Shown piece by piece: positions 1 through 62,687 of a stretch of 62,687 bases of DNA. The notes below the pieces were generated by a model. That model was given only the letters and a program-made list of their open reading frames with translations, searched no databases and was not told where the DNA came from. Numbering within the stretch: position 1 is the stretch's first letter; each line of letters starts with the position of its first letter. The stretch comes from [Lactobacillus] rogosae (lineage in GTDB: Bacteria > Bacillota > Clostridia > Lachnospirales > Lachnospiraceae). A program made the translations under genes and the position numbers. Location of the stretch: positions 1 through 62,687 of the forward strand of contig FONU01000021.1 of the NCBI GenBank assembly GCA_900112995.1, in the 5' to 3' direction.

Positions 1-2
1 AT

Positions 3-76
3 GGCCTGGTGGCTCAGCTGGTTAGAGCGCCGCCCTGTCACGGCGGAGGTCGTGGGTTCGAACCCCATCCGGGTCG
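3..76 (+). tRNA. tRNA-Asp (GTC)
   Basis: The sequence folds as a cloverleaf with a 7-bp acceptor stem (two wobble pairs), anticodon loop CTGTCAC giving anticodon GTC, a canonical TTCGAAC T-loop and discriminator G. The 3' CCA is not encoded. It is first in a run of six tRNA genes; any promoter lies before the window. Confidence 0.96.
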
Positions 77-107
77 TTTACAATTATATATTGTAGGTAT
101 TTGATAT

Positions 108-180
108 GGGATCTTAGCTCAGCTGGGAGAGCATCTGCCTTACAAGCAGAGGGTCACAGGTTCGAGCCCTGTAGGTCCCA
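108..180 (+). tRNA. tRNA-Val (TAC)
   Basis: Cloverleaf with acceptor GGGATCT pairing AGGTCCC, anticodon loop CTTACAA (anticodon TAC), TTCGAGC T-loop and discriminator A. No encoded CCA. Confidence 0.96.
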
Positions 181-187
181 TTTATAT

Positions 188-259
188 GCCGACATGGCTC
201 AATGGCAGAGCAGCTGATTTGTAATCAGCAGGTTGTTGGTTCGACTCCGACTGTCGGCT
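188..259 (+). tRNA. tRNA-Thr (TGT)
   Basis: Cloverleaf with acceptor GCCGACA pairing TGTCGGC, anticodon loop TTTGTAA (anticodon TGT), TTCGACT T-loop and discriminator T. No encoded CCA. About 60 bp of spacer separates it from the next tRNA. Confidence 0.96.
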
Positions 260-319
260 TTTTATTAACAATAATATCTTGGTTGGAAGGCTAGGGTTAT
301 TGTTAATTTAATTTTATAT

Positions 320-401
320 GGGTGGATTCCCGAGTGGCCAAAGGGGACAGACTGTAAATCTGCTGGCACTGCCTTCGAAGGTTCGAATCCTTCTCCGCCC
401 A
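320..401 (+). tRNA. tRNA-Tyr (GTA)
   Basis: Type II tRNA of 82 nt with a long variable arm, acceptor GGGTGGA pairing TCCGCCC, anticodon loop CTGTAAA (anticodon GTA) and T-loop TTCGAAT. No encoded CCA. Confidence 0.95.
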
Positions 402-448
402 TTTGATGAATAATCTTCATCATATATGAATACAATAGTTATAGATGA

Positions 449-522
449 CGCGGGGTAGAGCAGCTCGGAAGCTCGTCGGGCTCATAACCCGAAGGTCACA
501 GGTTCAAATCCTGTCCCCGCTA
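449..522 (+). tRNA. Initiator tRNA-fMet (CAT)
   Basis: The anticodon loop is CTCATAA (anticodon CAT), and the anticodon stem ends in the three G-C pairs (GGG/CCC) that mark initiator tRNAs. The first acceptor position is unpaired, as needed for formylation, but it reads C1-U72 rather than the common bacterial C1-A72. Discriminator A522; no encoded CCA. Confidence 0.94.
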
Positions 523-526
523 CTTT

Positions 527-599
<73 letters not shown>

Positions 600-608
600 C
601 TTATTTAT

Positions 609-647
609 ACCATAGGTATTACGTTATGTAGTATCTATGGTTTTTTT
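609..647 (+). terminator. Intrinsic terminator of the tRNA operon
   Basis: A 14-bp stem (ACCATAG...CTATGGT plus an inner wobble-rich half) with a 5-nt loop runs directly into seven T residues. It closes the tRNA array and separates it from the downstream decarboxylase gene. Confidence 0.85.
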
Positions 648-723
648 GTATCCCAATAATAAATAACAGTAAATAAAAGATGAGAGTGTAACAATAAATT
701 GGAATGGAGATAAGAGTATAAAG

Positions 724-2415
724 ATGAATTTAGATAAAACGGGAAAATCGGATAAAACAGGAACTACAAATAAGGATATTAAATATGATGATATATTATT
801 GAATGGCAATGCAGGAACTACAAATAAAAATTCAGGCATTAAACCGAATGTTAAATATAATGATATATTGTCTAAGTTAGATAAATATAAAGATGAAAAT
901 ATAGTACCTATGCATATGCCGGGGGCTAAGAGAAATAAAGAATTAATTGAGTTATATATGGGTGATATGGGAAATCCATATGAGAAAGATATAACGGAGA
1001 TTAATGGTTTTGATAATATGCACAATGCCGAAACTATTATTAAAGATGCGTTTGATGAGGCGGCGGAGCTTTATGGAGCTGATGAGAGCTGGTATCTGGT
1101 AAATGGAAGCACTGCAGGTAATATGTCGGCAATATGCGGAGTTACCCATAAAAATGATGTTGTTATAATGGCAAGAAACTGTCATATATCAGTTTATAAT
1201 GCAGTTATCCTCAATGAACTGAATCCTGTGTATATTTATCCAGAATATGATGAGGAATATGGGTATTATAAGGGGATAACATTAAAAGAAATTAAGGACA
1301 TTGTGGATAAATACAGCTCAGACCATGACAGAAATGATATTAAAGCCGTGATACTTACATCACCAACTTATGAGGGAAATGTATCTGATATTAAATCAAT
1401 AGCAGAGTATCTTCATCAATATAATATTCCATTGATTGTTGATGAGGCTCATGGTGCACATTTTAATTTCTCGGAAAGCTTTCCACAGTCAGCAGTTAAG
1501 TGTGGAGCTGATATAGTAATTAACAGTGTGCATAAGACACTTCCATCGCTTACACAGACAGCGATTATGCATATTAATTATGGAATAGTTGATGTAGAAC
1601 GCATAAGAAGGTATTGGAATATATACCAGTCGACAAGCCCATCGTATATATTAATGTCTTCCATAGCAAGAAGCTTAAGCATTGTTAAGAATGACGGTGA
1701 TAAATTATTTGCTGAATATGTTGATAAGCTCACTATTTTAAGAAATGGATTGTCAGAATTAAAGCACATCAGGTTAATAAATACAGACGACATATCAAAG
1801 CTTGTATTAGGATATAAAGATGCAAAATGGTTATATGACACTTTATTTTATAAATATAAAATCCAGCTTGAAATGTCATCTATAAAGTATGTGATAGCGA
1901 TGACATCAATATTTGACTCGCAGGAGTATTATGATAGATTTCTTGCGGCATTAAAAGAGATAGACGAAGAATTAGATAATAGAGTTCTTGCGGCATTAAA
2001 AGAGATAGACGAAGAATTAGATAATAGAGTTCTTGCGGCATTAAAGGAGATAGACGAAGAAATAGATGAGAGTAGGAGTAAATATAATAATAGAAGTAAA
2101 GATGAGATTTTAATTAATGATGAGGATAATGGTAATAAGATAAATATTGACGATTTCAGGGATGAGCAGACTTTAACAATTGCGGAAGCATTTAACAGGC
2201 GGGATTTATCAGGTTGTGATGAAATTCAGATGAATAATGAGAAGATATATGGTAAGATAAGTGGAGAGTCAGTGTATGTATATCCACCGGGAATACCGAT
2301 ATTATGTCCGGGAGAGGTTATTACACGAAAGATTATTGCAATACTTCAGGCGGCTGGTGAGGCAGGTCTGGAGGTTGTAGGTGTAAAAGAAGGAGCTTTG
2401 TTATGCCTGAGATAG
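724..2415 (+). CDS. Orn/Lys/Arg decarboxylase family protein (PLP-dependent)
   Basis: A 563-aa fold-type I PLP enzyme of the Orn/Lys/Arg decarboxylase major domain. Conserved features are VDEAHGAHF around residue 240 (PLP-ring Asp and His) and SVHKTLPSLTQTA, whose K271 should form the Schiff base. Such enzymes make cadaverine, agmatine or putrescine; the substrate cannot be told from sequence. At 563 aa it exceeds the roughly 480-490 aa of Bacillus relatives for two visible reasons. The N-terminus carries about 45 extra low-complexity residues with a repeated GTTNK/YDDIL-type motif, and a 15-aa unit is repeated three times in the linker before the C-terminal domain (nt 1940-2074). The start has a GGAG SD at about position 704. 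Its 3' end overlaps the next gene by 13 bp, implying coupling. Confidence 0.9.
   Translation: MNLDKTGKSDKTGTTNKDIKYDDILLNGNAGTTNKNSGIKPNVKYNDILSKLDKYKDENIVPMHMPGAKRNKELIELYMGDMGNPYEKDITEINGFDNMHNAETIIKDAFDEAAELYGADESWYLVNGSTAGNMSAICGVTHKNDVVIMARNCHISVYNAVILNELNPVYIYPEYDEEYGYYKGITLKEIKDIVDKYSSDHDRNDIKAVILTSPTYEGNVSDIKSIAEYLHQYNIPLIVDEAHGAHFNFSESFPQSAVKCGADIVINSVHKTLPSLTQTAIMHINYGIVDVERIRRYWNIYQSTSPSYILMSSIARSLSIVKNDGDKLFAEYVDKLTILRNGLSELKHIRLINTDDISKLVLGYKDAKWLYDTLFYKYKIQLEMSSIKYVIAMTSIFDSQEYYDRFLAALKEIDEELDNRVLAALKEIDEELDNRVLAALKEIDEEIDESRSKYNNRSKDEILINDEDNGNKINIDDFRDEQTLTIAEAFNRRDLSGCDEIQMNNEKIYGKISGESVYVYPPGIPILCPGEVITRKIIAILQAAGEAGLEVVGVKEGALLCLR
1940..2074 (+). repeat. 45-bp tandem repeat, three in-frame units inside the decarboxylase gene
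   Basis: Units start at 1940, 1985 and 2030. The first two are identical over 45 bp; the third begins the same and then diverges. Each encodes 15 residues, LAALKEIDEELDNRV, an amphipathic and acidic helix. Because 45 is a multiple of three the frame is kept. Confidence 0.95.
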
Positions 2416-2999
2416 CATTTTTAATGGGAAAAAGTTCAAGTGGTAAAGATAATATATTTAAGGCTTTAGTTGGTGATAAGGAGCTAAATCTTAAGACTGT
2501 TATTATGTATACAACAAGACCTATGAGAGCTGGAGAAAAAGAAGGTGTAGAGTATTATTATGTAGATAATGAGAAGGCATTGGAGCTTGAAGCGGCGGAT
2601 AAAGTAATAGAGATGCGGATATATAACACAGTGTATGGAGAGTGGAAGTATTTTACAGTTGATGATGGGCAGATCAGGCTTGGAAGCGGTGACAAGTACA
2701 TTGTTATAGGTACTATTGAGGCTTACAATAAATTTTGTGCATACTTTGGAAAAGATGCAATATTACCGATATATATAGAAGTCGATGATGGAATAAGGCT
2801 TATGAGAGCTATCAACAGGGAACAGAAGCAGGAAGTACCACAGTATGAGGAAATGTGCAGGCGTTTTCTTGCAGACAGTAAAGATTTCTCGGAGGAAAAG
2901 ATTAAGGAAGCCGGAATTAATCAGAGATTTAGCAACGATGGAACAATAGAGGATTGTATAAGGGACATCAAAGAGGCAATTAAACAGCAGCTTTTATAA
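2403..2999 (+). CDS. Guanylate kinase-like P-loop kinase
   Basis: 198 aa, the usual length of guanylate kinases, with the family GMP-binding segment TTRPMRAGEKEGVEYYYVD at about residues 39-57. The Walker A loop is atypical. It reads GKSSSGKD instead of the usual GPSGAGKS/T, so the Mg-coordinating Ser/Thr is Asp. Known guanylate kinases phosphorylate GMP and dGMP with ATP; whether this one does is uncertain. The ATG overlaps the end of the decarboxylase gene, and an AGGAG SD lies inside that gene's 3' end. It may be a paralogue of a housekeeping gmk elsewhere. Confidence 0.82.
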   Translation: MPEIAFLMGKSSSGKDNIFKALVGDKELNLKTVIMYTTRPMRAGEKEGVEYYYVDNEKALELEAADKVIEMRIYNTVYGEWKYFTVDDGQIRLGSGDKYIVIGTIEAYNKFCAYFGKDAILPIYIEVDDGIRLMRAINREQKQEVPQYEEMCRRFLADSKDFSEEKIKEAGINQRFSNDGTIEDCIRDIKEAIKQQLL

Positions 3000-3087
3000 A
3001 TGCAGTAAGAGTGAGTTGGCTTGAATTGTATTAATGATATTTATATGATACAATTACATAATGGTGGACACGAAAGAGAGTAAAGTT

Positions 3088-3528
3088 ATGGATATAAAGA
3101 TTAATGATATACAGACATCATCTTCAGTTCAGCAGGTGAAGAATACAGAGAGTACGGACAGTAGTTTTAAGTTTACTCTTATTAGTAATATAGAAGAAAA
3201 GGATCTTCAGGAAAAGCTTGGCAGTATGATGGAACAGATTACTGAGCAGGGTGAGAAGATTGCAAAGCATATGGATATTAAGGATATGCGAAAGTACAGG
3301 GAGCTTGTTAAGGGGTTTCTTAATGAGGTTGTTAACCGTTCCCATAAGTTCTCAAGAGAGAACTTTCTTGATAGACGAGGCAGACACAGAGTATATGGTA
3401 TTGTTAAACTTGTGGATAAGAATCTTGATGAGCTGGCAGGAGAACTTGTTAAAGAAGAGAAAAATCATCTTGAGATTGTAGGAAGAATTGATGATATCAG
3501 GGGTTTATTGCTTGATATATCAGCATAA
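3088..3528 (+). CDS. yaaR: YaaR family protein (DUF327)
   Basis: 146 aa, matching the DUF327/YaaR family, an all-helical protein of unknown function. The conserved helical core includes [19 protein letters not shown] and [15 protein letters not shown]. In Bacillus subtilis yaaR also lies directly before holB and yaaT, so the order here supports the call. An upstream in-frame ATG at 3061 has no SD. The ATG at 3088 follows a GAAAGAGAG purine stretch at good spacing and gives a start (MDIKIND) like other members, so I prefer it. Confidence 0.85.
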
Positions 3529-3542
3529 GATTGGAGTATATA

Positions 3543-4538
3543 ATGAGCACATTTTCAGATATTTATGGATACGATACAATTAAAGAGCATTTACAGAACG
3601 CAATTAAATTAGATAAGGTATCACACGCTTACATTATCAATGGAGGGCTTGGTGCTGGAAAGAAGATGATTGCCAAGATATTTGCAAAAGCATTACAGTG
3701 TGAGGCAGAAGGCGATAATAAGCCTTGTAATAAATGTCATTCCTGTATACAGACAGAGTCAGGCAATCAGCCTGATATAATATGGGTACGACACGAGAAG
3801 CCTGCAAGTATAGGTGTAGATGATGTAAGAGATCAGATAATATCAGATATGCTTATTAAACCATACTCAAGCCGTTATAAGATATACATTATAGATGAGG
3901 CTGAGAAGCTTACAGTGCAGGCACAGAATGCACTTCTTAAGACTATAGAAGAGCCACCAGCGTATGGTATTGTTATATTTCTTACGACTAACGCAGACAT
4001 TTTCTTACAGACTATTATATCAAGATGTGTGCTTCTTGATTTAAAGCCATTAAAGGAAAGCGTAGTTATGGATTATCTTAAGGATAACTATGACGTGTCA
4101 GAATATGAACGTAAGTTTGCGGCTGATTTTGCACAGGGTAAGATTGGACGTGCTAAGACTATTATAGAAAGTACGGAATTCGCACATTTAAAGAATGATG
4201 TTATGCACGTTATCAAGAATGTGAAGGATATGACGGCGGCAGACATAATGGCAGTTGTTAAAGATGTGACTAATTACAAGCTTACAATAGACGATTATCT
4301 TGATCTTATGGCTATGTGGTTCAGGGACGTGCTTATGTTTAAGAGTACTAATGATACGAATTATCTAATATTTAGTGATGAGATTTCGCTTATCAAATCG
4401 CAGGCTGAGGTTATGTCATACGAAGGAATTCAGGATATACTTAATTCTATAGATAAAGTAAAGGTAAGACTTAAGGCCAATGTTAATTTTGACTTATGCA
4501 TAGAACTTCTTATTATGGCTATGAAAGAGGATATGTAG
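3543..4538 (+). CDS. holB: DNA polymerase III subunit delta'
   Basis: 331 aa, clamp-loader subunit of the replicative polymerase. Near the N-terminus is a degenerate Walker A (GGLGAGKKM; Ser/Thr replaced by Lys, as expected for delta' which does not hydrolyse ATP). A zinc module follows with Cys in the pattern C-x9-C-x2-C-x2-C, then a Walker-B-like IIDEAEKL and the SRC motif (IISRCVLLDL). The frame opens at a TTG at 3531, but GGAG at 3533-3536 sits before ATG 3543, so I take the ATG. It follows yaaR by 14 bp in the conserved yaaR-holB-ricT order. Confidence 0.93.
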   Translation: MSTFSDIYGYDTIKEHLQNAIKLDKVSHAYIINGGLGAGKKMIAKIFAKALQCEAEGDNKPCNKCHSCIQTESGNQPDIIWVRHEKPASIGVDDVRDQIISDMLIKPYSSRYKIYIIDEAEKLTVQAQNALLKTIEEPPAYGIVIFLTTNADIFLQTIISRCVLLDLKPLKESVVMDYLKDNYDVSEYERKFAADFAQGKIGRAKTIIESTEFAHLKNDVMHVIKNVKDMTAADIMAVVKDVTNYKLTIDDYLDLMAMWFRDVLMFKSTNDTNYLIFSDEISLIKSQAEVMSYEGIQDILNSIDKVKVRLKANVNFDLCIELLIMAMKEDM

Positions 4539-4603
4539 GCAGTTAGTGAATAATTGGCTGATGTTAGGAATTAATATTTGGCAGGATTGGAGATTAAAAA
4601 TAG

Positions 4604-5515
4604 ATGACTAAAGTTGTTGGTGTTAGATTCAGGCAGGTGGGCAAAATATATTTCTTTGCACCGGGACAGTATAATGTTGAGGTTGGTCAGCACGTTATTG
4701 TTGAAACAGCAAGAGGAATTGAGTATGGCCACGTTGTTCTTGGTGAAAGAGAGGTTGAGGATTCAGCAGTTGTACAGCCGCTTAAGGCTATTATCAGAAT
4801 ATCGACACCTGATGATGATGAAAGGGAAGCTAAGAACAGGGAAAAGGAAAAAGAAGCGTATAAGATATGTCTTGAGAAGATTAAGAAGCATAATCTTGAA
4901 ATGAAGCTTATAAAGGTTGAGTATACATTTGACAATAATAAAGTATTGTTCTACTTTACAGCGGATGGAAGAATTGATTTCAGAGAGCTTGTAAAGGATC
5001 TGGCAGCAGTATTTAAGACAAGAATTGAACTTCGTCAGATTGGTGTAAGAGATGAAACTAAGATATTAGGCGGAATTGGTTCTTGTGGAAGACCATTGTG
5101 CTGTGCAACATATATGCCAGAGTTCATACCAGTGTCAATTAAGATGGCAAAGGAACAGAATTTATCGCTTAATCCATCAAAGATATCGGGTGTGTGTGGA
5201 AGACTTATGTGCTGTCTTAAGAATGAGCAGGAAACTTACGAGGAGCTTAACAGCAACCTTCCTAATGTGGGAGATTATGTTACTACACCTGAGAAGTTAA
5301 AGGGTGAGGTATCAAGCGTTAATGTGTTAAGACAGCTTGTTAAGGTAATTGTCACACTTGATGGAGATGAGAAAGAGATAAGAGAGTATCCTGTTGCTGA
5401 GCTTAGATTTAAGCCTAAGAGAAGAAACGACAGAATGAATATAGATGATAAAGAGTTAAAAGAACTCGAAGAGCTTGAGAAAAAGGAAGGAAAAGCCCAT
5501 ATTAATGATGACTGA
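4604..5515 (+). CDS. ricT: PSP1-domain protein RicT (YaaT)
   Basis: 303 aa PSP1/RicT protein. Residues 1-120 hold the PSP1 region, and the centre carries two CxxxxCC-type clusters (CGRPLCC and CGRLMCC). In B. subtilis RicA/F/T these Cys residues bind [4Fe-4S] clusters. There the complex tunes RNase Y cleavage and affects biofilm and sporulation decisions. The highly charged C-terminus (ELKELEELEKKEGK) is typical. The gene follows holB as in Bacillus, and its 3' end overlaps the next start region. Confidence 0.92.
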   Translation: MTKVVGVRFRQVGKIYFFAPGQYNVEVGQHVIVETARGIEYGHVVLGEREVEDSAVVQPLKAIIRISTPDDDEREAKNREKEKEAYKICLEKIKKHNLEMKLIKVEYTFDNNKVLFYFTADGRIDFRELVKDLAAVFKTRIELRQIGVRDETKILGGIGSCGRPLCCATYMPEFIPVSIKMAKEQNLSLNPSKISGVCGRLMCCLKNEQETYEELNSNLPNVGDYVTTPEKLKGEVSSVNVLRQLVKVIVTLDGDEKEIREYPVAELRFKPKRRNDRMNIDDKELKELEELEKKEGKAHINDD

Positions 5516-6257
5516 TGCTAAGATTAATGCAGGTATTAATGCCAATGAGAGAATTGATGACTTATGCAGGGATAATCTCAGACTAATCCAGAATACAGAT
5601 GTGTTCTGTTTTGGAATGGATGCTGTGTTGTTGTCTACATTTGCGAAGGCCGGAAAGAACCAGAAGGTGCTTGATATGGGTACTGGAAATGGTGTAATAC
5701 CAATTCTTATGCAGGCGAAAAATCCAGGCAGTATGTATACAGGCTTGGAAATTCAGGATATCAGTTATGACCTTGCTGTCAGAAATGTTGAACTTAATAG
5801 TCTGTCAGACAAGGTTAATATTGTAAAAGGTGATATTAAAGAAGCTTCACATATTTTAGGTGGGGCTTCTTTTAATGTGGTTACAAGCAATCCACCATAT
5901 ATGAATGAAAATCACGGAATTGTTAATCCTGAGAGTGCCAAGGCAATCGCAAGACACGAGCTTCTATGCAGTCTTGAGGACGTTGTAAGGGAAGCTTCAA
6001 AGTGCCTTAAGGTTAAGGGACATATGTATATGGTTCACAGACCATCAAGACTTGTAGATATATTTACTTCTATGAAGAATAACCACCTTGAGCCAAAGCG
6101 TATAAGGCTTGTGTATCCGCATATAGATAAGCCAGCTAATATGGTGCTTATAGAGGCGGTAAAGGGCGGACGTTCACAGCTTATAGTGGAAGAACCACTT
6201 ATTGTATACAATAGCGATGGAAGTTACACGGAAGAACTTTTAAAAATGTACAATTAG
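5505..6257 (+). CDS. trmN6: tRNA1(Val) (adenine37-N6)-methyltransferase family (TrmN6/YabB)
   Basis: 250 aa Rossmann-fold methyltransferase. SAM motif I is VLDMGTGNGVIPIL and the amino-methyltransferase motif is NPPYMNENHG, the N/D-PPY signature of adenine-N6 enzymes. In Bacillus yabB sits between yaaT and the rsmI gene, exactly as here. The frame is open from a TTG at 5475, but GGAAAAG before the ATG pair at 5505/5508 favours a start at 5505, overlapping ricT by 11 bp. Confidence 0.9.
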   Translation: MMTDAKINAGINANERIDDLCRDNLRLIQNTDVFCFGMDAVLLSTFAKAGKNQKVLDMGTGNGVIPILMQAKNPGSMYTGLEIQDISYDLAVRNVELNSLSDKVNIVKGDIKEASHILGGASFNVVTSNPPYMNENHGIVNPESAKAIARHELLCSLEDVVREASKCLKVKGHMYMVHRPSRLVDIFTSMKNNHLEPKRIRLVYPHIDKPANMVLIEAVKGGRSQLIVEEPLIVYNSDGSYTEELLKMYN

Positions 6258-6280
6258 TATGAATTTAAGAGAGGAGCAGT

Positions 6281-7204
6281 ATGGAAGATAATATTACAGA
6301 TATTGATTATGATAGTGTGCAGGCACTTGAAGAATTTAATGGCTCTCATAATAATAGCGGAGTTGGGCAGTTATATTTGTGTGCAACTCCGATTGGTAAT
6401 CTTGAGGATATTACGTTCAGGGTGTTAAGGATATTAAAGGAAGTTGATATTATTGCGGCGGAGGATACGAGAAACAGCATAAAGCTGCTTAATCATTTTG
6501 AGATTAATACGCCGATGACAAGCTATCATGAATATAACAAGTATGATAAGGCAAAGGTGCTTGTTGAGAAGATGCTTAAAGGAATGTCAGTCGCTGTAAT
6601 AACTGATGCTGGAACACCTGGAATATCTGACCCGGGAGAGGAGCTTGTAAGGCAGGCACTTGCATCAGGAATTAAGGTATCATCAGTTCCTGGTGCGGCA
6701 GCGTGTATAACGGCACTTACAATGTCGGGACAGGCAACAAGACGTTTTGCATTTGAAGCATTTCTTCCGGCGGACAAGAATGAGCGTAAAGACATATTAA
6801 AAGAGCTTGAAGATGAAACAAGAACAATGATTATATACGAAGCTCCACACAGGCTTTTAAAGACACTTAAAGAGCTTTCTGAGGTGTTAGGAGGAAGCAG
6901 GGCAGTTACTATATGCAAGGAACTTACCAAACGCTATGAGAATAGTATGGTTACAACGCTTGCAGAGGCGTGCAGTTATTATGAGAATAACCAGCCAAGG
7001 GGCGAGTATGTTCTTGTAATTGCTGGAAAAGACAGAAATGAGCTTAAAGAGGAAGCACAGGCACAGTGGCTTACTATGTCTGAGCAGGAACACGTTGATA
7101 TGTATATAGCACAGGGACTTGATAAAAAAGAGGCTATGAAGGCAGCAGCCAGGGACAGGGGCGTATCTAAGAGGGATATATATAATAAGCTTCTGGGAAA
7201 TTAG
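6281..7204 (+). CDS. rsmI: 16S rRNA (cytidine1402-2'-O)-methyltransferase
   Basis: 307 aa tetrapyrrole-methylase-fold enzyme that 2'-O-methylates C1402 in the ribosomal P site. Signature segments are CATPIGNLEDITFR, AEDTRNSIKLL, ITDAGTPGISDPGE (SAM loop) and VPGAAACITAL. About 30 residues precede the conserved start, more than in most homologues, but GAGAGGAG at 6270-6277 clearly marks ATG 6281. It is the last gene of the yaaR-rsmI block. Confidence 0.95.
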   Translation: MEDNITDIDYDSVQALEEFNGSHNNSGVGQLYLCATPIGNLEDITFRVLRILKEVDIIAAEDTRNSIKLLNHFEINTPMTSYHEYNKYDKAKVLVEKMLKGMSVAVITDAGTPGISDPGEELVRQALASGIKVSSVPGAAACITALTMSGQATRRFAFEAFLPADKNERKDILKELEDETRTMIIYEAPHRLLKTLKELSEVLGGSRAVTICKELTKRYENSMVTTLAEACSYYENNQPRGEYVLVIAGKDRNELKEEAQAQWLTMSEQEHVDMYIAQGLDKKEAMKAAARDRGVSKRDIYNKLLGN

Positions 7205-7322
7205 TTCTTAAAAGAAAAAATGTTACACAAATGTTAAAAACTTATATAAAAGAGTGATTAAAAGAGAGTCTTAGCTAAAATAAATTTAAGAGTAAATTTT
7301 AAAATTATAGGTGGAGTGGTAC

Positions 7323-7369
7323 AAATCCCCTTCTTTGTCAGATAATATTTCTGGTAAGGAAGGGGATTT
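7323..7369. terminator. Long hairpin between convergent rsmI and tetR genes
   Basis: A stem of about 20 bp (AAATCCCCTTC...GAAGGGGATTT and an inner wobble-containing half) with a 7-nt loop. The T-run after it is poor on both strands. It sits 120 bp after rsmI and 9 bp after the stop of the convergent tetR gene, so a bidirectional terminator is likely. Confidence 0.6.
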
Positions 7370-7377
7370 CTTATCTT

Positions 7378-8013
7378 CTAATCTTCTATTGTATGTTCAT
7401 TGATAATTGCCTTAATGGCCTTATAAAGGTAAGGCTTGAGCCTGTCAATATCAGCTGGTTCTTTGTAAAGGATTGAGCTGTAGCATGTTGAGCTTATAAG
7501 CTCGACAATCATAAACAGCATAATCTCGGGCTCGTTGAGGTTAAGACCAGAGTCTTCAAGCATTTCATAGTAGATATCTTTAAAATTAATGTCGTCATCA
7601 GCGACATTGGTTGTAAGAGCCTCTTTAAATATTCCCCACGACAGGTTCTTTGATATAAATGTAAGAAGTGTCTGGTTGGTGTTAAGCACATTAATTATGT
7701 GGTCAGCAATAAATATAATCTCCTCAGTAAATGTAATTGTAAACGAATGGTCATTAATCTGCTGTTCTTTTATATGAAGCTCTAATGCACTCACTGCATT
7801 TTTAAAGAGCTTGCTTGCCTCGTGAGAAACGAGCTTATTTCTTATATCATATTTATCTTTGAAATACAGATAAAAAGTTCCCTTGGCAATTCCAGCTTTC
7901 TGTGAAATCTCGGCAATTGATGTCTTGGAAACACCCTGCGTTGTAAAGAGCTTAAAAGCTGTATCTAAGAGGGAAGTCCTTTTCTGTTGTTTGTTGTTCT
8001 CAAGTTTTCCCAT
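7378..8013 (-). CDS. TetR family transcriptional regulator
   Basis: 211 aa. The N-terminal HTH (about residues 14-60) has the TetR hallmark segments LLDTAFKLFTTQGVSKTSIAEISQKAG and GTFYLYFKDKYDI; the rest is a divergent helical ligand domain. A GGAG SD precedes the ATG on the minus strand. It is divergent from the MMPL exporter at 8313, and three copies of one palindrome lie between the genes, so it very probably represses the exporter and itself. The inducer is unknown. Confidence 0.92.
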   Translation of the reverse strand: MGKLENNKQQKRTSLLDTAFKLFTTQGVSKTSIAEISQKAGIAKGTFYLYFKDKYDIRNKLVSHEASKLFKNAVSALELHIKEQQINDHSFTITFTEEIIFIADHIINVLNTNQTLLTFISKNLSWGIFKEALTTNVADDDINFKDIYYEMLEDSGLNLNEPEIMLFMIVELISSTCYSSILYKEPADIDRLKPYLYKAIKAIINEHTIED

Positions 8014-8099
8014 AAAATCTCCAATCTAATGCAGGCATAATATTAGTTGTTCTGTCAATTAATATTCTACCATGTTGAAAATAAAAAATCTATAAAAAA

Positions 8100-8114
8100 A
8101 TGACTTTTAGTCAT
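8100..8114. promoter_or_regulatory. TetR operator copy 1
   Basis: Perfect 6-bp dyad ATGACT-TTT-AGTCAT, the tetR-proximal copy of three related palindromes in the divergent intergenic region. Confidence 0.7.
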
Positions 8115-8122
8115 TTTGAGTA

Positions 8123-8150
8123 TTGACTATCGGTCATTTTGTGCTAGAAT
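8123..8150 (+). promoter_or_regulatory. Promoter of the MMPL operon overlapped by TetR operator copy 2
   Basis: -35 TTGACT (8123-8128), 16-bp spacer and -10 TAGAAT (8145-8150). The -35 is the left half of the second palindrome, TTGACTATCGGTCAT (8123-8137). Binding there would block sigma-A contact, a direct repression design. Confidence 0.75.
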
Positions 8151-8166
8151 AACACTTGCAAAGAAA

Positions 8167-8181
8167 ATGACCAAAAGTCAT
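8167..8181. promoter_or_regulatory. TetR operator copy 3
   Basis: Palindrome ATGACCAAAAGTCAT downstream of the predicted start site, matching copies 1 and 2 in both half-sites (TGAC/GTCA). Centres of the three copies are 23 and 44 bp apart, close to two and four helical turns. Confidence 0.7.
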
Positions 8182-8312
8182 ATTTGAGAGATCACGGTCA
8201 TATGTATTGAATTGATAATAAATGTAATTAATTAAGAGAGTTATTAATTATTGAGAGGTTATCAGTCCAATCAAAGTAAAATTACGTCGCAGACGTAGAA
8301 ATGAGGCGAGTT

Positions 8313-10400
8313 ATGGAAAAGTTTGGAAAAGTAATTGTTAAACTCAGAATTCCAATTCTTATTCTGAGTTTCCTGCTTCTTATTCCATCTGCAATCGGAT
8401 ACTTTAATACAAGAGTTAATTACGATATTCTGTATTATCTTCCGAATGAGATAGAGACTATGCAGGGTCAGGACATTCTTATGGATGACTTCAATAAGGG
8501 TGCATACGCGATGGTCGTTGTCCAGAATATGGATACGAAGTCTACTGACAGACTTATTAAGAAGGTAGAGAATGTAGACCACGTTGCACAGGTTATTTCT
8601 TACACAGGAATAGTTGGTGAAGATGTTCCATCTGAGATTGTTCCATCAAAATTCAGAAAGTATTTCGAGAATGACAGCACAGATACAACTTTATTTGCAA
8701 TATTCTTCGATAATACAACTTCAAGTGATGATACTATGAATGCTATCATACAGATAAGAGAGCAGACAGAGGGTCAGGCCTTTATAAGTGGTATGTCAGC
8801 AGTAGTTACGGATACTAAGAATCTTTCGGAGAAAGAGACACCACTTTATGTACTTATAGCAGTAGTTCTTGTATGTATCGTGCTTGCTATATTTATGGAT
8901 TCATTTCTTGTACCAGTATTCTTTATGATAAGTATAGGAATGGCAATTGTATACAACCTGGGTTCTAACATTTTATTAGGTGAGGTTTCATATATAACTA
9001 AAGCTCTTGCGGCTGTACTTCAGTTAGGTGTTACACTGGATTATTCAATCTTCTTATGGCACAGCTACAAGGAAATGAAGGAAATATATCCGGATGACCA
9101 CAAGGAAGCGATGGCAGTTGCCATTAGTAATACACTTACATCCGTAGTTGGTTCTTCTATAACAACAGTTGCAGGTTTCATTGCACTTTGCTTTATGAGC
9201 TTCACACTTGGTCTTGACCTTGGTATCGTTATGGCAAAGGGTGTTGTATTCGGTGTTATCGGTTGTGTAACAATCCTTCCATCATTGATACTTACATTTG
9301 ACAGGGCATTAGAGAAGACAATGCATCGTGAGATTATGCCAAACTTCGATAAGCTTGCTACATTTATAGTAAACCACTCATGGATATTTGTAATTGTCTT
9401 TGTTGTATTATTAGGACCTGCTATATATGGACAGAATCATACATCAGTATATTATGATTTGTCTGATACACTTCCAGATGACCTTGCCTGCTCACAGGCT
9501 AATAAGAAGCTGGAAGAAAACTTTGATATGAATTCAATCTATATGATACTTGCTGACTCTAGTATGTCTACAGATACAGCTAACGAAATGCTTGATAAGT
9601 TAGGTGATGTAGACGGTGTACAGTTCGCACTCGGACTTGACACAGCACTTAAGTCTGGTATTCCACAGGAATTCTTACCGGCTAAGACAGTATCAGAGCT
9701 TAAGGGTGAAGATTATCAGATAATGATGATTGCTACAGATTACAAAATAGCATCAGATGAAATTAACAATCAGATTAGTAAGGTGAATGATATTGTAAAG
9801 TCTTACGATTCTAAGGCAATGGTAGTTGGTGAAGCTCCTTGTACCAAGGATCTTATCACTATAACAGATAAGGACTTTAAGACAGTCAGTGCGGTATCAA
9901 TAGTAGCTATATTTGTTATTATCCTGTTCGTACTTAAATCAATATCGCTTCCAATTATACTTGTTTCAGCAATCGAATTTGCTATCTTTGTTAATATGGG
10001 TATTCCATATTTTACGCATACACAGATACCATTTATTGCATCAGTAGTTATCGGTACTATCCAGCTTGGTGCAACAGTCGATTATGCTATTCTTATGACA
10101 ACAAGATATAAGAAGGAAAGAAGCCAGGGATACGCTAAGAAGGAAGCAATCCAGATAGCTCTTTCAACATCAATACCATCAATTATTGTTAGTGCGCTTG
10201 GTTTCTTTGCCGCAACATTTGGTGTTGGATGTATAGCTTCAGTTGATATGATTGGTTCGCTTTGTACACTTATGGCGCGTGGTGCAATTATAAGTATGTT
10301 CGTAGTTATCTTCATACTTCCATCATTGTTTGTATTATGTGATAAGCTCATTATCAATACAAGTATAGGATTTAAGCCTAAGAAGAATCAGGATATGTAA
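8313..10400 (+). CDS. MMPL/RND family exporter
   Basis: 695 aa membrane protein of the MMPL class of RND transporters. Two similar halves each contain one TM helix, a large extracytoplasmic domain and a five-TM cluster. Motifs such as LGVTLDYSIFLWHSY and LGATVDYAILMTTRY carry the Asp-Tyr pair of the proton relay in each half. These pumps export lipids or hydrophobic drugs by proton motive force. GAGGCGAG just upstream favours ATG 8313 over the in-frame ATG at 8301. It forms an operon with the repeat lipoprotein at 10488 and is under the TetR operators. Confidence 0.92.
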   Translation: MEKFGKVIVKLRIPILILSFLLLIPSAIGYFNTRVNYDILYYLPNEIETMQGQDILMDDFNKGAYAMVVVQNMDTKSTDRLIKKVENVDHVAQVISYTGIVGEDVPSEIVPSKFRKYFENDSTDTTLFAIFFDNTTSSDDTMNAIIQIREQTEGQAFISGMSAVVTDTKNLSEKETPLYVLIAVVLVCIVLAIFMDSFLVPVFFMISIGMAIVYNLGSNILLGEVSYITKALAAVLQLGVTLDYSIFLWHSYKEMKEIYPDDHKEAMAVAISNTLTSVVGSSITTVAGFIALCFMSFTLGLDLGIVMAKGVVFGVIGCVTILPSLILTFDRALEKTMHREIMPNFDKLATFIVNHSWIFVIVFVVLLGPAIYGQNHTSVYYDLSDTLPDDLACSQANKKLEENFDMNSIYMILADSSMSTDTANEMLDKLGDVDGVQFALGLDTALKSGIPQEFLPAKTVSELKGEDYQIMMIATDYKIASDEINNQISKVNDIVKSYDSKAMVVGEAPCTKDLITITDKDFKTVSAVSIVAIFVIILFVLKSISLPIILVSAIEFAIFVNMGIPYFTHTQIPFIASVVIGTIQLGATVDYAILMTTRYKKERSQGYAKKEAIQIALSTSIPSIIVSALGFFAATFGVGCIASVDMIGSLCTLMARGAIISMFVVIFILPSLFVLCDKLIINTSIGFKPKKNQDM

Positions 10401-10487
10401 TCAGAAAGATGTATGAACGGGTCAAAGGTGTATATGCCGTAACAGATATAAGAATATATCAGGAAGTAAGAAAATGGAGGAATAGTT

Positions 10488-12854
10488 ATGGTTAAGAAGA
10501 CTTTATTTAAATATAGTTCAGTATTATTAAGTGTTGTTCTTATTGCTTCAACACTTACAGGCTGTGGCACTAGCACAGCATATAATCAGACAGGCAGTGA
10601 GGTTGCAATAAGCAGTGAGGCTGCTTCTAATACAGAGAATATTATAACAAATGCTATTAAGAACGAGCTTTCAATATCAAATACAAGTACATTAAAGACA
10701 AATACAAGAGACGAGATGGTATATGTATTTGATAAGGCAGACGGAACTCAGGATCACGTTCTTGTAACAGAAAAGGTTACTGATTCTAAGGGCGAAACAA
10801 CAACTAACCAGAGCACATCTGATAAGACTGCTCCTGTTTCAATAAAGGTTACTTACAAGTTAAATGGTGTTGAAACTAAGCCAGAAGATATGATTGGCAA
10901 GAGTGGTAAGGTTACTATCAGATATGACTATACTAACAATGAGAAGAAGAATATAACAGTTAATGGAAAGTCACAGACAGCTTATGTTCCATTTACTATG
11001 ATTACAGGAACACTTCTTCCAACAGATAAGTTCAGTAATGTAGAAGTTACTAACGGCAAGGTAAGCAAGGTTGGCGATAATATCATTGCACTTGGTATGG
11101 CTATGCCAGGCTTAAAGGATACTTTAAACCTTAAGTTTGATGGTGAAAGCCTTGATATGGATATTCCAGAATACTTTGAAATATCAGCAGATGTAGAGGA
11201 TTTCGAGCTTGATATGTCTATGTCAGTTGCTACAACAAGCACACTTAATGATATAGATACAGATGATTTCTCACTTGCTAAGCTTGAAGATAAGATGAAT
11301 GAGCTTCAGTCAGCAGCTGACCAGCTTACAGATGGAACAGTTACTCTCCAGAATGGTACACAGACACTTTCTGACAGTATTCCAGCACTTACAGATGGCG
11401 TGAACCAGTTAAATGATGGTGCAAGCCAGCTTAAAGATGGTATCTATGCTTATACAGATGGTGCTACAGCTCTGGCAGCAGGTGCAGGACAGCTTAAGGA
11501 TGGTATCAGTGCATACACAGCAGGAGCTAACCAGCTTGGTGCAGGTGCAGGACAGTTACAGTCAGGTTTAAAGACTTATACTGATGGTGTAGGAGCACTT
11601 AATGCAGGTTCAGGCACATTACAGAGTGGTCTTTCAACATATACAGGCGGTGTTGCCAGTGCGGCAGCAGGTGCAGTTTCATTACAGACAGGTTTAAAGG
11701 CTTATACAGATGGTGTTGCTAGTGCAGAGGCAGGAGCTTCACAATTAAATGAAGGAATAAAGAGCATTAAGACAGCACTTATTGGAAATGTTGTTAAGGA
11801 ACTTGCAGCTAATTCAACAGCTTATAAGATGAATTCTGTAGCAGACTCAACAGGAAAGACTGTTATGGAGCAGGCAGCTGATTTACAGAAATTAGGAACA
11901 GCATTAGGCCTTAGTGATGTAACTATAGCAACAGACCTTAGTAATCTGGGTAAGAAGAGCAGTAGTGAGGCAGCAACAGATATATCGACTTATTTTGTAA
12001 AGTATCTTACAGCTTATACAACTAATATAATAACAGAGACATATACAGAAGCTGTGACAAGCGGTAAGCCATATACTCCACAGGTATCACAGGCTGGTTC
12101 AAAGGATTATGTATATGCTAACCAGTTAGGACTTCTTATTAAGGCTGCTGGTAATATAGGTGCTTCAAGTGCATTAGATGCAGTTGTTAGCAATCTTAGC
12201 AATAATGAAACTATTAATGCAGCATTAAAGCAGCTTACAGATGGAAGCCAGTCATTAACAGACGGACTTGGTGAACTTGTTAAGAATAACGATACACTTA
12301 ACGCAGGTGCATCACAGCTTAATGCAGGACTTGCACAGCTTAGTGGTAACAATGATACACTTAATGGTGGTATAGCACAGATAAGTGCAGGACTTGCACA
12401 GCTTAGCGATAACAATGATACACTTAATGGTGGTATAGCACAGATAAGCGCAGGACTTGCACAGCTTAACGACAATAATGATACACTTAACGGTGGTATT
12501 GAACAGATTGCAGGCGGTTTCAGCACACTTAATTCTAACAACGAAGCTTTAAGAAGTGGTTCTACACAGCTTGCTGATGGAACATCAACACTTAAGTCAT
12601 CTTCTGTAACTTTAGCAGATGGTGTAACACAGCTTAATGATGGTGCTATAACACTTAAAGATGGTATGGCAGAATTCAATGAGACAGGTATTAAAGCTAT
12701 TACAAGTCTTGTTGGTGATGATGCTGATACAGCAGTAGATACAATCAAGGAAGTAATCAAGCTTGGTCAGAATTACAACACATTCCTTGGTAAGTCAGAT
12801 GGTAAGGATAATTCAGTAACGTTTATATATAAGACAGCTGAATTAACTAAATAA
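10488..12854 (+). CDS. Lipoprotein with X-X-X-L-X-X-G heptad repeats, MMPL partner
   Basis: 788 aa. The signal peptide ends in lipobox LTGC, so it should be anchored outside the membrane. Residues of roughly 70-260 form a beta-rich domain. From about 270 to 750 the protein is built of YhgE/Pip-type heptads (LxDG, LxxG), which predict a long helical rod. There is no C-terminal TM segment, unlike YhgE. A 21-aa unit is repeated in tandem near 12294-12545. Strong GGAGG SD. Its position 87 bp behind the exporter suggests it extends or docks the pump across the cell wall; that role is inferred. Confidence 0.8.
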   Translation: MVKKTLFKYSSVLLSVVLIASTLTGCGTSTAYNQTGSEVAISSEAASNTENIITNAIKNELSISNTSTLKTNTRDEMVYVFDKADGTQDHVLVTEKVTDSKGETTTNQSTSDKTAPVSIKVTYKLNGVETKPEDMIGKSGKVTIRYDYTNNEKKNITVNGKSQTAYVPFTMITGTLLPTDKFSNVEVTNGKVSKVGDNIIALGMAMPGLKDTLNLKFDGESLDMDIPEYFEISADVEDFELDMSMSVATTSTLNDIDTDDFSLAKLEDKMNELQSAADQLTDGTVTLQNGTQTLSDSIPALTDGVNQLNDGASQLKDGIYAYTDGATALAAGAGQLKDGISAYTAGANQLGAGAGQLQSGLKTYTDGVGALNAGSGTLQSGLSTYTGGVASAAAGAVSLQTGLKAYTDGVASAEAGASQLNEGIKSIKTALIGNVVKELAANSTAYKMNSVADSTGKTVMEQAADLQKLGTALGLSDVTIATDLSNLGKKSSSEAATDISTYFVKYLTAYTTNIITETYTEAVTSGKPYTPQVSQAGSKDYVYANQLGLLIKAAGNIGASSALDAVVSNLSNNETINAALKQLTDGSQSLTDGLGELVKNNDTLNAGASQLNAGLAQLSGNNDTLNGGIAQISAGLAQLSDNNDTLNGGIAQISAGLAQLNDNNDTLNGGIEQIAGGFSTLNSNNEALRSGSTQLADGTSTLKSSSVTLADGVTQLNDGAITLKDGMAEFNETGIKAITSLVGDDADTAVDTIKEVIKLGQNYNTFLGKSDGKDNSVTFIYKTAELTK
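12294..12545 (+). repeat. 63-bp tandem repeat within the heptad lipoprotein gene
   Basis: Four units with a strict 63-bp period begin at 12294, 12357, 12420 and 12483. The central two are almost identical and encode TLNGGIAQISAGLAQLSDNND. Such units are prone to copy-number change without frame loss. Confidence 0.85.
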
Positions 12855-12923
12855 GCTTACTTTTCCAAAACTCTCATATATAAATTATGCCGGCCCGGTC
12901 GGCGGAAAGATTAATAATCTTTC

Positions 12924-12960
12924 AAAAAACCCCACAGAAATTCATATCTGTGGGGTTTTT
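12924..12960. terminator. Bidirectional intrinsic terminator
   Basis: Strong hairpin ACCCCACAGA...TCTGTGGGGT flanked by AAAAAA on the left and TTTTT on the right. It serves the MMPL operon and, on the other strand, the convergent MarR gene. Confidence 0.9.
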
Positions 12961-13042
12961 GCTATGCAGACAGTGCGTTAAAGGTTACGCAGCTGCGACA
13001 GTATAGTTATATGTTAATATAATTCCATAATCATTTTGAATG

Positions 13043-13480
13043 TTATGATATGCTTTTAAAATAATCTTCAAGTCTTGTAAATGTCTTAATAAGTACGGCG
13101 GCTTCATCTTCGCTTAAATCGTCAGTTATATGTTTAATCATATCCCGATGAAATCTCATATGGTGAGTGTATGCCGCATTACCCTTTGGTGTGAGGGAAG
13201 CATATACGACACGGCGGTCTTCTTCACTTCTTGTCCTTATTACATATCCCTTTTTAACAAGTCCGTTAATGCCGACTGTAAGAGTTCCCATAGTCACGCC
13301 TAAGGCCTTGGATATTGTTCCCATAGTGCGTGGCTCTTTAATTCCGATAGCTTCAATTATGTGCATATCAGTAACTGTGATGTCAGAAAATTCATCTGTA
13401 ATTAAAGCCTTTTCTTCAATGTTCATTATATCATTGAATAAAGTTACTAAAATAGAGTTCAATGATTCGTAAATGTCCAT
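13043..13480 (-). CDS. MarR family transcriptional regulator
   Basis: 145 aa winged-helix protein. The recognition region (GTISKALGVTMGTLTVGINGLVKKGYV) and wing (RTRSEEDRRVVYASLTPKG) are typical. The sequence resembles the FabT-like MarR branch that controls fatty acid synthesis in Firmicutes, but no fab genes are adjacent, so the target is unknown. A second candidate is simple autoregulation or control of the divergent KDG kinase gene. Confidence 0.88.
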   Translation of the reverse strand: MDIYESLNSILVTLFNDIMNIEEKALITDEFSDITVTDMHIIEAIGIKEPRTMGTISKALGVTMGTLTVGINGLVKKGYVIRTRSEEDRRVVYASLTPKGNAAYTHHMRFHRDMIKHITDDLSEDEAAVLIKTFTRLEDYFKSIS

Positions 13481-13630
13481 AGGTATTACTTTCCTCGCTT
13501 CAAAATATTTTTAATTATACAATGAAATGGTGTGTTAATGCAACAAAATACTGCGGTATTTATGAGTTAATGCGTTAAATACAATTTGCAATTTTATAGG
13601 ATAAGTAGTATCATTAAATGGAGTATTATT

Positions 13631-13659
13631 TTGACAATATAGAGCAATAAAAGTACAGA
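13631..13659 (+). promoter_or_regulatory. Candidate promoter of the KDG kinase gene
   Basis: TTGACA, 17-bp spacer and a weak -10 TACAGA about 60 bp before the start codon. Perfect -35, poor -10, so an activator may be needed. Confidence 0.4.
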
Positions 13660-13720
13660 TTATTGCCATAAAATATTACTTAATATCAGGTTTAAAGTTT
13701 AATGATAGATGGAGGCACGT

Positions 13721-14737
13721 ATGAAGTTCATAGCAATTGGCGAATTGATGTTAAGATTGTCACCACCTAACTATGAGAAGATAGTTACAACCCACAATTT
13801 CATAGTTAACTATGGTGGAGCAGAAGCCAACGTAGCAGTTTCACTCGCTAACCTTGGTGTAGATTCAACATTTTTTACAGTATTACCTAACACAGACCTT
13901 GGTAAGTCTTGTATCAACTACCTTAAGGCTAATGATGTACACACTAAGCACATTATCAAGTCTGACGGAAGAATGGGACTTTATTACCTTGAAGAAGGTG
14001 TTTCAGTAAGACCTTCACAGGTAATATATGATAGAGGAAGCTCAGCATTTGCTGAATATGATTATAAGGATGTAGATTTTGAGAACATCTTAAAGGATTA
14101 TGACTGGTTACATTTAAGTGGCATCACACCAGCTCTTTCATATAACTGCCGTCGTCTTATAGATAAGGCTATCAAGGCAGCTAAGAAGCTTGGACTTACG
14201 GTAAGCTTTGATCCTAATTTCAGAAGTACATTATGGTCTTTTGAAACAGCAAGGGATGTACTCAGCAGATATCTTCCATATGTAGATGTACTTATAGGTA
14301 TTGAGCCTATCCATGTATACAATGCAGATGGTACAGATGTTAAGGACGGCCTTACTATGGATCCATCATTTGAGGATATGGACAGAGTATTCAAGGCTAT
14401 TGATGAGCAGTACCATATGAAAGCAATTGCAAGAACAGTACGTTATGTTCATTCAGGAAGTAATAACTCTCTTAAGGCTTTCTACTATGCTGACGGAAAG
14501 ACTTACGAAAGCAAGACACTCAATTTTGAGATTGTTGACCGTGTTGGTGGTGGAGATGCATTCTCTTCTGGTCTTATCTATGCTCTTATGCAGAATGACT
14601 GGAAGCACGAAGATATCGTCAATTTCGCAGTAGCTTCTTCAGTAATGAAGCACGCTATCCGCGGCGATACTAACATCACAAGCGTTGACCAGATTAAGCG
14701 ACTTATGAATAATGCTTCATTTGATGTGCAGAGATAA
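13721..14737 (+). CDS. kdgK: 2-dehydro-3-deoxygluconokinase (PfkB family)
   Basis: 338 aa ribokinase-fold sugar kinase. GGAEANVAVSLANLG near residue 33 is the substrate-binding region, and DRVGGGDAFSSGLIYAL near the C-terminus is the PfkB anion-hole signature with the catalytic Asp. The N-terminal GELMLRLSPP is typical of KDG kinases, which phosphorylate 2-keto-3-deoxygluconate from pectin or hexuronate breakdown. The frame opens at 13709, but that ATG lies inside GGAGG; ATG 13721 is correctly spaced. No other uronate genes are adjacent. Confidence 0.88.
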   Translation: MKFIAIGELMLRLSPPNYEKIVTTHNFIVNYGGAEANVAVSLANLGVDSTFFTVLPNTDLGKSCINYLKANDVHTKHIIKSDGRMGLYYLEEGVSVRPSQVIYDRGSSAFAEYDYKDVDFENILKDYDWLHLSGITPALSYNCRRLIDKAIKAAKKLGLTVSFDPNFRSTLWSFETARDVLSRYLPYVDVLIGIEPIHVYNADGTDVKDGLTMDPSFEDMDRVFKAIDEQYHMKAIARTVRYVHSGSNNSLKAFYYADGKTYESKTLNFEIVDRVGGGDAFSSGLIYALMQNDWKHEDIVNFAVASSVMKHAIRGDTNITSVDQIKRLMNNASFDVQR

Positions 14738-14754
14738 TAAGCGTAGGTCATACA

Positions 14755-14811
14755 GAAGGAAGGTCTAAGGAAAATCAGTACTTGAATAATGATTTTCCCT
14801 AGACCTTCTTC
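14755..14811 (+). terminator. Long hairpin after kdgK
   Basis: A 22-bp nearly perfect stem with a 12-nt loop carrying AAGGTCTA...TAGACCTT. No T-run follows, so it may act as an mRNA-stabilising or processing stem rather than a pure terminator. It also lies in the leader of the permease gene. Confidence 0.5.
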
Positions 14812-14859
14812 ATATGAGATTAATAACAGATAGATTATGGTTAATATACCGGAGGATAT

Positions 14860-16323
14860 ATGAAAAAAATAAAAGAACTTATGCCGGAGGCATATGATTT
14901 TAATGGAAAGCTTTCATTAAAACAGGCGATACCACTTGGACTTCAGCACGTTATGGCGATGTTTGTAGGAAATCTTACACCGTTGCTTATTATTACAGGA
15001 GCCTGTGGTATTGGAGCAGGAAGTGAGTATGCATCTATTCAGGTTGCACTTTTACAGAATGCTATGATTATAGCTGGTATTGTAACACTTATACAGTTGT
15101 TTTCAATTGGACCTGTTGGAGGCAAGGTGCCTATTATTATGGGTACAAGCTCTGGATTTATCGGAGTATTCAGCAGTATAACAAAGGTTATGGGAGGCGG
15201 AGTATTAGCCTATGGTGCAATTATGGGAGCATCCATTATAGGTGGTCTTTTTGAAACTGTGCTTGGTGCATTTATTAAGCCTTTAAGAAGATTTTTCCCA
15301 TCAGTTGTAACAGGAACTGTTGTGCTTTCTATTGGACTGTCACTTATTTCTGTTGGTATCAATTCATTCGGTGGTGGAAACGGGGCTAAAGACTTTGGCT
15401 CATTAGAGAATCTGTTTCTGGCGTTTGTTGTGCTTATTGTTATATTATTCGTTAAGCACTGGACAAAGGGATATCTTAGTTCATCATCTATACTGATTGG
15501 AATTATAGTTGGTTATATTGTAGCAGCTATTATGGGCTGTGTGCTTCCACATACAGCAGTTAATGCTGAGGGAGTTGAATATACTAAGTCATGGGTACTT
15601 AACTGGAATAAGGTTGCAGAAGCTAAGTGGATTGCGATTCCTAAGTTCATGCCAGTTAAGCCAGTGTTTGACTTAAGAGCAATACTTCCTGTGCTTGTTA
15701 TGTTTGTTGTAACAGCAGTAGAAACTGTTGGAGATATATCAGGTGTTATGGTCGGTGGAGTAGGAAGAGAAGCGACAGATAAAGAACTTTCAGGCGGAGT
15801 TATGTGTGATGGTTTAGGTTCATCGCTTGCAGCACTTTTCGGTGTGCTTCCTAATACATCATTCAGCCAGAATGTTGGCCTTGTTGCAATGACTAAGGTT
15901 GTTAACAGAATTGCACTTGCATCTGGTGCTGTATTCCTTATATTATGTGGTCTTATTCCTAAGCTTGGAGCATTAATATCAATCATGCCACAGTCAGTAC
16001 TTGGTGGTGCGGCAGTTATGATGTTCTCATCAATTATTGTAAGTGGTATCCAGCTTATCACTAAGGAGCCGCTTGATGCAAGAAGGCTTTCTATTGTATC
16101 GGTTGCACTTGGTGTAGGCTATGGTATGGGTGTAAGCCCTGCAATCCTTGCACATACACCACAGGCAGTACAGCTTATGTTTGGTGAGTCTGGTATTGTT
16201 CCAGCAGCATTTGTAGCAATATTACTTAACATAATTCTTCCTAAGGATAAAGCTGAGGAAACGGTTAAAGAAGTTGTTTCAGAAGAAGCAGCAACAATAA
16301 AGGAAAAGGCTGTAACTAAATAA
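14860..16323 (+). CDS. NCS2 family nucleobase permease (xanthine/uric acid type)
   Basis: 487 aa with about 14 predicted TM segments. The NCS2 signature is present as FSQNVGLVAMTKV (compare QNxGxxxxT), placing it with purine rather than uracil carriers. GTSSGFIG near residue 105 fits the substrate region of the family. A GGAGG SD precedes the ATG. It lies beside molybdenum-hydroxylase genes, so xanthine, hypoxanthine or urate are the likely cargoes. It is convergent with the next gene, 10 bp apart, with no obvious terminator between. Confidence 0.88.
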   Translation: MKKIKELMPEAYDFNGKLSLKQAIPLGLQHVMAMFVGNLTPLLIITGACGIGAGSEYASIQVALLQNAMIIAGIVTLIQLFSIGPVGGKVPIIMGTSSGFIGVFSSITKVMGGGVLAYGAIMGASIIGGLFETVLGAFIKPLRRFFPSVVTGTVVLSIGLSLISVGINSFGGGNGAKDFGSLENLFLAFVVLIVILFVKHWTKGYLSSSSILIGIIVGYIVAAIMGCVLPHTAVNAEGVEYTKSWVLNWNKVAEAKWIAIPKFMPVKPVFDLRAILPVLVMFVVTAVETVGDISGVMVGGVGREATDKELSGGVMCDGLGSSLAALFGVLPNTSFSQNVGLVAMTKVVNRIALASGAVFLILCGLIPKLGALISIMPQSVLGGAAVMMFSSIIVSGIQLITKEPLDARRLSIVSVALGVGYGMGVSPAILAHTPQAVQLMFGESGIVPAAFVAILLNIILPKDKAEETVKEVVSEEAATIKEKAVTK

Positions 16324-16333
16324 GGTACAGCAA

Positions 16334-17557
16334 TTAGCGAAGATACCGGGAAAGACGAATAAGGCCATCAGGAGTATCAATATCATATAATTCATATTCA
16401 TCCTGTGCAGGAACTAAAACAACCTGTGCAGGATATTTTTTTGCAATAAAACCGCCACCCTTGCCTTGTGGAAGATTCATCAGTTCATCATAATATCTGG
16501 CTGGGAATATTACAGGAGAACCAGGAGTTCCATTAAAAGCAAGACGGCATATCTTACTATTATTATTGAAATAATTATTATTGGCATTGCTGGATTTATC
16601 TGTGCTGTTACAAACAAAATAACTGCTGTTGTAGTAAATAAATAAAAGGCACAGCAGCTGAAGGCTTGTCTTAGTGATAAGCGGCTGGTCTGATGGAAGA
16701 AATAATATCCCTTGGGTGCAGCAGCTTTTGTGTCTGTTAGTTTCCTTTAGAATACGTGAAACACCAAGACGTACCATATCATTTCTGTAAGGCATATTGT
16801 GTTTTATGCAATGTATATGTTCCTGTTCACATATCTGTACAAGCTCATCATGCCGGGTTACAGCAAGAGTTTCACAAAAGTCTACGAAACGGCTTATATT
16901 TATCGCATTTTCAAAGAGAGTGTTGTTGTTGAAGGAGGCTAAAAGCTTGTTGGTACCGAATCTTTTTGACATACCGGATGCCATAATAATGCACGAAATA
17001 GAGCTGAAGGTGTTATCAATATCGATTAAAAGTACATCAGATCTGCTTTTAATACTATCAAGAAATTCCGTGGATTGTTTTCTGATGACAGCTAATACGC
17101 GTGAGTTATCAAGAAGATTTTTAATGTTCTCCTGAAAAGGGATACAGGAGCTTTCCAGATAACCAAGCTCGTCAATAACAAATACACTATCAGCAGAGGT
17201 CATAAGATGCTTCTTAATGGCAGGGCAGGCGCAGTTAATAAAGCCATCCTCTACGGAGGTCATGTTGTTGCCTTTTTTAGGGGAAACAGGAGTGAGTGTA
17301 CGTGGTCTGCCAATCACATATTCTTTTCCATCATCTATAAGATTAGATTTAATAACAACTTCTGGTGTGTCTGTTCTGCGGCTTAGCAGATAATTGAAAA
17401 AATCAGACATATCCATAGTTTCTTCAATCTGGTTTAAAATGCTGTTTAACAGATATGATTTACCACTTCCCCGCTCTCCCGTAATAAACAAGTGCTTTTT
17501 ATGGGACATTTTAAAAAAAGTAATTACAGCCAGAGCGTCTAAATAACAATTATCCAT
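16334..17557 (-). CDS. Fused NTPase (THEP1-like) and MocA-like nucleotidyltransferase
   Basis: 407 aa with two domains. Residues about 17-180 look like a THEP1/nucleoside-triphosphatase P-loop domain: Walker A GERGSGKS and a DELGYLE motif matching the family DEIGxLE. Residues about 190-407 are a MobA/MocA-type transferase: IIMASGMSKRFGTNKLL (nucleotide loop) and LPSDQPLI (metal-binding Asp). MocA-type enzymes attach cytidine to molybdopterin for xanthine-dehydrogenase-type hydroxylases, which fits the neighbours. The fusion and the role of the NTPase half are notable. A GAGGTGA SD precedes the start. Confidence 0.82.
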   Translation of the reverse strand: MDNCYLDALAVITFFKMSHKKHLFITGERGSGKSYLLNSILNQIEETMDMSDFFNYLLSRRTDTPEVVIKSNLIDDGKEYVIGRPRTLTPVSPKKGNNMTSVEDGFINCACPAIKKHLMTSADSVFVIDELGYLESSCIPFQENIKNLLDNSRVLAVIRKQSTEFLDSIKSRSDVLLIDIDNTFSSISCIIMASGMSKRFGTNKLLASFNNNTLFENAINISRFVDFCETLAVTRHDELVQICEQEHIHCIKHNMPYRNDMVRLGVSRILKETNRHKSCCTQGILFLPSDQPLITKTSLQLLCLLFIYYNSSYFVCNSTDKSSNANNNYFNNNSKICRLAFNGTPGSPVIFPARYYDELMNLPQGKGGGFIAKKYPAQVVLVPAQDEYELYDIDTPDGLIRLSRYLR

Positions 17558-17587
17558 AGATTAAGTCACCTCATTTCAGTAAATGCT

Positions 17588-17615
17588 TTTATAACGTAGG
17601 CGTGTCTAGTGTAAA
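17588..17615 (-). promoter_or_regulatory. Candidate promoter of the NTPase-MocA gene
   Basis: On the minus strand, -35 TTTACA (17615-17610), 16-bp spacer and -10 TATAAA (17593-17588), about 31 bp before the start codon. Confidence 0.5.
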
Positions 17616-17644
17616 TAGACATATATACGCAGTATAGGTATAGG

Positions 17645-18445
17645 CTATAATGCCACAACTACGCGGTGGGTTTTATGGTTAATGTCAGTACATTCAATGA
17701 CATTAATATTATCATATATAAGAGACATCTTTTCATTAATAATATCAAGAGAGTCTGTATGTGTATTAATGGTGCTAAGGATTGTCCCAGACTTCATAAG
17801 AAGTATATTATCGCAGTATTCTAAAGCAAGCTCAGGGCTGTGAATACACATTAGGGCGCATCTGCCATCGGATACAATACTTCTTATGTGCTGCATAAGA
17901 AGATGACGGTTAGAAAAATCAAGTGCACTATCCGGTTCATCGAGAAGAAGCAGTGGGGAAGCCTCTATTATGGTGCGTGCCAGAATACATAACTGCTTCT
18001 GCCCTTCGCTTAAAGCTAAGAAGTCTGATTCGTATAAACCCTTAAGTCCAACCATATCAATAGCTTTATCCACACGCCTGAGCATATCTGTGGTGTAGCC
18101 TCCAAGTATGTGCATATGAGGATTGAAGCCAAGCAGACATACATCCCTGACGGTCATGCTTATAGTAAGATTGTTTCTTTGGGGAATGTAGCTTATGAGC
18201 TGTGCCTTTTTTTTAACAGAGAGGTTTTCAAGTAAGTGTTCATTAAGCTGACATTTTCCGTTGTGTTTTATAAGTCCCATGATGGCCTTAATAAGAGAGG
18301 TTTTACCACAGCCGTTATTGCCAATAACAGCATTAAGCTGTCCAGGCATAAGGTCAAAGCTTACGTTATCAACCGCACAGGTGCTGCCGTAATATACTGA
18401 TATTCCGTCTGCGGAAAATGTATTATTGAATAAATCGGACATCAT
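17645..18445 (-). CDS. ABC importer ATPase, FecE/BtuD type (probable molybdate/tungstate)
   Basis: 266 aa nucleotide-binding subunit. Walker A is GNNGCGKTS, the Q-loop is YIPQRN, the signature LSEGQKQ and Walker B LLLLDEPDSALD. It belongs with the FecE/BtuD/MolC class of type II importers. It overlaps the permease stop by 4 bp. Substrate is inferred: type II MolBCA systems carry molybdate or tungstate in Haemophilus, and this operon faces a molybdenum hydroxylase operon. Ferric siderophore or cobalamin remain possible. Confidence 0.85.
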   Translation of the reverse strand: MMSDLFNNTFSADGISVYYGSTCAVDNVSFDLMPGQLNAVIGNNGCGKTSLIKAIMGLIKHNGKCQLNEHLLENLSVKKKAQLISYIPQRNNLTISMTVRDVCLLGFNPHMHILGGYTTDMLRRVDKAIDMVGLKGLYESDFLALSEGQKQLCILARTIIEASPLLLLDEPDSALDFSNRHLLMQHIRSIVSDGRCALMCIHSPELALEYCDNILLMKSGTILSTINTHTDSLDIINEKMSLIYDNINVIECTDINHKTHRVVVAL

Positions 18446-19443
18446 AACGCCTCCTTTTTATTAGCTCTGATAAGCAGAATGATAAGCAGTGGAGCACCAA
18501 GAAGTGAGGTAAATATACTGACTGGCAGCTCTGATGGGGATACACTTCTTGCCAGTATATCAGCAAGTGTCAGTAAAATAGCTCCTGTGAAGCCACTTGT
18601 TATGTATGTAAATATGTCATTACGCTTTGTAAGAAGTCTGGCAATATGAGGTGCGATAAGTCCGATAAAGCTTATAAGCCCCGTAACACATATTATTGAT
18701 GATACTACTAATGTAGCAAGCATTAATATGATAAAACGCAGACTTGTTACATGTACACCTAGTGATACAGCTTCCTCTTCACTTGTAGAGAGAATGAGAA
18801 TCTGTCTGTATAACAAAGCCATTATAATAAAGCCGGTAAGTGTCGTGAGAAATGGAATAGCAAGGCTGTCTCTTGAAATACCATTAAGGCTTCCCATAAT
18901 CCAGTATTCGATTGAAGCAAGTTGTTTTTCAGGATCTGCAGCAAGCTTTAGAAACATAAGTATAGTCTGTGCCACAGAATGAATAGCTATACCGGCAAGC
19001 ACGATAGTATAACTGTTTCTGCCAGGGACAAGATAAGCCGTAAGCAGAGTTATTATGAGTGCTGTAACAGCTCCGATAAAAGCAGATATGGAGATGACTG
19101 GAACAGAAGCAGAAACTGCGACTATTGCAAGAGCAGCACCGGCACTTGCACCGGAGGAAACGCCAACGATATCGGGAGATGCCAGAGGGTTTTTAAATAT
19201 AAGCTGATATATATAACCTGATATTGAAAGCCCAAAACCACCTATAACACCCATAAGGGCGCGGGGAAGCCTGAGCCTTTTAAAGACCATAATAGACATA
19301 GTATCACCAGACAGTAAGCTCTTTAATGTGAGTGGATACTGTCCGGTAATGACAGACCATACAAGTACTACTATAAGAAGCAGTACCTGTATGACTGATA
19401 AAAGTATAATTTTGTTCCGGTAATTAGAAGTATTTTTGAACAT
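18442..19443 (-). CDS. ABC importer permease, FecCD family
   Basis: 333 aa with about ten TM helices and the FecCD hallmarks RLPRALMGVIGGFGLSISGYI near residue 55 and GLISFIGLIAPHIARLL near 255 (the ATPase-coupling loop). It lies between the binding protein and ATPase genes, 9 bp after the former. Confidence 0.9.
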   Translation of the reverse strand: MFKNTSNYRNKIILLSVIQVLLLIVVLVWSVITGQYPLTLKSLLSGDTMSIMVFKRLRLPRALMGVIGGFGLSISGYIYQLIFKNPLASPDIVGVSSGASAGAALAIVAVSASVPVISISAFIGAVTALIITLLTAYLVPGRNSYTIVLAGIAIHSVAQTILMFLKLAADPEKQLASIEYWIMGSLNGISRDSLAIPFLTTLTGFIIMALLYRQILILSTSEEEAVSLGVHVTSLRFIILMLATLVVSSIICVTGLISFIGLIAPHIARLLTKRNDIFTYITSGFTGAILLTLADILARSVSPSELPVSIFTSLLGAPLLIILLIRANKKEAL

Positions 19444-19452
19444 AAATCATCC

Positions 19453-20520
19453 TTATTTAGCAGGTGTGAATCCATAAAAGCTTTCATAGAATTTAGTTAC
19501 ACATTCTTCATAGAAATCCTTAGTAACCTTTTCTGGATGAAGAACAGAGGCAATATATATGCTTCCTAAGAAGCTTGCTGGTACAGGTGAATCCCAGGCT
19601 TCTATATCACCAGGAAGCTTTACAACCTTTTTATTCTTAACAGCATTGCAGTTTGCAAGATTAGCATCATTTAAAACGTCATCTATTGAGTAGGTTGCAT
19701 CAGCAGCTATTATAATATAATCAGGGTTCCAGGCAAGAAGCTGTTCATATGAAACATTTGCCCAGTAAGTATCTGTGAGCTCAGAGGCTGCATTCTTTCC
19801 GCCTGCATTGGTAAGTAATGTGTTCTGATACATCTTGCTTCCTGCTGTTGAAAGAACAGAGCTGTTACCTGCAAGATATACTAAAGGAGTGTTCTCACCT
19901 GCAAGCTTAGCTTTATTATCAGCTAAAAATGTATCGATAGAATTGTTAAGTGCATCAGAGCGTCCGATTGTGTTAGTTATTTTACCAACAAGTGTTATAC
20001 ATTCCTTAAGGAGCGTTGCATCCTCAGGATTAACAACAACAGCCTTGATACCAAGACCTTCAAGTGTATCTGCAGCTTTTTTTAACTTCATAGGAAGGAA
20101 TACAACATCAGGTGCTGCTGCAACACAGGCTTCTGTGTTGAATTCCTTAGCTGTTCCCATATTAGGGAGACTTACGATGGATGGAGCTGCAAGCTTATAG
20201 ATGTTTCGTGTATTAGCCTTAGCTTCGATTCCCACAAGCTTATCCTTTAATCCAAGTGCAAGGAGAAGACTTGTAGAGATATAGTAAGATGAAGCAATCT
20301 TTTCAGGTGCTTTTTCAAAAGTTACTGTTCGTCCTGCCTGGTCGGTAACAGTAAGAGGGTAGCTTGTGCTTACCTCGTTGAATTGTGACATGACATCAAA
20401 GGCTGATGTTGAAGCAGCCTGTGTAGTACTGTCGTTTGCAGCAGAACTGCCACATGCTACAGTTGATATAAGCATGAGCACTGCAAGGACTAAAGCAGTT
20501 AATCTTTTAAAATTCTTCAT
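19453..20520 (-). CDS. ABC importer substrate-binding lipoprotein, PeriplasmicBP_2 (FepB/BtuF/MolA-like)
   Basis: 355 aa. A signal peptide with lipobox STVACG anchors it outside the membrane. The mature part has two lobes typical of the class III binding fold, with [20 protein letters not shown] at the start and a helical linker. The frame extends to 20553, but the TGAGGA SD fits ATG 20520, which gives a regular signal peptide. The ligand is inferred to be an oxyanion from the neighbouring molybdenum genes. Confidence 0.88.
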
Positions 20521-20610
20521 ATTTATCCTCATTTCTACTTTATTTTTACACATTTTTTATGTTGGCCAGAATATATCTGACAGCAACAGTTAAAAGAAGT
20601 GCGCGAATGA

Positions 20611-20639
20611 ATTTTATCAGATTGACAAGGCTTTTACAA
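20611..20639 (-). promoter_or_regulatory. Candidate promoter of the importer operon
   Basis: On the minus strand, -35 TTGTAA (20639-20634), 17-bp spacer and -10 TAAAAT (20616-20611), roughly 90 bp before the binding-protein start. Confidence 0.5.
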
Positions 20640-20661
20640 GTCAGTATAGTTATATTATGAT

Positions 20662-20866
20662 GATACCAGGGGCAAAAGGTCTAAACCCACATGAGCTTGC
20701 TCATAGGTGGGTGAAAGACTTTGGGACCCGCCCCGATATGAGCATAAAAGTGGGATGGTAATCCCACGATATGCGAATATTGGGGAGAATTGTGGGAGTG
20801 CGTAGCACGGAACAATTCGTAGGTATCAAAGTCGGGGGCTTTTGACCCCGACATCATTATGATGTA
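20662..20866 (+). other. Multi-hairpin structured element, candidate ncRNA or dispersed repeat
   Basis: A GATACC/GGTATC helix (20662-20667 with 20822-20827) encloses three nested hairpins. The first has GGGGC/GCCCC at 20669-20673/20730-20734 with inner helices AAGGTCT, CCCAC and ATGAGC. The second is GCATA/TATGC around GTGGGAT/ATCCCAC (20742-20774). The third is GAATTGT/ACAATTC around GTGC/GCAC (20787-20818). A GTCGGGG/CCCCGAC hairpin (20831-20852) and a CATCAT/ATGATG dyad follow. It is more GC-rich than its surroundings and lies between the divergent importer and hydroxylase operons. It does not match a riboswitch I know. The 441-bp gap 20521-20961 otherwise holds only the importer promoter. 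Confidence 0.55.
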
Positions 20867-20961
20867 ATTAAGAAGCGGTCAGAAAAGAGGTTAAATGTTG
20901 TTTGAGCTGCACAGCAGGACTTTTATTTCTGGCATAAGTATGATCAAAATGAGGAGTTTTT

Positions 20962-21753
20962 ATGCTTAATATACAGAATTATAAGAGAGTAGAAAGTATT
21001 GAAGAGGCCTACGAGCTTAACCAGAAGAAGGCTAACAGAATTGTCGGCGGCATGATGTGGATGCGTATGGGTGATAACAGAATCAATACCGCGATTGACA
21101 TGTCAGGACTGGGACTTGATAAGATTGAAGAGGCAGATGAAGAATTTAAGATTGGATGCATGACATCACTAAGACAGTTGGAAAACCATAAGGGGTTTAA
21201 TGAGTATACGAATGGCTGCGCTAAGGAAGCACTAAGGCATATTGTTGGCGTGCAGTTTAGAAATCTTGCAACAGTTGGTGGAAGCATATATGGAAGATAT
21301 GGATTTTCTGATGTTCTTACATTATTAATTGGACTTGATTCATACGTTGAATTATATAAGGGTGGAATAGTTTCCCTAAAGGAGTATGCGGCAAAAAGCT
21401 ATGACAGGGATATTATTGTAAGCATTATAGTTAAGAAAAAGCCAGTCAAGATGTTTTATGAGGCAGTAAGAATAACAGAAACAGACCTTCCGGTTCTTAC
21501 CTGTGCTGGCGTGGGCTTTAGCGGTTCGGGTGAATATAATATATGCATAGGTGCAAGACCGGGAAGAGCTGTTGTTGTAGAAGATAAGGAAGGTATTCTT
21601 AAGGGCGTAGTAAATGATGAGACTATAGAGAGCTTCGCCAGATATGTAAGGGAAAATGTTTCTACAGAGAGTAATATGCGTGGAAGTGCTGAATACAGAA
21701 GCCATCTGGCACAAGAGCTTACCAAGAGAGCATTAAGGGCTGTAAATTATTAA
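20962..21753 (+). CDS. Xanthine dehydrogenase family, FAD-binding subunit
   Basis: 263 aa CoxM/XdhB-type flavoprotein subunit. RIVGGMMWMRM and NLATVGGSIYGRYGFSDVL (about residues 98-116) are the FAD-contacting segments; a CO-dehydrogenase-flavoprotein C-terminal domain follows. It passes electrons from the Fe-S subunit to its acceptor. At 263 aa it is slightly shorter than the usual 280-290. ATGAGGAG SD before the ATG. First gene of the hydroxylase operon. Confidence 0.88.
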   Translation: MLNIQNYKRVESIEEAYELNQKKANRIVGGMMWMRMGDNRINTAIDMSGLGLDKIEEADEEFKIGCMTSLRQLENHKGFNEYTNGCAKEALRHIVGVQFRNLATVGGSIYGRYGFSDVLTLLIGLDSYVELYKGGIVSLKEYAAKSYDRDIIVSIIVKKKPVKMFYEAVRITETDLPVLTCAGVGFSGSGEYNICIGARPGRAVVVEDKEGILKGVVNDETIESFARYVRENVSTESNMRGSAEYRSHLAQELTKRALRAVNY

Positions 21754-21857
21754 TAATTAGTTATTGATTATTAATAGCTGATGTATTATTTATATATAAA
21801 TGTTAATATATAGATTTGTTTATATATCGATTTATTAGTGTATGGATTGGAGAATAT

Positions 21858-22361
21858 ATGTTAGTAGATATTAAGTTAAATGGAAAGTCGGTCAAAGCAG
21901 ATGTGGCCTGCGATATGACTCTTTATGATTTCGTGAGGGAGCATGGCTGTTATAGTGTAAAATGTGGCTGTGAGACTTCTAACTGCGGACTGTGTACGGT
22001 ATTTCTTAACGATAAACCAGTGCTTTCATGTTCGGTTCTTGCTGTAAGAGCAGATAAATGCAGCGTTACAACGCTTGAAGGTTTACAGGAGGAGGCCGCA
22101 GAATTCGTTACATTTATAGCTGACCAGGGGGCAGAGCAGTGTGGCTTCTGTAATCCGGGCTTTGTTATGAATGCTATTGCACTCTTTAGGGAGAATCCTT
22201 ATCCTGATGAAGATGAGATAAAGGAGTTTCTTTCAGGAAATCTGTGCAGATGTTCAGGGTATGAAGGCCAGTTAAGAGGAATTCTGGATTACCTCAGGGT
22301 AAAAAAGGCTAAGGAAGCCAGTGTGGAAAATAAAGAAAATATAGCAGAGGAGGTGAAGTAA
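21858..22361 (+). CDS. Xanthine dehydrogenase family, [2Fe-2S] subunit
   Basis: 167 aa. The N-terminal plant-type ferredoxin domain has the Cys pattern in KCGCETSNCGLCTVFLN plus a fourth Cys at SC. The C-terminal helical domain has QCGFCNPG and LCRCSGYE, ligating the second cluster. An upstream ATG at 21816 is in frame, but TTGGAGA precedes ATG 21858, which starts the domain directly (MLVDIKLNGK). Its stop overlaps the next ATG by 1 bp, so the two subunits are coupled. Confidence 0.93.
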   Translation: MLVDIKLNGKSVKADVACDMTLYDFVREHGCYSVKCGCETSNCGLCTVFLNDKPVLSCSVLAVRADKCSVTTLEGLQEEAAEFVTFIADQGAEQCGFCNPGFVMNAIALFRENPYPDEDEIKEFLSGNLCRCSGYEGQLRGILDYLRVKKAKEASVENKENIAEEVK

Positions 22362-24655
22362 TGAAGTCGGTTAATAAAGCGGTAAGAAAAAAGGATGCAA
22401 TGGAGCTGCTTCTTGGAAAGCCAGTATATACAGATGATATTGCACCAAAGGATTGTCTTGTTGTAAAGCTTCTGCGTTCACCATATGCCAACGCATATGT
22501 TAAGAGCATTAATACAGATATTGCAATGAAGGTACCCGGAATAGAGGCAATATATACATATAAGGATGTTGACCAGAATATGAAGCGTTTTACCTGTGCC
22601 GGTCAGACGTATCCTGAGCCAAGTCCTTATGACAGGCTTATTCTTGATAAACATGTAAGATTCATAGGTGATCCGGTTGCGATTGTTGCGGGAGTGGATG
22701 AGCGCTGTGTTGATAAGGCAATGAAGCTTATTAAGGCAGAGTATGAGGTACTTGAGCCAGTGCTTGACTTTACAAAGGCAAAGGATAATGAGATACTTGT
22801 TCATCCGGAGGATAACTGGGAAGCAATGTGTCCTGTCGGAGCTGATAATAAAAGAAATCTATGTGCACATGATGAGTGCAGTAATGGTGATATAGATAAG
22901 GTGCTTGAGAGTTGTGATGTTGTAATTGACAGGACATATCACACAAAGGCGTGCCAGCAGAGCATGATGGAGACCTTCAGGACATTCTGTACAATCGATA
23001 CCTATGGAAGACTTCATGTTGTAAGTTCTACACAGATAGTATTTCACTGCAGAAGAATCATATCACACGCACTTGGAATATCTCCATCAAAGATACGTGT
23101 TACAAAGCCTAGAATAGGTGGTGGTTTTGGCGCAAAGCAGACCTCAGTTTCAGAAATATATCCGGCATTTGTCACATGGAAGACTAAGAAGCCAGCTATG
23201 ATTATATTCTCAAGGGAAGAGTCATTATCAGCTTCATCTCCAAGACATGAGATGCAGATGCATGTAAGGCTCGGTGCAACTAAGGATGGTATCGTAAAAG
23301 GAATAGATTTATATACTCTGTCTAACACAGGAGCTTATGGGGAGCATGGACCAACGACAGTAGGTCTTTCAGGACACAAGTCAATACCGTTATATGGAAA
23401 GGCGGAGGCATTCCGCTTTGTAAGTGATGTTGTATACACGAATGTTATGTCAGCAGGGGCATACAGAGGCTATGGTGCCACACAGGGACTTTTTGCGGTT
23501 GAATCTGCTGTAAATGAGCTTGCTGATAAGCTGCATATGGATCCTTTTGAAATAAGATTTAAAAACATAGTTAAGGAGGGCGATGTAATGCCTGCTTACT
23601 ATGGTCAGGTCAATACAAGCTGTGCACTTGACAGATGCTTAGAAAAGGTTAAAGAGATGATTAAATGGGATGAGAAGTATCCTATGAGAAAGATATCTGA
23701 TACGAAGGCACGTTTTGTCGGAATGGGCATGGCTATGCAGGGCTCTGGTATATCAGGTGTGGATGTGGGAAGTGCCACACTTAAGCTTAATGATGAGGGC
23801 GTGTATACAATGAATATCGGTGCTGCTGATATGGGAACAGGCTGTGATACAATACTTGCACAGATTGCTGCGGAGGTGCTTGAGTGCAGTACTGATGACA
23901 TAAGTGTATTCGGTGCTGATACTGATATATCACCTTATGATTCAGGCTCATATGCATCAAGTACAACATATGTTACTGGAAAGGCAGTTGAGAACTGTGC
24001 CTTAGAGCTAAGAAGCAGAATCGAAAAGCTTGGAGCTAAGCTTATAGGCTGTGATAAGAGTGAGGTTACATTTGACGGAAGCTGTGTAATATGTGAGGCA
24101 GGAGAGCACAATGGTGCATCAGTAAGTCTTTGCGATATCGCAACAGCTTCAATGTGCGGCAATGATATGGCACTTTCTGTTACTAATACACATACATCAC
24201 CTATTTCACCACCACCATTTATGGTAGGTGCAGCTGAGGTTGAAGTTGACCTTGTTACAGGCGAAAGCAGGGTTGTAGAATATGATGCATGCGTTGACTG
24301 TGGAACACCGGTTAATCCTAATCTTGCAAGGGTTCAGGCAGAAGGCGGAATACTTCAGGGAATTGGTATGGCAATGTCTGAAAATATCACATATTCTGAT
24401 AAGGGAAAGCTTTATGAGAACTCATTCCTGCAATATAAGATACCATCAAGAATGGATATTGGACATATTAATGTTGAGTTTGAAAGCAGCTTTGAGAATG
24501 CGGGACCATTTGGTGCTAAGTCAATAGGAGAGGTTGTAATAAATACACCACTTCCGGCTGTGACAGATGCACTAAGCCACGCAGCAGGAAAGCGGTTCTA
24601 TGAGCTGCCTATAACACCGGAGCAGATTGCGATGGCGAGAGAAGAGAATAATTAG
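22361..24655 (+). CDS. Xanthine dehydrogenase family, molybdopterin-binding subunit
   Basis: 764 aa catalytic subunit. Conserved parts are GGGFGAKQ (cofactor), AYRGYGATQ (active-site Arg region), GAADMGTGCDT and AKSIGEVVINTPLPA, whose Glu corresponds to the catalytic base of xanthine dehydrogenase. Length is normal for the XdhA/CoxL group. The substrate could be xanthine, another purine or a different N-heterocycle; the adjacent purine-type permease favours purines. AGAGGAGGTGA makes a strong SD inside the preceding gene. Confidence 0.9.
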   Translation: MKSVNKAVRKKDAMELLLGKPVYTDDIAPKDCLVVKLLRSPYANAYVKSINTDIAMKVPGIEAIYTYKDVDQNMKRFTCAGQTYPEPSPYDRLILDKHVRFIGDPVAIVAGVDERCVDKAMKLIKAEYEVLEPVLDFTKAKDNEILVHPEDNWEAMCPVGADNKRNLCAHDECSNGDIDKVLESCDVVIDRTYHTKACQQSMMETFRTFCTIDTYGRLHVVSSTQIVFHCRRIISHALGISPSKIRVTKPRIGGGFGAKQTSVSEIYPAFVTWKTKKPAMIIFSREESLSASSPRHEMQMHVRLGATKDGIVKGIDLYTLSNTGAYGEHGPTTVGLSGHKSIPLYGKAEAFRFVSDVVYTNVMSAGAYRGYGATQGLFAVESAVNELADKLHMDPFEIRFKNIVKEGDVMPAYYGQVNTSCALDRCLEKVKEMIKWDEKYPMRKISDTKARFVGMGMAMQGSGISGVDVGSATLKLNDEGVYTMNIGAADMGTGCDTILAQIAAEVLECSTDDISVFGADTDISPYDSGSYASSTTYVTGKAVENCALELRSRIEKLGAKLIGCDKSEVTFDGSCVICEAGEHNGASVSLCDIATASMCGNDMALSVTNTHTSPISPPPFMVGAAEVEVDLVTGESRVVEYDACVDCGTPVNPNLARVQAEGGILQGIGMAMSENITYSDKGKLYENSFLQYKIPSRMDIGHINVEFESSFENAGPFGAKSIGEVVINTPLPAVTDALSHAAGKRFYELPITPEQIAMAREENN

Positions 24656-24681
24656 GATTATAATACAGATAAGATAAGATG

Positions 24682-24726
24682 GCACGATTTATTTCTGGAT
24701 AAAGGGAATAGTCGTGCTGTTTTTTT
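24682..24726 (+). terminator. Intrinsic terminator of the hydroxylase operon
   Basis: GCACGA/TCGTGC with an inner TATT/AATA helix, followed by TG and a run of seven T. Confidence 0.8.
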
Positions 24727-24747
24727 GTTTATAAATAAAGTAAAATC

Positions 24748-24879
24748 TTGAAGAAACGGACAAATTGTTCGAAAATTGTTTTGAAGAAACGGTCAAAATA
24801 AACAAAAATAATCTTGAAGAAACGGACAAAATGAGCAAAAATAGTTTTGAAGAAAAGGACAAAATGAGAGATAAGGGGC
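24748..24879. repeat. 33-bp tandem repeat, four units
   Basis: Units beginning TTGAAGAAA at 24748, 24781, 24814 and 24847, exactly 33 bp apart. The period keeps frame on both strands. One plus-strand frame reads LEETDK/FEETVK-type 11-residue repeats up to a stop near 24895 but lacks a convincing start. The minus strand stays open in two frames, giving hydrophobic Phe/Lys-rich repeats. I see no SD for any of them and do not call a gene. The rest of the 24656-24972 gap holds the preceding terminator. Confidence 0.8.
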
Positions 24880-24972
24880 AGGAAAGCACGGATTAATAAA
24901 ACTGTTTTATTTAATGCCATTTCTCATAAAGTAGATGACTATTTTACATTATAAAATACAGGAGTAAAAATT

Positions 24973-25737
24973 ATGCCTAATATATTAATTGTAGAAGATG
25001 ATATAAATATTAATAACCTTCTTTGTGAGGTGCTTATGAAGGCTGGTTATACGTGTGAACAGGCATTTTCAGGAACAGAAGCAAAGCTGCTTCTTAATAT
25101 AAAAGAAAAGGCTTATACGCTTGTACTGCTTGACTTAATGCTGCCTGGTGCAAGTGGTGAAGAGGTTTTAAAAGAAATAAGAAAACATGGAAGGCTTCCG
25201 GTGATTGTGCTGACTGCAAAGGATAGTATAGATGATAAAATCGGAGTGCTGACGGACGGAGCAGATGATTATATAACAAAGCCCTTTGAGATTAGAGAGG
25301 TACTGGCACGTATTCAGGTGCAGCTTCGTCATATAGAGGTGGAAACAAAAGGTGAAGCAGAGGCGGAAACGAAGGTAGAAGCAGAGGCAGAAACAGAAGT
25401 AAAAACAAAGGCTGGTATACAAAAAGGACAAGGCAGCGGAAGGCTTGAGTTCAGAGATATGGTGCTTACACGCTCTACCTTTGAGGTAAGTATCGGTGGC
25501 AGGGTGCTTCCTAAGATTACAAAACAGGAATTCGCAATACTGGAATTATTGCTTAAAAACCCGAAGCAGGTGTTTAGCAAGGAGGATATATTCGAATATG
25601 CGTGGGATGAGCCATATATGGGTGAAACAAAGACTCTTGATGTGCATATAAGCAATATCAGGAAGAAAATAAAGACCGTTACATCTGATGAATATATAGA
25701 AACAATCTGGGGGATTGGATATCGCCTGCATGAATAA
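24973..25737 (+). CDS. OmpR-family response regulator
   Basis: 254 aa. The receiver domain (1-115) has the acidic pair EDD near residue 8, phospho-acceptor Asp in LVLLDLMLPG and Lys in YITKPF. The winged-helix DNA-binding domain (about 155-252) ends with ETIWGIGYRLHE. Between them is a low-complexity linker made of repeated EAEAETK-like units (about 25340-25410), longer than usual. The TACAGGAG SD is clear. It heads a four-gene unit with a BcrA-type transporter and its kinase. Confidence 0.93.
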   Translation: MPNILIVEDDININNLLCEVLMKAGYTCEQAFSGTEAKLLLNIKEKAYTLVLLDLMLPGASGEEVLKEIRKHGRLPVIVLTAKDSIDDKIGVLTDGADDYITKPFEIREVLARIQVQLRHIEVETKGEAEAETKVEAEAETEVKTKAGIQKGQGSGRLEFRDMVLTRSTFEVSIGGRVLPKITKQEFAILELLLKNPKQVFSKEDIFEYAWDEPYMGETKTLDVHISNIRKKIKTVTSDEYIETIWGIGYRLHE

Positions 25738-25821
25738 TTTACTCTTTTTTTACTATTTATTTGCGATTGATTAGGATTTATTTTTTATGATAAGAGCAAT
25801 TAGGAAAAGGAGGAAAAAGCT

Positions 25822-26739
25822 TTGAGCGAATTATTATTGCAGACAAGGAATCTGACTAAGCAGTATGGCAGACACAGGGCAGTTGATGATGTAAATATGC
25901 ACATTAAAAAGGGTGCGATATATGGCTTTATTGGAAGAAACGGAGCCGGTAAAACGACCTGTCTTAAGATGATTAGCGGACTGTCAACACCGTCTTATGG
26001 CGAAATAGAAATGTTTGGGTATAAAGGAAAGGACTTACAAAAGGTACGTTCAAGAGTAGGGTGTCTTATAGAAGCTCCCGGACTTTATGGCAATATGTCG
26101 GCATATGACAATCTGAACATTAAATGTAAGCTTACAGGGATTAAGAAAAAAGGATATATAGAAGAACTGTTAAAAACAGTGGGTCTTGATACTGTTGGAG
26201 AAAAGAAAACAAAGCATTATTCGCTTGGAATGAAGCAGCGCTTAGGAATTGCTCTTGCACTTGTAGGTGAGCCTGACCTGCTTATTCTTGATGAGCCGAT
26301 TAACGGACTTGATCCACAGGGAATTGTGGAGGTGCGTGAAACCATCCAGAAGCTTGCAAAGGAGCGTGGCATGACAATATGTATTTCAAGTCATATTCTG
26401 GAGGAATTATCAAAGATTGCTACAGATTATGGCATTATTCATAATGGATGCCTTGTGCAGGAGCTTACAAGAGAAGAACTTATGAAAAAATGCAGTGAGC
26501 GCATAGAGCTTACGCTTGATAATCCTAAGCAGGCTGTTCCTGTGCTTGATGATATGGGCTTTAGCAGCTATCAGGTTATAGATAAAGAACATATTCATAT
26601 ATTTGAAAGACTGGGAGAAAGTGCCAGCCTGAATATGGAGCTTGCAAAGGCAGGGATTCCAGTTAAGGGAATATCTATTACAAGTGAAGAGCTTGAGAAT
26701 TATTTCTTAAGGCTTACAGGGGGTGACAATCGTGCTTAA
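25822..26739 (+). CDS. ABC transporter ATPase, BcrA/LanF type
   Basis: 305 aa. Walker A GRNGAGKTT, signature YSLGMKQR, Walker B LLILDEPINGLDP and switch His in ISSHIL. The subclass is the one seen in bacitracin and lantibiotic self-protection transporters. The start is TTG at 25822, set by AGGAGGA at correct spacing; no ATG is near. Its stop lies past the start of the permease gene, so they are translationally coupled. Confidence 0.93.
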   Translation: MSELLLQTRNLTKQYGRHRAVDDVNMHIKKGAIYGFIGRNGAGKTTCLKMISGLSTPSYGEIEMFGYKGKDLQKVRSRVGCLIEAPGLYGNMSAYDNLNIKCKLTGIKKKGYIEELLKTVGLDTVGEKKTKHYSLGMKQRLGIALALVGEPDLLILDEPINGLDPQGIVEVRETIQKLAKERGMTICISSHILEELSKIATDYGIIHNGCLVQELTREELMKKCSERIELTLDNPKQAVPVLDDMGFSSYQVIDKEHIHIFERLGESASLNMELAKAGIPVKGISITSEELENYFLRLTGGDNRA

Positions 26740-27670
26740 TATGATAAAGATGGATGTATACAGAATGTTTCGTACAAAGAGTATGTATGTAATATGGATT
26801 ATATTGCTGGCATCAGCACTGCTTACCTCATTTCTTTCAAAAATAGATTATGATGCAGTTAATAAAGAGTGGGAGAGGCAGCAGGCAGTGGAAAGTCAGG
26901 CAGATACTGATGGTCAGACAGTTGATGTGGTAAATGCACAAGACATAGAGGAACAACAGGCAGATAACAGCAACAAGGAACAGCTTTCGCAGCAGAATAC
27001 AGATAATGTCAATATTGGTATGAGTGTGGAATTACCTACGGAGCCAGGGAAGAAGGTTACGGTAATGGATGTTTTCTTTTCTAATGCACAGGGAAAGTTT
27101 TATGCACTTTTTCTTGTAATATTTGCGGTTATGTTTGCAACAGCAGATATTAAGAGCGGTTATATTAAGAATATTGGTGGACAGGTTTCACAAAGGGGGA
27201 TGCTTATTGTTTCAAGGGCAGTTGCGCTTGCTTTATTTACAGCAATTACATTTGCAGGGATATTTGTATTCCAGGCAGCAGCGAATATGCTTGCGTTTAA
27301 ATGTGTGGTGTGGGGTAACTGGAAAGAGATTATACCTTATTTCTTAACAGAACTTATGCTTCATTATGCGTTTGTGTTAATATGTATGGCGATAGCAGTT
27401 ATAATTAAGAATAATGTTATAAGCATGACCTTATCGGTATGTCTTACCATGAATATAATGAGCATTGTGTATGCCCTTATAGATTATGTGGGCAATAGAG
27501 TGGGACTTCATAACTTCAATATATATAAGTATACAGTAACTGGAAGGATGGCAATGCTTCCTATGAATGCAGGCAGGGACGATGTTATTAGTTCAATGTG
27601 TGTGGCAGCCACATTTATTGTTATAATGCTGTCATTAAGCAGTTATATTTTTCAGAAAAGGGATATTTAG
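26732..27670 (+). CDS. ABC-2 type permease, partner of the BcrA-type ATPase
   Basis: 312 aa with six TM segments. TM1 at about residues 18-35 is followed by an extracytoplasmic loop of roughly 90 residues rich in Gln, Asp and Asn; then five TM helices. The AGGGGGTGA SD at 26718-26726 selects GTG 26732 rather than the GTG at 26723. Family context suggests export of, or protection from, an antimicrobial peptide. Confidence 0.87.
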   Translation: MLNMIKMDVYRMFRTKSMYVIWIILLASALLTSFLSKIDYDAVNKEWERQQAVESQADTDGQTVDVVNAQDIEEQQADNSNKEQLSQQNTDNVNIGMSVELPTEPGKKVTVMDVFFSNAQGKFYALFLVIFAVMFATADIKSGYIKNIGGQVSQRGMLIVSRAVALALFTAITFAGIFVFQAAANMLAFKCVVWGNWKEIIPYFLTELMLHYAFVLICMAIAVIIKNNVISMTLSVCLTMNIMSIVYALIDYVGNRVGLHNFNIYKYTVTGRMAMLPMNAGRDDVISSMCVAATFIVIMLSLSSYIFQKRDI

Positions 27671-27673
27671 AGA

Positions 27674-28573
27674 ATGAGGATTATTATTGGAATATTAGCA
27701 GTAATAATTATTATACAGGCATTTATTATGTGGAAATACCAGCGGCAGATTAAGGACATCTGCCGCCAGTTGTCGTTTCTTATGGAACACGATAGTAACA
27801 AGCTGATTCAACGCGAAATAGATATGGGGGGAATAGGTGAGCTTTCAGATAAATTGAATGAACTGCTTGACCTGCGTAAAAAAGAAAGAAACGAGTACAG
27901 AAAAAAAGAAGAGCTGATTGCAGATACATATACTAATCTTTCACACGATATAAGGACACCGCTTACATCGCTGGATGGGTATTTCCAGCTTATAGAGGAA
28001 TGTGACAATATAGATGACCAGAGGAGATATCTTGATATAATCAGAGAAAGGCTTAACAGCCTCAATGAAATGCTGGAGGAACTTTTTACATTCACTAAGC
28101 TGAAAAATGATTCGTATAAGCTGGAGCTTACGGATTGTTGTATGAACAGAATATTAAAAGAAACTGTCTTTTCTTATTATGATGAATGGAAGAAGCAGGG
28201 CATCTGCCCGGATATTAGTATTACTGAGGAAATGCTGTATATATCAGGTAATAAGCAGGGCTTAAGGAGAGTTATACAGAATGTCATAAAAAATGGTCTT
28301 GATCATGGGGAAAAGAATATAAGTATCAAGCTTACCCGTGAGGATAATCACGCCTTGCTTAAAATCAGCAATTATACAGAACATCCTGAAAATATTGACT
28401 TAAGCCATGTGTTTGAGCGTTTTTATAAAGCGGATGTTGCAAGAGGCAGAGCCTCAACCGGACTGGGTTTATCTATTGCAAAAGAGCTTGTGGAGCGTAT
28501 GAATGGAGATATAAGTGCAAGAATACAGGGAAATGATTTTATTATTGAGATAAAAGTTCCGCTTGTGGTATAA
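27674..28573 (+). CDS. Sensor histidine kinase
   Basis: 299 aa with a single N-terminal TM helix and almost no extracytoplasmic part, an intramembrane-sensing design. The H-box is NLSHDIRTPLTSLDGY, the N-box IQNVIKNGLDHG, and the G-box STGLGLSIAKEL. It follows the permease by 3 bp. Kinases of this build usually sense through their ABC transporter, as in bacitracin-responsive modules, so this is the likely partner of the regulator at 24973. Confidence 0.93.
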   Translation: MRIIIGILAVIIIIQAFIMWKYQRQIKDICRQLSFLMEHDSNKLIQREIDMGGIGELSDKLNELLDLRKKERNEYRKKEELIADTYTNLSHDIRTPLTSLDGYFQLIEECDNIDDQRRYLDIIRERLNSLNEMLEELFTFTKLKNDSYKLELTDCCMNRILKETVFSYYDEWKKQGICPDISITEEMLYISGNKQGLRRVIQNVIKNGLDHGEKNISIKLTREDNHALLKISNYTEHPENIDLSHVFERFYKADVARGRASTGLGLSIAKELVERMNGDISARIQGNDFIIEIKVPLVV

Positions 28574-28596
28574 CGAACACAATAGTGCTCATCTTA

Positions 28597-28616
28597 AAAG
28601 TTCCTTACGGAACTTT
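28597..28616 (+). terminator. Small hairpin after the kinase gene
   Basis: Perfect 8-bp dyad AAAGTTCC-TTAC-GGAACTTT, 24 bp after the stop. Only a short T-run is present in the stem itself, so terminator activity is uncertain. Confidence 0.45.
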
Positions 28617-28826
28617 GTATGTGCGCTGAAAAGCTGTGCAAATATTGTGGTATAATATGCATGAAAAAATAATAAAAATATTATACTACGCATTGATAAA
28701 AAAATAACAAAGTGATATAAATGTAAAAGAAACAGGGGCTGTTACGGAGAAATTATATATAGAATATGCTGATTCGTTTAATGAATGGGGAATATTACAG
28801 ATTCAATAATAAAGGGAGACATGCGT

Positions 28827-30182
28827 ATGAAAAATATAAAAGAAATAGGGGATTTTTTTATAAATCTGAATGAATATGTATATGCAACAGATATAGAAAC
28901 CAATGAGATTGTATATATGAATCATAAAGCATTGAAAGCGTATGGCTTAGAATCAATAGAGGATATAAAAGGCCGGAAGTGTTATGAGGTATTACAAAAA
29001 GCTTCTGTTAAATGTGGTATGTGCAATAACAGCAGACTTTTACCAGGAGCCTTTGAGGAATGGCGTTATTATAATCCTGTATTAGATAAATATATGATAA
29101 TAAAGGATACACTGATAGAGGGTGAAGGAAACAGAAAGTACAGGCTGGAAATAGGCATAGATATAAGTGAGGAGCTTGCACAGGATAAGCTTATCCAGAA
29201 GTATAGAGAAACTGAGGCTCTTGTCAATGAGGGCTTAAGAGTGGCACTTGCAGCAGATACACCTGATGAAACGATAAGCACACTTCTTGGGTATATAGGT
29301 AAAGCACTTAGTGGAGAAAGAACCTATATATTTGAAAAGAATATATATGGAAGAGATGATAATACATATGAGTGGACGGCAGAGGGAATAAGTCCGAAGA
29401 AGGATAATCTTCAGAATCTGCCGCCAGAGGTATGTGCTAACTGGTATAAGTGTTTTGAAAAAGGCGGAAACATCGTAATTCAGGATATTGAAGAAATAAA
29501 GGATAGTGATCCCCTGCAATATGATAATTTAAAAAGACAAGGTGTTCATTCAATAATTGCAATTCCTATATATAACGAAGGAAATGTTGTTGCATTTATG
29601 GGAATAGGCAATCCGCCACTGCTTACACTTAAATATGCCTTAAGTATACTTGAGATTATGGGAGCTTTTATTATATCGTGTATAAAGCGCAGGAATACGA
29701 TAAGAAAGCTTGAGAATATGAGCTATAAGGATGCCCTGACTAATATAGGAAACCGCTTTGCAATGAGTGCATGTGTAGATAATATAGATAAAAAACAAAG
29801 TATAGGCGTTGTATATTGTGATGTTACAGGACTTAAGTATGTGAATGATACGATGGGACACGAGGCTGGTGACAGACTTATTCTAAATGCATGTGCATGT
29901 CTTACGGATGTGTTTGGAGAAGATAGGGTGTTCCGTATAGGTGGTGATGAATTCCTTGTAATCTGTACACAGATAGACGAGAATACATTAATAAAGCGTA
30001 TAACAGAGTTAAAAGAACTAATGAAAGAGCGTTCTGTGAATATGGCAGCCGGTGTTATCTGGAGGGAGAACGTAATAACAGGCTTTAGCGAAATATTACG
30101 TGAGTCTGAGGAGCTGATGTATGCTGATAAAGCACAATATTATAAAGAAAAAGGTGTTGAACGCAGAAAAGGACGGGCATAG
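28827..30182 (+). CDS. PAS-GAF-GGDEF protein, probable diguanylate cyclase
   Basis: 451 aa, cytoplasmic. A PAS domain occupies about residues 5-110 with the Cys-containing segment CYEVLQ...CGMCNN, as in PAS domains that may bind a metal or heme. A GAF-like domain is at 130-290 and a GGDEF domain at 310-445. The active motif IGGDEF is intact; I see no RxxD inhibitory site in front of it. It should make cyclic di-GMP or a related dinucleotide. In-frame ATGs exist at 28785 and 28821; AAGGGAGA fits 28827 best. Confidence 0.88.
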   Translation: MKNIKEIGDFFINLNEYVYATDIETNEIVYMNHKALKAYGLESIEDIKGRKCYEVLQKASVKCGMCNNSRLLPGAFEEWRYYNPVLDKYMIIKDTLIEGEGNRKYRLEIGIDISEELAQDKLIQKYRETEALVNEGLRVALAADTPDETISTLLGYIGKALSGERTYIFEKNIYGRDDNTYEWTAEGISPKKDNLQNLPPEVCANWYKCFEKGGNIVIQDIEEIKDSDPLQYDNLKRQGVHSIIAIPIYNEGNVVAFMGIGNPPLLTLKYALSILEIMGAFIISCIKRRNTIRKLENMSYKDALTNIGNRFAMSACVDNIDKKQSIGVVYCDVTGLKYVNDTMGHEAGDRLILNACACLTDVFGEDRVFRIGGDEFLVICTQIDENTLIKRITELKELMKERSVNMAAGVIWRENVITGFSEILRESEELMYADKAQYYKEKGVERRKGRA

Positions 30183-30258
30183 CAGGGCTAAAGCAATACA
30201 TATAACACAATAACAGGAAATTTTGTGATAAATTATAATAAATAATACAGCTTAATTA

Positions 30259-30287
30259 TTGACATTTTAAGATCAATTATATACAAT
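30259..30287 (+). promoter_or_regulatory. ileS promoter
   Basis: TTGACA (30259-30264), 17-bp spacer and TACAAT (30282-30287), a near-consensus sigma-A promoter whose start site falls just before the T-box leader. Confidence 0.8.
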
Positions 30288-30293
30288 CACATT

Positions 30294-30570
30294 ATCTGCG
30301 ATGACGAAGACAGTAGATTATGAAAGAAAGCGATAGCGAGCCGGGATGGTGGAAGCCGGTGTGAGTAGAGCATAGTTGAATATCACTTCCAAGCATCCTT
30401 GCAGAACTTTGTAGTATGATATTATTGGTAACATTAAGGATAGTATTATATTACGAAAAGTAAGTAAGGACGGTAATCCTACCGTTACAAGGGACGCATA
30501 TGATGGTATGTCGTAATTGATATAGGTTAAGTTGATTCAGCCCCTGTCGTATTACGGCAGGGGCTTTTTT
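30294..30570 (+). promoter_or_regulatory. T-box leader for ileS (Ile specifier ATC)
   Basis: The leader has the Stem I hallmarks GCGATGACGAAGACAGTAG and the distal-loop region AGCGAGCCGGGATGGTGGAA. The specifier region is TTGAATATCACTTCC, with ATC at 30382-30384 as the Ile codon. A TGGT (30504-30507) can receive the tRNA acceptor end, though the surrounding T-box consensus (AGGGTGGNACC) is degenerate. The terminator is GCCCCTGTCG/CGGCAGGGGC plus six T at 30540-30570. Uncharged tRNA-Ile should favour antitermination. Confidence 0.8.
30540..30570 (+). terminator. T-box-controlled terminator before ileS
   Basis: A 10-bp GC-rich stem with a TATTA loop followed by TTTTTT; the regulated terminator of the ileS leader. 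Confidence 0.88.
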
Positions 30571-30655
30571 GCATATGTAACGACATTTGTTACAGCACCA
30601 ATAAAGCAAGCTGACATCGTTACGATTAAGTAAATGATTTGAAAGGAGTAACACA

Positions 30656-33600
30656 ATGGTATACGAGAAAGTTTCATCAGATATGAATTTCGTAGACAGA
30701 GAAAAACAGGTCGAAAAGTTCTGGAAGGATAATGATATATTCCAGAAGAGTATTGATAACCGCAAGAAGGGGGAGACATATACATTTTATGATGGACCTC
30801 CTACAGCTAATGGTAAGCCACATATCGGACATGTTCTTACAAGAGTTATAAAGGATATGATTCCAAGATATAGAACAATGAAGGGTTATATGGTTCCACG
30901 TAAGGCCGGATGGGATACACACGGACTTCCAGTTGAGCTTGAGCTTGAGAAGGAATTAGGTCTTGACGGCAAGGAACAGATTGAAGAGTATGGTCTTGAG
31001 CCATTCATTAAGAAATGTAAGGAAAGCGTATGGAAATACAAGGGTATGTGGGAGGATTTCTCATCTACAGTTGGTTTCTGGGCTGATATGGATAACCCAT
31101 ATATCACATATGATGATAACTTCATCGAGTCTGAATGGTGGGCTTTAAAGCAGATATGGGATAAGGGTCTTTTATACAAGGGCTTTAAGATTGTTCCTTA
31201 CTGCCCACGTTGTGGAACACCACTTTCATCACACGAAGTAGCACAGGGCTATAAGGCTGTTAAAGAGCGTTCAGCAGTAGTACGTTTTAAGTGTGTAGGC
31301 GAAGATGCATATTTCCTTGCATGGACAACAACACCTTGGACACTTCCATCTAACGTGGCACTCTGCGTGAACCCAGAAGAAACATACGTTAAAGTTAAGG
31401 CAGCAGACGGCTATACTTACTATATGGCAGAAGCACTTCTTGATAAGGTACTTGGTGGACTTGCAGTTAAGGCAGGTCAGACAGTAGGCGGAAATGTTAT
31501 CGAAGAAGGTAAGGAAGCTGGAAGCGGCGCTGGCGTTGACTACGAAGTATTAGAAACTTACAAGGGTAAAGACCTTGAATATAAAGAATATGAGCCATTA
31601 TATCAGTGTGCGGCAGATGTTGCAGCTAAGCAGCACAAGAAGGGACATTTTGTTACATGTGATGACTATGTAACTATGTCAGATGGTACTGGTATCGTTC
31701 ATATTGCACCAGCATTTGGTGAAGATGATGCCAAGGTTGGACGTAAGTATGACCTTCCATTCGTACAGTTCGTTGACGGAAAGGGTGAACTTACAAAGGA
31801 AACACCATATGCAGGACTTTTCGTTAAGAAAGCAGACCCAGAAGTACTTAAAGACCTTGATAAAGAGGGCAAGTTATTTGATGCTCCTAAGTTCGAGCAC
31901 GATTACCCATACTGCTGGAGATGTGATACACCACTTATCTACTACGCAAGAGAGTCTTGGTTTATCAAGATGAGTGATCCAGAAGTTAAGGCTAACTTAA
32001 TAGCTAACAACAAGACAATCAACTGGATTCCGGAAACTATTGGAACTGGACGTTTTGGTGCATGGCTTGAAAATGTTCAGGACTGGGGAATTTCACGTAA
32101 CAGATACTGGGGTACTCCTCTTAATATCTGGGTATGTGATGATTGTGGAGAAATGTTATCTATCGGAAGCAAGGCAGAATTAAAGGAACATTCTGATAAC
32201 TGTCCAGATGATATCGAGCTTCACAGACCATATATTGATGCTGTTACTTGTACTTGTCCTAAATGTAAGGGCAAGATGAAGAGAGTTCCAGAAGTTATCG
32301 ACTGCTGGTTCGACTCAGGTTCAATGCCATTTGCACAGCACCACTATCCATTTGAGAATAAGGAAGTGTTTGAACAACAGTTCCCTGCTAAGTTCATTTC
32401 AGAAGCCGTTGACCAGACAAGAGGATGGTTCTACTCACTTCTTGCAATATCAACACTTCTTTTCAATAAAGCACCTTATGAAAATGTTATCGTACTTGGT
32501 CACGTTCAGGATGCAGATGGACAGAAGATGAGTAAGTCAAAGGGTAACGCTGTAGATCCATTTGACGCATTACAAAAGCACGGTGCAGATGCTATCCGCT
32601 GGTATTTCTACGAGAATTCAGCACCTTGGCTTCCTAACAGATTCCATGACAAGGCTGTTACAGAAGGTCAGAGAAAGTTTATGGGAACTATCTGGAACAC
32701 ATATGCATTCTTTGTACTTTATGCTAACATAGATGATTTTGATGCTACTAAGTACACACTTGAGTATGATAAGCTTCCTGTTATGGATAAATGGATTCTT
32801 TCAAAGCTTAATACTCTTGTTAAGACTGTTGATAATAATCTTGCCAACTACAAGATTACAGAAACAGCAAGAGCACTTGAGGACTTTGTAGATGAGCTTT
32901 CTAACTGGTATGTAAGAAGATGCCGTGAAAGATTCTGGGCAAAGGGTATGGAGCAGGATAAGATTAATGCTTATATGACTCTTTACACAACACTTGTAAC
33001 ACTTTGCAAGACAGCAGCACCTATGATTCCTTTTATGACAGAAAGCATTTACAGAAACCTTGTATGCAGTATAGACAAGACAGCTCCTATCAGTATCCAC
33101 CTCTGCGACTTCCCAGAAGTCAAGGAAGAATGGATTGACAAGGAACTTGAAGATAACATGGAAGATGTATTAAATGCTGTTGTTATCGGAAGAGCATGCC
33201 GTAACTCAACTAATATCAAGAACAGACAGCCAATCGGCAAGCTGTACATCAAGGCTGACTGGAAGTTAAACGAATACTTTACAGCTATCATAGCAGATGA
33301 GCTTAATGTTAAGGAAGTTGAGTATACAGATGATGTAAGAGCATTTACTTCGTACTCATTCAAGCCACAGTTAAAGACACTTGGACCAAAGTATGGCAAG
33401 CATCTTAATGCTATAAGAACTGCGCTTTCAACACTTGATGGCAATGCAACTATGGATGAGCTTAATACTAAGGGTTCATTTACAATCAATGCTGATGGTG
33501 AAGATATCGTTCTTGAGAAGGATGATGTTCTTATAGAGATGACTCAGAAGGAAGGTTTTGTAGCAAGTTCTGACAAGGGTATTACAGTTGTTATGGATAC

Positions 33601-33874
33601 TAACCTTACACCAGAGCTTATCGAGGAAGGCTTCGTAAGAGAAATCGTAAGCAAGATTCAGACTATGCGTAAGGATGCTGGATTTGAGGTTATGGACAAG
33701 ATTACTGTATATGTAGATGGTAATGACAAGTTAGCAGACCTTATGAAGAAGAATGAAGAACAGATCAAGAGCGTTGTTCTTGCAAATACTATAGAAACAG
33801 GTAAGACAGCAGGCTTCACTAAGGATTGGGATATCAATGGTGAGAAGGTTGTACTTGCAGTTGAGAAGAACTAA
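30656..33874 (+). CDS. ileS: Isoleucyl-tRNA synthetase
   Basis: 1072 aa class Ia synthetase. PHIGHVLTR is the HIGH motif and KMSKSKGN the KMSKS loop. The editing (CP1) domain lies at about 190-390, and two zinc-type Cys pairs occur in the catalytic region (CPRCG and CDDCG...CPKCKG). At 1072 aa it belongs to the longer IleRS class, often less sensitive to mupirocin; that property is not shown by sequence alone. AAAGGAG SD. Expression is controlled by the T-box leader. Confidence 0.97.
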   Translation: MVYEKVSSDMNFVDREKQVEKFWKDNDIFQKSIDNRKKGETYTFYDGPPTANGKPHIGHVLTRVIKDMIPRYRTMKGYMVPRKAGWDTHGLPVELELEKELGLDGKEQIEEYGLEPFIKKCKESVWKYKGMWEDFSSTVGFWADMDNPYITYDDNFIESEWWALKQIWDKGLLYKGFKIVPYCPRCGTPLSSHEVAQGYKAVKERSAVVRFKCVGEDAYFLAWTTTPWTLPSNVALCVNPEETYVKVKAADGYTYYMAEALLDKVLGGLAVKAGQTVGGNVIEEGKEAGSGAGVDYEVLETYKGKDLEYKEYEPLYQCAADVAAKQHKKGHFVTCDDYVTMSDGTGIVHIAPAFGEDDAKVGRKYDLPFVQFVDGKGELTKETPYAGLFVKKADPEVLKDLDKEGKLFDAPKFEHDYPYCWRCDTPLIYYARESWFIKMSDPEVKANLIANNKTINWIPETIGTGRFGAWLENVQDWGISRNRYWGTPLNIWVCDDCGEMLSIGSKAELKEHSDNCPDDIELHRPYIDAVTCTCPKCKGKMKRVPEVIDCWFDSGSMPFAQHHYPFENKEVFEQQFPAKFISEAVDQTRGWFYSLLAISTLLFNKAPYENVIVLGHVQDADGQKMSKSKGNAVDPFDALQKHGADAIRWYFYENSAPWLPNRFHDKAVTEGQRKFMGTIWNTYAFFVLYANIDDFDATKYTLEYDKLPVMDKWILSKLNTLVKTVDNNLANYKITETARALEDFVDELSNWYVRRCRERFWAKGMEQDKINAYMTLYTTLVTLCKTAAPMIPFMTESIYRNLVCSIDKTAPISIHLCDFPEVKEEWIDKELEDNMEDVLNAVVIGRACRNSTNIKNRQPIGKLYIKADWKLNEYFTAIIADELNVKEVEYTDDVRAFTSYSFKPQLKTLGPKYGKHLNAIRTALSTLDGNATMDELNTKGSFTINADGEDIVLEKDDVLIEMTQKEGFVASSDKGITVVMDTNLTPELIEEGFVREIVSKIQTMRKDAGFEVMDKITVYVDGNDKLADLMKKNEEQIKSVVLANTIETGKTAGFTKDWDINGEKVVLAVEKN

Positions 33875-33891
33875 TATAGAACTTTAATATA

Positions 33892-33934
33892 TCAGGAGAA
33901 AATTACAGTTGTGCGAATTTTCTCCTGATTTTTT
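33892..33934 (+). terminator. ileS terminator
   Basis: Thirteen-base arms TCAGGAGAAAATT/AATTTTCTCCTGA with a short loop, followed by six T. Confidence 0.92.
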
Positions 33935-33983
33935 AATATTTACAGTTTTTGGGTTGACGTATAAATATTTGTGAAAATATATA

Positions 33984-34012
33984 TTGACAAATAAGGTTTA
34001 GTGACTTAGACT
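33984..34012 (+). promoter_or_regulatory. Promoter and operator 1 of the BlaI-like operon
   Basis: TTGACA (33984-33989), 17-bp spacer and -10 TAGACT (34007-34012). The 16-bp imperfect palindrome GTTTAGTGACTTAGAC (33996-34011) covers the spacer and -10. It matches operator 2 at 36197-36212 in 13 of 16 positions, and the promoter geometry is the same. Predicted site of BlaI autorepression. Confidence 0.75.
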
Positions 34013-34050
34013 AAGGCTATAAATATCAGATAAGAGAGGTGCAGATTAAT

Positions 34051-34404
34051 ATGCAGCCAGTAATATATGAAAGTGAGTATAACTTCTGTAAGATATTGTG
34101 GGAGAATGAACCGGTTAAGAGCACAGAGCTGGTGAGATTATGCAGGGAAAAGCTTGACTGGAAGAAGTCAACCACATATACAGTTATAAAAAGACTGAGT
34201 GACCGCGGAATAATAAAGTCCGAGAATGCAATAGTCACATCTATAATTAAGAAAGAAGATGCACAGTCAATAGAGAGCGTGAATACCATAGATTCAAGAT
34301 TTGACGGTTCGCTGCCGGAATTTGTGGCGGCTTTTGTTCGTGCAAGGGGGATAACGGACGAGGAAAGACAGGAGATAGTAAGGCAATTTGGGTTAGATAA
34401 ATAA
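34051..34404 (+). CDS. BlaI/MecI family repressor
   Basis: 117 aa Penicillinase_R winged helix. WENEPVKSTELVRLCREKLDWKKSTTYTVIKRLSDRGII matches the BlaI recognition region, and a short dimerisation tail follows. BlaI proteins are cleaved or released after BlaR1 activation. GAGAGGT lies 10 bp before ATG 34051; the GTG at 34039 falls inside that SD. It is followed by the BlaR1-like gene and preceded by operator 1. Confidence 0.92.
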   Translation: MQPVIYESEYNFCKILWENEPVKSTELVRLCREKLDWKKSTTYTVIKRLSDRGIIKSENAIVTSIIKKEDAQSIESVNTIDSRFDGSLPEFVAAFVRARGITDEERQEIVRQFGLDK

Positions 34405-34473
34405 CACAATGGGGATTGTGTAAAGTGGAAGGCTTAGGGCAATCCGTATACATCAGTGAGTGGGGGTATACAT

Positions 34474-35613
34474 ATGATGGGGTTAAAGTTATATACAGAC
34501 ATTTTGGAGAATAATATCAGAGTAATGGCAGCTATATTAATATGCCTGCTGATATGCGGATTAATGCGTATAAAGTCAGCGAAGCTTAAGCTGCTGTTAA
34601 TGTCTTTAGTGTGGGTCAGAATTCTGATACCACTGTCAATCAGGTTCAATATAAAAAGAGTATCAACAGACATATTGTCAGAAGTGAGTTACACAGACAG
34701 TGTGACGGGAATAACAATAAATATGTATGAAATATTAGCGGTCATATGGCTGCTTGGAATTGTTGTGATATTTCTACATAATATGTTAGCTGATATGAAA
34801 TTCAGGAACGGATTATCTACAAGTATTCCACAGGAGATACTAGCTGGCGGTAAAAGAGTGAAAGTATACAGAAGTGATTATATATCTTCTGGATTGGTAT
34901 ATGATGTTGTCAGACCTAAGGTTTATATATCATATGCAGTCAATGATGAAGACGTACCATATCTTTATGAGCACGAGTATACGCACATACGCCACAGACA
35001 TCATATTATCAAGATAATAACAGGCATAGCAGCGGTTATATATTGGTACAATCCGCTGGTATGGATGTTTTATAAGTATTATGCAGAATATATAGAGTTA
35101 AGCTGTGATTATGACTGCTGTAACAGACATAGGGACGATGAGGACTGGAGTAAGAAATATGCCAATATATTGTTAAATAGTGCTTATAAAGGCAATGTGA
35201 CAAAAGTAAGGGTGCTGGGATTTAATAATGATTACAGAATTACGATTAATAGAATAGGTAATATAATGAAGCCTCAAAGTGCCAGTACCAGCAAGGTGGC
35301 AGTATCATTACTGATATTGACGGTTGTTATGGCTGCATTATTCATAAAGCCTACGGTGCAGTATGTAGAAGCCGGCGGTAATGAAGTTAATAGAAGTACA
35401 GATGTTATTGAAAAGATAGAGCATACAGATGAGAGCGTACAGATAGAAGATGAAGAACAGGCAGAAGATGAGGTAATTAAGACAGAGCAGAAGGAAGTCG
35501 ATGGGAAAGTATTAGGAACGGGTGGACAATATGTCCAGTCATATCAGGAGTTTGACCCAGCTAATGCAAGAGATAGCGGGGTTACGATATGGATTGTTTT
35601 TCCAAGTGAATAA
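34474..35613 (+). CDS. BlaR1-like M56 membrane metallopeptidase
   Basis: 379 aa. N-terminal TM helices precede an M56 zinc-peptidase domain with HEYTHIRH (HExxH) at about residue 169 and the downstream ELSCD acidic motif. One more TM follows at about 275-290. The extracytoplasmic tail is only about 85 residues, acidic, and has none of the penicillin-binding motifs of BlaR1/MecR1. It should therefore sense something other than a beta-lactam, perhaps via the neighbouring secreted protein. GTGGGGGT SD supports ATG 34474. Confidence 0.88.
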   Translation: MMGLKLYTDILENNIRVMAAILICLLICGLMRIKSAKLKLLLMSLVWVRILIPLSIRFNIKRVSTDILSEVSYTDSVTGITINMYEILAVIWLLGIVVIFLHNMLADMKFRNGLSTSIPQEILAGGKRVKVYRSDYISSGLVYDVVRPKVYISYAVNDEDVPYLYEHEYTHIRHRHHIIKIITGIAAVIYWYNPLVWMFYKYYAEYIELSCDYDCCNRHRDDEDWSKKYANILLNSAYKGNVTKVRVLGFNNDYRITINRIGNIMKPQSASTSKVAVSLLILTVVMAALFIKPTVQYVEAGGNEVNRSTDVIEKIEHTDESVQIEDEEQAEDEVIKTEQKEVDGKVLGTGGQYVQSYQEFDPANARDSGVTIWIVFPSE

Positions 35614-35663
35614 CATTTAGATAGGTAATTTAAGGTGAATAGGAGTCTAGAGAGGAGTTAAGT

Positions 35664-36125
35664 ATGAAAAAAAGAGTACAATTTTTATTAGGGTTAGTTT
35701 TATTTATAATAATTTCGGTTAATTCTATGATTTGTAATGTAAAAGCAGGAGAAAGTGAATTTATGAATTCATATATTGAAGAGATTGATTTGGATAGGAG
35801 ACTGTATGAGGATAATGTTACTTATCATATAGAGTTAATAGATAATACAGGAGAAGTATGTGCTTATGTAAAAGTTATTATTTCATATGAATATGCTGAT
35901 GGAGTTTGGGTAAGTATGGACTGGATATATTTAAATGTGGAATGTTGTGACGGTTATTCAGCTGTAATAGATGAGAATGCTCAAATATATCAAGATTACG
36001 GAGTAAGATATTGCACGATAAGCAACTCTGACGGCTTAAATATAAAATATAAGATAAAAGCGTACGCAGATTGTTATGGTGAAACAAGTGTAGATTATGA
36101 AATAATAGATAGATATTATGATTAA
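35664..36125 (+). CDS. Secreted protein of unknown function, BlaI operon
   Basis: 153 aa. A signal peptide (hydrophobic core FLLGLVLFIIISVNSMI, likely cleavage after KAG) precedes a mature domain of about 125 residues rich in Tyr, Asp and beta-strand patterns. It holds several Cys (VCAY, VECCDG, YCTI, DCYG), allowing disulfides. I do not recognise the family. AGAGAGGAG SD. It follows the BlaR1-like gene in the same operon and could be its sensor partner or an immunity or effector protein. The AT-rich, ATA-rich codon use differs from the ileS and glgP neighbours. Confidence 0.75.
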   Translation: MKKRVQFLLGLVLFIIISVNSMICNVKAGESEFMNSYIEEIDLDRRLYEDNVTYHIELIDNTGEVCAYVKVIISYEYADGVWVSMDWIYLNVECCDGYSAVIDENAQIYQDYGVRYCTISNSDGLNIKYKIKAYADCYGETSVDYEIIDRYYD

Positions 36126-36184
36126 TGACATAATGGGAATGAACATTGTGGTAGCTAATATGTAATAAATAAAAGTAAAATTAA

Positions 36185-36213
36185 TTGACAGAATAGGTCT
36201 AATGAGTTAGACT
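36185..36213 (+). promoter_or_regulatory. Promoter and operator 2 of the secreted protein/ABC operon
   Basis: TTGACA (36185-36190), 17-bp spacer and TAGACT (36208-36213). The perfect 6-bp dyad GTCTAA-TGAG-TTAGAC spans 36197-36212. It sits at the same offset as operator 1, so the BlaI-like repressor should control both transcription units. Confidence 0.78.
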
Positions 36214-36381
36214 TGTGGTATAAATACTTTGTGCATTAATTATAAAGAACCAAGAGCTCAGTTCTTAATATTTAGTATTAGTGCAACAAAGAGTTAAATT
36301 TAATTAAGAAGGGAGGAGGTATAGATAATATTTAGTTAGTAACCGAGTAACTAAAGATATTTGCCGAAAGGAGAAAATATT
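36214..36381 (+). promoter_or_regulatory. Long 5' leader with hairpins and an orphan Shine-Dalgarno
   Basis: About 165 nt lie between operator 2 and the start codon. They contain a GAAC/GTTC hairpin near 36248, an orphan GGGAGGAGGT (36311-36320) with no start codon after it, and a TTAGTTA/TAACTAA hairpin (36332-36354). The true SD is AAAGGAG at 36367-36373. The orphan SD could bind ribosomes to stabilise the mRNA, as described for other Gram-positive leaders; this is a guess. Confidence 0.5.
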
Positions 36382-36816
36382 ATGAATTTTATGAGAATAA
36401 AGAAAATAGGTAAAATGGCAACAGCGGCTATCATAGCATTTATTGCTGTTGTAGTATTTATTAATCCACAGAAAGCACAGGCATCACAGGGAGGTGCAGT
36501 AACGGTAACAGCTACTTCCAATTATGTACTTGACAATTCACATAGTGTGGATATTTCTATAACGGCTGATGTTGAATATGCATATGATGAGGGTTCTTAT
36601 GGCTGGGTTATAAATATAACTCCACGAGGATGGAGTGATTATGGTGATGTTATTATAGGTAATATGGATTACGTAGATGAATATGGATATACAACATCAA
36701 TGGCAACATATGTATTCCATTATACAGGTTATTTAGGAGATAGTGATTATGAGGGATATGTATATTTCAATTTTAGTGTTGATGAATGGGGGAATATTGA
36801 TTACTGGTTAGAATAA
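36382..36816 (+). CDS. Secreted acidic Tyr/Trp-rich protein of unknown function
   Basis: 144 aa. The signal peptide has core AAIIAFIAVVVFI and a probable cleavage after QAS. The mature part of about 110 residues has no Cys, is acidic, full of Tyr, Trp, Gly and Asp, and shows alternating beta-strand patterns. I do not recognise a family. It is the first gene behind operator 2, with a strong SD and a long leader, as expected of a highly made product. Followed by a lipoprotein and a two-gene ABC transporter, it could be a bacteriocin-like or surface protein. ATG 36382 is preferred to TTG 36361 because AAAGGAG lies between them. Confidence 0.75.
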   Translation: MNFMRIKKIGKMATAAIIAFIAVVVFINPQKAQASQGGAVTVTATSNYVLDNSHSVDISITADVEYAYDEGSYGWVINITPRGWSDYGDVIIGNMDYVDEYGYTTSMATYVFHYTGYLGDSDYEGYVYFNFSVDEWGNIDYWLE

Positions 36817-36859
36817 TAAAATATCTAAAATGTTGATTATGGAAAGGGGCGTATCGGCT

Positions 36860-38236
36860 ATGAAAAAGATATTATTAATTATGATGACAGTTACAACAGC
36901 ATTAGTTATGACAGCGTGTTCTGGAAAGACGAACAGTCAGACATCATCTGAGGATTATAAGTATTCCTCATATGTATATGATGACAATGCACCACAGTAT
37001 TATATGTCGGATAATGCAGCGGCATCAGAGACAGGATATTATTATATAGCCGGTGCGCCTGTTAATAATAATAGAAATTCGTATATATATTATTATGATA
37101 TGGTGAAAGATATGACCATACCATTATGTTCTAAGATGGACTGTGACCATAGGACAGAAGAGTGTGAGGCATATATGTCTAAGGATGCCTGTCTGGGAAA
37201 TAAGATATGGTATCATAACCAAAGATTATATATGATTGAGAGGACTACAGAAAAAGATATACTTGTTTCCTATGATAAGACAATGAGAGATAAGAAAGAA
37301 GAGAAGACGCTATCAATAAATGGGCTGTCAGTTAATAAAAATTATAACAGTGCCTGTTTAACTAATGGTAAATTATATTATGAAATATCTGGAGATAATC
37401 AGATATATCTGTGTGCAGTGCCTATAGATACAGATGGGCAGGCTTATATTGTAAAACAGTATGCGAGTGGGTATTATTATCACGAAGTGATTTCATTATA
37501 TCCAATAGAAGATAAGCTATATGTTAACTGGCTGAGTGGAATATCAGCTGATGAGTATAGATATTATACAGAGCAGATTGATGTGTCAACAGATGGAGTT
37601 GTTATTCAGTGTAATATGAATGAGAAGTATCCAGAAATAGCATCAACTATTATATATACAGAATGGTGTAGACAGTCGCGTTTTGATAGTGATGGAAATA
37701 TATATTTTGCCTGCGTAGGTGATAATAAATATATAGTAAGAAAGCTTAATATAAGTACAGGGGATATCAAAGATATATATTTGCAGGAAATGCAGCACGA
37801 AAAAGACTACATGTATGTGAGTTTGAAAAATTATGATGGTAAGTATTTATATATTTATAAAAATGTCAATGGAGAAGCACTTGATGAAAAGAGCATCGAA
37901 GAAAAATTAAAAAAATACGACAATAATATATATATATTAGATACAGATGGTAATGTAAAAGATACAGTAACATTGAATGGAACAGATGATACAGCAAGTG
38001 GAAATATTTCAGGTGAATTTTATGGAGGAGATGACAGATGTCTTCTTATTGTATTTAGCACATATGGTATAAAAGGTCTGGAGTTATCTGAAGAAAAAAC
38101 AGCTCTTAGGGCGGAACTTATAGAAGAAAGTAGAAAAAATAAAAAGGGAAGTCCAGTTGTCAGTGTTTCAGCCATTTTGGATAAATCTCAGATTGGCAGT
38201 GGTGCTATAACTTTGGAGCAGATTACACCTGAATAA
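36860..38236 (+). CDS. Lipoprotein with LCxKxDCxH motif, copy A
   Basis: 458 aa. The signal peptide ends in lipobox VMTAC. The mature chain has repeated YYY/IYYYD strand motifs that suggest a beta-propeller. A Cys/His cluster, LCSKMDCDHRTEEC followed by DACLG, could bind a metal or form disulfides. It is closely similar along its whole length to the product at 41690. The two also share the initiation region GTATCGGCTATGAAAAA, so they are duplicates. ATG 36860 is chosen by that match over ATG 36830. The role is unknown; location suggests a sensor or substrate-binding component of the ABC system. Confidence 0.82.
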   Translation: MKKILLIMMTVTTALVMTACSGKTNSQTSSEDYKYSSYVYDDNAPQYYMSDNAAASETGYYYIAGAPVNNNRNSYIYYYDMVKDMTIPLCSKMDCDHRTEECEAYMSKDACLGNKIWYHNQRLYMIERTTEKDILVSYDKTMRDKKEEKTLSINGLSVNKNYNSACLTNGKLYYEISGDNQIYLCAVPIDTDGQAYIVKQYASGYYYHEVISLYPIEDKLYVNWLSGISADEYRYYTEQIDVSTDGVVIQCNMNEKYPEIASTIIYTEWCRQSRFDSDGNIYFACVGDNKYIVRKLNISTGDIKDIYLQEMQHEKDYMYVSLKNYDGKYLYIYKNVNGEALDEKSIEEKLKKYDNNIYILDTDGNVKDTVTLNGTDDTASGNISGEFYGGDDRCLLIVFSTYGIKGLELSEEKTALRAELIEESRKNKKGSPVVSVSAILDKSQIGSGAITLEQITPE

Positions 38237-38258
38237 GTTATGGGTGAGGTGAAGGCGT

Positions 38259-40442
38259 ATGGAACTTGTAAGAATTGTAAGAAAAAGTCTACTTTGCATA
38301 GTGTGTCTGTTTATAGCAATGATATGTATAAGCCTTTATCAGATTAATTATAATCAGGATAGTAAAGTGTATAAGTATTACAAGGAGATTATCGCAGATT
38401 ATAATAATATTAAAAATGATAACGTAGCATTTACAGCAGAAAAACTTACTAAAACGTATGAACAATATAAGGAAGAAGACAGCGAATATATAGAGGAAGC
38501 TGCTGGACTGATTAAGGAAAAAGAAAAATATATCGAAAGTTATAATGCAGATAACCAGTCAAAGAATTATAACAGAATATTGCAGAGTACACTTTTTGGT
38601 AATGACAATAGTTTTTATATACTTAATGCGAATAAACAGATTAAGGATAAGGAAAATCGCCCATCTGTTGATGTAGAAATGGTTAATACAACGGCTGTTG
38701 AAAAGCTGGTAACCAACAGAACGATGCCTCTTTTGTATATAATTATATTCACAGTTATTATTATCTATTTTACAGAAGAAACAGATAATGGTGTATTGGT
38801 ACTTGTAAGAACAAGCAGGCGTGGGCGCATATTACTTCCGATAGTAAGATGTGGCATTATAATTATATATAATATTGTACTTTCATTTCTGTACAACGGA
38901 ATATTGTATGCTATATATGCTCGTGTATATGGAATTTCTGGCGGTGCATATATACAGAATTCCAAGTTGTTTAATATGTTTCCATATGCTATAAGCATTA
39001 ACCAGTTCTTTGTTCTATATTGTCTGGTATATGCACTGGCAATGTTTACTATAGGGTTATTTATATATTTTGTAATTAATCTTATAAGTAATTATAAAGT
39101 TGCTGTTACATTGGTTATAGTAATATTTTTGTGTGAATATCTGCTATATAATAAAATTCAGTATAATAGCCAGTTTAATGCTTTGAAGTACATAAACATA
39201 ATAAATATATTGTTTTCTGGAACATCTTATCTTGTGTATGAGAACTGGGGAACCAATGGCTTTATAGCAGATATAAGTACTACTACATTTGTTATGACTG
39301 CGGTTATATTCCTTATAGGTCTTGTTGGAAATATAGTTGTGTATTCATCAAAGCATACTATCAGAAAGAAGAATATTATTGATATTATGCTTGATAAAAT
39401 ACATATATTGATACAGAAACTGATGTATAAAATGTCGCTTCTTTTAATGGAAATATATAAGACGCTTATAATACAGAAGGGAATTCTGTTTATAATTGTA
39501 TTGGTGTATGTGCTTATGACATTTAAAATTCAACGAGGCGTGGATTACACTAATAACAATTATATGGTTAATAAATTCTATAAGGAATTTGATGGACGTG
39601 CGCCAGATGAAGATGTGGAAGCCTATATAACAGATTTAAGAGATGAGTTAGAAGAAGCAAAGCAGGATGAAGCTGCAATGTTATATAAAAAGGAGGAATT
39701 GTTAAAAGAGCAGCGTAACATAGATGCAATGCAGGCGGCAGTTGATTATGTCAATGAAATTAATGATAACAGGTCAGCATCAGCAGTTATAGTTAATCCA
39801 GCCAATTATAATGATATACTTGGAGAAAGAATGTATTCTAGTAATGAGAGCGTGAATTTTATAAGTATTATTATAGTTATATTATTATTTGCAGGGGACT
39901 ATGCTTTTGAAAGGCAGAATAAAATGACAGCCCATATACGTTCATCTAAAGGAAGAGTAAGGTTATGGAATAATAAAATGTTAAAGGTCTTCATAATAAC
40001 CACATTATTGTGGCTGATATCAACTATAATTAATGTACATAATATATCTGACCGTTATGTATATAACCAGCTTACACAAAGTATATGGTGTTTACAGATG
40101 TTTAAGGATTTTCCAGTTAATATAAGTATTCTGGCATATATTATCTGGTGTAGTGTATACAGGCTTATATGGATGCTTGTTGTTGCATTTACAGCTTATA
40201 TTATATCTTATAGATTTAGCTATAAAGTATCGTTAATGGTTTCATTTGTTATGTTAATACCACACGTTATATATATATTAGGTGTAAACTGGGCGCAAAA
40301 GTTTTCAATAGTTGTAGGTATGGATATTAACAGACTGTTTAATACATATGGCTATAACGTAAAAAGCATAATTCTGCTTATTGTAGTATTTGTAATAATG
40401 CTTGTGATAGCCTGTGCAACATATCGTAAAAATATAAAATAA
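38259..40442 (+). CDS. Tandem-fused ABC-2-like permease
   Basis: 727 aa membrane protein made of two similar halves. Each has one TM helix (about residues 9-29 and 405-425), an extracytoplasmic segment of about 110-130 residues rich in Glu, Lys and Asn, and then five to six TM helices. The second extracytoplasmic part (about 430-530) is a predicted coiled coil (EELEEAKQDEAAMLYKKEEL). This fits a fusion of two ABC-2 half-permeases serving the ATPase at 40517. I see no close named family. The TGAGGTGAAGG SD is strong. Confidence 0.8.
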   Translation: MELVRIVRKSLLCIVCLFIAMICISLYQINYNQDSKVYKYYKEIIADYNNIKNDNVAFTAEKLTKTYEQYKEEDSEYIEEAAGLIKEKEKYIESYNADNQSKNYNRILQSTLFGNDNSFYILNANKQIKDKENRPSVDVEMVNTTAVEKLVTNRTMPLLYIIIFTVIIIYFTEETDNGVLVLVRTSRRGRILLPIVRCGIIIIYNIVLSFLYNGILYAIYARVYGISGGAYIQNSKLFNMFPYAISINQFFVLYCLVYALAMFTIGLFIYFVINLISNYKVAVTLVIVIFLCEYLLYNKIQYNSQFNALKYINIINILFSGTSYLVYENWGTNGFIADISTTTFVMTAVIFLIGLVGNIVVYSSKHTIRKKNIIDIMLDKIHILIQKLMYKMSLLLMEIYKTLIIQKGILFIIVLVYVLMTFKIQRGVDYTNNNYMVNKFYKEFDGRAPDEDVEAYITDLRDELEEAKQDEAAMLYKKEELLKEQRNIDAMQAAVDYVNEINDNRSASAVIVNPANYNDILGERMYSSNESVNFISIIIVILLFAGDYAFERQNKMTAHIRSSKGRVRLWNNKMLKVFIITTLLWLISTIINVHNISDRYVYNQLTQSIWCLQMFKDFPVNISILAYIIWCSVYRLIWMLVVAFTAYIISYRFSYKVSLMVSFVMLIPHVIYILGVNWAQKFSIVVGMDINRLFNTYGYNVKSIILLIVVFVIMLVIACATYRKNIK

Positions 40443-40516
40443 TATTTTTAAATATTATATAGACAGAATATCCATTAAATAAAAGCTATTTGGTATGAGA
40501 AGTATGGAGGGTTATT

Positions 40517-41449
40517 ATGGAACTTAAGATTACAGATTTAAAGAAAACATATGGAAATGTCAAAGCTTTGAAAGGGATAAATTATACATTTACGCCGGGA
40601 GTATATGGAATACTTGGTGCTAACGGTGCAGGCAAAAGTACGATGATTAATCTGATAACAGATAATGTCAGCCGTGATAAGAATGGCGGAAGCATAATGT
40701 ATAGTGATGGTGAAGATAATACAGTATCTAAGGAGCTTGTTGATATATTAAAGCTTGGGGCAAAGTTTCGTGGGGTTGTAGGATATATGCCACAGCAACA
40801 GGGCTTTTATGAGGAGTTTTCGCCTAAGGCATTTCTTAAGTATATGGCAGAGATAAAAGGTGTTAAGAGTGTAAAGTCTGTTGATGAAGCTGGAAATGTG
40901 ACCATTAAAAAAGTTAATCAGCAGATAGATGAATTGCTTGAAGTGGTCAATCTTACATCAGTTGCGTATAAGAAGATAGGTGGTTTCTCTGGTGGTATGA
41001 AACAGCGTGTACTTCTTGCACAGGCATTGCTGGGTGACCCAAAGATACTTATACTTGATGAACCGACAGCAGGTCTTGACCCTAAGGAAAGAATAGGTAT
41101 CCGTAATTATATTGCTGAATTATCCAGAGATAAGATTATATTATTCGCAACTCACGTTGTAAGTGATATTGAGTGTATAGCGGATAAAGTGCTTTTGTTA
41201 AAGGATGGTGAGATAATTGCAACAGGAACACCTTCACAGCTTATAGAGAATATGCAGGGCAAGGTTGGTGAAGTTGTCTGCACTCTTTCAGATGTAGCTG
41301 ATTTGCAGGGAAAGTACCATATAGGAAATATCAGGCAGAGAAAGAACGGTATGGTATTAAGGCTTGTCGGAGATGAGCTTCCAGAGGAGGCTGTAAGGGT
41401 GGACAATGATATAGATTTAGAGGATGTATATCTTTATTATTTTGAATGA
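40517..41449 (+). CDS. ABC transporter ATPase of the BlaI-controlled operon
   Basis: 310 aa. Walker A GANGAGKST, Q-loop YMPQQQ, signature FSGGMKQR, Walker B ILILDEPTAGLDP and switch His in ATHVVSD. An extra segment of about 25 residues lies between Walker A and the Q-loop. It is the natural partner of the fused permease 74 bp upstream. The last 16 codons recur as a gene scrap at 43199-43249. The operon ends at a good terminator. Confidence 0.93.
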   Translation: MELKITDLKKTYGNVKALKGINYTFTPGVYGILGANGAGKSTMINLITDNVSRDKNGGSIMYSDGEDNTVSKELVDILKLGAKFRGVVGYMPQQQGFYEEFSPKAFLKYMAEIKGVKSVKSVDEAGNVTIKKVNQQIDELLEVVNLTSVAYKKIGGFSGGMKQRVLLAQALLGDPKILILDEPTAGLDPKERIGIRNYIAELSRDKIILFATHVVSDIECIADKVLLLKDGEIIATGTPSQLIENMQGKVGEVVCTLSDVADLQGKYHIGNIRQRKNGMVLRLVGDELPEEAVRVDNDIDLEDVYLYYFE

Positions 41450-41479
41450 TAAATAGAAAATATAATCAATAGTAATAAG

Positions 41480-41522
41480 CGTGGAAGAAGGTTGTATGAT
41501 TACAATTTTTTTCCACGTTTTT
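41480..41522 (+). terminator. Terminator of the fused-permease/ATPase operon
   Basis: CGTGGAA/TTCCACG outer stem with GGTTGTA/TACAATT inner helix, followed by a T-run. Confidence 0.85.
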
Positions 41523-41544
41523 ATATAAATAGGTGAGATGAGGT

Positions 41545-41578
41545 ACAATTCACGCCAAAAAATGACAGTTCACGCCAA
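41545..41578 (+). promoter_or_regulatory. Candidate LytTR regulator binding site
   Basis: Direct repeat ACAATTCACGCCAA (41545-41558) and ACAGTTCACGCCAA (41565-41578), one base different, 20 bp apart. The ACAxTTCA-G core and the two-turn spacing resemble ComE/AgrA-type sites. It is about 110 bp before the copy B lipoprotein and 1.8 kb before a LytTR gene. Confidence 0.6.
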
Positions 41579-41689
41579 TGGTATTGAAATGTTCGCTTGG
41601 ATAGATATACTGAAATTAGTAAGAACAGTATAAACATAATGTGACAGGTATTATATTGATTTAGCATATTAGAAAGAGGTGTATCGGCT

Positions 41690-43063
41690 ATGAAAAAAAT
41701 AATATTAATAATAATGGCAGTAGTTACAATGCTGGGAATATCTGCCTGTGGTGATAAGCAATCTAATCAATCAACAGTAACTGATGATTACAGGTATTCT
41801 TCATATACTTATGACGATAATGCACCGCAGTATTATATGGCGGGTTCCGCAGCTGCATCGGAGACTGGATATTATTACATAGACGGTGCACCAGTTATTA
41901 ATAATAGTAATATGTATATATATTATTATGATATGATTAAAGATATGACGATACCATTATGTTCTAAGGTTGATTGCGACCATAGAACAGATGAATGTGA
42001 GGCATATATATCACAGAATATCTGTGTAGGAAGCAAGATATGGTATCATAATGAAAGATTATATATGATTGAGAAAACTGAGGAAAAAGATATACTTGTT
42101 TCTTATGATAAGACGATGAGAGATAAGAAGGAAGAGAAGACCTTATCAATAAATGGATTGTCCGTTAATAAAAATAGTAAGAACGCCTGTATAACTAATG
42201 GTAAGCTGTATTATGAATTATCAGGAGATAATTCATTGTTTATATGTGCAGTTTCCTTGAATTCAGATGAACAGGCATATGTTGTTAAAGAGTATGTGAG
42301 TGAATATAATTATTATGAAAGAGTATCGTTATATCCAATAGAGGATAAGATATATGTGAATTGGTTAAGTGGAGTATCTGCCGATAAAAGCTTATATTAT
42401 ATAGAACAGATAGATATCTCTACAGACAAGGTGAGTAGACTGTGTGATATGAATGAAAAGTACCCTGAAATATCATCAACGATTATAAATTGGAATAGTG
42501 AAACGTATTTTGATAAGGATGGCAACTTATATTTTACTTGTGTTGATAAAGATAATTATATGGTTAAAAAGCTTAATATAAGTACAGGAGATATCAAAGA
42601 TTTGTATGTACAGGAATTACAGCACGAAAAAGACTATGGTTATGTACATTTAAAGAATTATGATGGAAACTATATCTATATATATAAGGGTGTTAATCTG
42701 ATGGCTTTGAGTGGAAAGCCTCTTGATGAGCAATTTAAAAAATATGATAATTATATTTATATATTAGATACTGATGGTAATATAAAGGATACAGTAATAT
42801 TAAATAATACGGATGAAAAGGTATCAGGAAATATTAGTGCTGAATTTTATGGAGGAGACGAGCGGTGTCTGCTGATAGGATTTTCCACACACGATATAAA
42901 AGGCTTGGAATTATCAGAAGAAGAACAAAATCTTAGAATAAAATTAGAAGACGAAGTATTTAAAAATAAAAAAGGTTTCGTGGATGTTAATGTTTCAGCG
43001 ATTTTGGATAAATCGCAGATTGGTAGTGGAAATATAACGCTGGAACCAGTTACACCAGAATAA
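41690..43063 (+). CDS. Lipoprotein with LCxKxDCxH motif, copy B
   Basis: 457 aa paralogue of the product at 36860, alike from signal peptide to the shared C-terminus (ILDKSQIGSG near the end). Lipobox ISAC. The Cys/His cluster is kept (LCSKVDCDHRTDEC, NICVG). It has its own terminator-separated unit with a putative LytTR site upstream, whereas copy A is behind a BlaI operator. The duplicates thus appear to be under different signals. Confidence 0.82.
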   Translation: MKKIILIIMAVVTMLGISACGDKQSNQSTVTDDYRYSSYTYDDNAPQYYMAGSAAASETGYYYIDGAPVINNSNMYIYYYDMIKDMTIPLCSKVDCDHRTDECEAYISQNICVGSKIWYHNERLYMIEKTEEKDILVSYDKTMRDKKEEKTLSINGLSVNKNSKNACITNGKLYYELSGDNSLFICAVSLNSDEQAYVVKEYVSEYNYYERVSLYPIEDKIYVNWLSGVSADKSLYYIEQIDISTDKVSRLCDMNEKYPEISSTIINWNSETYFDKDGNLYFTCVDKDNYMVKKLNISTGDIKDLYVQELQHEKDYGYVHLKNYDGNYIYIYKGVNLMALSGKPLDEQFKKYDNYIYILDTDGNIKDTVILNNTDEKVSGNISAEFYGGDERCLLIGFSTHDIKGLELSEEEQNLRIKLEDEVFKNKKGFVDVNVSAILDKSQIGSGNITLEPVTPE

Positions 43064-43198
43064 GTTATATAAAAGGGGAATATAGTATTATATTGAATAA
43101 TAGCAAAGAAATATAGTCAAAGGTAATCAACAAGTGCGGATGAAAGAATTTCTATGGAAGATTTTATGAATATAATGTGTAGATAATAGATAGAATAG

Positions 43199-43249
43199 GT
43201 AAATAACGATATAGATTTGGAATACGCATATCTTTATTATCTTGAATAA
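43199..43249 (+). pseudogene. Remnant of a second ABC ATPase gene (3' end)
   Basis: Translates as VNNDIDLEYAYLYYLE and a stop, against VDNDIDLEDVYLYYFE and a stop at the end of the ATPase gene (41399-41449). A stop codon (TAG) lies immediately upstream in frame. The rest of 43064-43336 holds no gene; it suggests the lipoprotein-permease-ATPase unit was duplicated and the second copy decayed. Confidence 0.75.
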
Positions 43250-43256
43250 TAATGAT

Positions 43257-43317
43257 AAAATATTACTGTTTGAAGCAATTCATATTGAGGGGTGATTGTT
43301 TTAAACAGTAATATTTT
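43257..43317 (+). terminator. Perfect 15-bp inverted repeat before the LytTR gene
   Basis: AAAATATTACTGTTT (43257-43271) and its exact complement (43303-43317) around a 31-nt loop, ending in a T-rich stretch 20 bp before the start codon. The loop holds a GAGGGGTGAT sequence. It may be a terminator or attenuator for the kinase/regulator operon. Confidence 0.6.
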
Positions 43318-43336
43318 TATATGGAGAGATAAGCAT

Positions 43337-44053
43337 ATGATAAGATTAGCAATATGTGATGACGATAATGAAAATATGAGTTATATGAAAGAAAAAATAA
43401 ATGAAGCATTTATTAAAAGTGGTTATAACGATGAGATAATATATAATCTTTTTAATACAGGAGAAGAACTTGTAAATGCTCATATTGCTAATGAATTAGA
43501 TATAGTATTTATGGACATTGAACTTGAAAATAAAAGTATTGGGTTTGATGTAGCAAGGATATTGTGCAGACAAAATAAAAACATTGCAATTATATATATG
43601 TCCAATCACGACCATTATGTCACTAAGAGTTTTGTATGCAGACCTTTGGGGTTTATAAGAAAAAAATATGCCAGTGAAGACCTTAAAATGGTTATGGATG
43701 AGATTAAATTATATCTTGGTGAAGAGTACAGAACAATAACATTTAACAACAATACTAAGAGAGTGGAATTAAATGCTAATGATATATATTCGGTTGAGGT
43801 ATTTAATCATCAGCTTCGTATTGTTCTTAAAAATAATAAGGATATTACAATTAGAGATCAGATGGTAAAGCATATAGAGGAACTTGAAGAGAATGGCTTT
43901 ATTCAGGTGAGAAGGGGAATAGTAGTAAATTCAAGGTATATAAAAAACATAAAAGAAGCGAATTTGATTATGGACAATGGAGAAATGTATCCTATTGGGA
44001 GGGAAAATGTTACTAAGGTAAAACAACAATGGCTTAATAAAAGATTATTGTAA
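43337..44053 (+). CDS. LytTR-family response regulator (AgrA/ComE type)
   Basis: 238 aa. The receiver domain starts with CDDDNENMSYM and has the acceptor Asp in IVFMDIELEN. The C-terminal LytTR domain covers about residues 132-236 (VEVFNHQLRIVLKN, FIQVRRGIVVNSRYI). It pairs with the GHKL kinase downstream. GGAGAG precedes ATG 43337; the frame is open from a TTG at 43292 within the inverted repeat, which I reject. The direct repeat at 41545-41578 is its likely target. Confidence 0.92.
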   Translation: MIRLAICDDDNENMSYMKEKINEAFIKSGYNDEIIYNLFNTGEELVNAHIANELDIVFMDIELENKSIGFDVARILCRQNKNIAIIYMSNHDHYVTKSFVCRPLGFIRKKYASEDLKMVMDEIKLYLGEEYRTITFNNNTKRVELNANDIYSVEVFNHQLRIVLKNNKDITIRDQMVKHIEELEENGFIQVRRGIVVNSRYIKNIKEANLIMDNGEMYPIGRENVTKVKQQWLNKRLL

Positions 44054-44111
44054 GGGATTATTACGATATTATGTAAAGTTATATGGAGCAAAGATATAGG
44101 AGTGAGAGAAT

Positions 44112-45416
44112 ATGTCTGGTTGGGGAGTATACGATGTAATTATAGAGATTATTTTAAATATATTTCAGGGATTTATGGTTACCTGGTATTTGCAAAAATG
44201 TCTTGGAACTGATAGAGAAAAAAAGGATGTATACATAACGGGAACAGTGTATACATTTTTATATCTTATGTTACAGGGATATTTTACAGATTTTGAAGGT
44301 GTCGGAATTTTAATATATCTGGGGTTATCATTGTTTTTTAGTTATATGATGCTTGGAGGTACTTTTATAAAGAAACTTGTATATAATATTATGCTTGTAT
44401 TTGTTCTGGCTTTCTCATCAGTTATTGCGGGGAATATTGTGGGACTGGTTTTATCCAAGGATTTTATGGAGCTTATAAAGACTAGAAATATAGATTATTA
44501 TATTGCGGCATTTGTCAATCAGATTGTATTAATGTCATTTTTATTGATTATAGTTAAAATGGAAGAAAGAACAAGAAGCTTTTTGAAAGACAGGTACATT
44601 ATACTTACATTGTCTATACCTATTATTACTATTATGGTATGTGCGGGAGTTTTAAGCATTGATGCTGATAATGGTAATAATATTGTATATACATCGGTTG
44701 TTATAATAGGACTTGTGGCTATAAATATTATAACAATTATATTGTTAATGATGGAACAAAATATATGTCAGAAACAGGCGGAAAATGCTATTCAGATGGA
44801 GATGTTGGAGCATCAGAAGCAAAATGTTGATGAGATTAATAAAGTGTATCTTGAAACTAAAAAAGTGCGCCATGAAATTACAAAAGTTATAGATATGACA
44901 CAATATCTTATAGAAAATGGGCAACAAGAGAGAGCGGTCAATTATCTGAGTGAATTTCAGAAAGAAGGAAAGCTGTATAGGCAGGATAATATATATTCAG
45001 AAAATGCAATTATCAATCATATTCTCAACAGAAAGATAGAGTATTGCAACAATAATGGATTATCAATAAAGTGTATGGTATGTGGAGAACTTAAAGGTGT
45101 ATCCGACTATGATATACATATTATTCTGGAGAATTTGCTGGATAATGCAATAGAGGCAGCATTAAAAGCAGTCAATAAAAGAATAAGTGTGGACATATAT
45201 TCAGATGAACAGGCGATGGTAATAAAAATAAGTAATACTACAGAAGAAAATGTGTTAAAAAACAATCCGGAAATGAACACAACCAAAAAAGATAACAGCT
45301 ATCACGGATATGGTATTAGGAATGTAAGTGAGCTTGTTAAGAAGAATAACGGAACAATAGAATATATACAGTTGGGAGTTGATATAGTTCAGTGCAGGGT
45401 ATTGCTTATGTTGTAA
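44112..45416 (+). CDS. GHKL sensor histidine kinase (AgrC-like)
   Basis: 434 aa. Six or seven TM helices fill residues 1-215, the peptide-sensing architecture of AgrC. The H-box is KKVRHEITK, the N-box ENLLDNAIEA and the G-box GYGIRNV. Kinases of this type detect secreted peptides. No agrB- or agrD-like gene is next to it, so the ligand may be a neighbouring secreted protein, a peptide encoded elsewhere or an antimicrobial. GGAG SD 9 bp before the ATG. Confidence 0.92.
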   Translation: MSGWGVYDVIIEIILNIFQGFMVTWYLQKCLGTDREKKDVYITGTVYTFLYLMLQGYFTDFEGVGILIYLGLSLFFSYMMLGGTFIKKLVYNIMLVFVLAFSSVIAGNIVGLVLSKDFMELIKTRNIDYYIAAFVNQIVLMSFLLIIVKMEERTRSFLKDRYIILTLSIPIITIMVCAGVLSIDADNGNNIVYTSVVIIGLVAINIITIILLMMEQNICQKQAENAIQMEMLEHQKQNVDEINKVYLETKKVRHEITKVIDMTQYLIENGQQERAVNYLSEFQKEGKLYRQDNIYSENAIINHILNRKIEYCNNNGLSIKCMVCGELKGVSDYDIHIILENLLDNAIEAALKAVNKRISVDIYSDEQAMVIKISNTTEENVLKNNPEMNTTKKDNSYHGYGIRNVSELVKKNNGTIEYIQLGVDIVQCRVLLML

Positions 45417-45494
45417 TAAAGATGATTTTCGTGAAAAGTATGTTGTTTTTTTAACAATTTTATGTTGTATTTACACTAAAATAAGTTTATTAAA

Positions 45495-45523
45495 TTGCAA
45501 TAGGTGTGGTAATCGTGTATAAT
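45495..45523 (+). promoter_or_regulatory. glgP promoter
   Basis: TTGCAA (45495-45500), 17-bp spacer and consensus TATAAT (45518-45523), 127 bp before the start codon. Confidence 0.7.
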
Positions 45524-45649
45524 TTACTTATATAGTATTTCTGGCTGGAGATACAGTTGGAAAGCGGAGTTGATGATTAATTAACTCTTAATTTGGTAAT
45601 AAAAGGTATACAGATTGGGTATATCTATATATAAGGAGGAGAATACAGT

Positions 45650-48124
45650 ATGACAGACACAGCAGTATCTTTTAGCAAAGAAGAATTTAAGAAGAAGGTC
45701 GTAAGCAATTGTAAGTCTTTGTATAGAAAGAACATAGATGAAGCTGACAAACAGCAGGTGTTCCAATCAGTGGCATATGCAGTTAAAGATCTTATAATAG
45801 ATAAGTGGATAGCAACTCATAAGACATATGATAAGGAAGATCCTAAGGTTGTATATTATATGTCAATGGAATTCCTTATGGGTCGTGCACTTGGCAATAA
45901 TATGATTAATCTTACTAAGTACAATGAGATAAAAGAAGCTCTTGAAGAATTAGGTCTTGATATCAATATTATCGAAGATCAGGAACCTGATGCGGCACTT
46001 GGTAATGGTGGTCTTGGAAGACTTGCAGCATGTTTTCTTGATTCTTTAGCTACACTTGAATATCCAGCATACGGCTGTGGTATAAGATATAAGTACGGAA
46101 TGTTTAAGCAGGAGATTAAGGACGGATATCAGGTAGAAGTTCCAGATAACTGGTTAAAGGATGGCAATCCATTTGAGATTAAGCGTTCTGAATACAAGTA
46201 TGAAGTAAAGTTTGGTGGATATGTACGTTCTTACAGAGATGAAGCATCAGGACGTGATATATTTGTTCAGGAAGATTACCGTTCAGTTATAGCTGTTCCA
46301 TACGACCTTCCTGTTATTGGATATGGCAATAACACAGTTAATTCACTTAGAATATGGGATGCAGAGCCAGTTAATACATTTAACTTAAGCTCATTTGATA
46401 AAGGTGATTACCAGAAGGCTATTGAGGAGGAGAACCTTGCTAAGAATATCGTAGAAGTTCTTTACCCTAATGATAACCACTATGCTGGTAAGGAATTAAG
46501 ACTTAAGCAGCAGTATTTCTTCGTATCAGCATCAGTACAGAGAGCTGTTGACAGATATAAGAGTATGCACAACGGTGATGTAAGAAAGCTCTATGAGAAA
46601 GTTACATTCCAGCTTAATGATACACATCCAACAGTTGCAGTTGCAGAGCTTATGAGAATTCTTATGGATGAAAATGGTCTTGAATGGGATGAGGCATGGG
46701 ATATCACAACTAAGACAGTTGCATATACTAACCATACTATTATGGCAGAAGCACTTGAAAAATGGCCTATCGAATTATTCTCAAGACTTCTTCCTAGAAT
46801 TTATCAGATAGTAGAAGAGATTAATAGAAGATTTGTAGAAGAGATTAAAGCTAAATATCCTGGAGATCAGGAAAAGGTTAGAAAGATGGCTGTTATCTAT
46901 GACGGGCAGGTTAAGATGGCACATCTTGCTATATGTGCAGGCTACTCAGTTAATGGTGTTGCAAAGCTTCACACAGAAATCTTAGAAAAGCAGGAGCTTA
47001 AGGACTTCTATGAGATGATGCCAGAGAAGTTCAACAACAAGACTAATGGTATTACACAGAGAAGATTCCTTCTTCACGCTAATCCACTTCTTGCAGACTG
47101 GATTACAGACAAGATTGGTGACGGCTGGATAACAGACCTTAAGCAGTTAGAGAAGCTTTTAGTATATGTTAATGATGAAAAGGCAAGACAGGAATTTATG
47201 CAGATTAAGCATAAGAATAAGGTAAGACTTGCTAAGTACATTAAGGAGCATAATGGAATAGATGTTAATCCGGATTCAATATTTGATGTTCAGGTAAAGA
47301 GACTTCACGAATATAAGAGACAGCTTCTTAATATTCTTCACATAATGTATCTTTACAATGAGATTAAGAAGAATCCAGATATGGATATTGTGCCAAGAAC
47401 ATTTATATTTGGTGCAAAGGCAGCAGCAGGTTACAAGATTGCGAAGCAGACAATCAAGCTTATCAATAATGTAGCAGAAGTAATCAATAATGATGAGTCT
47501 ATCAATGGTAAGATTAAGGTTGTATTCATAGAGAACTACAGAGTATCTAATGCTGAGATTATATTTGCAGCAGCAGATGTATCAGAGCAGATTTCAACAG
47601 CTTCTAAGGAAGCGTCTGGTACAGGTAATATGAAGTTTATGCTTAACGGTGCTATGACACTTGGAACAATGGACGGTGCTAACGTAGAGATAGTACAGGA
47701 AGTTGGAGCAGACAATGCAGTTATATTCGGACTTAGCTCAGACGAAGTTATACGTTATGAGAATGAGGGCGGATATGACCCAATGGAAATCTTCAACAAT
47801 GATCAGGATATAAGAGAAGTTCTTATGGAACTTATCAATGGTAAGTATTCTAAGGAAGACCCAGAGATGTTCAGAGATATTTACAATTCACTTCTTAATA
47901 CACAAGAAGGCAGAAGGGCAGATACTTACTTTATCCTTAAAGATTTCTGTTCTTATGCAGATGCACAGAAGAAGATTGATGAAAGATATAGAGATGAGAA
48001 GAGCTGGGCTAAGACAGTTATGATTAATTCGTTCAAGGCTGGTAAGTTCTCATCGGACAGAACTATAGAAGAGTACGCTACAGAAATCTGGAAGCTTACT
48101 AAGACACCAGTTAAAGTACAGTAA
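45650..48124 (+). CDS. glgP: Glycogen/maltodextrin phosphorylase
   Basis: 824 aa GT35 phosphorylase that releases glucose-1-phosphate from alpha-1,4-glucans. The PLP-lysine region is KEASGTGNMKFMLNGAMTLGT near residue 665, and DAALGNGGLGRLAACFLDS near residue 115 is the phosphate/glycan channel motif. Length and both motifs are typical. AAGGAGGAG SD. It is monocistronic behind a good promoter; codon use is that of highly expressed genes, unlike the AT-rich cluster before it. Confidence 0.97.
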   Translation: MTDTAVSFSKEEFKKKVVSNCKSLYRKNIDEADKQQVFQSVAYAVKDLIIDKWIATHKTYDKEDPKVVYYMSMEFLMGRALGNNMINLTKYNEIKEALEELGLDINIIEDQEPDAALGNGGLGRLAACFLDSLATLEYPAYGCGIRYKYGMFKQEIKDGYQVEVPDNWLKDGNPFEIKRSEYKYEVKFGGYVRSYRDEASGRDIFVQEDYRSVIAVPYDLPVIGYGNNTVNSLRIWDAEPVNTFNLSSFDKGDYQKAIEEENLAKNIVEVLYPNDNHYAGKELRLKQQYFFVSASVQRAVDRYKSMHNGDVRKLYEKVTFQLNDTHPTVAVAELMRILMDENGLEWDEAWDITTKTVAYTNHTIMAEALEKWPIELFSRLLPRIYQIVEEINRRFVEEIKAKYPGDQEKVRKMAVIYDGQVKMAHLAICAGYSVNGVAKLHTEILEKQELKDFYEMMPEKFNNKTNGITQRRFLLHANPLLADWITDKIGDGWITDLKQLEKLLVYVNDEKARQEFMQIKHKNKVRLAKYIKEHNGIDVNPDSIFDVQVKRLHEYKRQLLNILHIMYLYNEIKKNPDMDIVPRTFIFGAKAAAGYKIAKQTIKLINNVAEVINNDESINGKIKVVFIENYRVSNAEIIFAAADVSEQISTASKEASGTGNMKFMLNGAMTLGTMDGANVEIVQEVGADNAVIFGLSSDEVIRYENEGGYDPMEIFNNDQDIREVLMELINGKYSKEDPEMFRDIYNSLLNTQEGRRADTYFILKDFCSYADAQKKIDERYRDEKSWAKTVMINSFKAGKFSSDRTIEEYATEIWKLTKTPVKVQ

Positions 48125-48200
48125 TAACAAGAATAAATTCTATCCATAATTCATACTCTTTAATATGCGCCATATAAGTGCAGACATAAAGGAGTACTGA

Positions 48201-49175
48201 ATGTTGGATAGAATTTTTTTAAGCAATTCATATAGTTATAGAAAGAAAAAATGTGCGGCGGTAATTGTATTTATCGCCATATATCTGCTTATACCGACTA
48301 TTGTTACACTGAATGTTACAGGAGTTGTGTACACGCCTGTGAATGAAGATTACAGCGATGGAAGAAAAGTGATTGTAAAATACAGAAATGCCACGCAGGA
48401 GGTAGGTGTTGACAGGTTTGTGGCGATGGTGCTTGCCAAAAGGCTTTATATGAGCAGTGAAGTAGAAGTTCTTAAAGCAGAAAGCATTATGATAAGGACA
48501 GATGTATACAGGCTTATGGGTGAGCAAATGATTATAGACAGCAGTGAGCTTGGAATGGAATATATGACGACACAGCAGATGAAAAGCAAATGGGGGAAGG
48601 ATTACGAGGATAATTATAATCTTGTTAAGGACTGCACGGCTGCGACAAGTGGACTTGCAATCAGGTATAACGATAAGTATATTGAGGCAAGATATACATA
48701 TATAACATCTGGAAGCACGCTTTCAGGGGCTTCAATACTAGGTGATGAGTATGCTTATCTTTCAGCAGTGGAGTGTAATAATGATAAAAATGCACAGGAC
48801 TATCTTGTTGTTAAGACTATAAGCAATAAAGATTTTGTTAATTCATTTGAGAAAAAATACGACAGCATTAATCTTGATAAAAATAATCTGGCACAGCAAA
48901 TTCAGATTGTATCCAAGAATGAAGCTGGTTATGTGTTAAAGCTTCAGATAGGGAATGTTGTTATGTCGGGAAGTGAATTTGCATATGTACTTGGTATTAA
49001 TTCGCCCAATTTTAGTATTGAATATATGCAGACTGGCGTTAAGATAACGACAATCGGTGTTGGAGAAGGCTTTGGTGTCAGCGTATATACGGCAGATTGT
49101 ATGGCAAAGGCTGGCTCATCTTATGAAGATATTATAGAAACATTTTATAATAAAATAAATATAATAAGTGAATAA
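48201..49175 (+). CDS. spoIID: SpoIID/LytB-domain protein, divergent
   Basis: 324 aa with an N-terminal TM helix (about 18-40) and a SpoIID fold. VEVLKAESIMIRTDVY corresponds to the EALKAQAVAARTY region and keeps the catalytic Glu. However, the His and Cys expected in the following segment (CTAATSGLAIRYNDKYIEARY) and the GHGVGMSQYGA-like motif (here GVGEGFGVSVYTADCMA) have drifted. SpoIID is the lytic transglycosylase of engulfment during sporulation. The next gene is SpoIIQ-like, the normal partner order in Clostridia. Confidence 0.8.
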   Translation: MLDRIFLSNSYSYRKKKCAAVIVFIAIYLLIPTIVTLNVTGVVYTPVNEDYSDGRKVIVKYRNATQEVGVDRFVAMVLAKRLYMSSEVEVLKAESIMIRTDVYRLMGEQMIIDSSELGMEYMTTQQMKSKWGKDYEDNYNLVKDCTAATSGLAIRYNDKYIEARYTYITSGSTLSGASILGDEYAYLSAVECNNDKNAQDYLVVKTISNKDFVNSFEKKYDSINLDKNNLAQQIQIVSKNEAGYVLKLQIGNVVMSGSEFAYVLGINSPNFSIEYMQTGVKITTIGVGEGFGVSVYTADCMAKAGSSYEDIIETFYNKINIISE

Positions 49176-49282
49176 TACGCAGGATTATGGAAAGCATATT
49201 AACATAGAAAGGTTTTGATAACTGTAGGTTTTACCTACAGCACCAGACTTTATGCCCTCTATGGGCAGGAATGGAGGTTAAT

Positions 49283-50101
49283 ATGGATAAGAACACAGCC
49301 AGTAAGACAAAGATAGTTTCAATCGTTATATCATTAGGAATTATTGCAACACTTATTATAGGAGTAATTTCGGTGGTAAGAAGCGTTAATTCCAATAGAA
49401 ATAATGAGAATAACATTGTTAATCTTAATGAAACTCAGGAAGATGTTGCAATAAAGACAGAAGATGTGACGGACGATGTGCTGGGGAATATCGATGATGA
49501 ATTACAGGAAGCTAATGCTGGTGCAAGTATGGCGGTGGATACAGATAATATCAGTAATAAAGCAGATAATACTTATAACACACATAAAGCTGGCACTGAC
49601 GATGCAGATAAGGAAACTGAGCCGACAGTTCCACCGACTTTATCATCAGAAGAAGTTATGGCTGAGGCAATGAAGAATTTTGCATTTGATGAGAGCAACA
49701 AGCTTGCGTGGCCAGTGCTTGGTCAGATTGTACTCGACTATAATATGGACGAGACCATTTTCTTTAAGAGTCTTGGAATGTACAAATGTAATCCAGCAAT
49801 AATTATACAATCCGAGGTAGGAACTAATGTTGCAGCGGCGGCATCGGGAATTGTAACAGATGTGGCTAATCTTTCAGAAACAGGAACAACAGTTACAGTA
49901 TCAATTGGAAATGGTTATGAAACAACAACTGGTCTTATAGAAAATGTTAATTTGAAAAAAGGGGATAAGGTTGTAGCCGGACAGCTGATTGGTACAGTGG
50001 CAAGCCCAAGTGCATACTATATAGAAGAGGGTCCTGGAGTGTATTTCAAACTTACACAATATGGAGAACCAATAAACCCAGACACATATTTTGTGGAATA
50101 G
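49283..50101 (+). CDS. Degenerate M23-domain membrane protein, SpoIIQ-like
   Basis: 272 aa. A TM helix (about 11-33) is followed by an acidic, Asn-rich linker and a LytM/M23 domain (about 145-270). The zinc ligands are gone: KSLGMYKCNPAIII replaces the first His motif and GPGVYFKL replaces HLHFE. It is therefore a structural domain. SpoIIQ of Bacillus also lacks catalytic residues and bridges mother cell and forespore. GGAGG fits ATG 49283. The leader holds two small hairpins (CTGTAGG/CCTACAG at 49221-49239; GCCC/GGGC). Confidence 0.8.
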   Translation: MDKNTASKTKIVSIVISLGIIATLIIGVISVVRSVNSNRNNENNIVNLNETQEDVAIKTEDVTDDVLGNIDDELQEANAGASMAVDTDNISNKADNTYNTHKAGTDDADKETEPTVPPTLSSEEVMAEAMKNFAFDESNKLAWPVLGQIVLDYNMDETIFFKSLGMYKCNPAIIIQSEVGTNVAAAASGIVTDVANLSETGTTVTVSIGNGYETTTGLIENVNLKKGDKVVAGQLIGTVASPSAYYIEEGPGVYFKLTQYGEPINPDTYFVE

Positions 50102-50108
50102 ATAAAAT

Positions 50109-50179
50109 AAGCACCCACTTAATTTCTTACAATAGTTTCAAATCATATATTATTTATATACGGCTTACAGTGGGTGCTT
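50109..50179. terminator. Large-loop terminator after the SpoIIQ-like gene
   Basis: AAGCACCCACT (50109-50119) pairs AGTGGGTGCTT (50169-50179) around a loop of about 49 nt, followed by TTATATATATTTT. Confidence 0.6.
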
Positions 50180-50224
50180 TATATATATTTTATGTAATAG
50201 GAAAATCCAATATAATTCCCTGTT

Positions 50225-50330
50225 AGATAAAAAGCAATATGTGCCGGTAATGCACACCCGTGCGAAGATGTAGTTTGTCGCAAACAACCGCACCTGACAC
50301 GAGAATGTATTTTGCATATTCTTTTTATCT
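50225..50330. other. Nested inverted-repeat element at the murG 3' end
   Basis: Outer stem AGATAAAAAG-(C)-AATATG at 50225-50241 pairs CATATTCTTTTTATCT at 50315-50330. Inside are GTGC/GCAC and GTGCG/CGCAC with a TTTG-TCG-CAAA hairpin. The right edge contains the murG stop codon. On the minus strand it ends CTTTTTATCT, so it could terminate murG. Confidence 0.55.
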
Positions 50331-51389
50331 GGCAGTAGAATTAATTAAGTTCATTATTATAGGAATAGCGTGGCTTTCCTTGCTTTCTGACATAGCGTTG
50401 ATATATGTCTGTCTGTTAGTATAGAGTTCATTAACAGCTTTTAATAAGCTTTCTGGTGTAAGGTCTTCCTCAAATAATACACTTGAATAACCGTGCTCCT
50501 GAAATGATTTTGCATTAAGAATCTGGTCGCCACGGCTTGCGTTAGCTGAAAGTGGAATTAAGAGGTTAGGCTTTTTAAGGGCTAATAATTCACATATAGC
50601 GTTAGCACCAGCTCTTGATATTACGATATCGCTTATTGCAAATAAATCGCGCATTTCCTCACTTATATATTCAAATTGTACATAGCCTTCAATGTTGTTA
50701 AGTGAGTTATCAGTCTTGCCTTTTCCACAAAGGTGAACAACCTGATAATCTTTAAGAAGTTCAGGAAGAACTTTTCTTACCGCTTCATTAACGTGAACAG
50801 CACCAGTACTTCCGCCGACAACCATAATTATTGGTTTGCCACTTGTGAAATTGCAAAGCTTAAGTCCGGCAAGCTTATTACCCTGTAAAAGCTCCTGACG
50901 GATAGGAGAGCCTGTAAGAACAGCCTTGTCAGCAGGAAGGTACTTGATAGTTTCAGGAAAATTACAGCATACCTTTGTAGCCTTTTTAATAGCTATTCTG
51001 TTGGCAAGTCCTGGTGTCATATCTGATTCGTGTATGATAACAGGAATGTGCTTGTGTCCAGCTGCAAGTACAACTGGAACAGATACGAAGCCGCCCTTTG
51101 AGAATATGATATCAGGCTTAATTCTTCTCATAAGCCTGCGTGCCTGAAAATATCCATTTATAACCCTGAATGGGTCAGTAAGATTTTTAAAGCTCTTATA
51201 ACGTCTTAATTTACCTGAAGATATTCCATAGTAGGGAATATCCAGATTTTCTATTAATGTCTTTTCGATTCCAGTGTATGAACCAATATAGAATACTTCG
51301 TAGCCAGCTTCCTTAAGGCTGGGAAGTAATGCTATATTAGGTGTTACGTGGCCGGCTGTACCACCACCTGTTAATATAATCTTTTTCAT
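50325..51389 (-). CDS. murG: UDP-GlcNAc:lipid-I GlcNAc transferase
   Basis: 354 aa GT28 glycosyltransferase that converts lipid I to lipid II on the inner membrane face. [12 protein letters not shown] at the N-terminus and the C-terminal [24 protein letters not shown] are the MurG signatures. TGAGGA on the minus strand precedes ATG 51389; a TTG at 51395 is less likely. It stands alone, away from any mur/fts cluster. Confidence 0.96.
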
Positions 51390-51497
51390 AGCCAATCCTC
51401 ATTTTCTTAATTATAATTATTGTTTATGGTAAATTTTAAAATTTTATAGCAGTAATTTACTGTTGCATTAGTGAGTGTCAGAATTCACGCGGTGTTA

Positions 51498-52301
51498 TTA
51501 TATTTTGTGTGAAAACCTTTCCTTGAAACTGCAATGCCTGCATAGCGGTTCAACTGCATATTTGTCATTGAATCCCTGAACAAATGCCTTGCTTTTATCG
51601 CTTTCAAGTATATCAGAAAGCGGAGTATCAAGTATATTGCCAAGAGCCATAACGCCGTTGCCGTCAAGACAGCAGGGTACAACTGTTCCATCACTTAATA
51701 TGGCAATATGTGTGCGTATTCCCTGACAGAAGCCGCGTTCGTTATAATAACTTCCGTTAAGTTCAGGCCATTCAAATGGACTTTGCACATTGACATAAAG
51801 ATGACGTTTGATAGTGCAGTTTCGCTCACCAAATAAAAATGGCTCATTTTTCGTGTTCCATAATCTTAACGAAATCTCTGTATCAGTCTTATCAAGAAGT
51901 GTCTCACAGGAATAGAACAAATCATTAATATAAGTATCCATATCTATGCAGTCGTTGTCATCGGCACTGTGCATAGATACATTAATCTGGTGTACTGGAT
52001 ATTTAATCAAAGTATCAAGTCTTTGTCTTATAAGCGTTCCATTGGTAGTGAGGTTGACCGTTATGCCACAATCCCTGCACAGGGAAAGTATGTCGGCAAG
52101 CTGTGGGTGAAGCAGTGGCTCACCCTTGACGTGAAGATATATATAATTCGTATACGGACGTATTTCATCAAGTATATGTCCGAAATCTTCAATCGGCATA
52201 AAATGTGCCGGGCGTTTGGTTTCCTGACAGAAAGAGCATTTCAGATTACAGGAACTTGTTATTTCTATATATATTCGTTTGAAGCGTTTAATATTTCCCA
52301 T
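51498..52301 (-). CDS. Radical SAM/SPASM-like protein
   Basis: 267 aa. CNLKCSFC gives the CxxxCxxC [4Fe-4S]-SAM motif at about residues 13-20. The SPASM-like C-terminal part has CCLDGNGVMALGN and CRHCSF, able to bind another cluster. These enzymes modify peptides, sugars or act as maturases; no substrate gene is obvious. The ATG lies three bases after the stop of the TSCPD gene, so translation is coupled. Confidence 0.85.
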   Translation of the reverse strand: MGNIKRFKRIYIEITSSCNLKCSFCQETKRPAHFMPIEDFGHILDEIRPYTNYIYLHVKGEPLLHPQLADILSLCRDCGITVNLTTNGTLIRQRLDTLIKYPVHQINVSMHSADDNDCIDMDTYINDLFYSCETLLDKTDTEISLRLWNTKNEPFLFGERNCTIKRHLYVNVQSPFEWPELNGSYYNERGFCQGIRTHIAILSDGTVVPCCLDGNGVMALGNILDTPLSDILESDKSKAFVQGFNDKYAVEPLCRHCSFKERFSHKI

Positions 52302-52304
52302 AAA

Positions 52305-52550
52305 TTACTTATTGGCAATATATTGCTTGAGTGCAGTTGCAAGCTGGTCAGGACAGGATGTTGGCTTAAAGCCGCATTTAATTCCTTCCATACGTTTGAT
52401 AGCTTCGTTAACGTCCATGCCCTCAACAAGTGCGGCAACACCCTGGGTATTACCAGAACAGCCACCCTCAAACTTAACGCCAGTAACCTTATTATCGACT
52501 ACATCGAATTCAATAGAACGTGAACATACGCCTCTTGTAGTATATTTCAT
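52305..52550 (-). CDS. TSCPD domain protein (TIGR03905 type)
   Basis: 81 aa. The sequence has FEGGCSGNTQGVAALVEG and ends with the eponymous TSCPDQLA. Four Cys are present and could hold a metal or cluster. Function is unknown; the domain also occurs at the C-terminus of some ribonucleotide reductases. GAGGA on the minus strand supports ATG 52550 rather than 52562. It is cotranscribed with the radical SAM gene. Confidence 0.9.
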   Translation of the reverse strand: MKYTTRGVCSRSIEFDVVDNKVTGVKFEGGCSGNTQGVAALVEGMDVNEAIKRMEGIKCGFKPTSCPDQLATALKQYIANK

Positions 52551-52624
52551 AATTATCCTCATTTCTACGCACAGTCAGTTAGTACAAAAATGTTATATAG
52601 ACGGAAATGCATTGTGTGCGTTCA

Positions 52625-52684
52625 ACGCATCCGAAGTTTCGAAGAAACATCTAAGTGACTACGAAGTAGTCATATTATATCATA
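52625..52684 (+). repeat. 60-bp dispersed palindromic repeat, copy 1
   Basis: Contains GTTTC-GAA-GAAAC and GACTAC-GAA-GTAGTC hairpins followed by CATATTATATCATA. The reverse complement recurs at 62457-62516 with one mismatch. The 443-bp gap 52551-52993 also holds the nucleosidase promoter and no gene. Confidence 0.85.
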
Positions 52685-52813
52685 GTTTTTAAAGAGTTGT
52701 ATTATGTAAGATGTAATTAATTCAATATTCAGGTGAAAATCAGAGTAAATCAAATGATTTTCGTTTATGATGTTATAGTGATTAATATTTAAAAATAAAG
52801 CCTGACACAAACA

Positions 52814-52842
52814 TTGTGATATTGCCAATTAATTGGTACAAT
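52814..52842 (+). promoter_or_regulatory. Candidate promoter of the MTA/SAH nucleosidase gene
   Basis: TTGTGA (52814-52819), 17-bp spacer and TACAAT (52837-52842). The spacer end holds a CCAATTAATTGG palindrome. Confidence 0.5.
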
Positions 52843-52993
52843 AAGTAAAACGCATTTTAACTGTGAATAATTAACTAATAAAGTAATAACAGGAGATTAG
52901 TGTGGAAAACAGATTTTCACACAGTGGATTTGTGTCTGTGCGTACCATACACAAACCAGTATGCGAAAAATGTGCGCAGAAATGAGGATTATT

Positions 52994-53686
52994 ATGATAG
53001 GTATTATTGGAGCTATGGACGAAGAAGTAGCTAAGATAGTTGAAGCTATGGAAATTGAAAGACAGGAAGATAAGGCTTGTATGTCATTTAAGGCTGGAAA
53101 GCTTAATGGCAAAGATGTTGTTGTTGTAAGAAGCGGTATCGGCAAGGTAAATGCGGCAGTATGTACACAGATACTTGTAGATGATTTCGGCGTTGATTAT
53201 GTTATTAATACAGGAATTGCAGGTTCACTTAAGGCAGAGATTAATATTGCAGATATTGTTATATCAAGTGATGTATTACATCACGATATGGATGCTTCAG
53301 GATTTGGATATCCTTTAGGACAGATTCCAAGAATGGACGTATTGTCTTTTGAAGCAGACAAGCACCTTATAGATGTTGCCAAAGAGGCTTGTGCTAAGGT
53401 TCTTCCAGAGATAGGTACACATATTGGCAGGGTTGTAAGCGGTGACCAGTTCATATCAGACAAGGCTGTTAAAGAAAGAATATCAGCTAATTTTGATGGA
53501 TACTGCACAGAGATGGAAGGTGCAGCAATTGCACAGGCAGCATATCTTAATAAAGTTCCATTTGTTATATTAAGAGCAATCTCAGATAAGGCTGATGATA
53601 GTGCAACTATGGATTATCCTACATTTGAGAAGCAGGCGATTGAGAATTCGGTTAAGCTGATTAAGGAATTGGTGGGACAGATATAG
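52994..53686 (+). CDS. mtnN: 5'-methylthioadenosine/S-adenosylhomocysteine nucleosidase
   Basis: 230 aa. IGIIGAMDEEVAKIVEAM begins the fold with the catalytic Glu; VINTGIAGSL, MEGAAIAQAA and LRAISDKADD (catalytic Asp) complete the active site. It cleaves MTA and SAH to adenine and the thio-sugar in the methionine and autoinducer-2 pathways. GAGGA supports ATG 52994; in-frame ATGs from 52961 lack an SD. Confidence 0.95.
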   Translation: MIGIIGAMDEEVAKIVEAMEIERQEDKACMSFKAGKLNGKDVVVVRSGIGKVNAAVCTQILVDDFGVDYVINTGIAGSLKAEINIADIVISSDVLHHDMDASGFGYPLGQIPRMDVLSFEADKHLIDVAKEACAKVLPEIGTHIGRVVSGDQFISDKAVKERISANFDGYCTEMEGAAIAQAAYLNKVPFVILRAISDKADDSATMDYPTFEKQAIENSVKLIKELVGQI

Positions 53687-53776
53687 ATATAGACAGATAT
53701 AATTTCTGCTGATTTATTATGTCGGACGCGGAGTGCGGTTGTGGCAAATGGTTGTGACAAACGGACGGGCTGTGGC

Positions 53777-54006
53777 TAGGGGCTGTGGTGGTGCGTGTGA
53801 GACTGCTATAAGATAATTGGATATTACTAAGTCATTCCCGGTGGAGTTATGGTGCCGGACGCACCGCTCCAAATTCGCCATCGTGGCTCAGTTGTCGCTT
53901 GCCCAGACCTCGTGTCTGGGCATTGCTGTATGGTGGAGGGAATGACTAAGAAATATCAGCAATTATCTTATAATGTCAGTCCTCACACGCACCACCACAG
54001 CCCCTA
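53777..54006. repeat. Foldback element A (GC-rich, structured)
   Basis: Two long arms (53777-53839 and 53938-54006) are largely complementary and enclose a 72-bp core (53857-53928). The core has hairpins GCCA-TCG-TGGC and TGCCCAGAC-CTCGT-GTCTGGGCA. GC content is far above the surroundings. The core is identical, in reverse complement, to that of element B. It lies in the 902-bp gene-free gap 53687-54588. Open frames through it are low-quality translations of repeats. Confidence 0.85.
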
Positions 54007-54201
54007 CCCGCACCCCTGTCGGGTTGCGATGGCAGGGGCACACACTACCGGGGTTGCGGATAATAGGGCAGAAATATGGCTGGGAAGGGAGATAGGAGTG
54101 TGGCTGTCAAGATGTAGTGGTTGGAAAGCTGTACAAATCAGTGGGACCTGTAGTTCGTGAAGTTAGCTGTAGAGGTGTACTGTATATTCCTTCACAATGC
54201 A

Positions 54202-54495
54202 GGAATTAAGGCAGACGGCTGGACGGTTGTGTCAGCGTGGGCTGGCGGGGGCTTGTTACGCAAGTATTATAAGCACAATTGAGATACAACTTAGTCTTTC
54301 CCCTCACCAAACAGCAATGCCCAGACACGAGGTCTGGGCAAGCGACAACTGAGCCACGATGGCGAATTTGGAGCGGTGCGTCCGTTCTCTTTGCCTATCG
54401 GGAAAGGCTTAGTAGTATCCAATTGTCTTATAACTTAAGTAACGAGCTCCCCGCCAGTCCAGCCACACAACCATCCAGCTGTCTGCCTTAATTCC
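54202..54495. repeat. Foldback element B (inverted copy)
   Basis: Arms 54202-54302 and 54400-54495 pair with one another and enclose the core 54312-54383, an exact reverse complement of core A (72 of 72). The inner 30 or so bases of the arms are homologous to those of element A, with compensatory substitutions; the outer arms are unrelated in sequence but still complementary. Confidence 0.85.
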
Positions 54496-54588
54496 GTCCG
54501 TTATAAGCCATAATTATATAATCATAAATCCAATATTACAGAAATTTATAGCATATCATCTATAATGCACTAATAGCAAACTCACGCC

Positions 54589-56169
54589 CTAAATCCCAAG
54601 CATCTCACTATAAACCTGCAATGCTCCATCAGTATCGTGTGCCAGCACTCTCTTAGCAAGCACCTTTCCAAGCTGTACGCCTTCCTGATCGAAGCTGTTG
54701 ATATTCCATAAAAATCCCTGGAACATAACCTTATTCTCAAAATGAGAAAGCAAAGCACCTAAAGACTTAGGAGTAAGCTTGTCTCCAGTTATAATGCTTG
54801 AAGGTCTTCCACCTTTGAAAGTCTTATTAGGGTTATTGTCATCTTTTCCACACGCAAATGCAACAATCTGAGCCGCTACATTGGCACATAACTTCTGCTG
54901 GCTTGTGCTGTCCTGAATAGTAACATCATTTTCAAGCTGGCTGTTCTTAAATCCAATGAACTGTAAAGGAACGATATTAGTTCCCTGATGAAGAAGCTGA
55001 TAGAAAGAATGTTGTCCATTAGTTCCCGGTTCACCAAATATTACTGGACCTGTAGGGTAATTAACCGGTTCATTAAATCTGTTGACGGACTTACCATTAG
55101 ACTCCATATCAAGCTGCTGTAAATGTGCAGGGAAACGGCTTAAGCCCTGTGAGTATGGAAGTACAGCAGTACATTCATATCCAAGTACATTGCGTTCATA
55201 TACGCCAATAAGCGCATCAAGCATTGCTGGGTTCTTAAGAATGTCTTTGTTTAATGCAAGTTTGTCCTCAGCAGAGGCACCTTCAAGGAAATCTGCGAAT
55301 ACATCAGGACCAAATGCCAATGATAATACAGCACCGCCTACAGAAGATGTTGAAGAGAAACGTCCTCCGATGTAATCGTCCATATAAAATGCATCTAAAT
55401 AATCATCACTTTTGGCAAGAGGTGAGGTCTCGCTTGTTACTGCAATCATATGCTTTGCAGGGTCAAGACCAGCTTCCTTAAGAGCATTTTTAACAAATGA
55501 TTCATTAGTTAACGTCTCAAGAGTTGTTCCAGACTTAGATACAAGAATGAATAATGAGTGTGCAACATCAATAGAAGTAAGTACAGCAGATGCATCATCT
55601 GGATCTACATTACTTATAAAATGAGCTTCCATTTTAAATGAATTATTCTTTTTAGCCCAGTTCTCAAGAGCAATATACATAGCACGAGGACCTAAATCAC
55701 TTCCACCGATACCAATCTGAACAACAGTTGTGAACTTCTCGCCAGCACCATTAGTAATAGCACCATTATGTACCTTGTCAGCAAATTCAGCGATACGCTT
55801 CTGTTGTGTTGTATAGAATGTACGCTTGTCTACGCCGTCAGCATTAACAGCTTCACCGAGCTGTCCGCGTGTCATATGGTGGAGTACAAGTCTGTTCTCG
55901 CCGGTATTAACAACTTCGCCATTGTAAAGAGCAGCAAATTTGTTTGAAAGTTCAGCTTCTGTAGCAAGCTTTTCAAGTGCCTTAAGAGTTGTATCATCTA
56001 CTTTCTTAGCTGCGAAGTTGTAGTTAAGTCCCTCAGCCATAGGAATATTATATGTCTTAACACGTTCAGCACCAGCTTCGCCCGACATAACCTTATTAAG
56101 GTCAACAAGCGGAGTTTCCTTTAATTCCTTAAAAGCTTCAAGTGTGTCAAGATTGTTCCAATTAATCAT
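54589..56169 (-). CDS. pgi: Glucose-6-phosphate isomerase
   Basis: 526 aa, interconverting glucose-6-P and fructose-6-P. VVQIGIGGSDLGPRA, LVSKSGTTLET (phosphate loop) and DDYIGGRFSSTSSVGG are family signatures, and GEPGTNGQHSFYQLLHQG near the C-terminal half holds the catalytic Glu and His region. AGGAGGAG SD. It is preceded on the minus strand by a leader with three inverted repeats. Confidence 0.97.
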   Translation of the reverse strand: MINWNNLDTLEAFKELKETPLVDLNKVMSGEAGAERVKTYNIPMAEGLNYNFAAKKVDDTTLKALEKLATEAELSNKFAALYNGEVVNTGENRLVLHHMTRGQLGEAVNADGVDKRTFYTTQQKRIAEFADKVHNGAITNGAGEKFTTVVQIGIGGSDLGPRAMYIALENWAKKNNSFKMEAHFISNVDPDDASAVLTSIDVAHSLFILVSKSGTTLETLTNESFVKNALKEAGLDPAKHMIAVTSETSPLAKSDDYLDAFYMDDYIGGRFSSTSSVGGAVLSLAFGPDVFADFLEGASAEDKLALNKDILKNPAMLDALIGVYERNVLGYECTAVLPYSQGLSRFPAHLQQLDMESNGKSVNRFNEPVNYPTGPVIFGEPGTNGQHSFYQLLHQGTNIVPLQFIGFKNSQLENDVTIQDSTSQQKLCANVAAQIVAFACGKDDNNPNKTFKGGRPSSIITGDKLTPKSLGALLSHFENKVMFQGFLWNINSFDQEGVQLGKVLAKRVLAHDTDGALQVYSEMLGI

Positions 56170-56199
56170 AAAATATCTCCTCCTAGTATAATTGAGTTG

Positions 56200-56322
56200 T
56201 AGGTAATTGCGAAAACTGCTAAGACCATTCGCAATTACCTATAATAAGTTGCAACATTAAAAGATATAATGCCAGAATATATCGAAATAACATTTAAAAT
56301 GTTATCCATTAAGGCATTATAT
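56200..56322 (-). other. Hairpin-rich leader upstream of pgi
   Basis: TAGGTAATTGCG/CGCAATTACCTA (56200-56211 with 56230-56241) is a perfect 12-bp stem. ATATAATGCC/GGCATTATAT (56264-56273 with 56313-56322) encloses the palindrome ATAACATTTAAAATGTTAT. They could be a 5' leader structure or tandem terminators for the MATE gene side; orientation favours a pgi leader. Confidence 0.45.
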
Positions 56323-56398
56323 TGATATATTGTCGCACAAAATATCTTAATTGAATTATACTATCAATGTCTGTCGAATACAAGGAGAAAAGTCGTTA

Positions 56399-57766
56399 TT
56401 ATCTATCATTTTCCATCTGCTTAAGTTCGGGGAGAATGGTACACAGCATAGTTATAAAACATATGCTTCCGCCAATTATATTAGATACAGGTTCGGCTGC
56501 AAATACACCATTTGTTCCCATATTAAGAGCGTAAGGCATAATATATGTAAGAGGTATTACAATAAATACTTTTCTTAATAAAGAGAAGAATATAGCCTGT
56601 TTTTTCTTATTAAGGGATTTGAAAATGGTCTGTCCGATGTATTGCAGGTCCATAAATATAAATGCGGCAAAATATATCTTCAATGCTGATACTGCATCTT
56701 CCATAAGTGAAGTATCAGAGCTGAAAATATTAATAAGCATATGAGGGGCAAGAAGTATTATGCTCCACATAACTGCGGTATATCCTAATATTAATGCCCC
56801 CATAGTAAGTCCGGCTTTACGCACCCTTCCTGGCCTTTTGGCACCATAATTATAGCTGATAATTGGTGAAGAACCTTCGTTGATTGCGTATATAGGTGTC
56901 TCAACCATTTGCCGTATGCTTGAAACAATAGTCATTACAGAAATGTAAATATCGCCGCCGGTAACTGAGAGAACATTGTTACAGCATATTGATACAAGGC
57001 TGTTAGTAAGCTGCATTACAAAGCCGGAAGTACCAAGGCTGATTATATCTTTTGCAAAATTCAGACATTGTGGCAGTTCATTTTTTCTTATAAAGCTTAT
57101 CTTTAATTCAGCTTTAAATCTTAAGAAATATATTACAAATGAAGCTGACATAAGCTGTGAAATAACAGTTGCCACAGCCGCACCTTTTATTCCAAGATTA
57201 AGGATAAATATAAACACCGGGTCTAATATAAGATTGGCAATAGCACCGATTGCAACAGAGAGCATACCGATTGTTGAGTAGCCCTGTGCATTGATAAATG
57301 GGTTCATTCCTGTTGCTATCATTGAAGGAAGGGTTCCGATAAGGTAAATGCACAGATAAGGAAATGCGTACTTAAGTGCTGTGTCAGAAGCTCCAAAGAG
57401 TGTGAGCAGAGGGGCTGCAAATAAGAGGCATATGCACATAAGAATAATTGCGGAGCCGCAAAGCATTGTAAAAGAAGTGTTCATAATGGTGTTAGCATTT
57501 TTTTCATCACCCATTCCTCTCTTAATTGAGAATAAAGGTGCACCTCCGCTTCCAAAGAGGTTGCTGAAAGCGGTCATAATCATAATTATTGGAAAGCATA
57601 GTCCAACTGCACCAAGGGCATTTGTTCCGACATCGGGAATCCTTGCAATGTACACTCTGTCTACAATATTGTATAACAGACTTAAAATCTGTGCCACAAG
57701 CATAGGTATAGCCGCATTTAAAATATTATTGGTTATAGTTCCATTTTCAAAATCAATACGTTTCAT
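56399..57766 (-). CDS. MATE family efflux transporter
   Basis: 455 aa with twelve TM helices in two MatE repeats (about 12-170 and 235-395). It is of the DinF/NorM-like class that exports cationic compounds with Na+ or H+. Segments IPMLVAQILSLLYNIVDRVY and INAQGYSTIGMLSVAIGAIAN are typical. An in-frame ATG at 57784 has no SD; GAAAGTGA before ATG 57766 makes that start better. Nothing visible indicates its substrate. Confidence 0.92.
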   Translation of the reverse strand: MKRIDFENGTITNNILNAAIPMLVAQILSLLYNIVDRVYIARIPDVGTNALGAVGLCFPIIMIMTAFSNLFGSGGAPLFSIKRGMGDEKNANTIMNTSFTMLCGSAIILMCICLLFAAPLLTLFGASDTALKYAFPYLCIYLIGTLPSMIATGMNPFINAQGYSTIGMLSVAIGAIANLILDPVFIFILNLGIKGAAVATVISQLMSASFVIYFLRFKAELKISFIRKNELPQCLNFAKDIISLGTSGFVMQLTNSLVSICCNNVLSVTGGDIYISVMTIVSSIRQMVETPIYAINEGSSPIISYNYGAKRPGRVRKAGLTMGALILGYTAVMWSIILLAPHMLINIFSSDTSLMEDAVSALKIYFAAFIFMDLQYIGQTIFKSLNKKKQAIFFSLLRKVFIVIPLTYIMPYALNMGTNGVFAAEPVSNIIGGSICFITMLCTILPELKQMENDR

Positions 57767-57929
57767 ATATTTCACTTTCTCCATTTGTGATTAAAAAGTT
57801 ATTAATAAAGATTATATATTTAATATTACATATATAAAATGTTATTCCTTAAAACGATTGCAAGTATATCACTTTGATATTGTAAACACAAATTAAAACT
57901 TATGTAAAATTAAACGATAACATTTACAA

Positions 57930-57958
57930 TTGAATTATAAATTACAGAGAAGTATAAT
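57930..57958 (+). promoter_or_regulatory. Promoter of the hydroxyacid dehydrogenase gene
   Basis: TTGAAT (57930-57935), 17-bp spacer and consensus TATAAT (57953-57958), 72 bp before the ATG. Confidence 0.6.
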
Positions 57959-58030
57959 TGAAATGTCAGAAAATGAAGCCGTGAAAAGTTATGTTTTAAA
58001 GGCATACAAAGGCAGAATGGAGGTATTATT

Positions 58031-58993
58031 ATGAAAATTCTTATGCTTGATTCGTCTACATACGGAGAAGATGTTAATGTAGACAAGTTCTATGGTCTTG
58101 GTGAGGTTAAGAGCTACCAGACAAGTACAAGGCAGGAGGCACTTGAAAGAACTGCAGGGTTTAATCCGGACGTTGTTATTATCAATAAGATTGTTGCAGA
58201 CAAGGAATTTATAGATTGTGCACCAGCTTTAAAGATGATAGCAGAAACAGCAACGGGTTATAATAATATTGATATTAATTATGCTAAGGAAAAGAATATA
58301 AGAGTAGCCAATGTTGCGGGATATTCAACAGACTCAGTTGTACAGCATACATTTGCATTGGGACTGTATCTTATAGAGAAGATGAACTATTATGACAACT
58401 ATGTTAAATCAGGTGAGTATGCAGAATGTCCGATTTTTTCACATTTTTCCAATGTATTCCACGAACTTTCAGGAAAGACATGGGGCATAGTTGGTCTTGG
58501 AACTATAGGAAAAGGTGTTGCAAAGATAGCCTCAGATTTCGGATGTAAGGTTATATATTATTCAGCAAGTGGAAAGACACAGGATGTGCCTTATGAGAGA
58601 GAAGAGTTTGACGAATTCTTGAAAAAATCAGACATAATATCTATTCACGCACCACTTAATGATAAGACCAATAATCTTTTTAATAAAGAAGCATTTGATA
58701 AGATGAAGGCAAGTACAGTGCTTTTAAATCTTGGACGAGGTCCTATCGTTAATGATGCAGATTTAACAGAGGCACTTGAACAGGGAAAGATTGCTGCGGC
58801 AGGACTTGATGTACTTGGAAAAGAGCCTATAGAAAAGGATAACCCGCTTCTTAGGATTAAGGATAGCACAAAGCTTGTGATTACACCACATGTAGCGTGG
58901 GGTACAGTAGAAGCAAGAACAAGACTTATGGACGAAGTATATGAGAATATTGCAGCTTTCACTAAGGGTGAAGCAAGAAATGCGGTAGTGTAA
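58031..58993 (+). CDS. D-2-hydroxyacid dehydrogenase (NAD-binding)
   Basis: 320 aa. GLGTIGKGVAKIASDFG is the NAD-binding glycine motif. NLGRGPIVNDADL holds the substrate Arg environment, and GKEPIEKDNPLLRI and TPHVAWGT carry the Glu and His of the catalytic triad. It resembles hydroxypyruvate/glycerate-type reductases; the exact substrate is not decided. TGGAGG SD. A DUF4867 gene follows 43 bp later, probably cotranscribed. Confidence 0.92.
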   Translation: MKILMLDSSTYGEDVNVDKFYGLGEVKSYQTSTRQEALERTAGFNPDVVIINKIVADKEFIDCAPALKMIAETATGYNNIDINYAKEKNIRVANVAGYSTDSVVQHTFALGLYLIEKMNYYDNYVKSGEYAECPIFSHFSNVFHELSGKTWGIVGLGTIGKGVAKIASDFGCKVIYYSASGKTQDVPYEREEFDEFLKKSDIISIHAPLNDKTNNLFNKEAFDKMKASTVLLNLGRGPIVNDADLTEALEQGKIAAAGLDVLGKEPIEKDNPLLRIKDSTKLVITPHVAWGTVEARTRLMDEVYENIAAFTKGEARNAVV

Positions 58994-59036
58994 GTGTAGA
59001 AGAAATGGCAGTATAATAAGCGGAATGGAGAAGAGT

Positions 59037-59705
59037 ATGCAGATTTTATCAGTTAATGATGATGAATTTAAGAAATATGGACGTGTAGTTGATAATGTGG
59101 ATTTTACAGAGCTTATACAGGAATTAAAAAGAACTCCAATACCATCAGGTGTTGTATATGAACCAGCAGTAAAGGAGCTTGAAGCACTTCCTATAAGGCT
59201 TGACATTTCCTCAGTTGTATATGGTGAAATGCCAATTCAGATAGGTTACTGTAATGGACATAATTCAAAGCTTAATGCACTTGAGTATCACAGGGATTCA
59301 GAGATTAATATTGCGGCTACGGATATGATTCTTATGCTGGGACTGCTGACAGATGTTAACGATGATTATATATATGACACAGCTAATGTAAAAGCTTTCA
59401 GGGTTCCAGCAGGAACGGCTGTTGAAGTGTATTCTACAACACTTCATTATGCGCCTTGCGGCATAGATGGTAAGGGATTTCAGGTTGCAGTCGTGCTTCC
59501 AAAGGGAACTAACTATCCATTAAAGTCAAAGCATATAAGAATAGATAATAAAACAGCCAGCACCTCAAATGAGAATACTGGCAGTAGTAATATCAATGAA
59601 GATGCACTTCTTGCGGCTACTAATAAGTGGCTTATAGGCCACGCCGAAGGCGGTCTTGATGATAGTGCATATATTGGACTTAAGGGTGAGAATATTGAGA
59701 TTTAA
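59037..59705 (+). CDS. DUF4867 family protein
   Basis: 222 aa. Its start (MQILSVNDDEFKKYGRVV) and the cupin-like centre (YHRDSEINIAATDMILMLG, FRVPAGTAVEVY) match DUF4867 proteins, which resemble ureidoglycolate-lyase-like cupins. Function is unknown. A Ser/Asn-rich insertion (about residues 170-190) looks recently acquired. GGAGAAG favours ATG 59037 over 59025. Convergent with the next gene, overlapping by 4 bp at the stops. Confidence 0.8.
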   Translation: MQILSVNDDEFKKYGRVVDNVDFTELIQELKRTPIPSGVVYEPAVKELEALPIRLDISSVVYGEMPIQIGYCNGHNSKLNALEYHRDSEINIAATDMILMLGLLTDVNDDYIYDTANVKAFRVPAGTAVEVYSTTLHYAPCGIDGKGFQVAVVLPKGTNYPLKSKHIRIDNKTASTSNENTGSSNINEDALLAATNKWLIGHAEGGLDDSAYIGLKGENIEI

Positions 59706-59974
59706 TCTTCTTCAATAACCTGAACTTCCATATAAGCAAAGTCAATTGAATCAATAAAATTATCTTTAGTAAATCTTACTTTAGAGTGGCGTTGGAAGTC
59801 TGCTATATTAGAGTCAAGCCATATAGGCTCGCTCAGATCGAATGTATAGCAGGCTTCTTTTATGCCATCAAATATCTTTTTGGTTCTGTTAATATCTATA
59901 TCAGAATTAGCATAGACCATATCTTTCATAAGATGATTGGACTCATCGAAAAGTTTACACCATAATCGAAACAT
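59702..59974 (-). CDS. Small conserved-looking protein of unknown function
   Basis: 90 aa, soluble, acidic, without recognised domain. Tryptophan- and aromatic-containing segments (MFRLWCKLFDES, FDLSEPIWLDS) look like a real globular protein, and a GGAG SD precedes the ATG on the minus strand. It shares stop bases with the DUF4867 gene. Confidence 0.7.
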   Translation of the reverse strand: MFRLWCKLFDESNHLMKDMVYANSDIDINRTKKIFDGIKEACYTFDLSEPIWLDSNIADFQRHSKVRFTKDNFIDSIDFAYMEVQVIEED

Positions 59975-60038
59975 ATATTTTCTCCGTTCTTACATTAATA
60001 TAGGCTGGTAACCTGTGATAGTATTAGTCTGTGTTATG

Positions 60039-60123
60039 GTAGGATTTTAGTTAAAAATCGTAATCTGCCATGTATTACTTAATGGTATTGCAGTAGGATT
60101 TTAGTTAAAAATCATAATCTGCC
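60039..60123. repeat. 31-bp direct repeat, two copies 54 bp apart
   Basis: 60039-60069 and 60093-60123 differ at one base. Each contains the dyad GATTTT-AGTTA-AAAATC. They lie between two minus-strand genes, right after the DUF4230 stop. Confidence 0.85.
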
Positions 60124-60129
60124 GTAATA

Positions 60130-60762
60130 TTACTCACTAGCACGCTCCGAGAATATTATGCTATATTCATTTGAAGGGTATACCTGACTAATAAATGAAG
60201 TAAGAATAGTCTTAGCGTTATCAAGTGCCCTGTCGTACAAGCCGCTGTTTATTGCGTCTGATAAAGCATTTTCTCTTAGCTGGATTAAAGAGTCGTTATG
60301 CTCAGTAAGTGTTATAGGAGAGAAAATGTTGTTCTCCTCGTGTAGTACTTTGAAGGAGTCAAGGTCAATGTCAGCCGATAAAGTCTTAACTTCAGGAATG
60401 TCTACATATATGTTATGGCTTGTATCGTCAGTGTCGCCGAGCTGCCATTTGACATCGCTGAAATTAATTCCAGCCTTGATAGTTGTATTATATGTATATA
60501 TGTATTTGGATTGTGTCAAAGGTATGCTTACATTAAACAGCTTAAGGTCTTTGGTTTCAACCCTTACAGTAGTGGTTGTTACTGACTGGGTTGCAAGCTC
60601 ACCGATATTTTCAAAGCCGATTTCTGTAATCTTTTCATCAGAAACGTAATTGCTTTTAGCTTCTTTTCTTGTGTATACAAGCACAGCACATAATAATATG
60701 ATGATTATTACAGCGATTATAAATTTAATATCGAGTACCTTTTGTAACTTATTGCGGGACAT
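60130..60762 (-). CDS. DUF4230 domain protein, membrane-anchored
   Basis: 210 aa. One N-terminal TM helix (about 13-30) precedes a DUF4230 domain with GELATQSVTTTTV, IPLTQSKYIYTYNTTIKAGINFSDV and VDIPEVKTLSADID. The domain is presumably outside the membrane; function unknown. GGAGGAT SD on the minus strand. Confidence 0.87.
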   Translation of the reverse strand: MSRNKLQKVLDIKFIIAVIIIILLCAVLVYTRKEAKSNYVSDEKITEIGFENIGELATQSVTTTTVRVETKDLKLFNVSIPLTQSKYIYTYNTTIKAGINFSDVKWQLGDTDDTSHNIYVDIPEVKTLSADIDLDSFKVLHEENNIFSPITLTEHNDSLIQLRENALSDAINSGLYDRALDNAKTILTSFISQVYPSNEYSIIFSERASE

Positions 60763-60933
60763 AGTAATCCTCCATAGTAGTAGTTTTATAATAGCGTTGT
60801 TGCATATATATTAATCATATTAATGCGATTTTATCATAATGTAATAAACAGGTCAAAAATATTTTTGTCTTATAGGTTAATAAAGTGCTGGAATTTTAAA
60901 AATGGAATTCTGTTATGTGCAATTTGATATATA

Positions 60934-60962
60934 ATAAAGAAACCTGATGCTTACGCACCAGG
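60934..60962 (-). terminator. Terminator of the phosphofructokinase gene
   Basis: On the minus strand CCTGGTGC-GTAA-GCATCAGG (one mismatch) is followed by a T-rich stretch, about 80 bp after the stop. The rest of the 60763-61040 gap shows nothing recognisable. Confidence 0.75.
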
Positions 60963-61040
60963 CTTCTAATATGTGATACATATAATAAAGATTAGCAGAA
61001 GACCGGCATATAAAAGAGGGAAGCCAGTCTGTTTGGACTA

Positions 61041-62267
61041 CTAGTCCATATTAACATTAAGATGTCTAGGAAGACCATCAACCATAATTGGTGAAAGTTC
61101 AGCCTGAATTAATGGTCTGATATAGTGAATAAGGTCTTCTGTGACAAAATCATCTTCAGTAATCCACTCAAGTGGAACTTTCTTCTCGATGTTGGCAATC
61201 TGGTGTACATCGTGTGTTTCTGTAATGCACATATATGGATCATCAGAAACTCTCTTAAGTACAACAACTTTACCAGTCTCGCCTTCAAATGCAGCCTTAA
61301 CAGCAGCACCACCAACGTTGAATGCTTCTGTGATATCTGTACGAGATGTCATATGAGCTGCACAACGCTGTAATGTTGATAATTCAATAGCTCTTGTCTT
61401 GATACCAAGTTCAGAACCGACTTTGTTAGCAAGGAACTTAGCAGAACCAGCTAACTGCTTGTGACCGAAAGCATCAACGAATTCAACGTGGTCAGAAAGT
61501 TCAAATACATATCTTCCGTCCATAACTTTAATACCTTCAGAAACGGCGATTACCATTGAACGTCCCTTAGAAGCGATTTCTTTAACTCTTTCAAGGAAGT
61601 GGTCAATATCAAATACCTTTTCTGGAAGATAAATGAGGTCTACGCCTTCACAATCCTCGCCTCTTGCAAGAGCAGAAGCGGCTGTAAGCCAACCGGCATT
61701 ACGTCCCATAATCTCAACGATAGTTACTGTTGGATAGTCATATACAAGACCATCGCGGATAATCTCTTTCATAGTAGCGGCTATGAATTTAGCAGCACTA
61801 CCAAATCCAGGAGTGTGGTCAGTAACTGCAAGGTCATTATCGATTGTCTTAGGAACACCCATAAACTTGATATCACTGCCTACAAGAAGAGCGTAGTCAG
61901 AAAGCTTCTTGATAGTGTCCATTGAATCGTTACCACCTATGTAGAAGAAGTATGAAATGTTGAGTTCTTTAAGTATTTCAAAAATCTTCTCGTAAGTATC
62001 TCTGTCATCAGATATTTCTGGGAGCTTATAACGACATAAACCTAAATAAGAAGAAGGTGTTCTCTTTAAAAGGTCGATATCGATATCAGTCTTAATCTTC
62101 TCTGAGAGATCTACATACTGCTTGTCAAGCAGACCCTTGATGCCGTGAAGCATACCATATACTTTGTTAGCTCCTCTATCTTTTGCTGTCTTGAATACAC
62201 CTGCAAGACTTGAATTGATTACGGAAGTTGGTCCACCAGACTGTCCTACGATAACATTACCTAACAT
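61041..62267 (-). CDS. pfp: 6-phosphofructokinase, PPi-type by active-site residues
   Basis: 408 aa. QSGGPTSVINSS begins the fold. IGGNDSMDT has Asp where ATP-dependent enzymes have Gly (GGDGS), and PKTIDND carries the Lys; both mark pyrophosphate-dependent enzymes. EIMGRNAGWLTAASAL is the fructose-6-P loop. With pgi and glgP nearby it serves glycolysis. GGAGGACA SD. The phosphate-donor call rests on these residues only. Confidence 0.9.
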   Translation of the reverse strand: MLGNVIVGQSGGPTSVINSSLAGVFKTAKDRGANKVYGMLHGIKGLLDKQYVDLSEKIKTDIDIDLLKRTPSSYLGLCRYKLPEISDDRDTYEKIFEILKELNISYFFYIGGNDSMDTIKKLSDYALLVGSDIKFMGVPKTIDNDLAVTDHTPGFGSAAKFIAATMKEIIRDGLVYDYPTVTIVEIMGRNAGWLTAASALARGEDCEGVDLIYLPEKVFDIDHFLERVKEIASKGRSMVIAVSEGIKVMDGRYVFELSDHVEFVDAFGHKQLAGSAKFLANKVGSELGIKTRAIELSTLQRCAAHMTSRTDITEAFNVGGAAVKAAFEGETGKVVVLKRVSDDPYMCITETHDVHQIANIEKKVPLEWITEDDFVTEDLIHYIRPLIQAELSPIMVDGLPRHLNVNMD

Positions 62268-62456
62268 AAATGTCCTCCGAAAATTATTATAATAATAAAG
62301 ATGTAAACAGACCTAAATTCCCTCTAGACTTAAATCTGTCATAAATATTTTATTAAATTAATATTAACATAATTAAAGCAATCATACAACTTAAAAAAGA
62401 TAATTAATTTAATAAATTCTTCCCACCAAAACAGGAAACTTTCAAAATATTTATAA

Positions 62457-62516
62457 TATGATATAATATGACTACTTCGTAGTCACTTAGAAGTTTCTTC
62501 GAAACTTCGGATGCGT
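62457..62516 (-). repeat. 60-bp dispersed palindromic repeat, copy 2
   Basis: Reverse complement of 52625-52684 with one mismatch in 60. It starts a non-coding tail that runs to the window edge. Confidence 0.85.
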
Positions 62517-62569
62517 GGAAAAGCAACGCAGGGCATATGATATAATGTGCGTAAGCAATGAGCCGTGCT

Positions 62570-62674
62570 GGACAAAAAAATAAAAAAGAACTGTGCTTGC
62601 ACGAAGTTCTTTTTTAACTTTTTGTCCAATAGGGCGAACGCCCGACAGTCAAGGGAAGCAAAGCTTTCCTTGAC
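62570..62674. other. Hairpin series at the window edge
   Basis: A long stem GGACAAAAA...TTTTTGTCC with inner AAGAACT/AGTTCTT and GTGC/GCAC spans 62570-62627. GGGCGAACGCCC (62632-62643) and GTCAAGG/CCTTGAC (62648-62674) follow. The 62268-62687 gap has no supported gene. The series may continue beyond the window as one element with the 60-bp repeat. Confidence 0.6.
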
Positions 62675-62687
62675 GTGCACGGCGGGG

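Follow-up and report, generated by a model that had tools for sequence, protein, structure and literature searches.

The window analysed here is a 62,687-nucleotide stretch of contig FONU01000021.1 (assembly GCA_900112995.1) of [Lactobacillus] rogosae, a member of the Lachnospiraceae whose genome is labelled G000. Within it, the convergent genes mtnN and pgi enclose a gap that holds two elements, A and B (Table 1). The single ORF of at least 80 aa in this gap (53849-54160, 103 aa) crosses element A and looks spurious. A preliminary description of this DNA had reported twin elements in opposite orientation with cores that are exact reverse complements over 72 bp. Both points are confirmed, and the identity in fact extends to 74 bp, one base further at either side. 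The compensating bases given for the inner arms (T53814 and A53965 in A, C54276 and G54425 in B) are likewise as claimed, and the sequence bears out the compensation between CATT/AATG and CTTT/AAAG. When folded as arm-core-arm, the elements reach z values of -9.9 (A) and -13.5 (B), with 0 of 100 shuffles as good for each, and their outer arms form 40 and 58 base pairs, respectively. We further note that the mtnN-pgi junction (53686-54589) is unlike that of genus mates, since in G002, G012 and G017 the stretch with pgi is located some 5 kb away, on the other side of mtnN. The idea of a simple empty site between the two genes was dropped because they are not neighbours in those genus mates where both were found. 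Elsewhere, the window contains a Clostridiales-1 RNA (RF01699, 149.8 bits) at 20661-20828 on the plus strand.

Table 1. Features of the mtnN-pgi gap, in window coordinates
Feature	Position	Strand	Remarks
mtnN	ends 53686		flanks the elements; gene name read from translation
Outer arm of A, one side	53764-53804		pairs with 53973-54020; no homology to other copies' arms in G000
Element A	53805-53972	-	full-length match to RF01731 TwoAYGGAY, model 1-168, 101.3 bits
Core of A	53857-53928		exact reverse complement to core of B
Hairpin 2 of A	53877-53887	-	loop ACGAU, not AYGGAY; read from sequence and model match
Hairpin 1 of A	53901-53921	-	loop ACGAG, not AYGGAY
Outer arm of A, other side	53973-54020		partner of 53764-53804
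Outer arm of B, one side	54202-54267		pairs with 54434-54495
Element B	54268-54433	+	full-length match to RF01731 TwoAYGGAY, model 1-168, 95.4 bits
Core of B	54312-54383		exact reverse complement to core of A
Hairpin 1 of B	54319-54339	+	loop ACGAG
Hairpin 2 of B	54353-54363	+	loop ACGAU; read from sequence and model match
Outer arm of B, other side	54434-54495		partner of 54202-54267
pgi	ends 54589	-	flanks the elements; gene name read from translation

Both elements pass the curated cut-off of 43 bits for the Rfam family TwoAYGGAY (RF01731), so that the structured RNA suspected earlier corresponds to a named family. Judged by their sequence, A and B are paralogous copies, in divergent orientation, of this dispersed family. 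TwoAYGGAY is a known family, listed in Rfam with unknown function, and is a dispersed intergenic repeat of gut bacteria. In the passages that deal with it, it has been rated a probable RNA that is probably not cis-regulatory (Weinberg 2010, PMC2864571), its binding of CsrA has been put forward as a testable hypothesis from motif likeness (the RMfam paper, PMC4333381), and it appears among the R-scape-improved families in Rfam 15 (PMC11701678); it is also mentioned in parts of PMC7657543 and PMC11661157. Rfam groups it with CsrB in one clan (CL00106). Because the two terminal loops of A and B are ACGAG and ACGAU and not AYGGAY, these copies are motif-less descendants or variants of the family, not typical members.

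The source genome has seven matches above the cut-off. Partial cores are also found at C47:151723-151768 and C18:56836-56881, no more than some 100 bases from a contig end, and since assembly may break at such palindromes, copies may be undercounted. Among 61 genomes of relatives, nine carry the family: eight belong to the window's genus, with 1 to 12 matches each, and the ninth (G025) belongs to another genus and has 20 matches, of which one falls below the cut-off. Carriers make up 44 of the 299 genomes in a sample of the Lachnospiraceae at E 0.001 (42 above the cut-off), where at most nine candidates were scored per genome and copy numbers are thus lower bounds. The presence of many copies across the Lachnospiraceae, proposed earlier as a check, is thereby established. 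In a sample of the class (392 genomes, at most seven candidates scored in each), the family is found in 35 genomes, 26 of them above the cut-off; 28 of the 35 fall outside the Lachnospiraceae, including 19 above the cut-off. The core pattern retrieved at least 120 stretches from named genomes, and among the matches listed the element is present in 63 of the 79 examined, all with titles of Lachnospiraceae, Roseburia or Hespellia, the last two of which we take to be Lachnospiraceae. An exact 34-base piece of the window's core has no match in this collection, from which its own genome may be absent. Repeats of this kind in Lachnospiraceae were also sought in the literature, and the search gave no paper.

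Other ideas about the copies were rejected. A phage or plasmid origin was discarded on the grounds that positions 53700-54520 have no match among phages and plasmids and that four viral contigs matched by the core pattern contain no family member above the cut-off; hairpin 1 as it stands in the window has no viral match either. The arms were also considered as guides acting elsewhere, and a search of the source genome with 53760-54010 gave nine matches, comprising only family members, the element's own arms and the partial cores at the two contig ends.

Close pairs of elements are almost always divergent (minus-plus), as in the window, and the plus-minus order was not seen. Across loci of G130, G344, G345, G002, G017 and G019, many of them orthologous, 53 clusters with members less than 700 bp apart divide into 24 minus-plus and 0 plus-minus pairs, 15 single plus and 12 single minus elements, one minus-plus-plus and one minus-minus-plus. 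The partly de-duplicated set of 127 clusters with both flanks includes 30 minus-plus and again 0 plus-minus. Outside the genus of G130, minus-plus pairs are found in G000 (twice), G017, G018, G081, G252 and at locus L290, while G210 has a close pair in the same direction. In the source genome the cores within a pair are nearly or fully identical (74 of 74 bases between A and B; one mismatch over about 70 corresponding bases in the second pair, on C47), and several differences separate the two pairs. The G130 genus does not show this: members of a pair are no more alike there than non-pair members (0.68 versus 0.67-0.71, with some pairs entered twice), and the proposal of conversion between neighbours thus rests on the two pairs of G000. 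An exploratory typing of 24 twins of the G130 genus, many of them orthologous, by a motif picked by eye assigned types in 16, of which 14 are mixed. At L141:2750-2800, the space between the two twins contains a different repeat, about 50 bp long, that has many matches in G130, G344 and G345.

In most genomes, outer arms are private to each copy and pair with their own partner. The earlier statement that the outer arms of A and B share no sequence and still pair is upheld. For the seven copies of G000, the median pairing score is 64 with the own partner and 16 with arms belonging to other copies, and random pairs of flanks score 15. The own partner is the best one in 7/7 copies of G000, 9/9 of G130, 9/16 of G025, 2/4 of G021 and 0/10 of G220, and the copies of the last three genomes have arm sequence in common (one G220 element was entered twice). 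Overall, 89 of 93 elements score above the 95th percentile set by random pairs of flanks. Paralogous arms have little in common in most genomes, and orthologous arms are nearly identical.

Analysis of the mismatches within the arms indicates that wobble pairs are not consistently preferred. A first set of 90 elements with an arm score of at least 30 gives 4194 Watson-Crick, 173 G-T, 157 A-C and 436 other pairs; G-T exceeds A-C in G220 (56 to 16) and G021 (14 to 4), and when G220 is left out the counts become 117 G-T versus 141 A-C. Another 60 elements, drawn from named genomes and with no core in common with the first set, give 2948 Watson-Crick, 76 G-T, 124 A-C and 177 other pairs. The excess of A-C in this second set is the reverse of what is expected for an RNA on the Rfam strand, and could come from mutation bias or from transcription of the other strand. 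A small control of five of the six window tRNAs with Clostridiales-1 shows 8 G-T, 0 A-C and 5 other mismatches, and a terminator control, too small at 24 terminators, shows 5 G-T, 3 A-C, 6 other single mismatches and 1 double. Within the core, mismatches number 9 G-T versus 3 A-C in hairpin 1 and 2 G-T versus 7 A-C in hairpin 2, the detection of which is unreliable.

Changes between species were counted in 56 pairs of elements more than 85% alike, which were counted both ways, are non-independent and include a few non-orthologous pairs. In the outer arms, 3426 base pairs are unchanged, 62 change to G-T, 43 to A-C and 103 to a transversion mismatch, and double changes are compensated in 42 cases and uncompensated in 11; about 2 compensated doubles would be expected by an estimate from the change rate. 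The corresponding inner-arm counts are 2908 unchanged, 36 G-T, 31 A-C, 58 transversion mismatches, 12 compensated and 3 uncompensated. Single changes over inner and outer arms together, which are not independent, give 98 G-T versus 74 A-C. A hand count of distinct outer-arm compensations, with one non-orthologous pair left out, finds 17, of which seven are of the transition type and ten of the transversion type; these ten lie outside the wobble path because a transversion cannot pass through G-U. In one twin followed across three species, arm changes are mostly one-sided and three pairs are compensated. By eye, we also observed that the 3' outer arms of many elements carry GTCCGT across from an internal loop; this sequence is complementary to the loop motif ACGGAC.

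Given this excess of compensation, the lack of a consistent G-U excess and the compensations of transversion type, template switching in DNA, a mechanism described in the relevant part of PMC8794818, is a better reading of the arm covariation than selection on RNA. The preliminary description had taken the compensatory changes as evidence of selection on base pairing. Covariation far beyond chance is indeed present, but it does not show selection on pairing.

At sites shared by G130, G344 and G345, with flanks mostly 85-98% alike, copy number differs between the genomes. At one of these sites, G344 lacks the second member of the twin, and the copy that G345 has there differs from that in G130. 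The ends at aligned turnover sites are mostly imprecise, the differences for the most part resembling imprecise deletions, and neither a clean empty site nor a target duplication was found at sites aligned in close species. Of the 13 genomes that have at least three copies, most, G000 and G130 among them, show no terminal repeats conserved between their copies; G220 does have such repeats, as do G025 and G021 in part. The ORFs between wider-spaced copies at three loci include no transposase by eye. The idea that the arms were copied in inverted form from the flank of the target was also considered, and the hints (5-6 bases at one site) proved too weak. With genes defined by a simple ORF rule, the 127 clusters lie between co-directional genes in 89 cases, convergent genes in 23 and divergent genes in 15, and an ORF spans ten. 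Single elements between co-directional genes are sense in 36 cases and antisense in 26, which is near random, and promoter-like or terminator-like sites are no more frequent at the elements than in shuffles.

One association that extends across nearly all carriers is the presence of csrA. Within the window's genus, csrA scores above the cut-off in 8/8 carriers and 7/8 tested non-carriers. In the family it does so in 39/40 carriers (G212 being without it) and 8/24 non-carriers (Fisher 2e-8, ignoring phylogeny), where the non-carriers are part of 255 and the carriers G067, G214 and G243 were left out; a further family carrier, G701, has csrA. In other clostridial families the counts are 25/28 carriers and 13/51 non-carriers, the latter part of 357 (Fisher 6e-8, again ignoring phylogeny). 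The carriers without csrA there are G526, G544 and G632, and 17/19 have it when a match to RF01731 above the cut-off is required. Each csrA test took in 80 genomes. An association of TwoAYGGAY with csrA was not met in the literature searched. The source genome has two csrA matches above the cut-off: besides the canonical gene on C42, there is a second, divergent CsrA-like gene at C14:83673-83819 (L248), and several carriers are similar in this respect.

GGA is present in 78 of 94 hairpin-1 loops, and the other 16 are ACGAU, ACGAG or ACGGU. The SELEX consensus for CsrA is RUACARGGAUGU, with six-base loops and the AC and GU paired, as given in the relevant part of PMC7652899, which also names the protein FliW as the CsrA antagonist of the Firmicute Bacillus subtilis. 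Because carriers nearly always have csrA and the usual loop fits this consensus, a CsrA-binding role is likely for the family. In the source genome, four of the seven copies, A and B included, have GGA in neither loop when read from their sequences. The hairpin loops of A and B lack the ANGGA by which CsrA sRNAs are recognised, GGA being absent from all four, and these two copies therefore cannot serve as evidence for a CsrA role. The recognised core postulated earlier agrees with the family, whose loops are of CsrA type, but not with A and B. That altered loops track the second CsrA paralogue was rejected, since G021 has altered loops with one csrA and G018 has two csrA with GGA loops.

These data can also be read in other ways. 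If the element were an ordinary structured sRNA, its entire hairpin would be a CsrA sponge and selection on the RNA stem would make the arms covary. One-strand loop conservation, the co-occurrence with csrA, compensating changes beyond chance, the 9 to 3 ratio in core hairpin 1 and the G-T preference of the G220 and G021 arms would all agree with this. We nevertheless regard it as unlikely, given two data sets without a consistent G-U preference in the arms, the transversion type of 10 of the 17 hand-counted outer-arm compensations, and paralogous arms that have little in common in most genomes, with orthologous arms nearly the same. Alternatively, the palindromes might act as DNA: a DNA enzyme would bind them as extruded hairpins or cruciforms, and the DNA hairpin itself would be under selection. 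Mismatches without a consistent strand preference and the occurrence of elements in gaps of all gene orientations are in keeping with this account, but it would make the csrA association a coincidence, and the loops, conserved on one strand, fit an RNA-binding protein; we consider it the least probable of the alternatives.

A foldback or MITE-like mobile element, read by a hairpin-specific transposase and with twins as inverted composites, seems to us an improbable explanation, on a par with the structured sRNA. Many copies with a patchy distribution, the divergent order of nearly all close pairs, and gain, loss or replacement at sites common to close species are what such an element would produce. 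The aligned differences, however, mostly resemble imprecise deletions, and neither a target duplication nor a clean empty site was found where sites were aligned. The ORFs between wider-spaced copies at the three loci do not look like transposases, the arms are unconserved between copies in most genomes (they are conserved in G220 and partly in G025), and 53700-54520 is unmatched in phages and plasmids, with the four viral core-pattern contigs holding no family member above the cut-off. Of the foldback mobile element suggested earlier, the patchy copies and their turnover therefore stand, and the insertion hallmarks and transposase were not found.

The explanation that we favour, by a narrow margin over its being wrong as a whole, joins a CsrA-hairpin core, arms kept by template switching, conversion in G000 and loss of the motif in A and B. 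The core in most copies would be a putative double CsrA-binding hairpin, which would titrate CsrA if transcribed. The long arms would be DNA palindromes whose complementarity is kept mainly by replication template switching between arms (quasi-palindrome correction), a process that would also yield multi-base and transversion-type compensating changes. In G000, conversion between inverted neighbours may preserve the identity of paired cores as their arms drift, and A and B themselves have probably lost canonical CsrA binding. More speculatively, and with the balance somewhat against it, TwoAYGGAY might be a chromosomal repeat that disperses CsrA-binding hairpins in self-correcting palindromes, with template switching and not RNA selection writing the arm covariation and with the divergent pair favoured. 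Copies of the A and B type would then outlive their protein-binding loops because the palindrome maintains itself.

Comparison with known systems places the elements closest to TwoAYGGAY as modelled in RF01731, with which they share a full-length covariance-model match, the two-hairpin core and the inner arms; their loops (ACGAG, ACGAU) differ, and the model covers neither the long private outer arms nor the divergent twin. With CsrA-sequestering sRNAs of the CsrB/RsmZ type, the family shares loops of ANGGA type, an Rfam clan with CsrB (CL00106) and csrA in nearly all tested carriers, but TwoAYGGAY has two sites per element and many copies dispersed over the chromosome. The REP/BIME repeats of Enterobacteria are intergenic palindromes, often in inverted pairs. 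TwoAYGGAY copies are likewise intergenic palindromes with inverted pairs, although they are much longer and their arms are unconserved between copies in most genomes. The hairpins attributed to template switching in the corresponding part of PMC8794818 resemble the arms in their multi-base compensating changes and in perfect stems arising from DNA copying; those are RNA genes, whereas here the hairpins belong to a dispersed bacterial repeat family. To the picture of this known family the analysis adds the head-to-head twin architecture, the private, covarying palindromic arms without consistent wobble preference, and the association with csrA.

Covariation normally counts as proof that an RNA is functional, and TwoAYGGAY has perfect stems that covary without consistent tolerance of G-U. 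The family thus provides a natural case in which to test whether template switching leads to exaggerated evidence for RNA. Its co-occurrence with csrA turns the suggestion of CsrA binding made in the passage on this motif in PMC4333381 into a concrete prediction for Clostridia.
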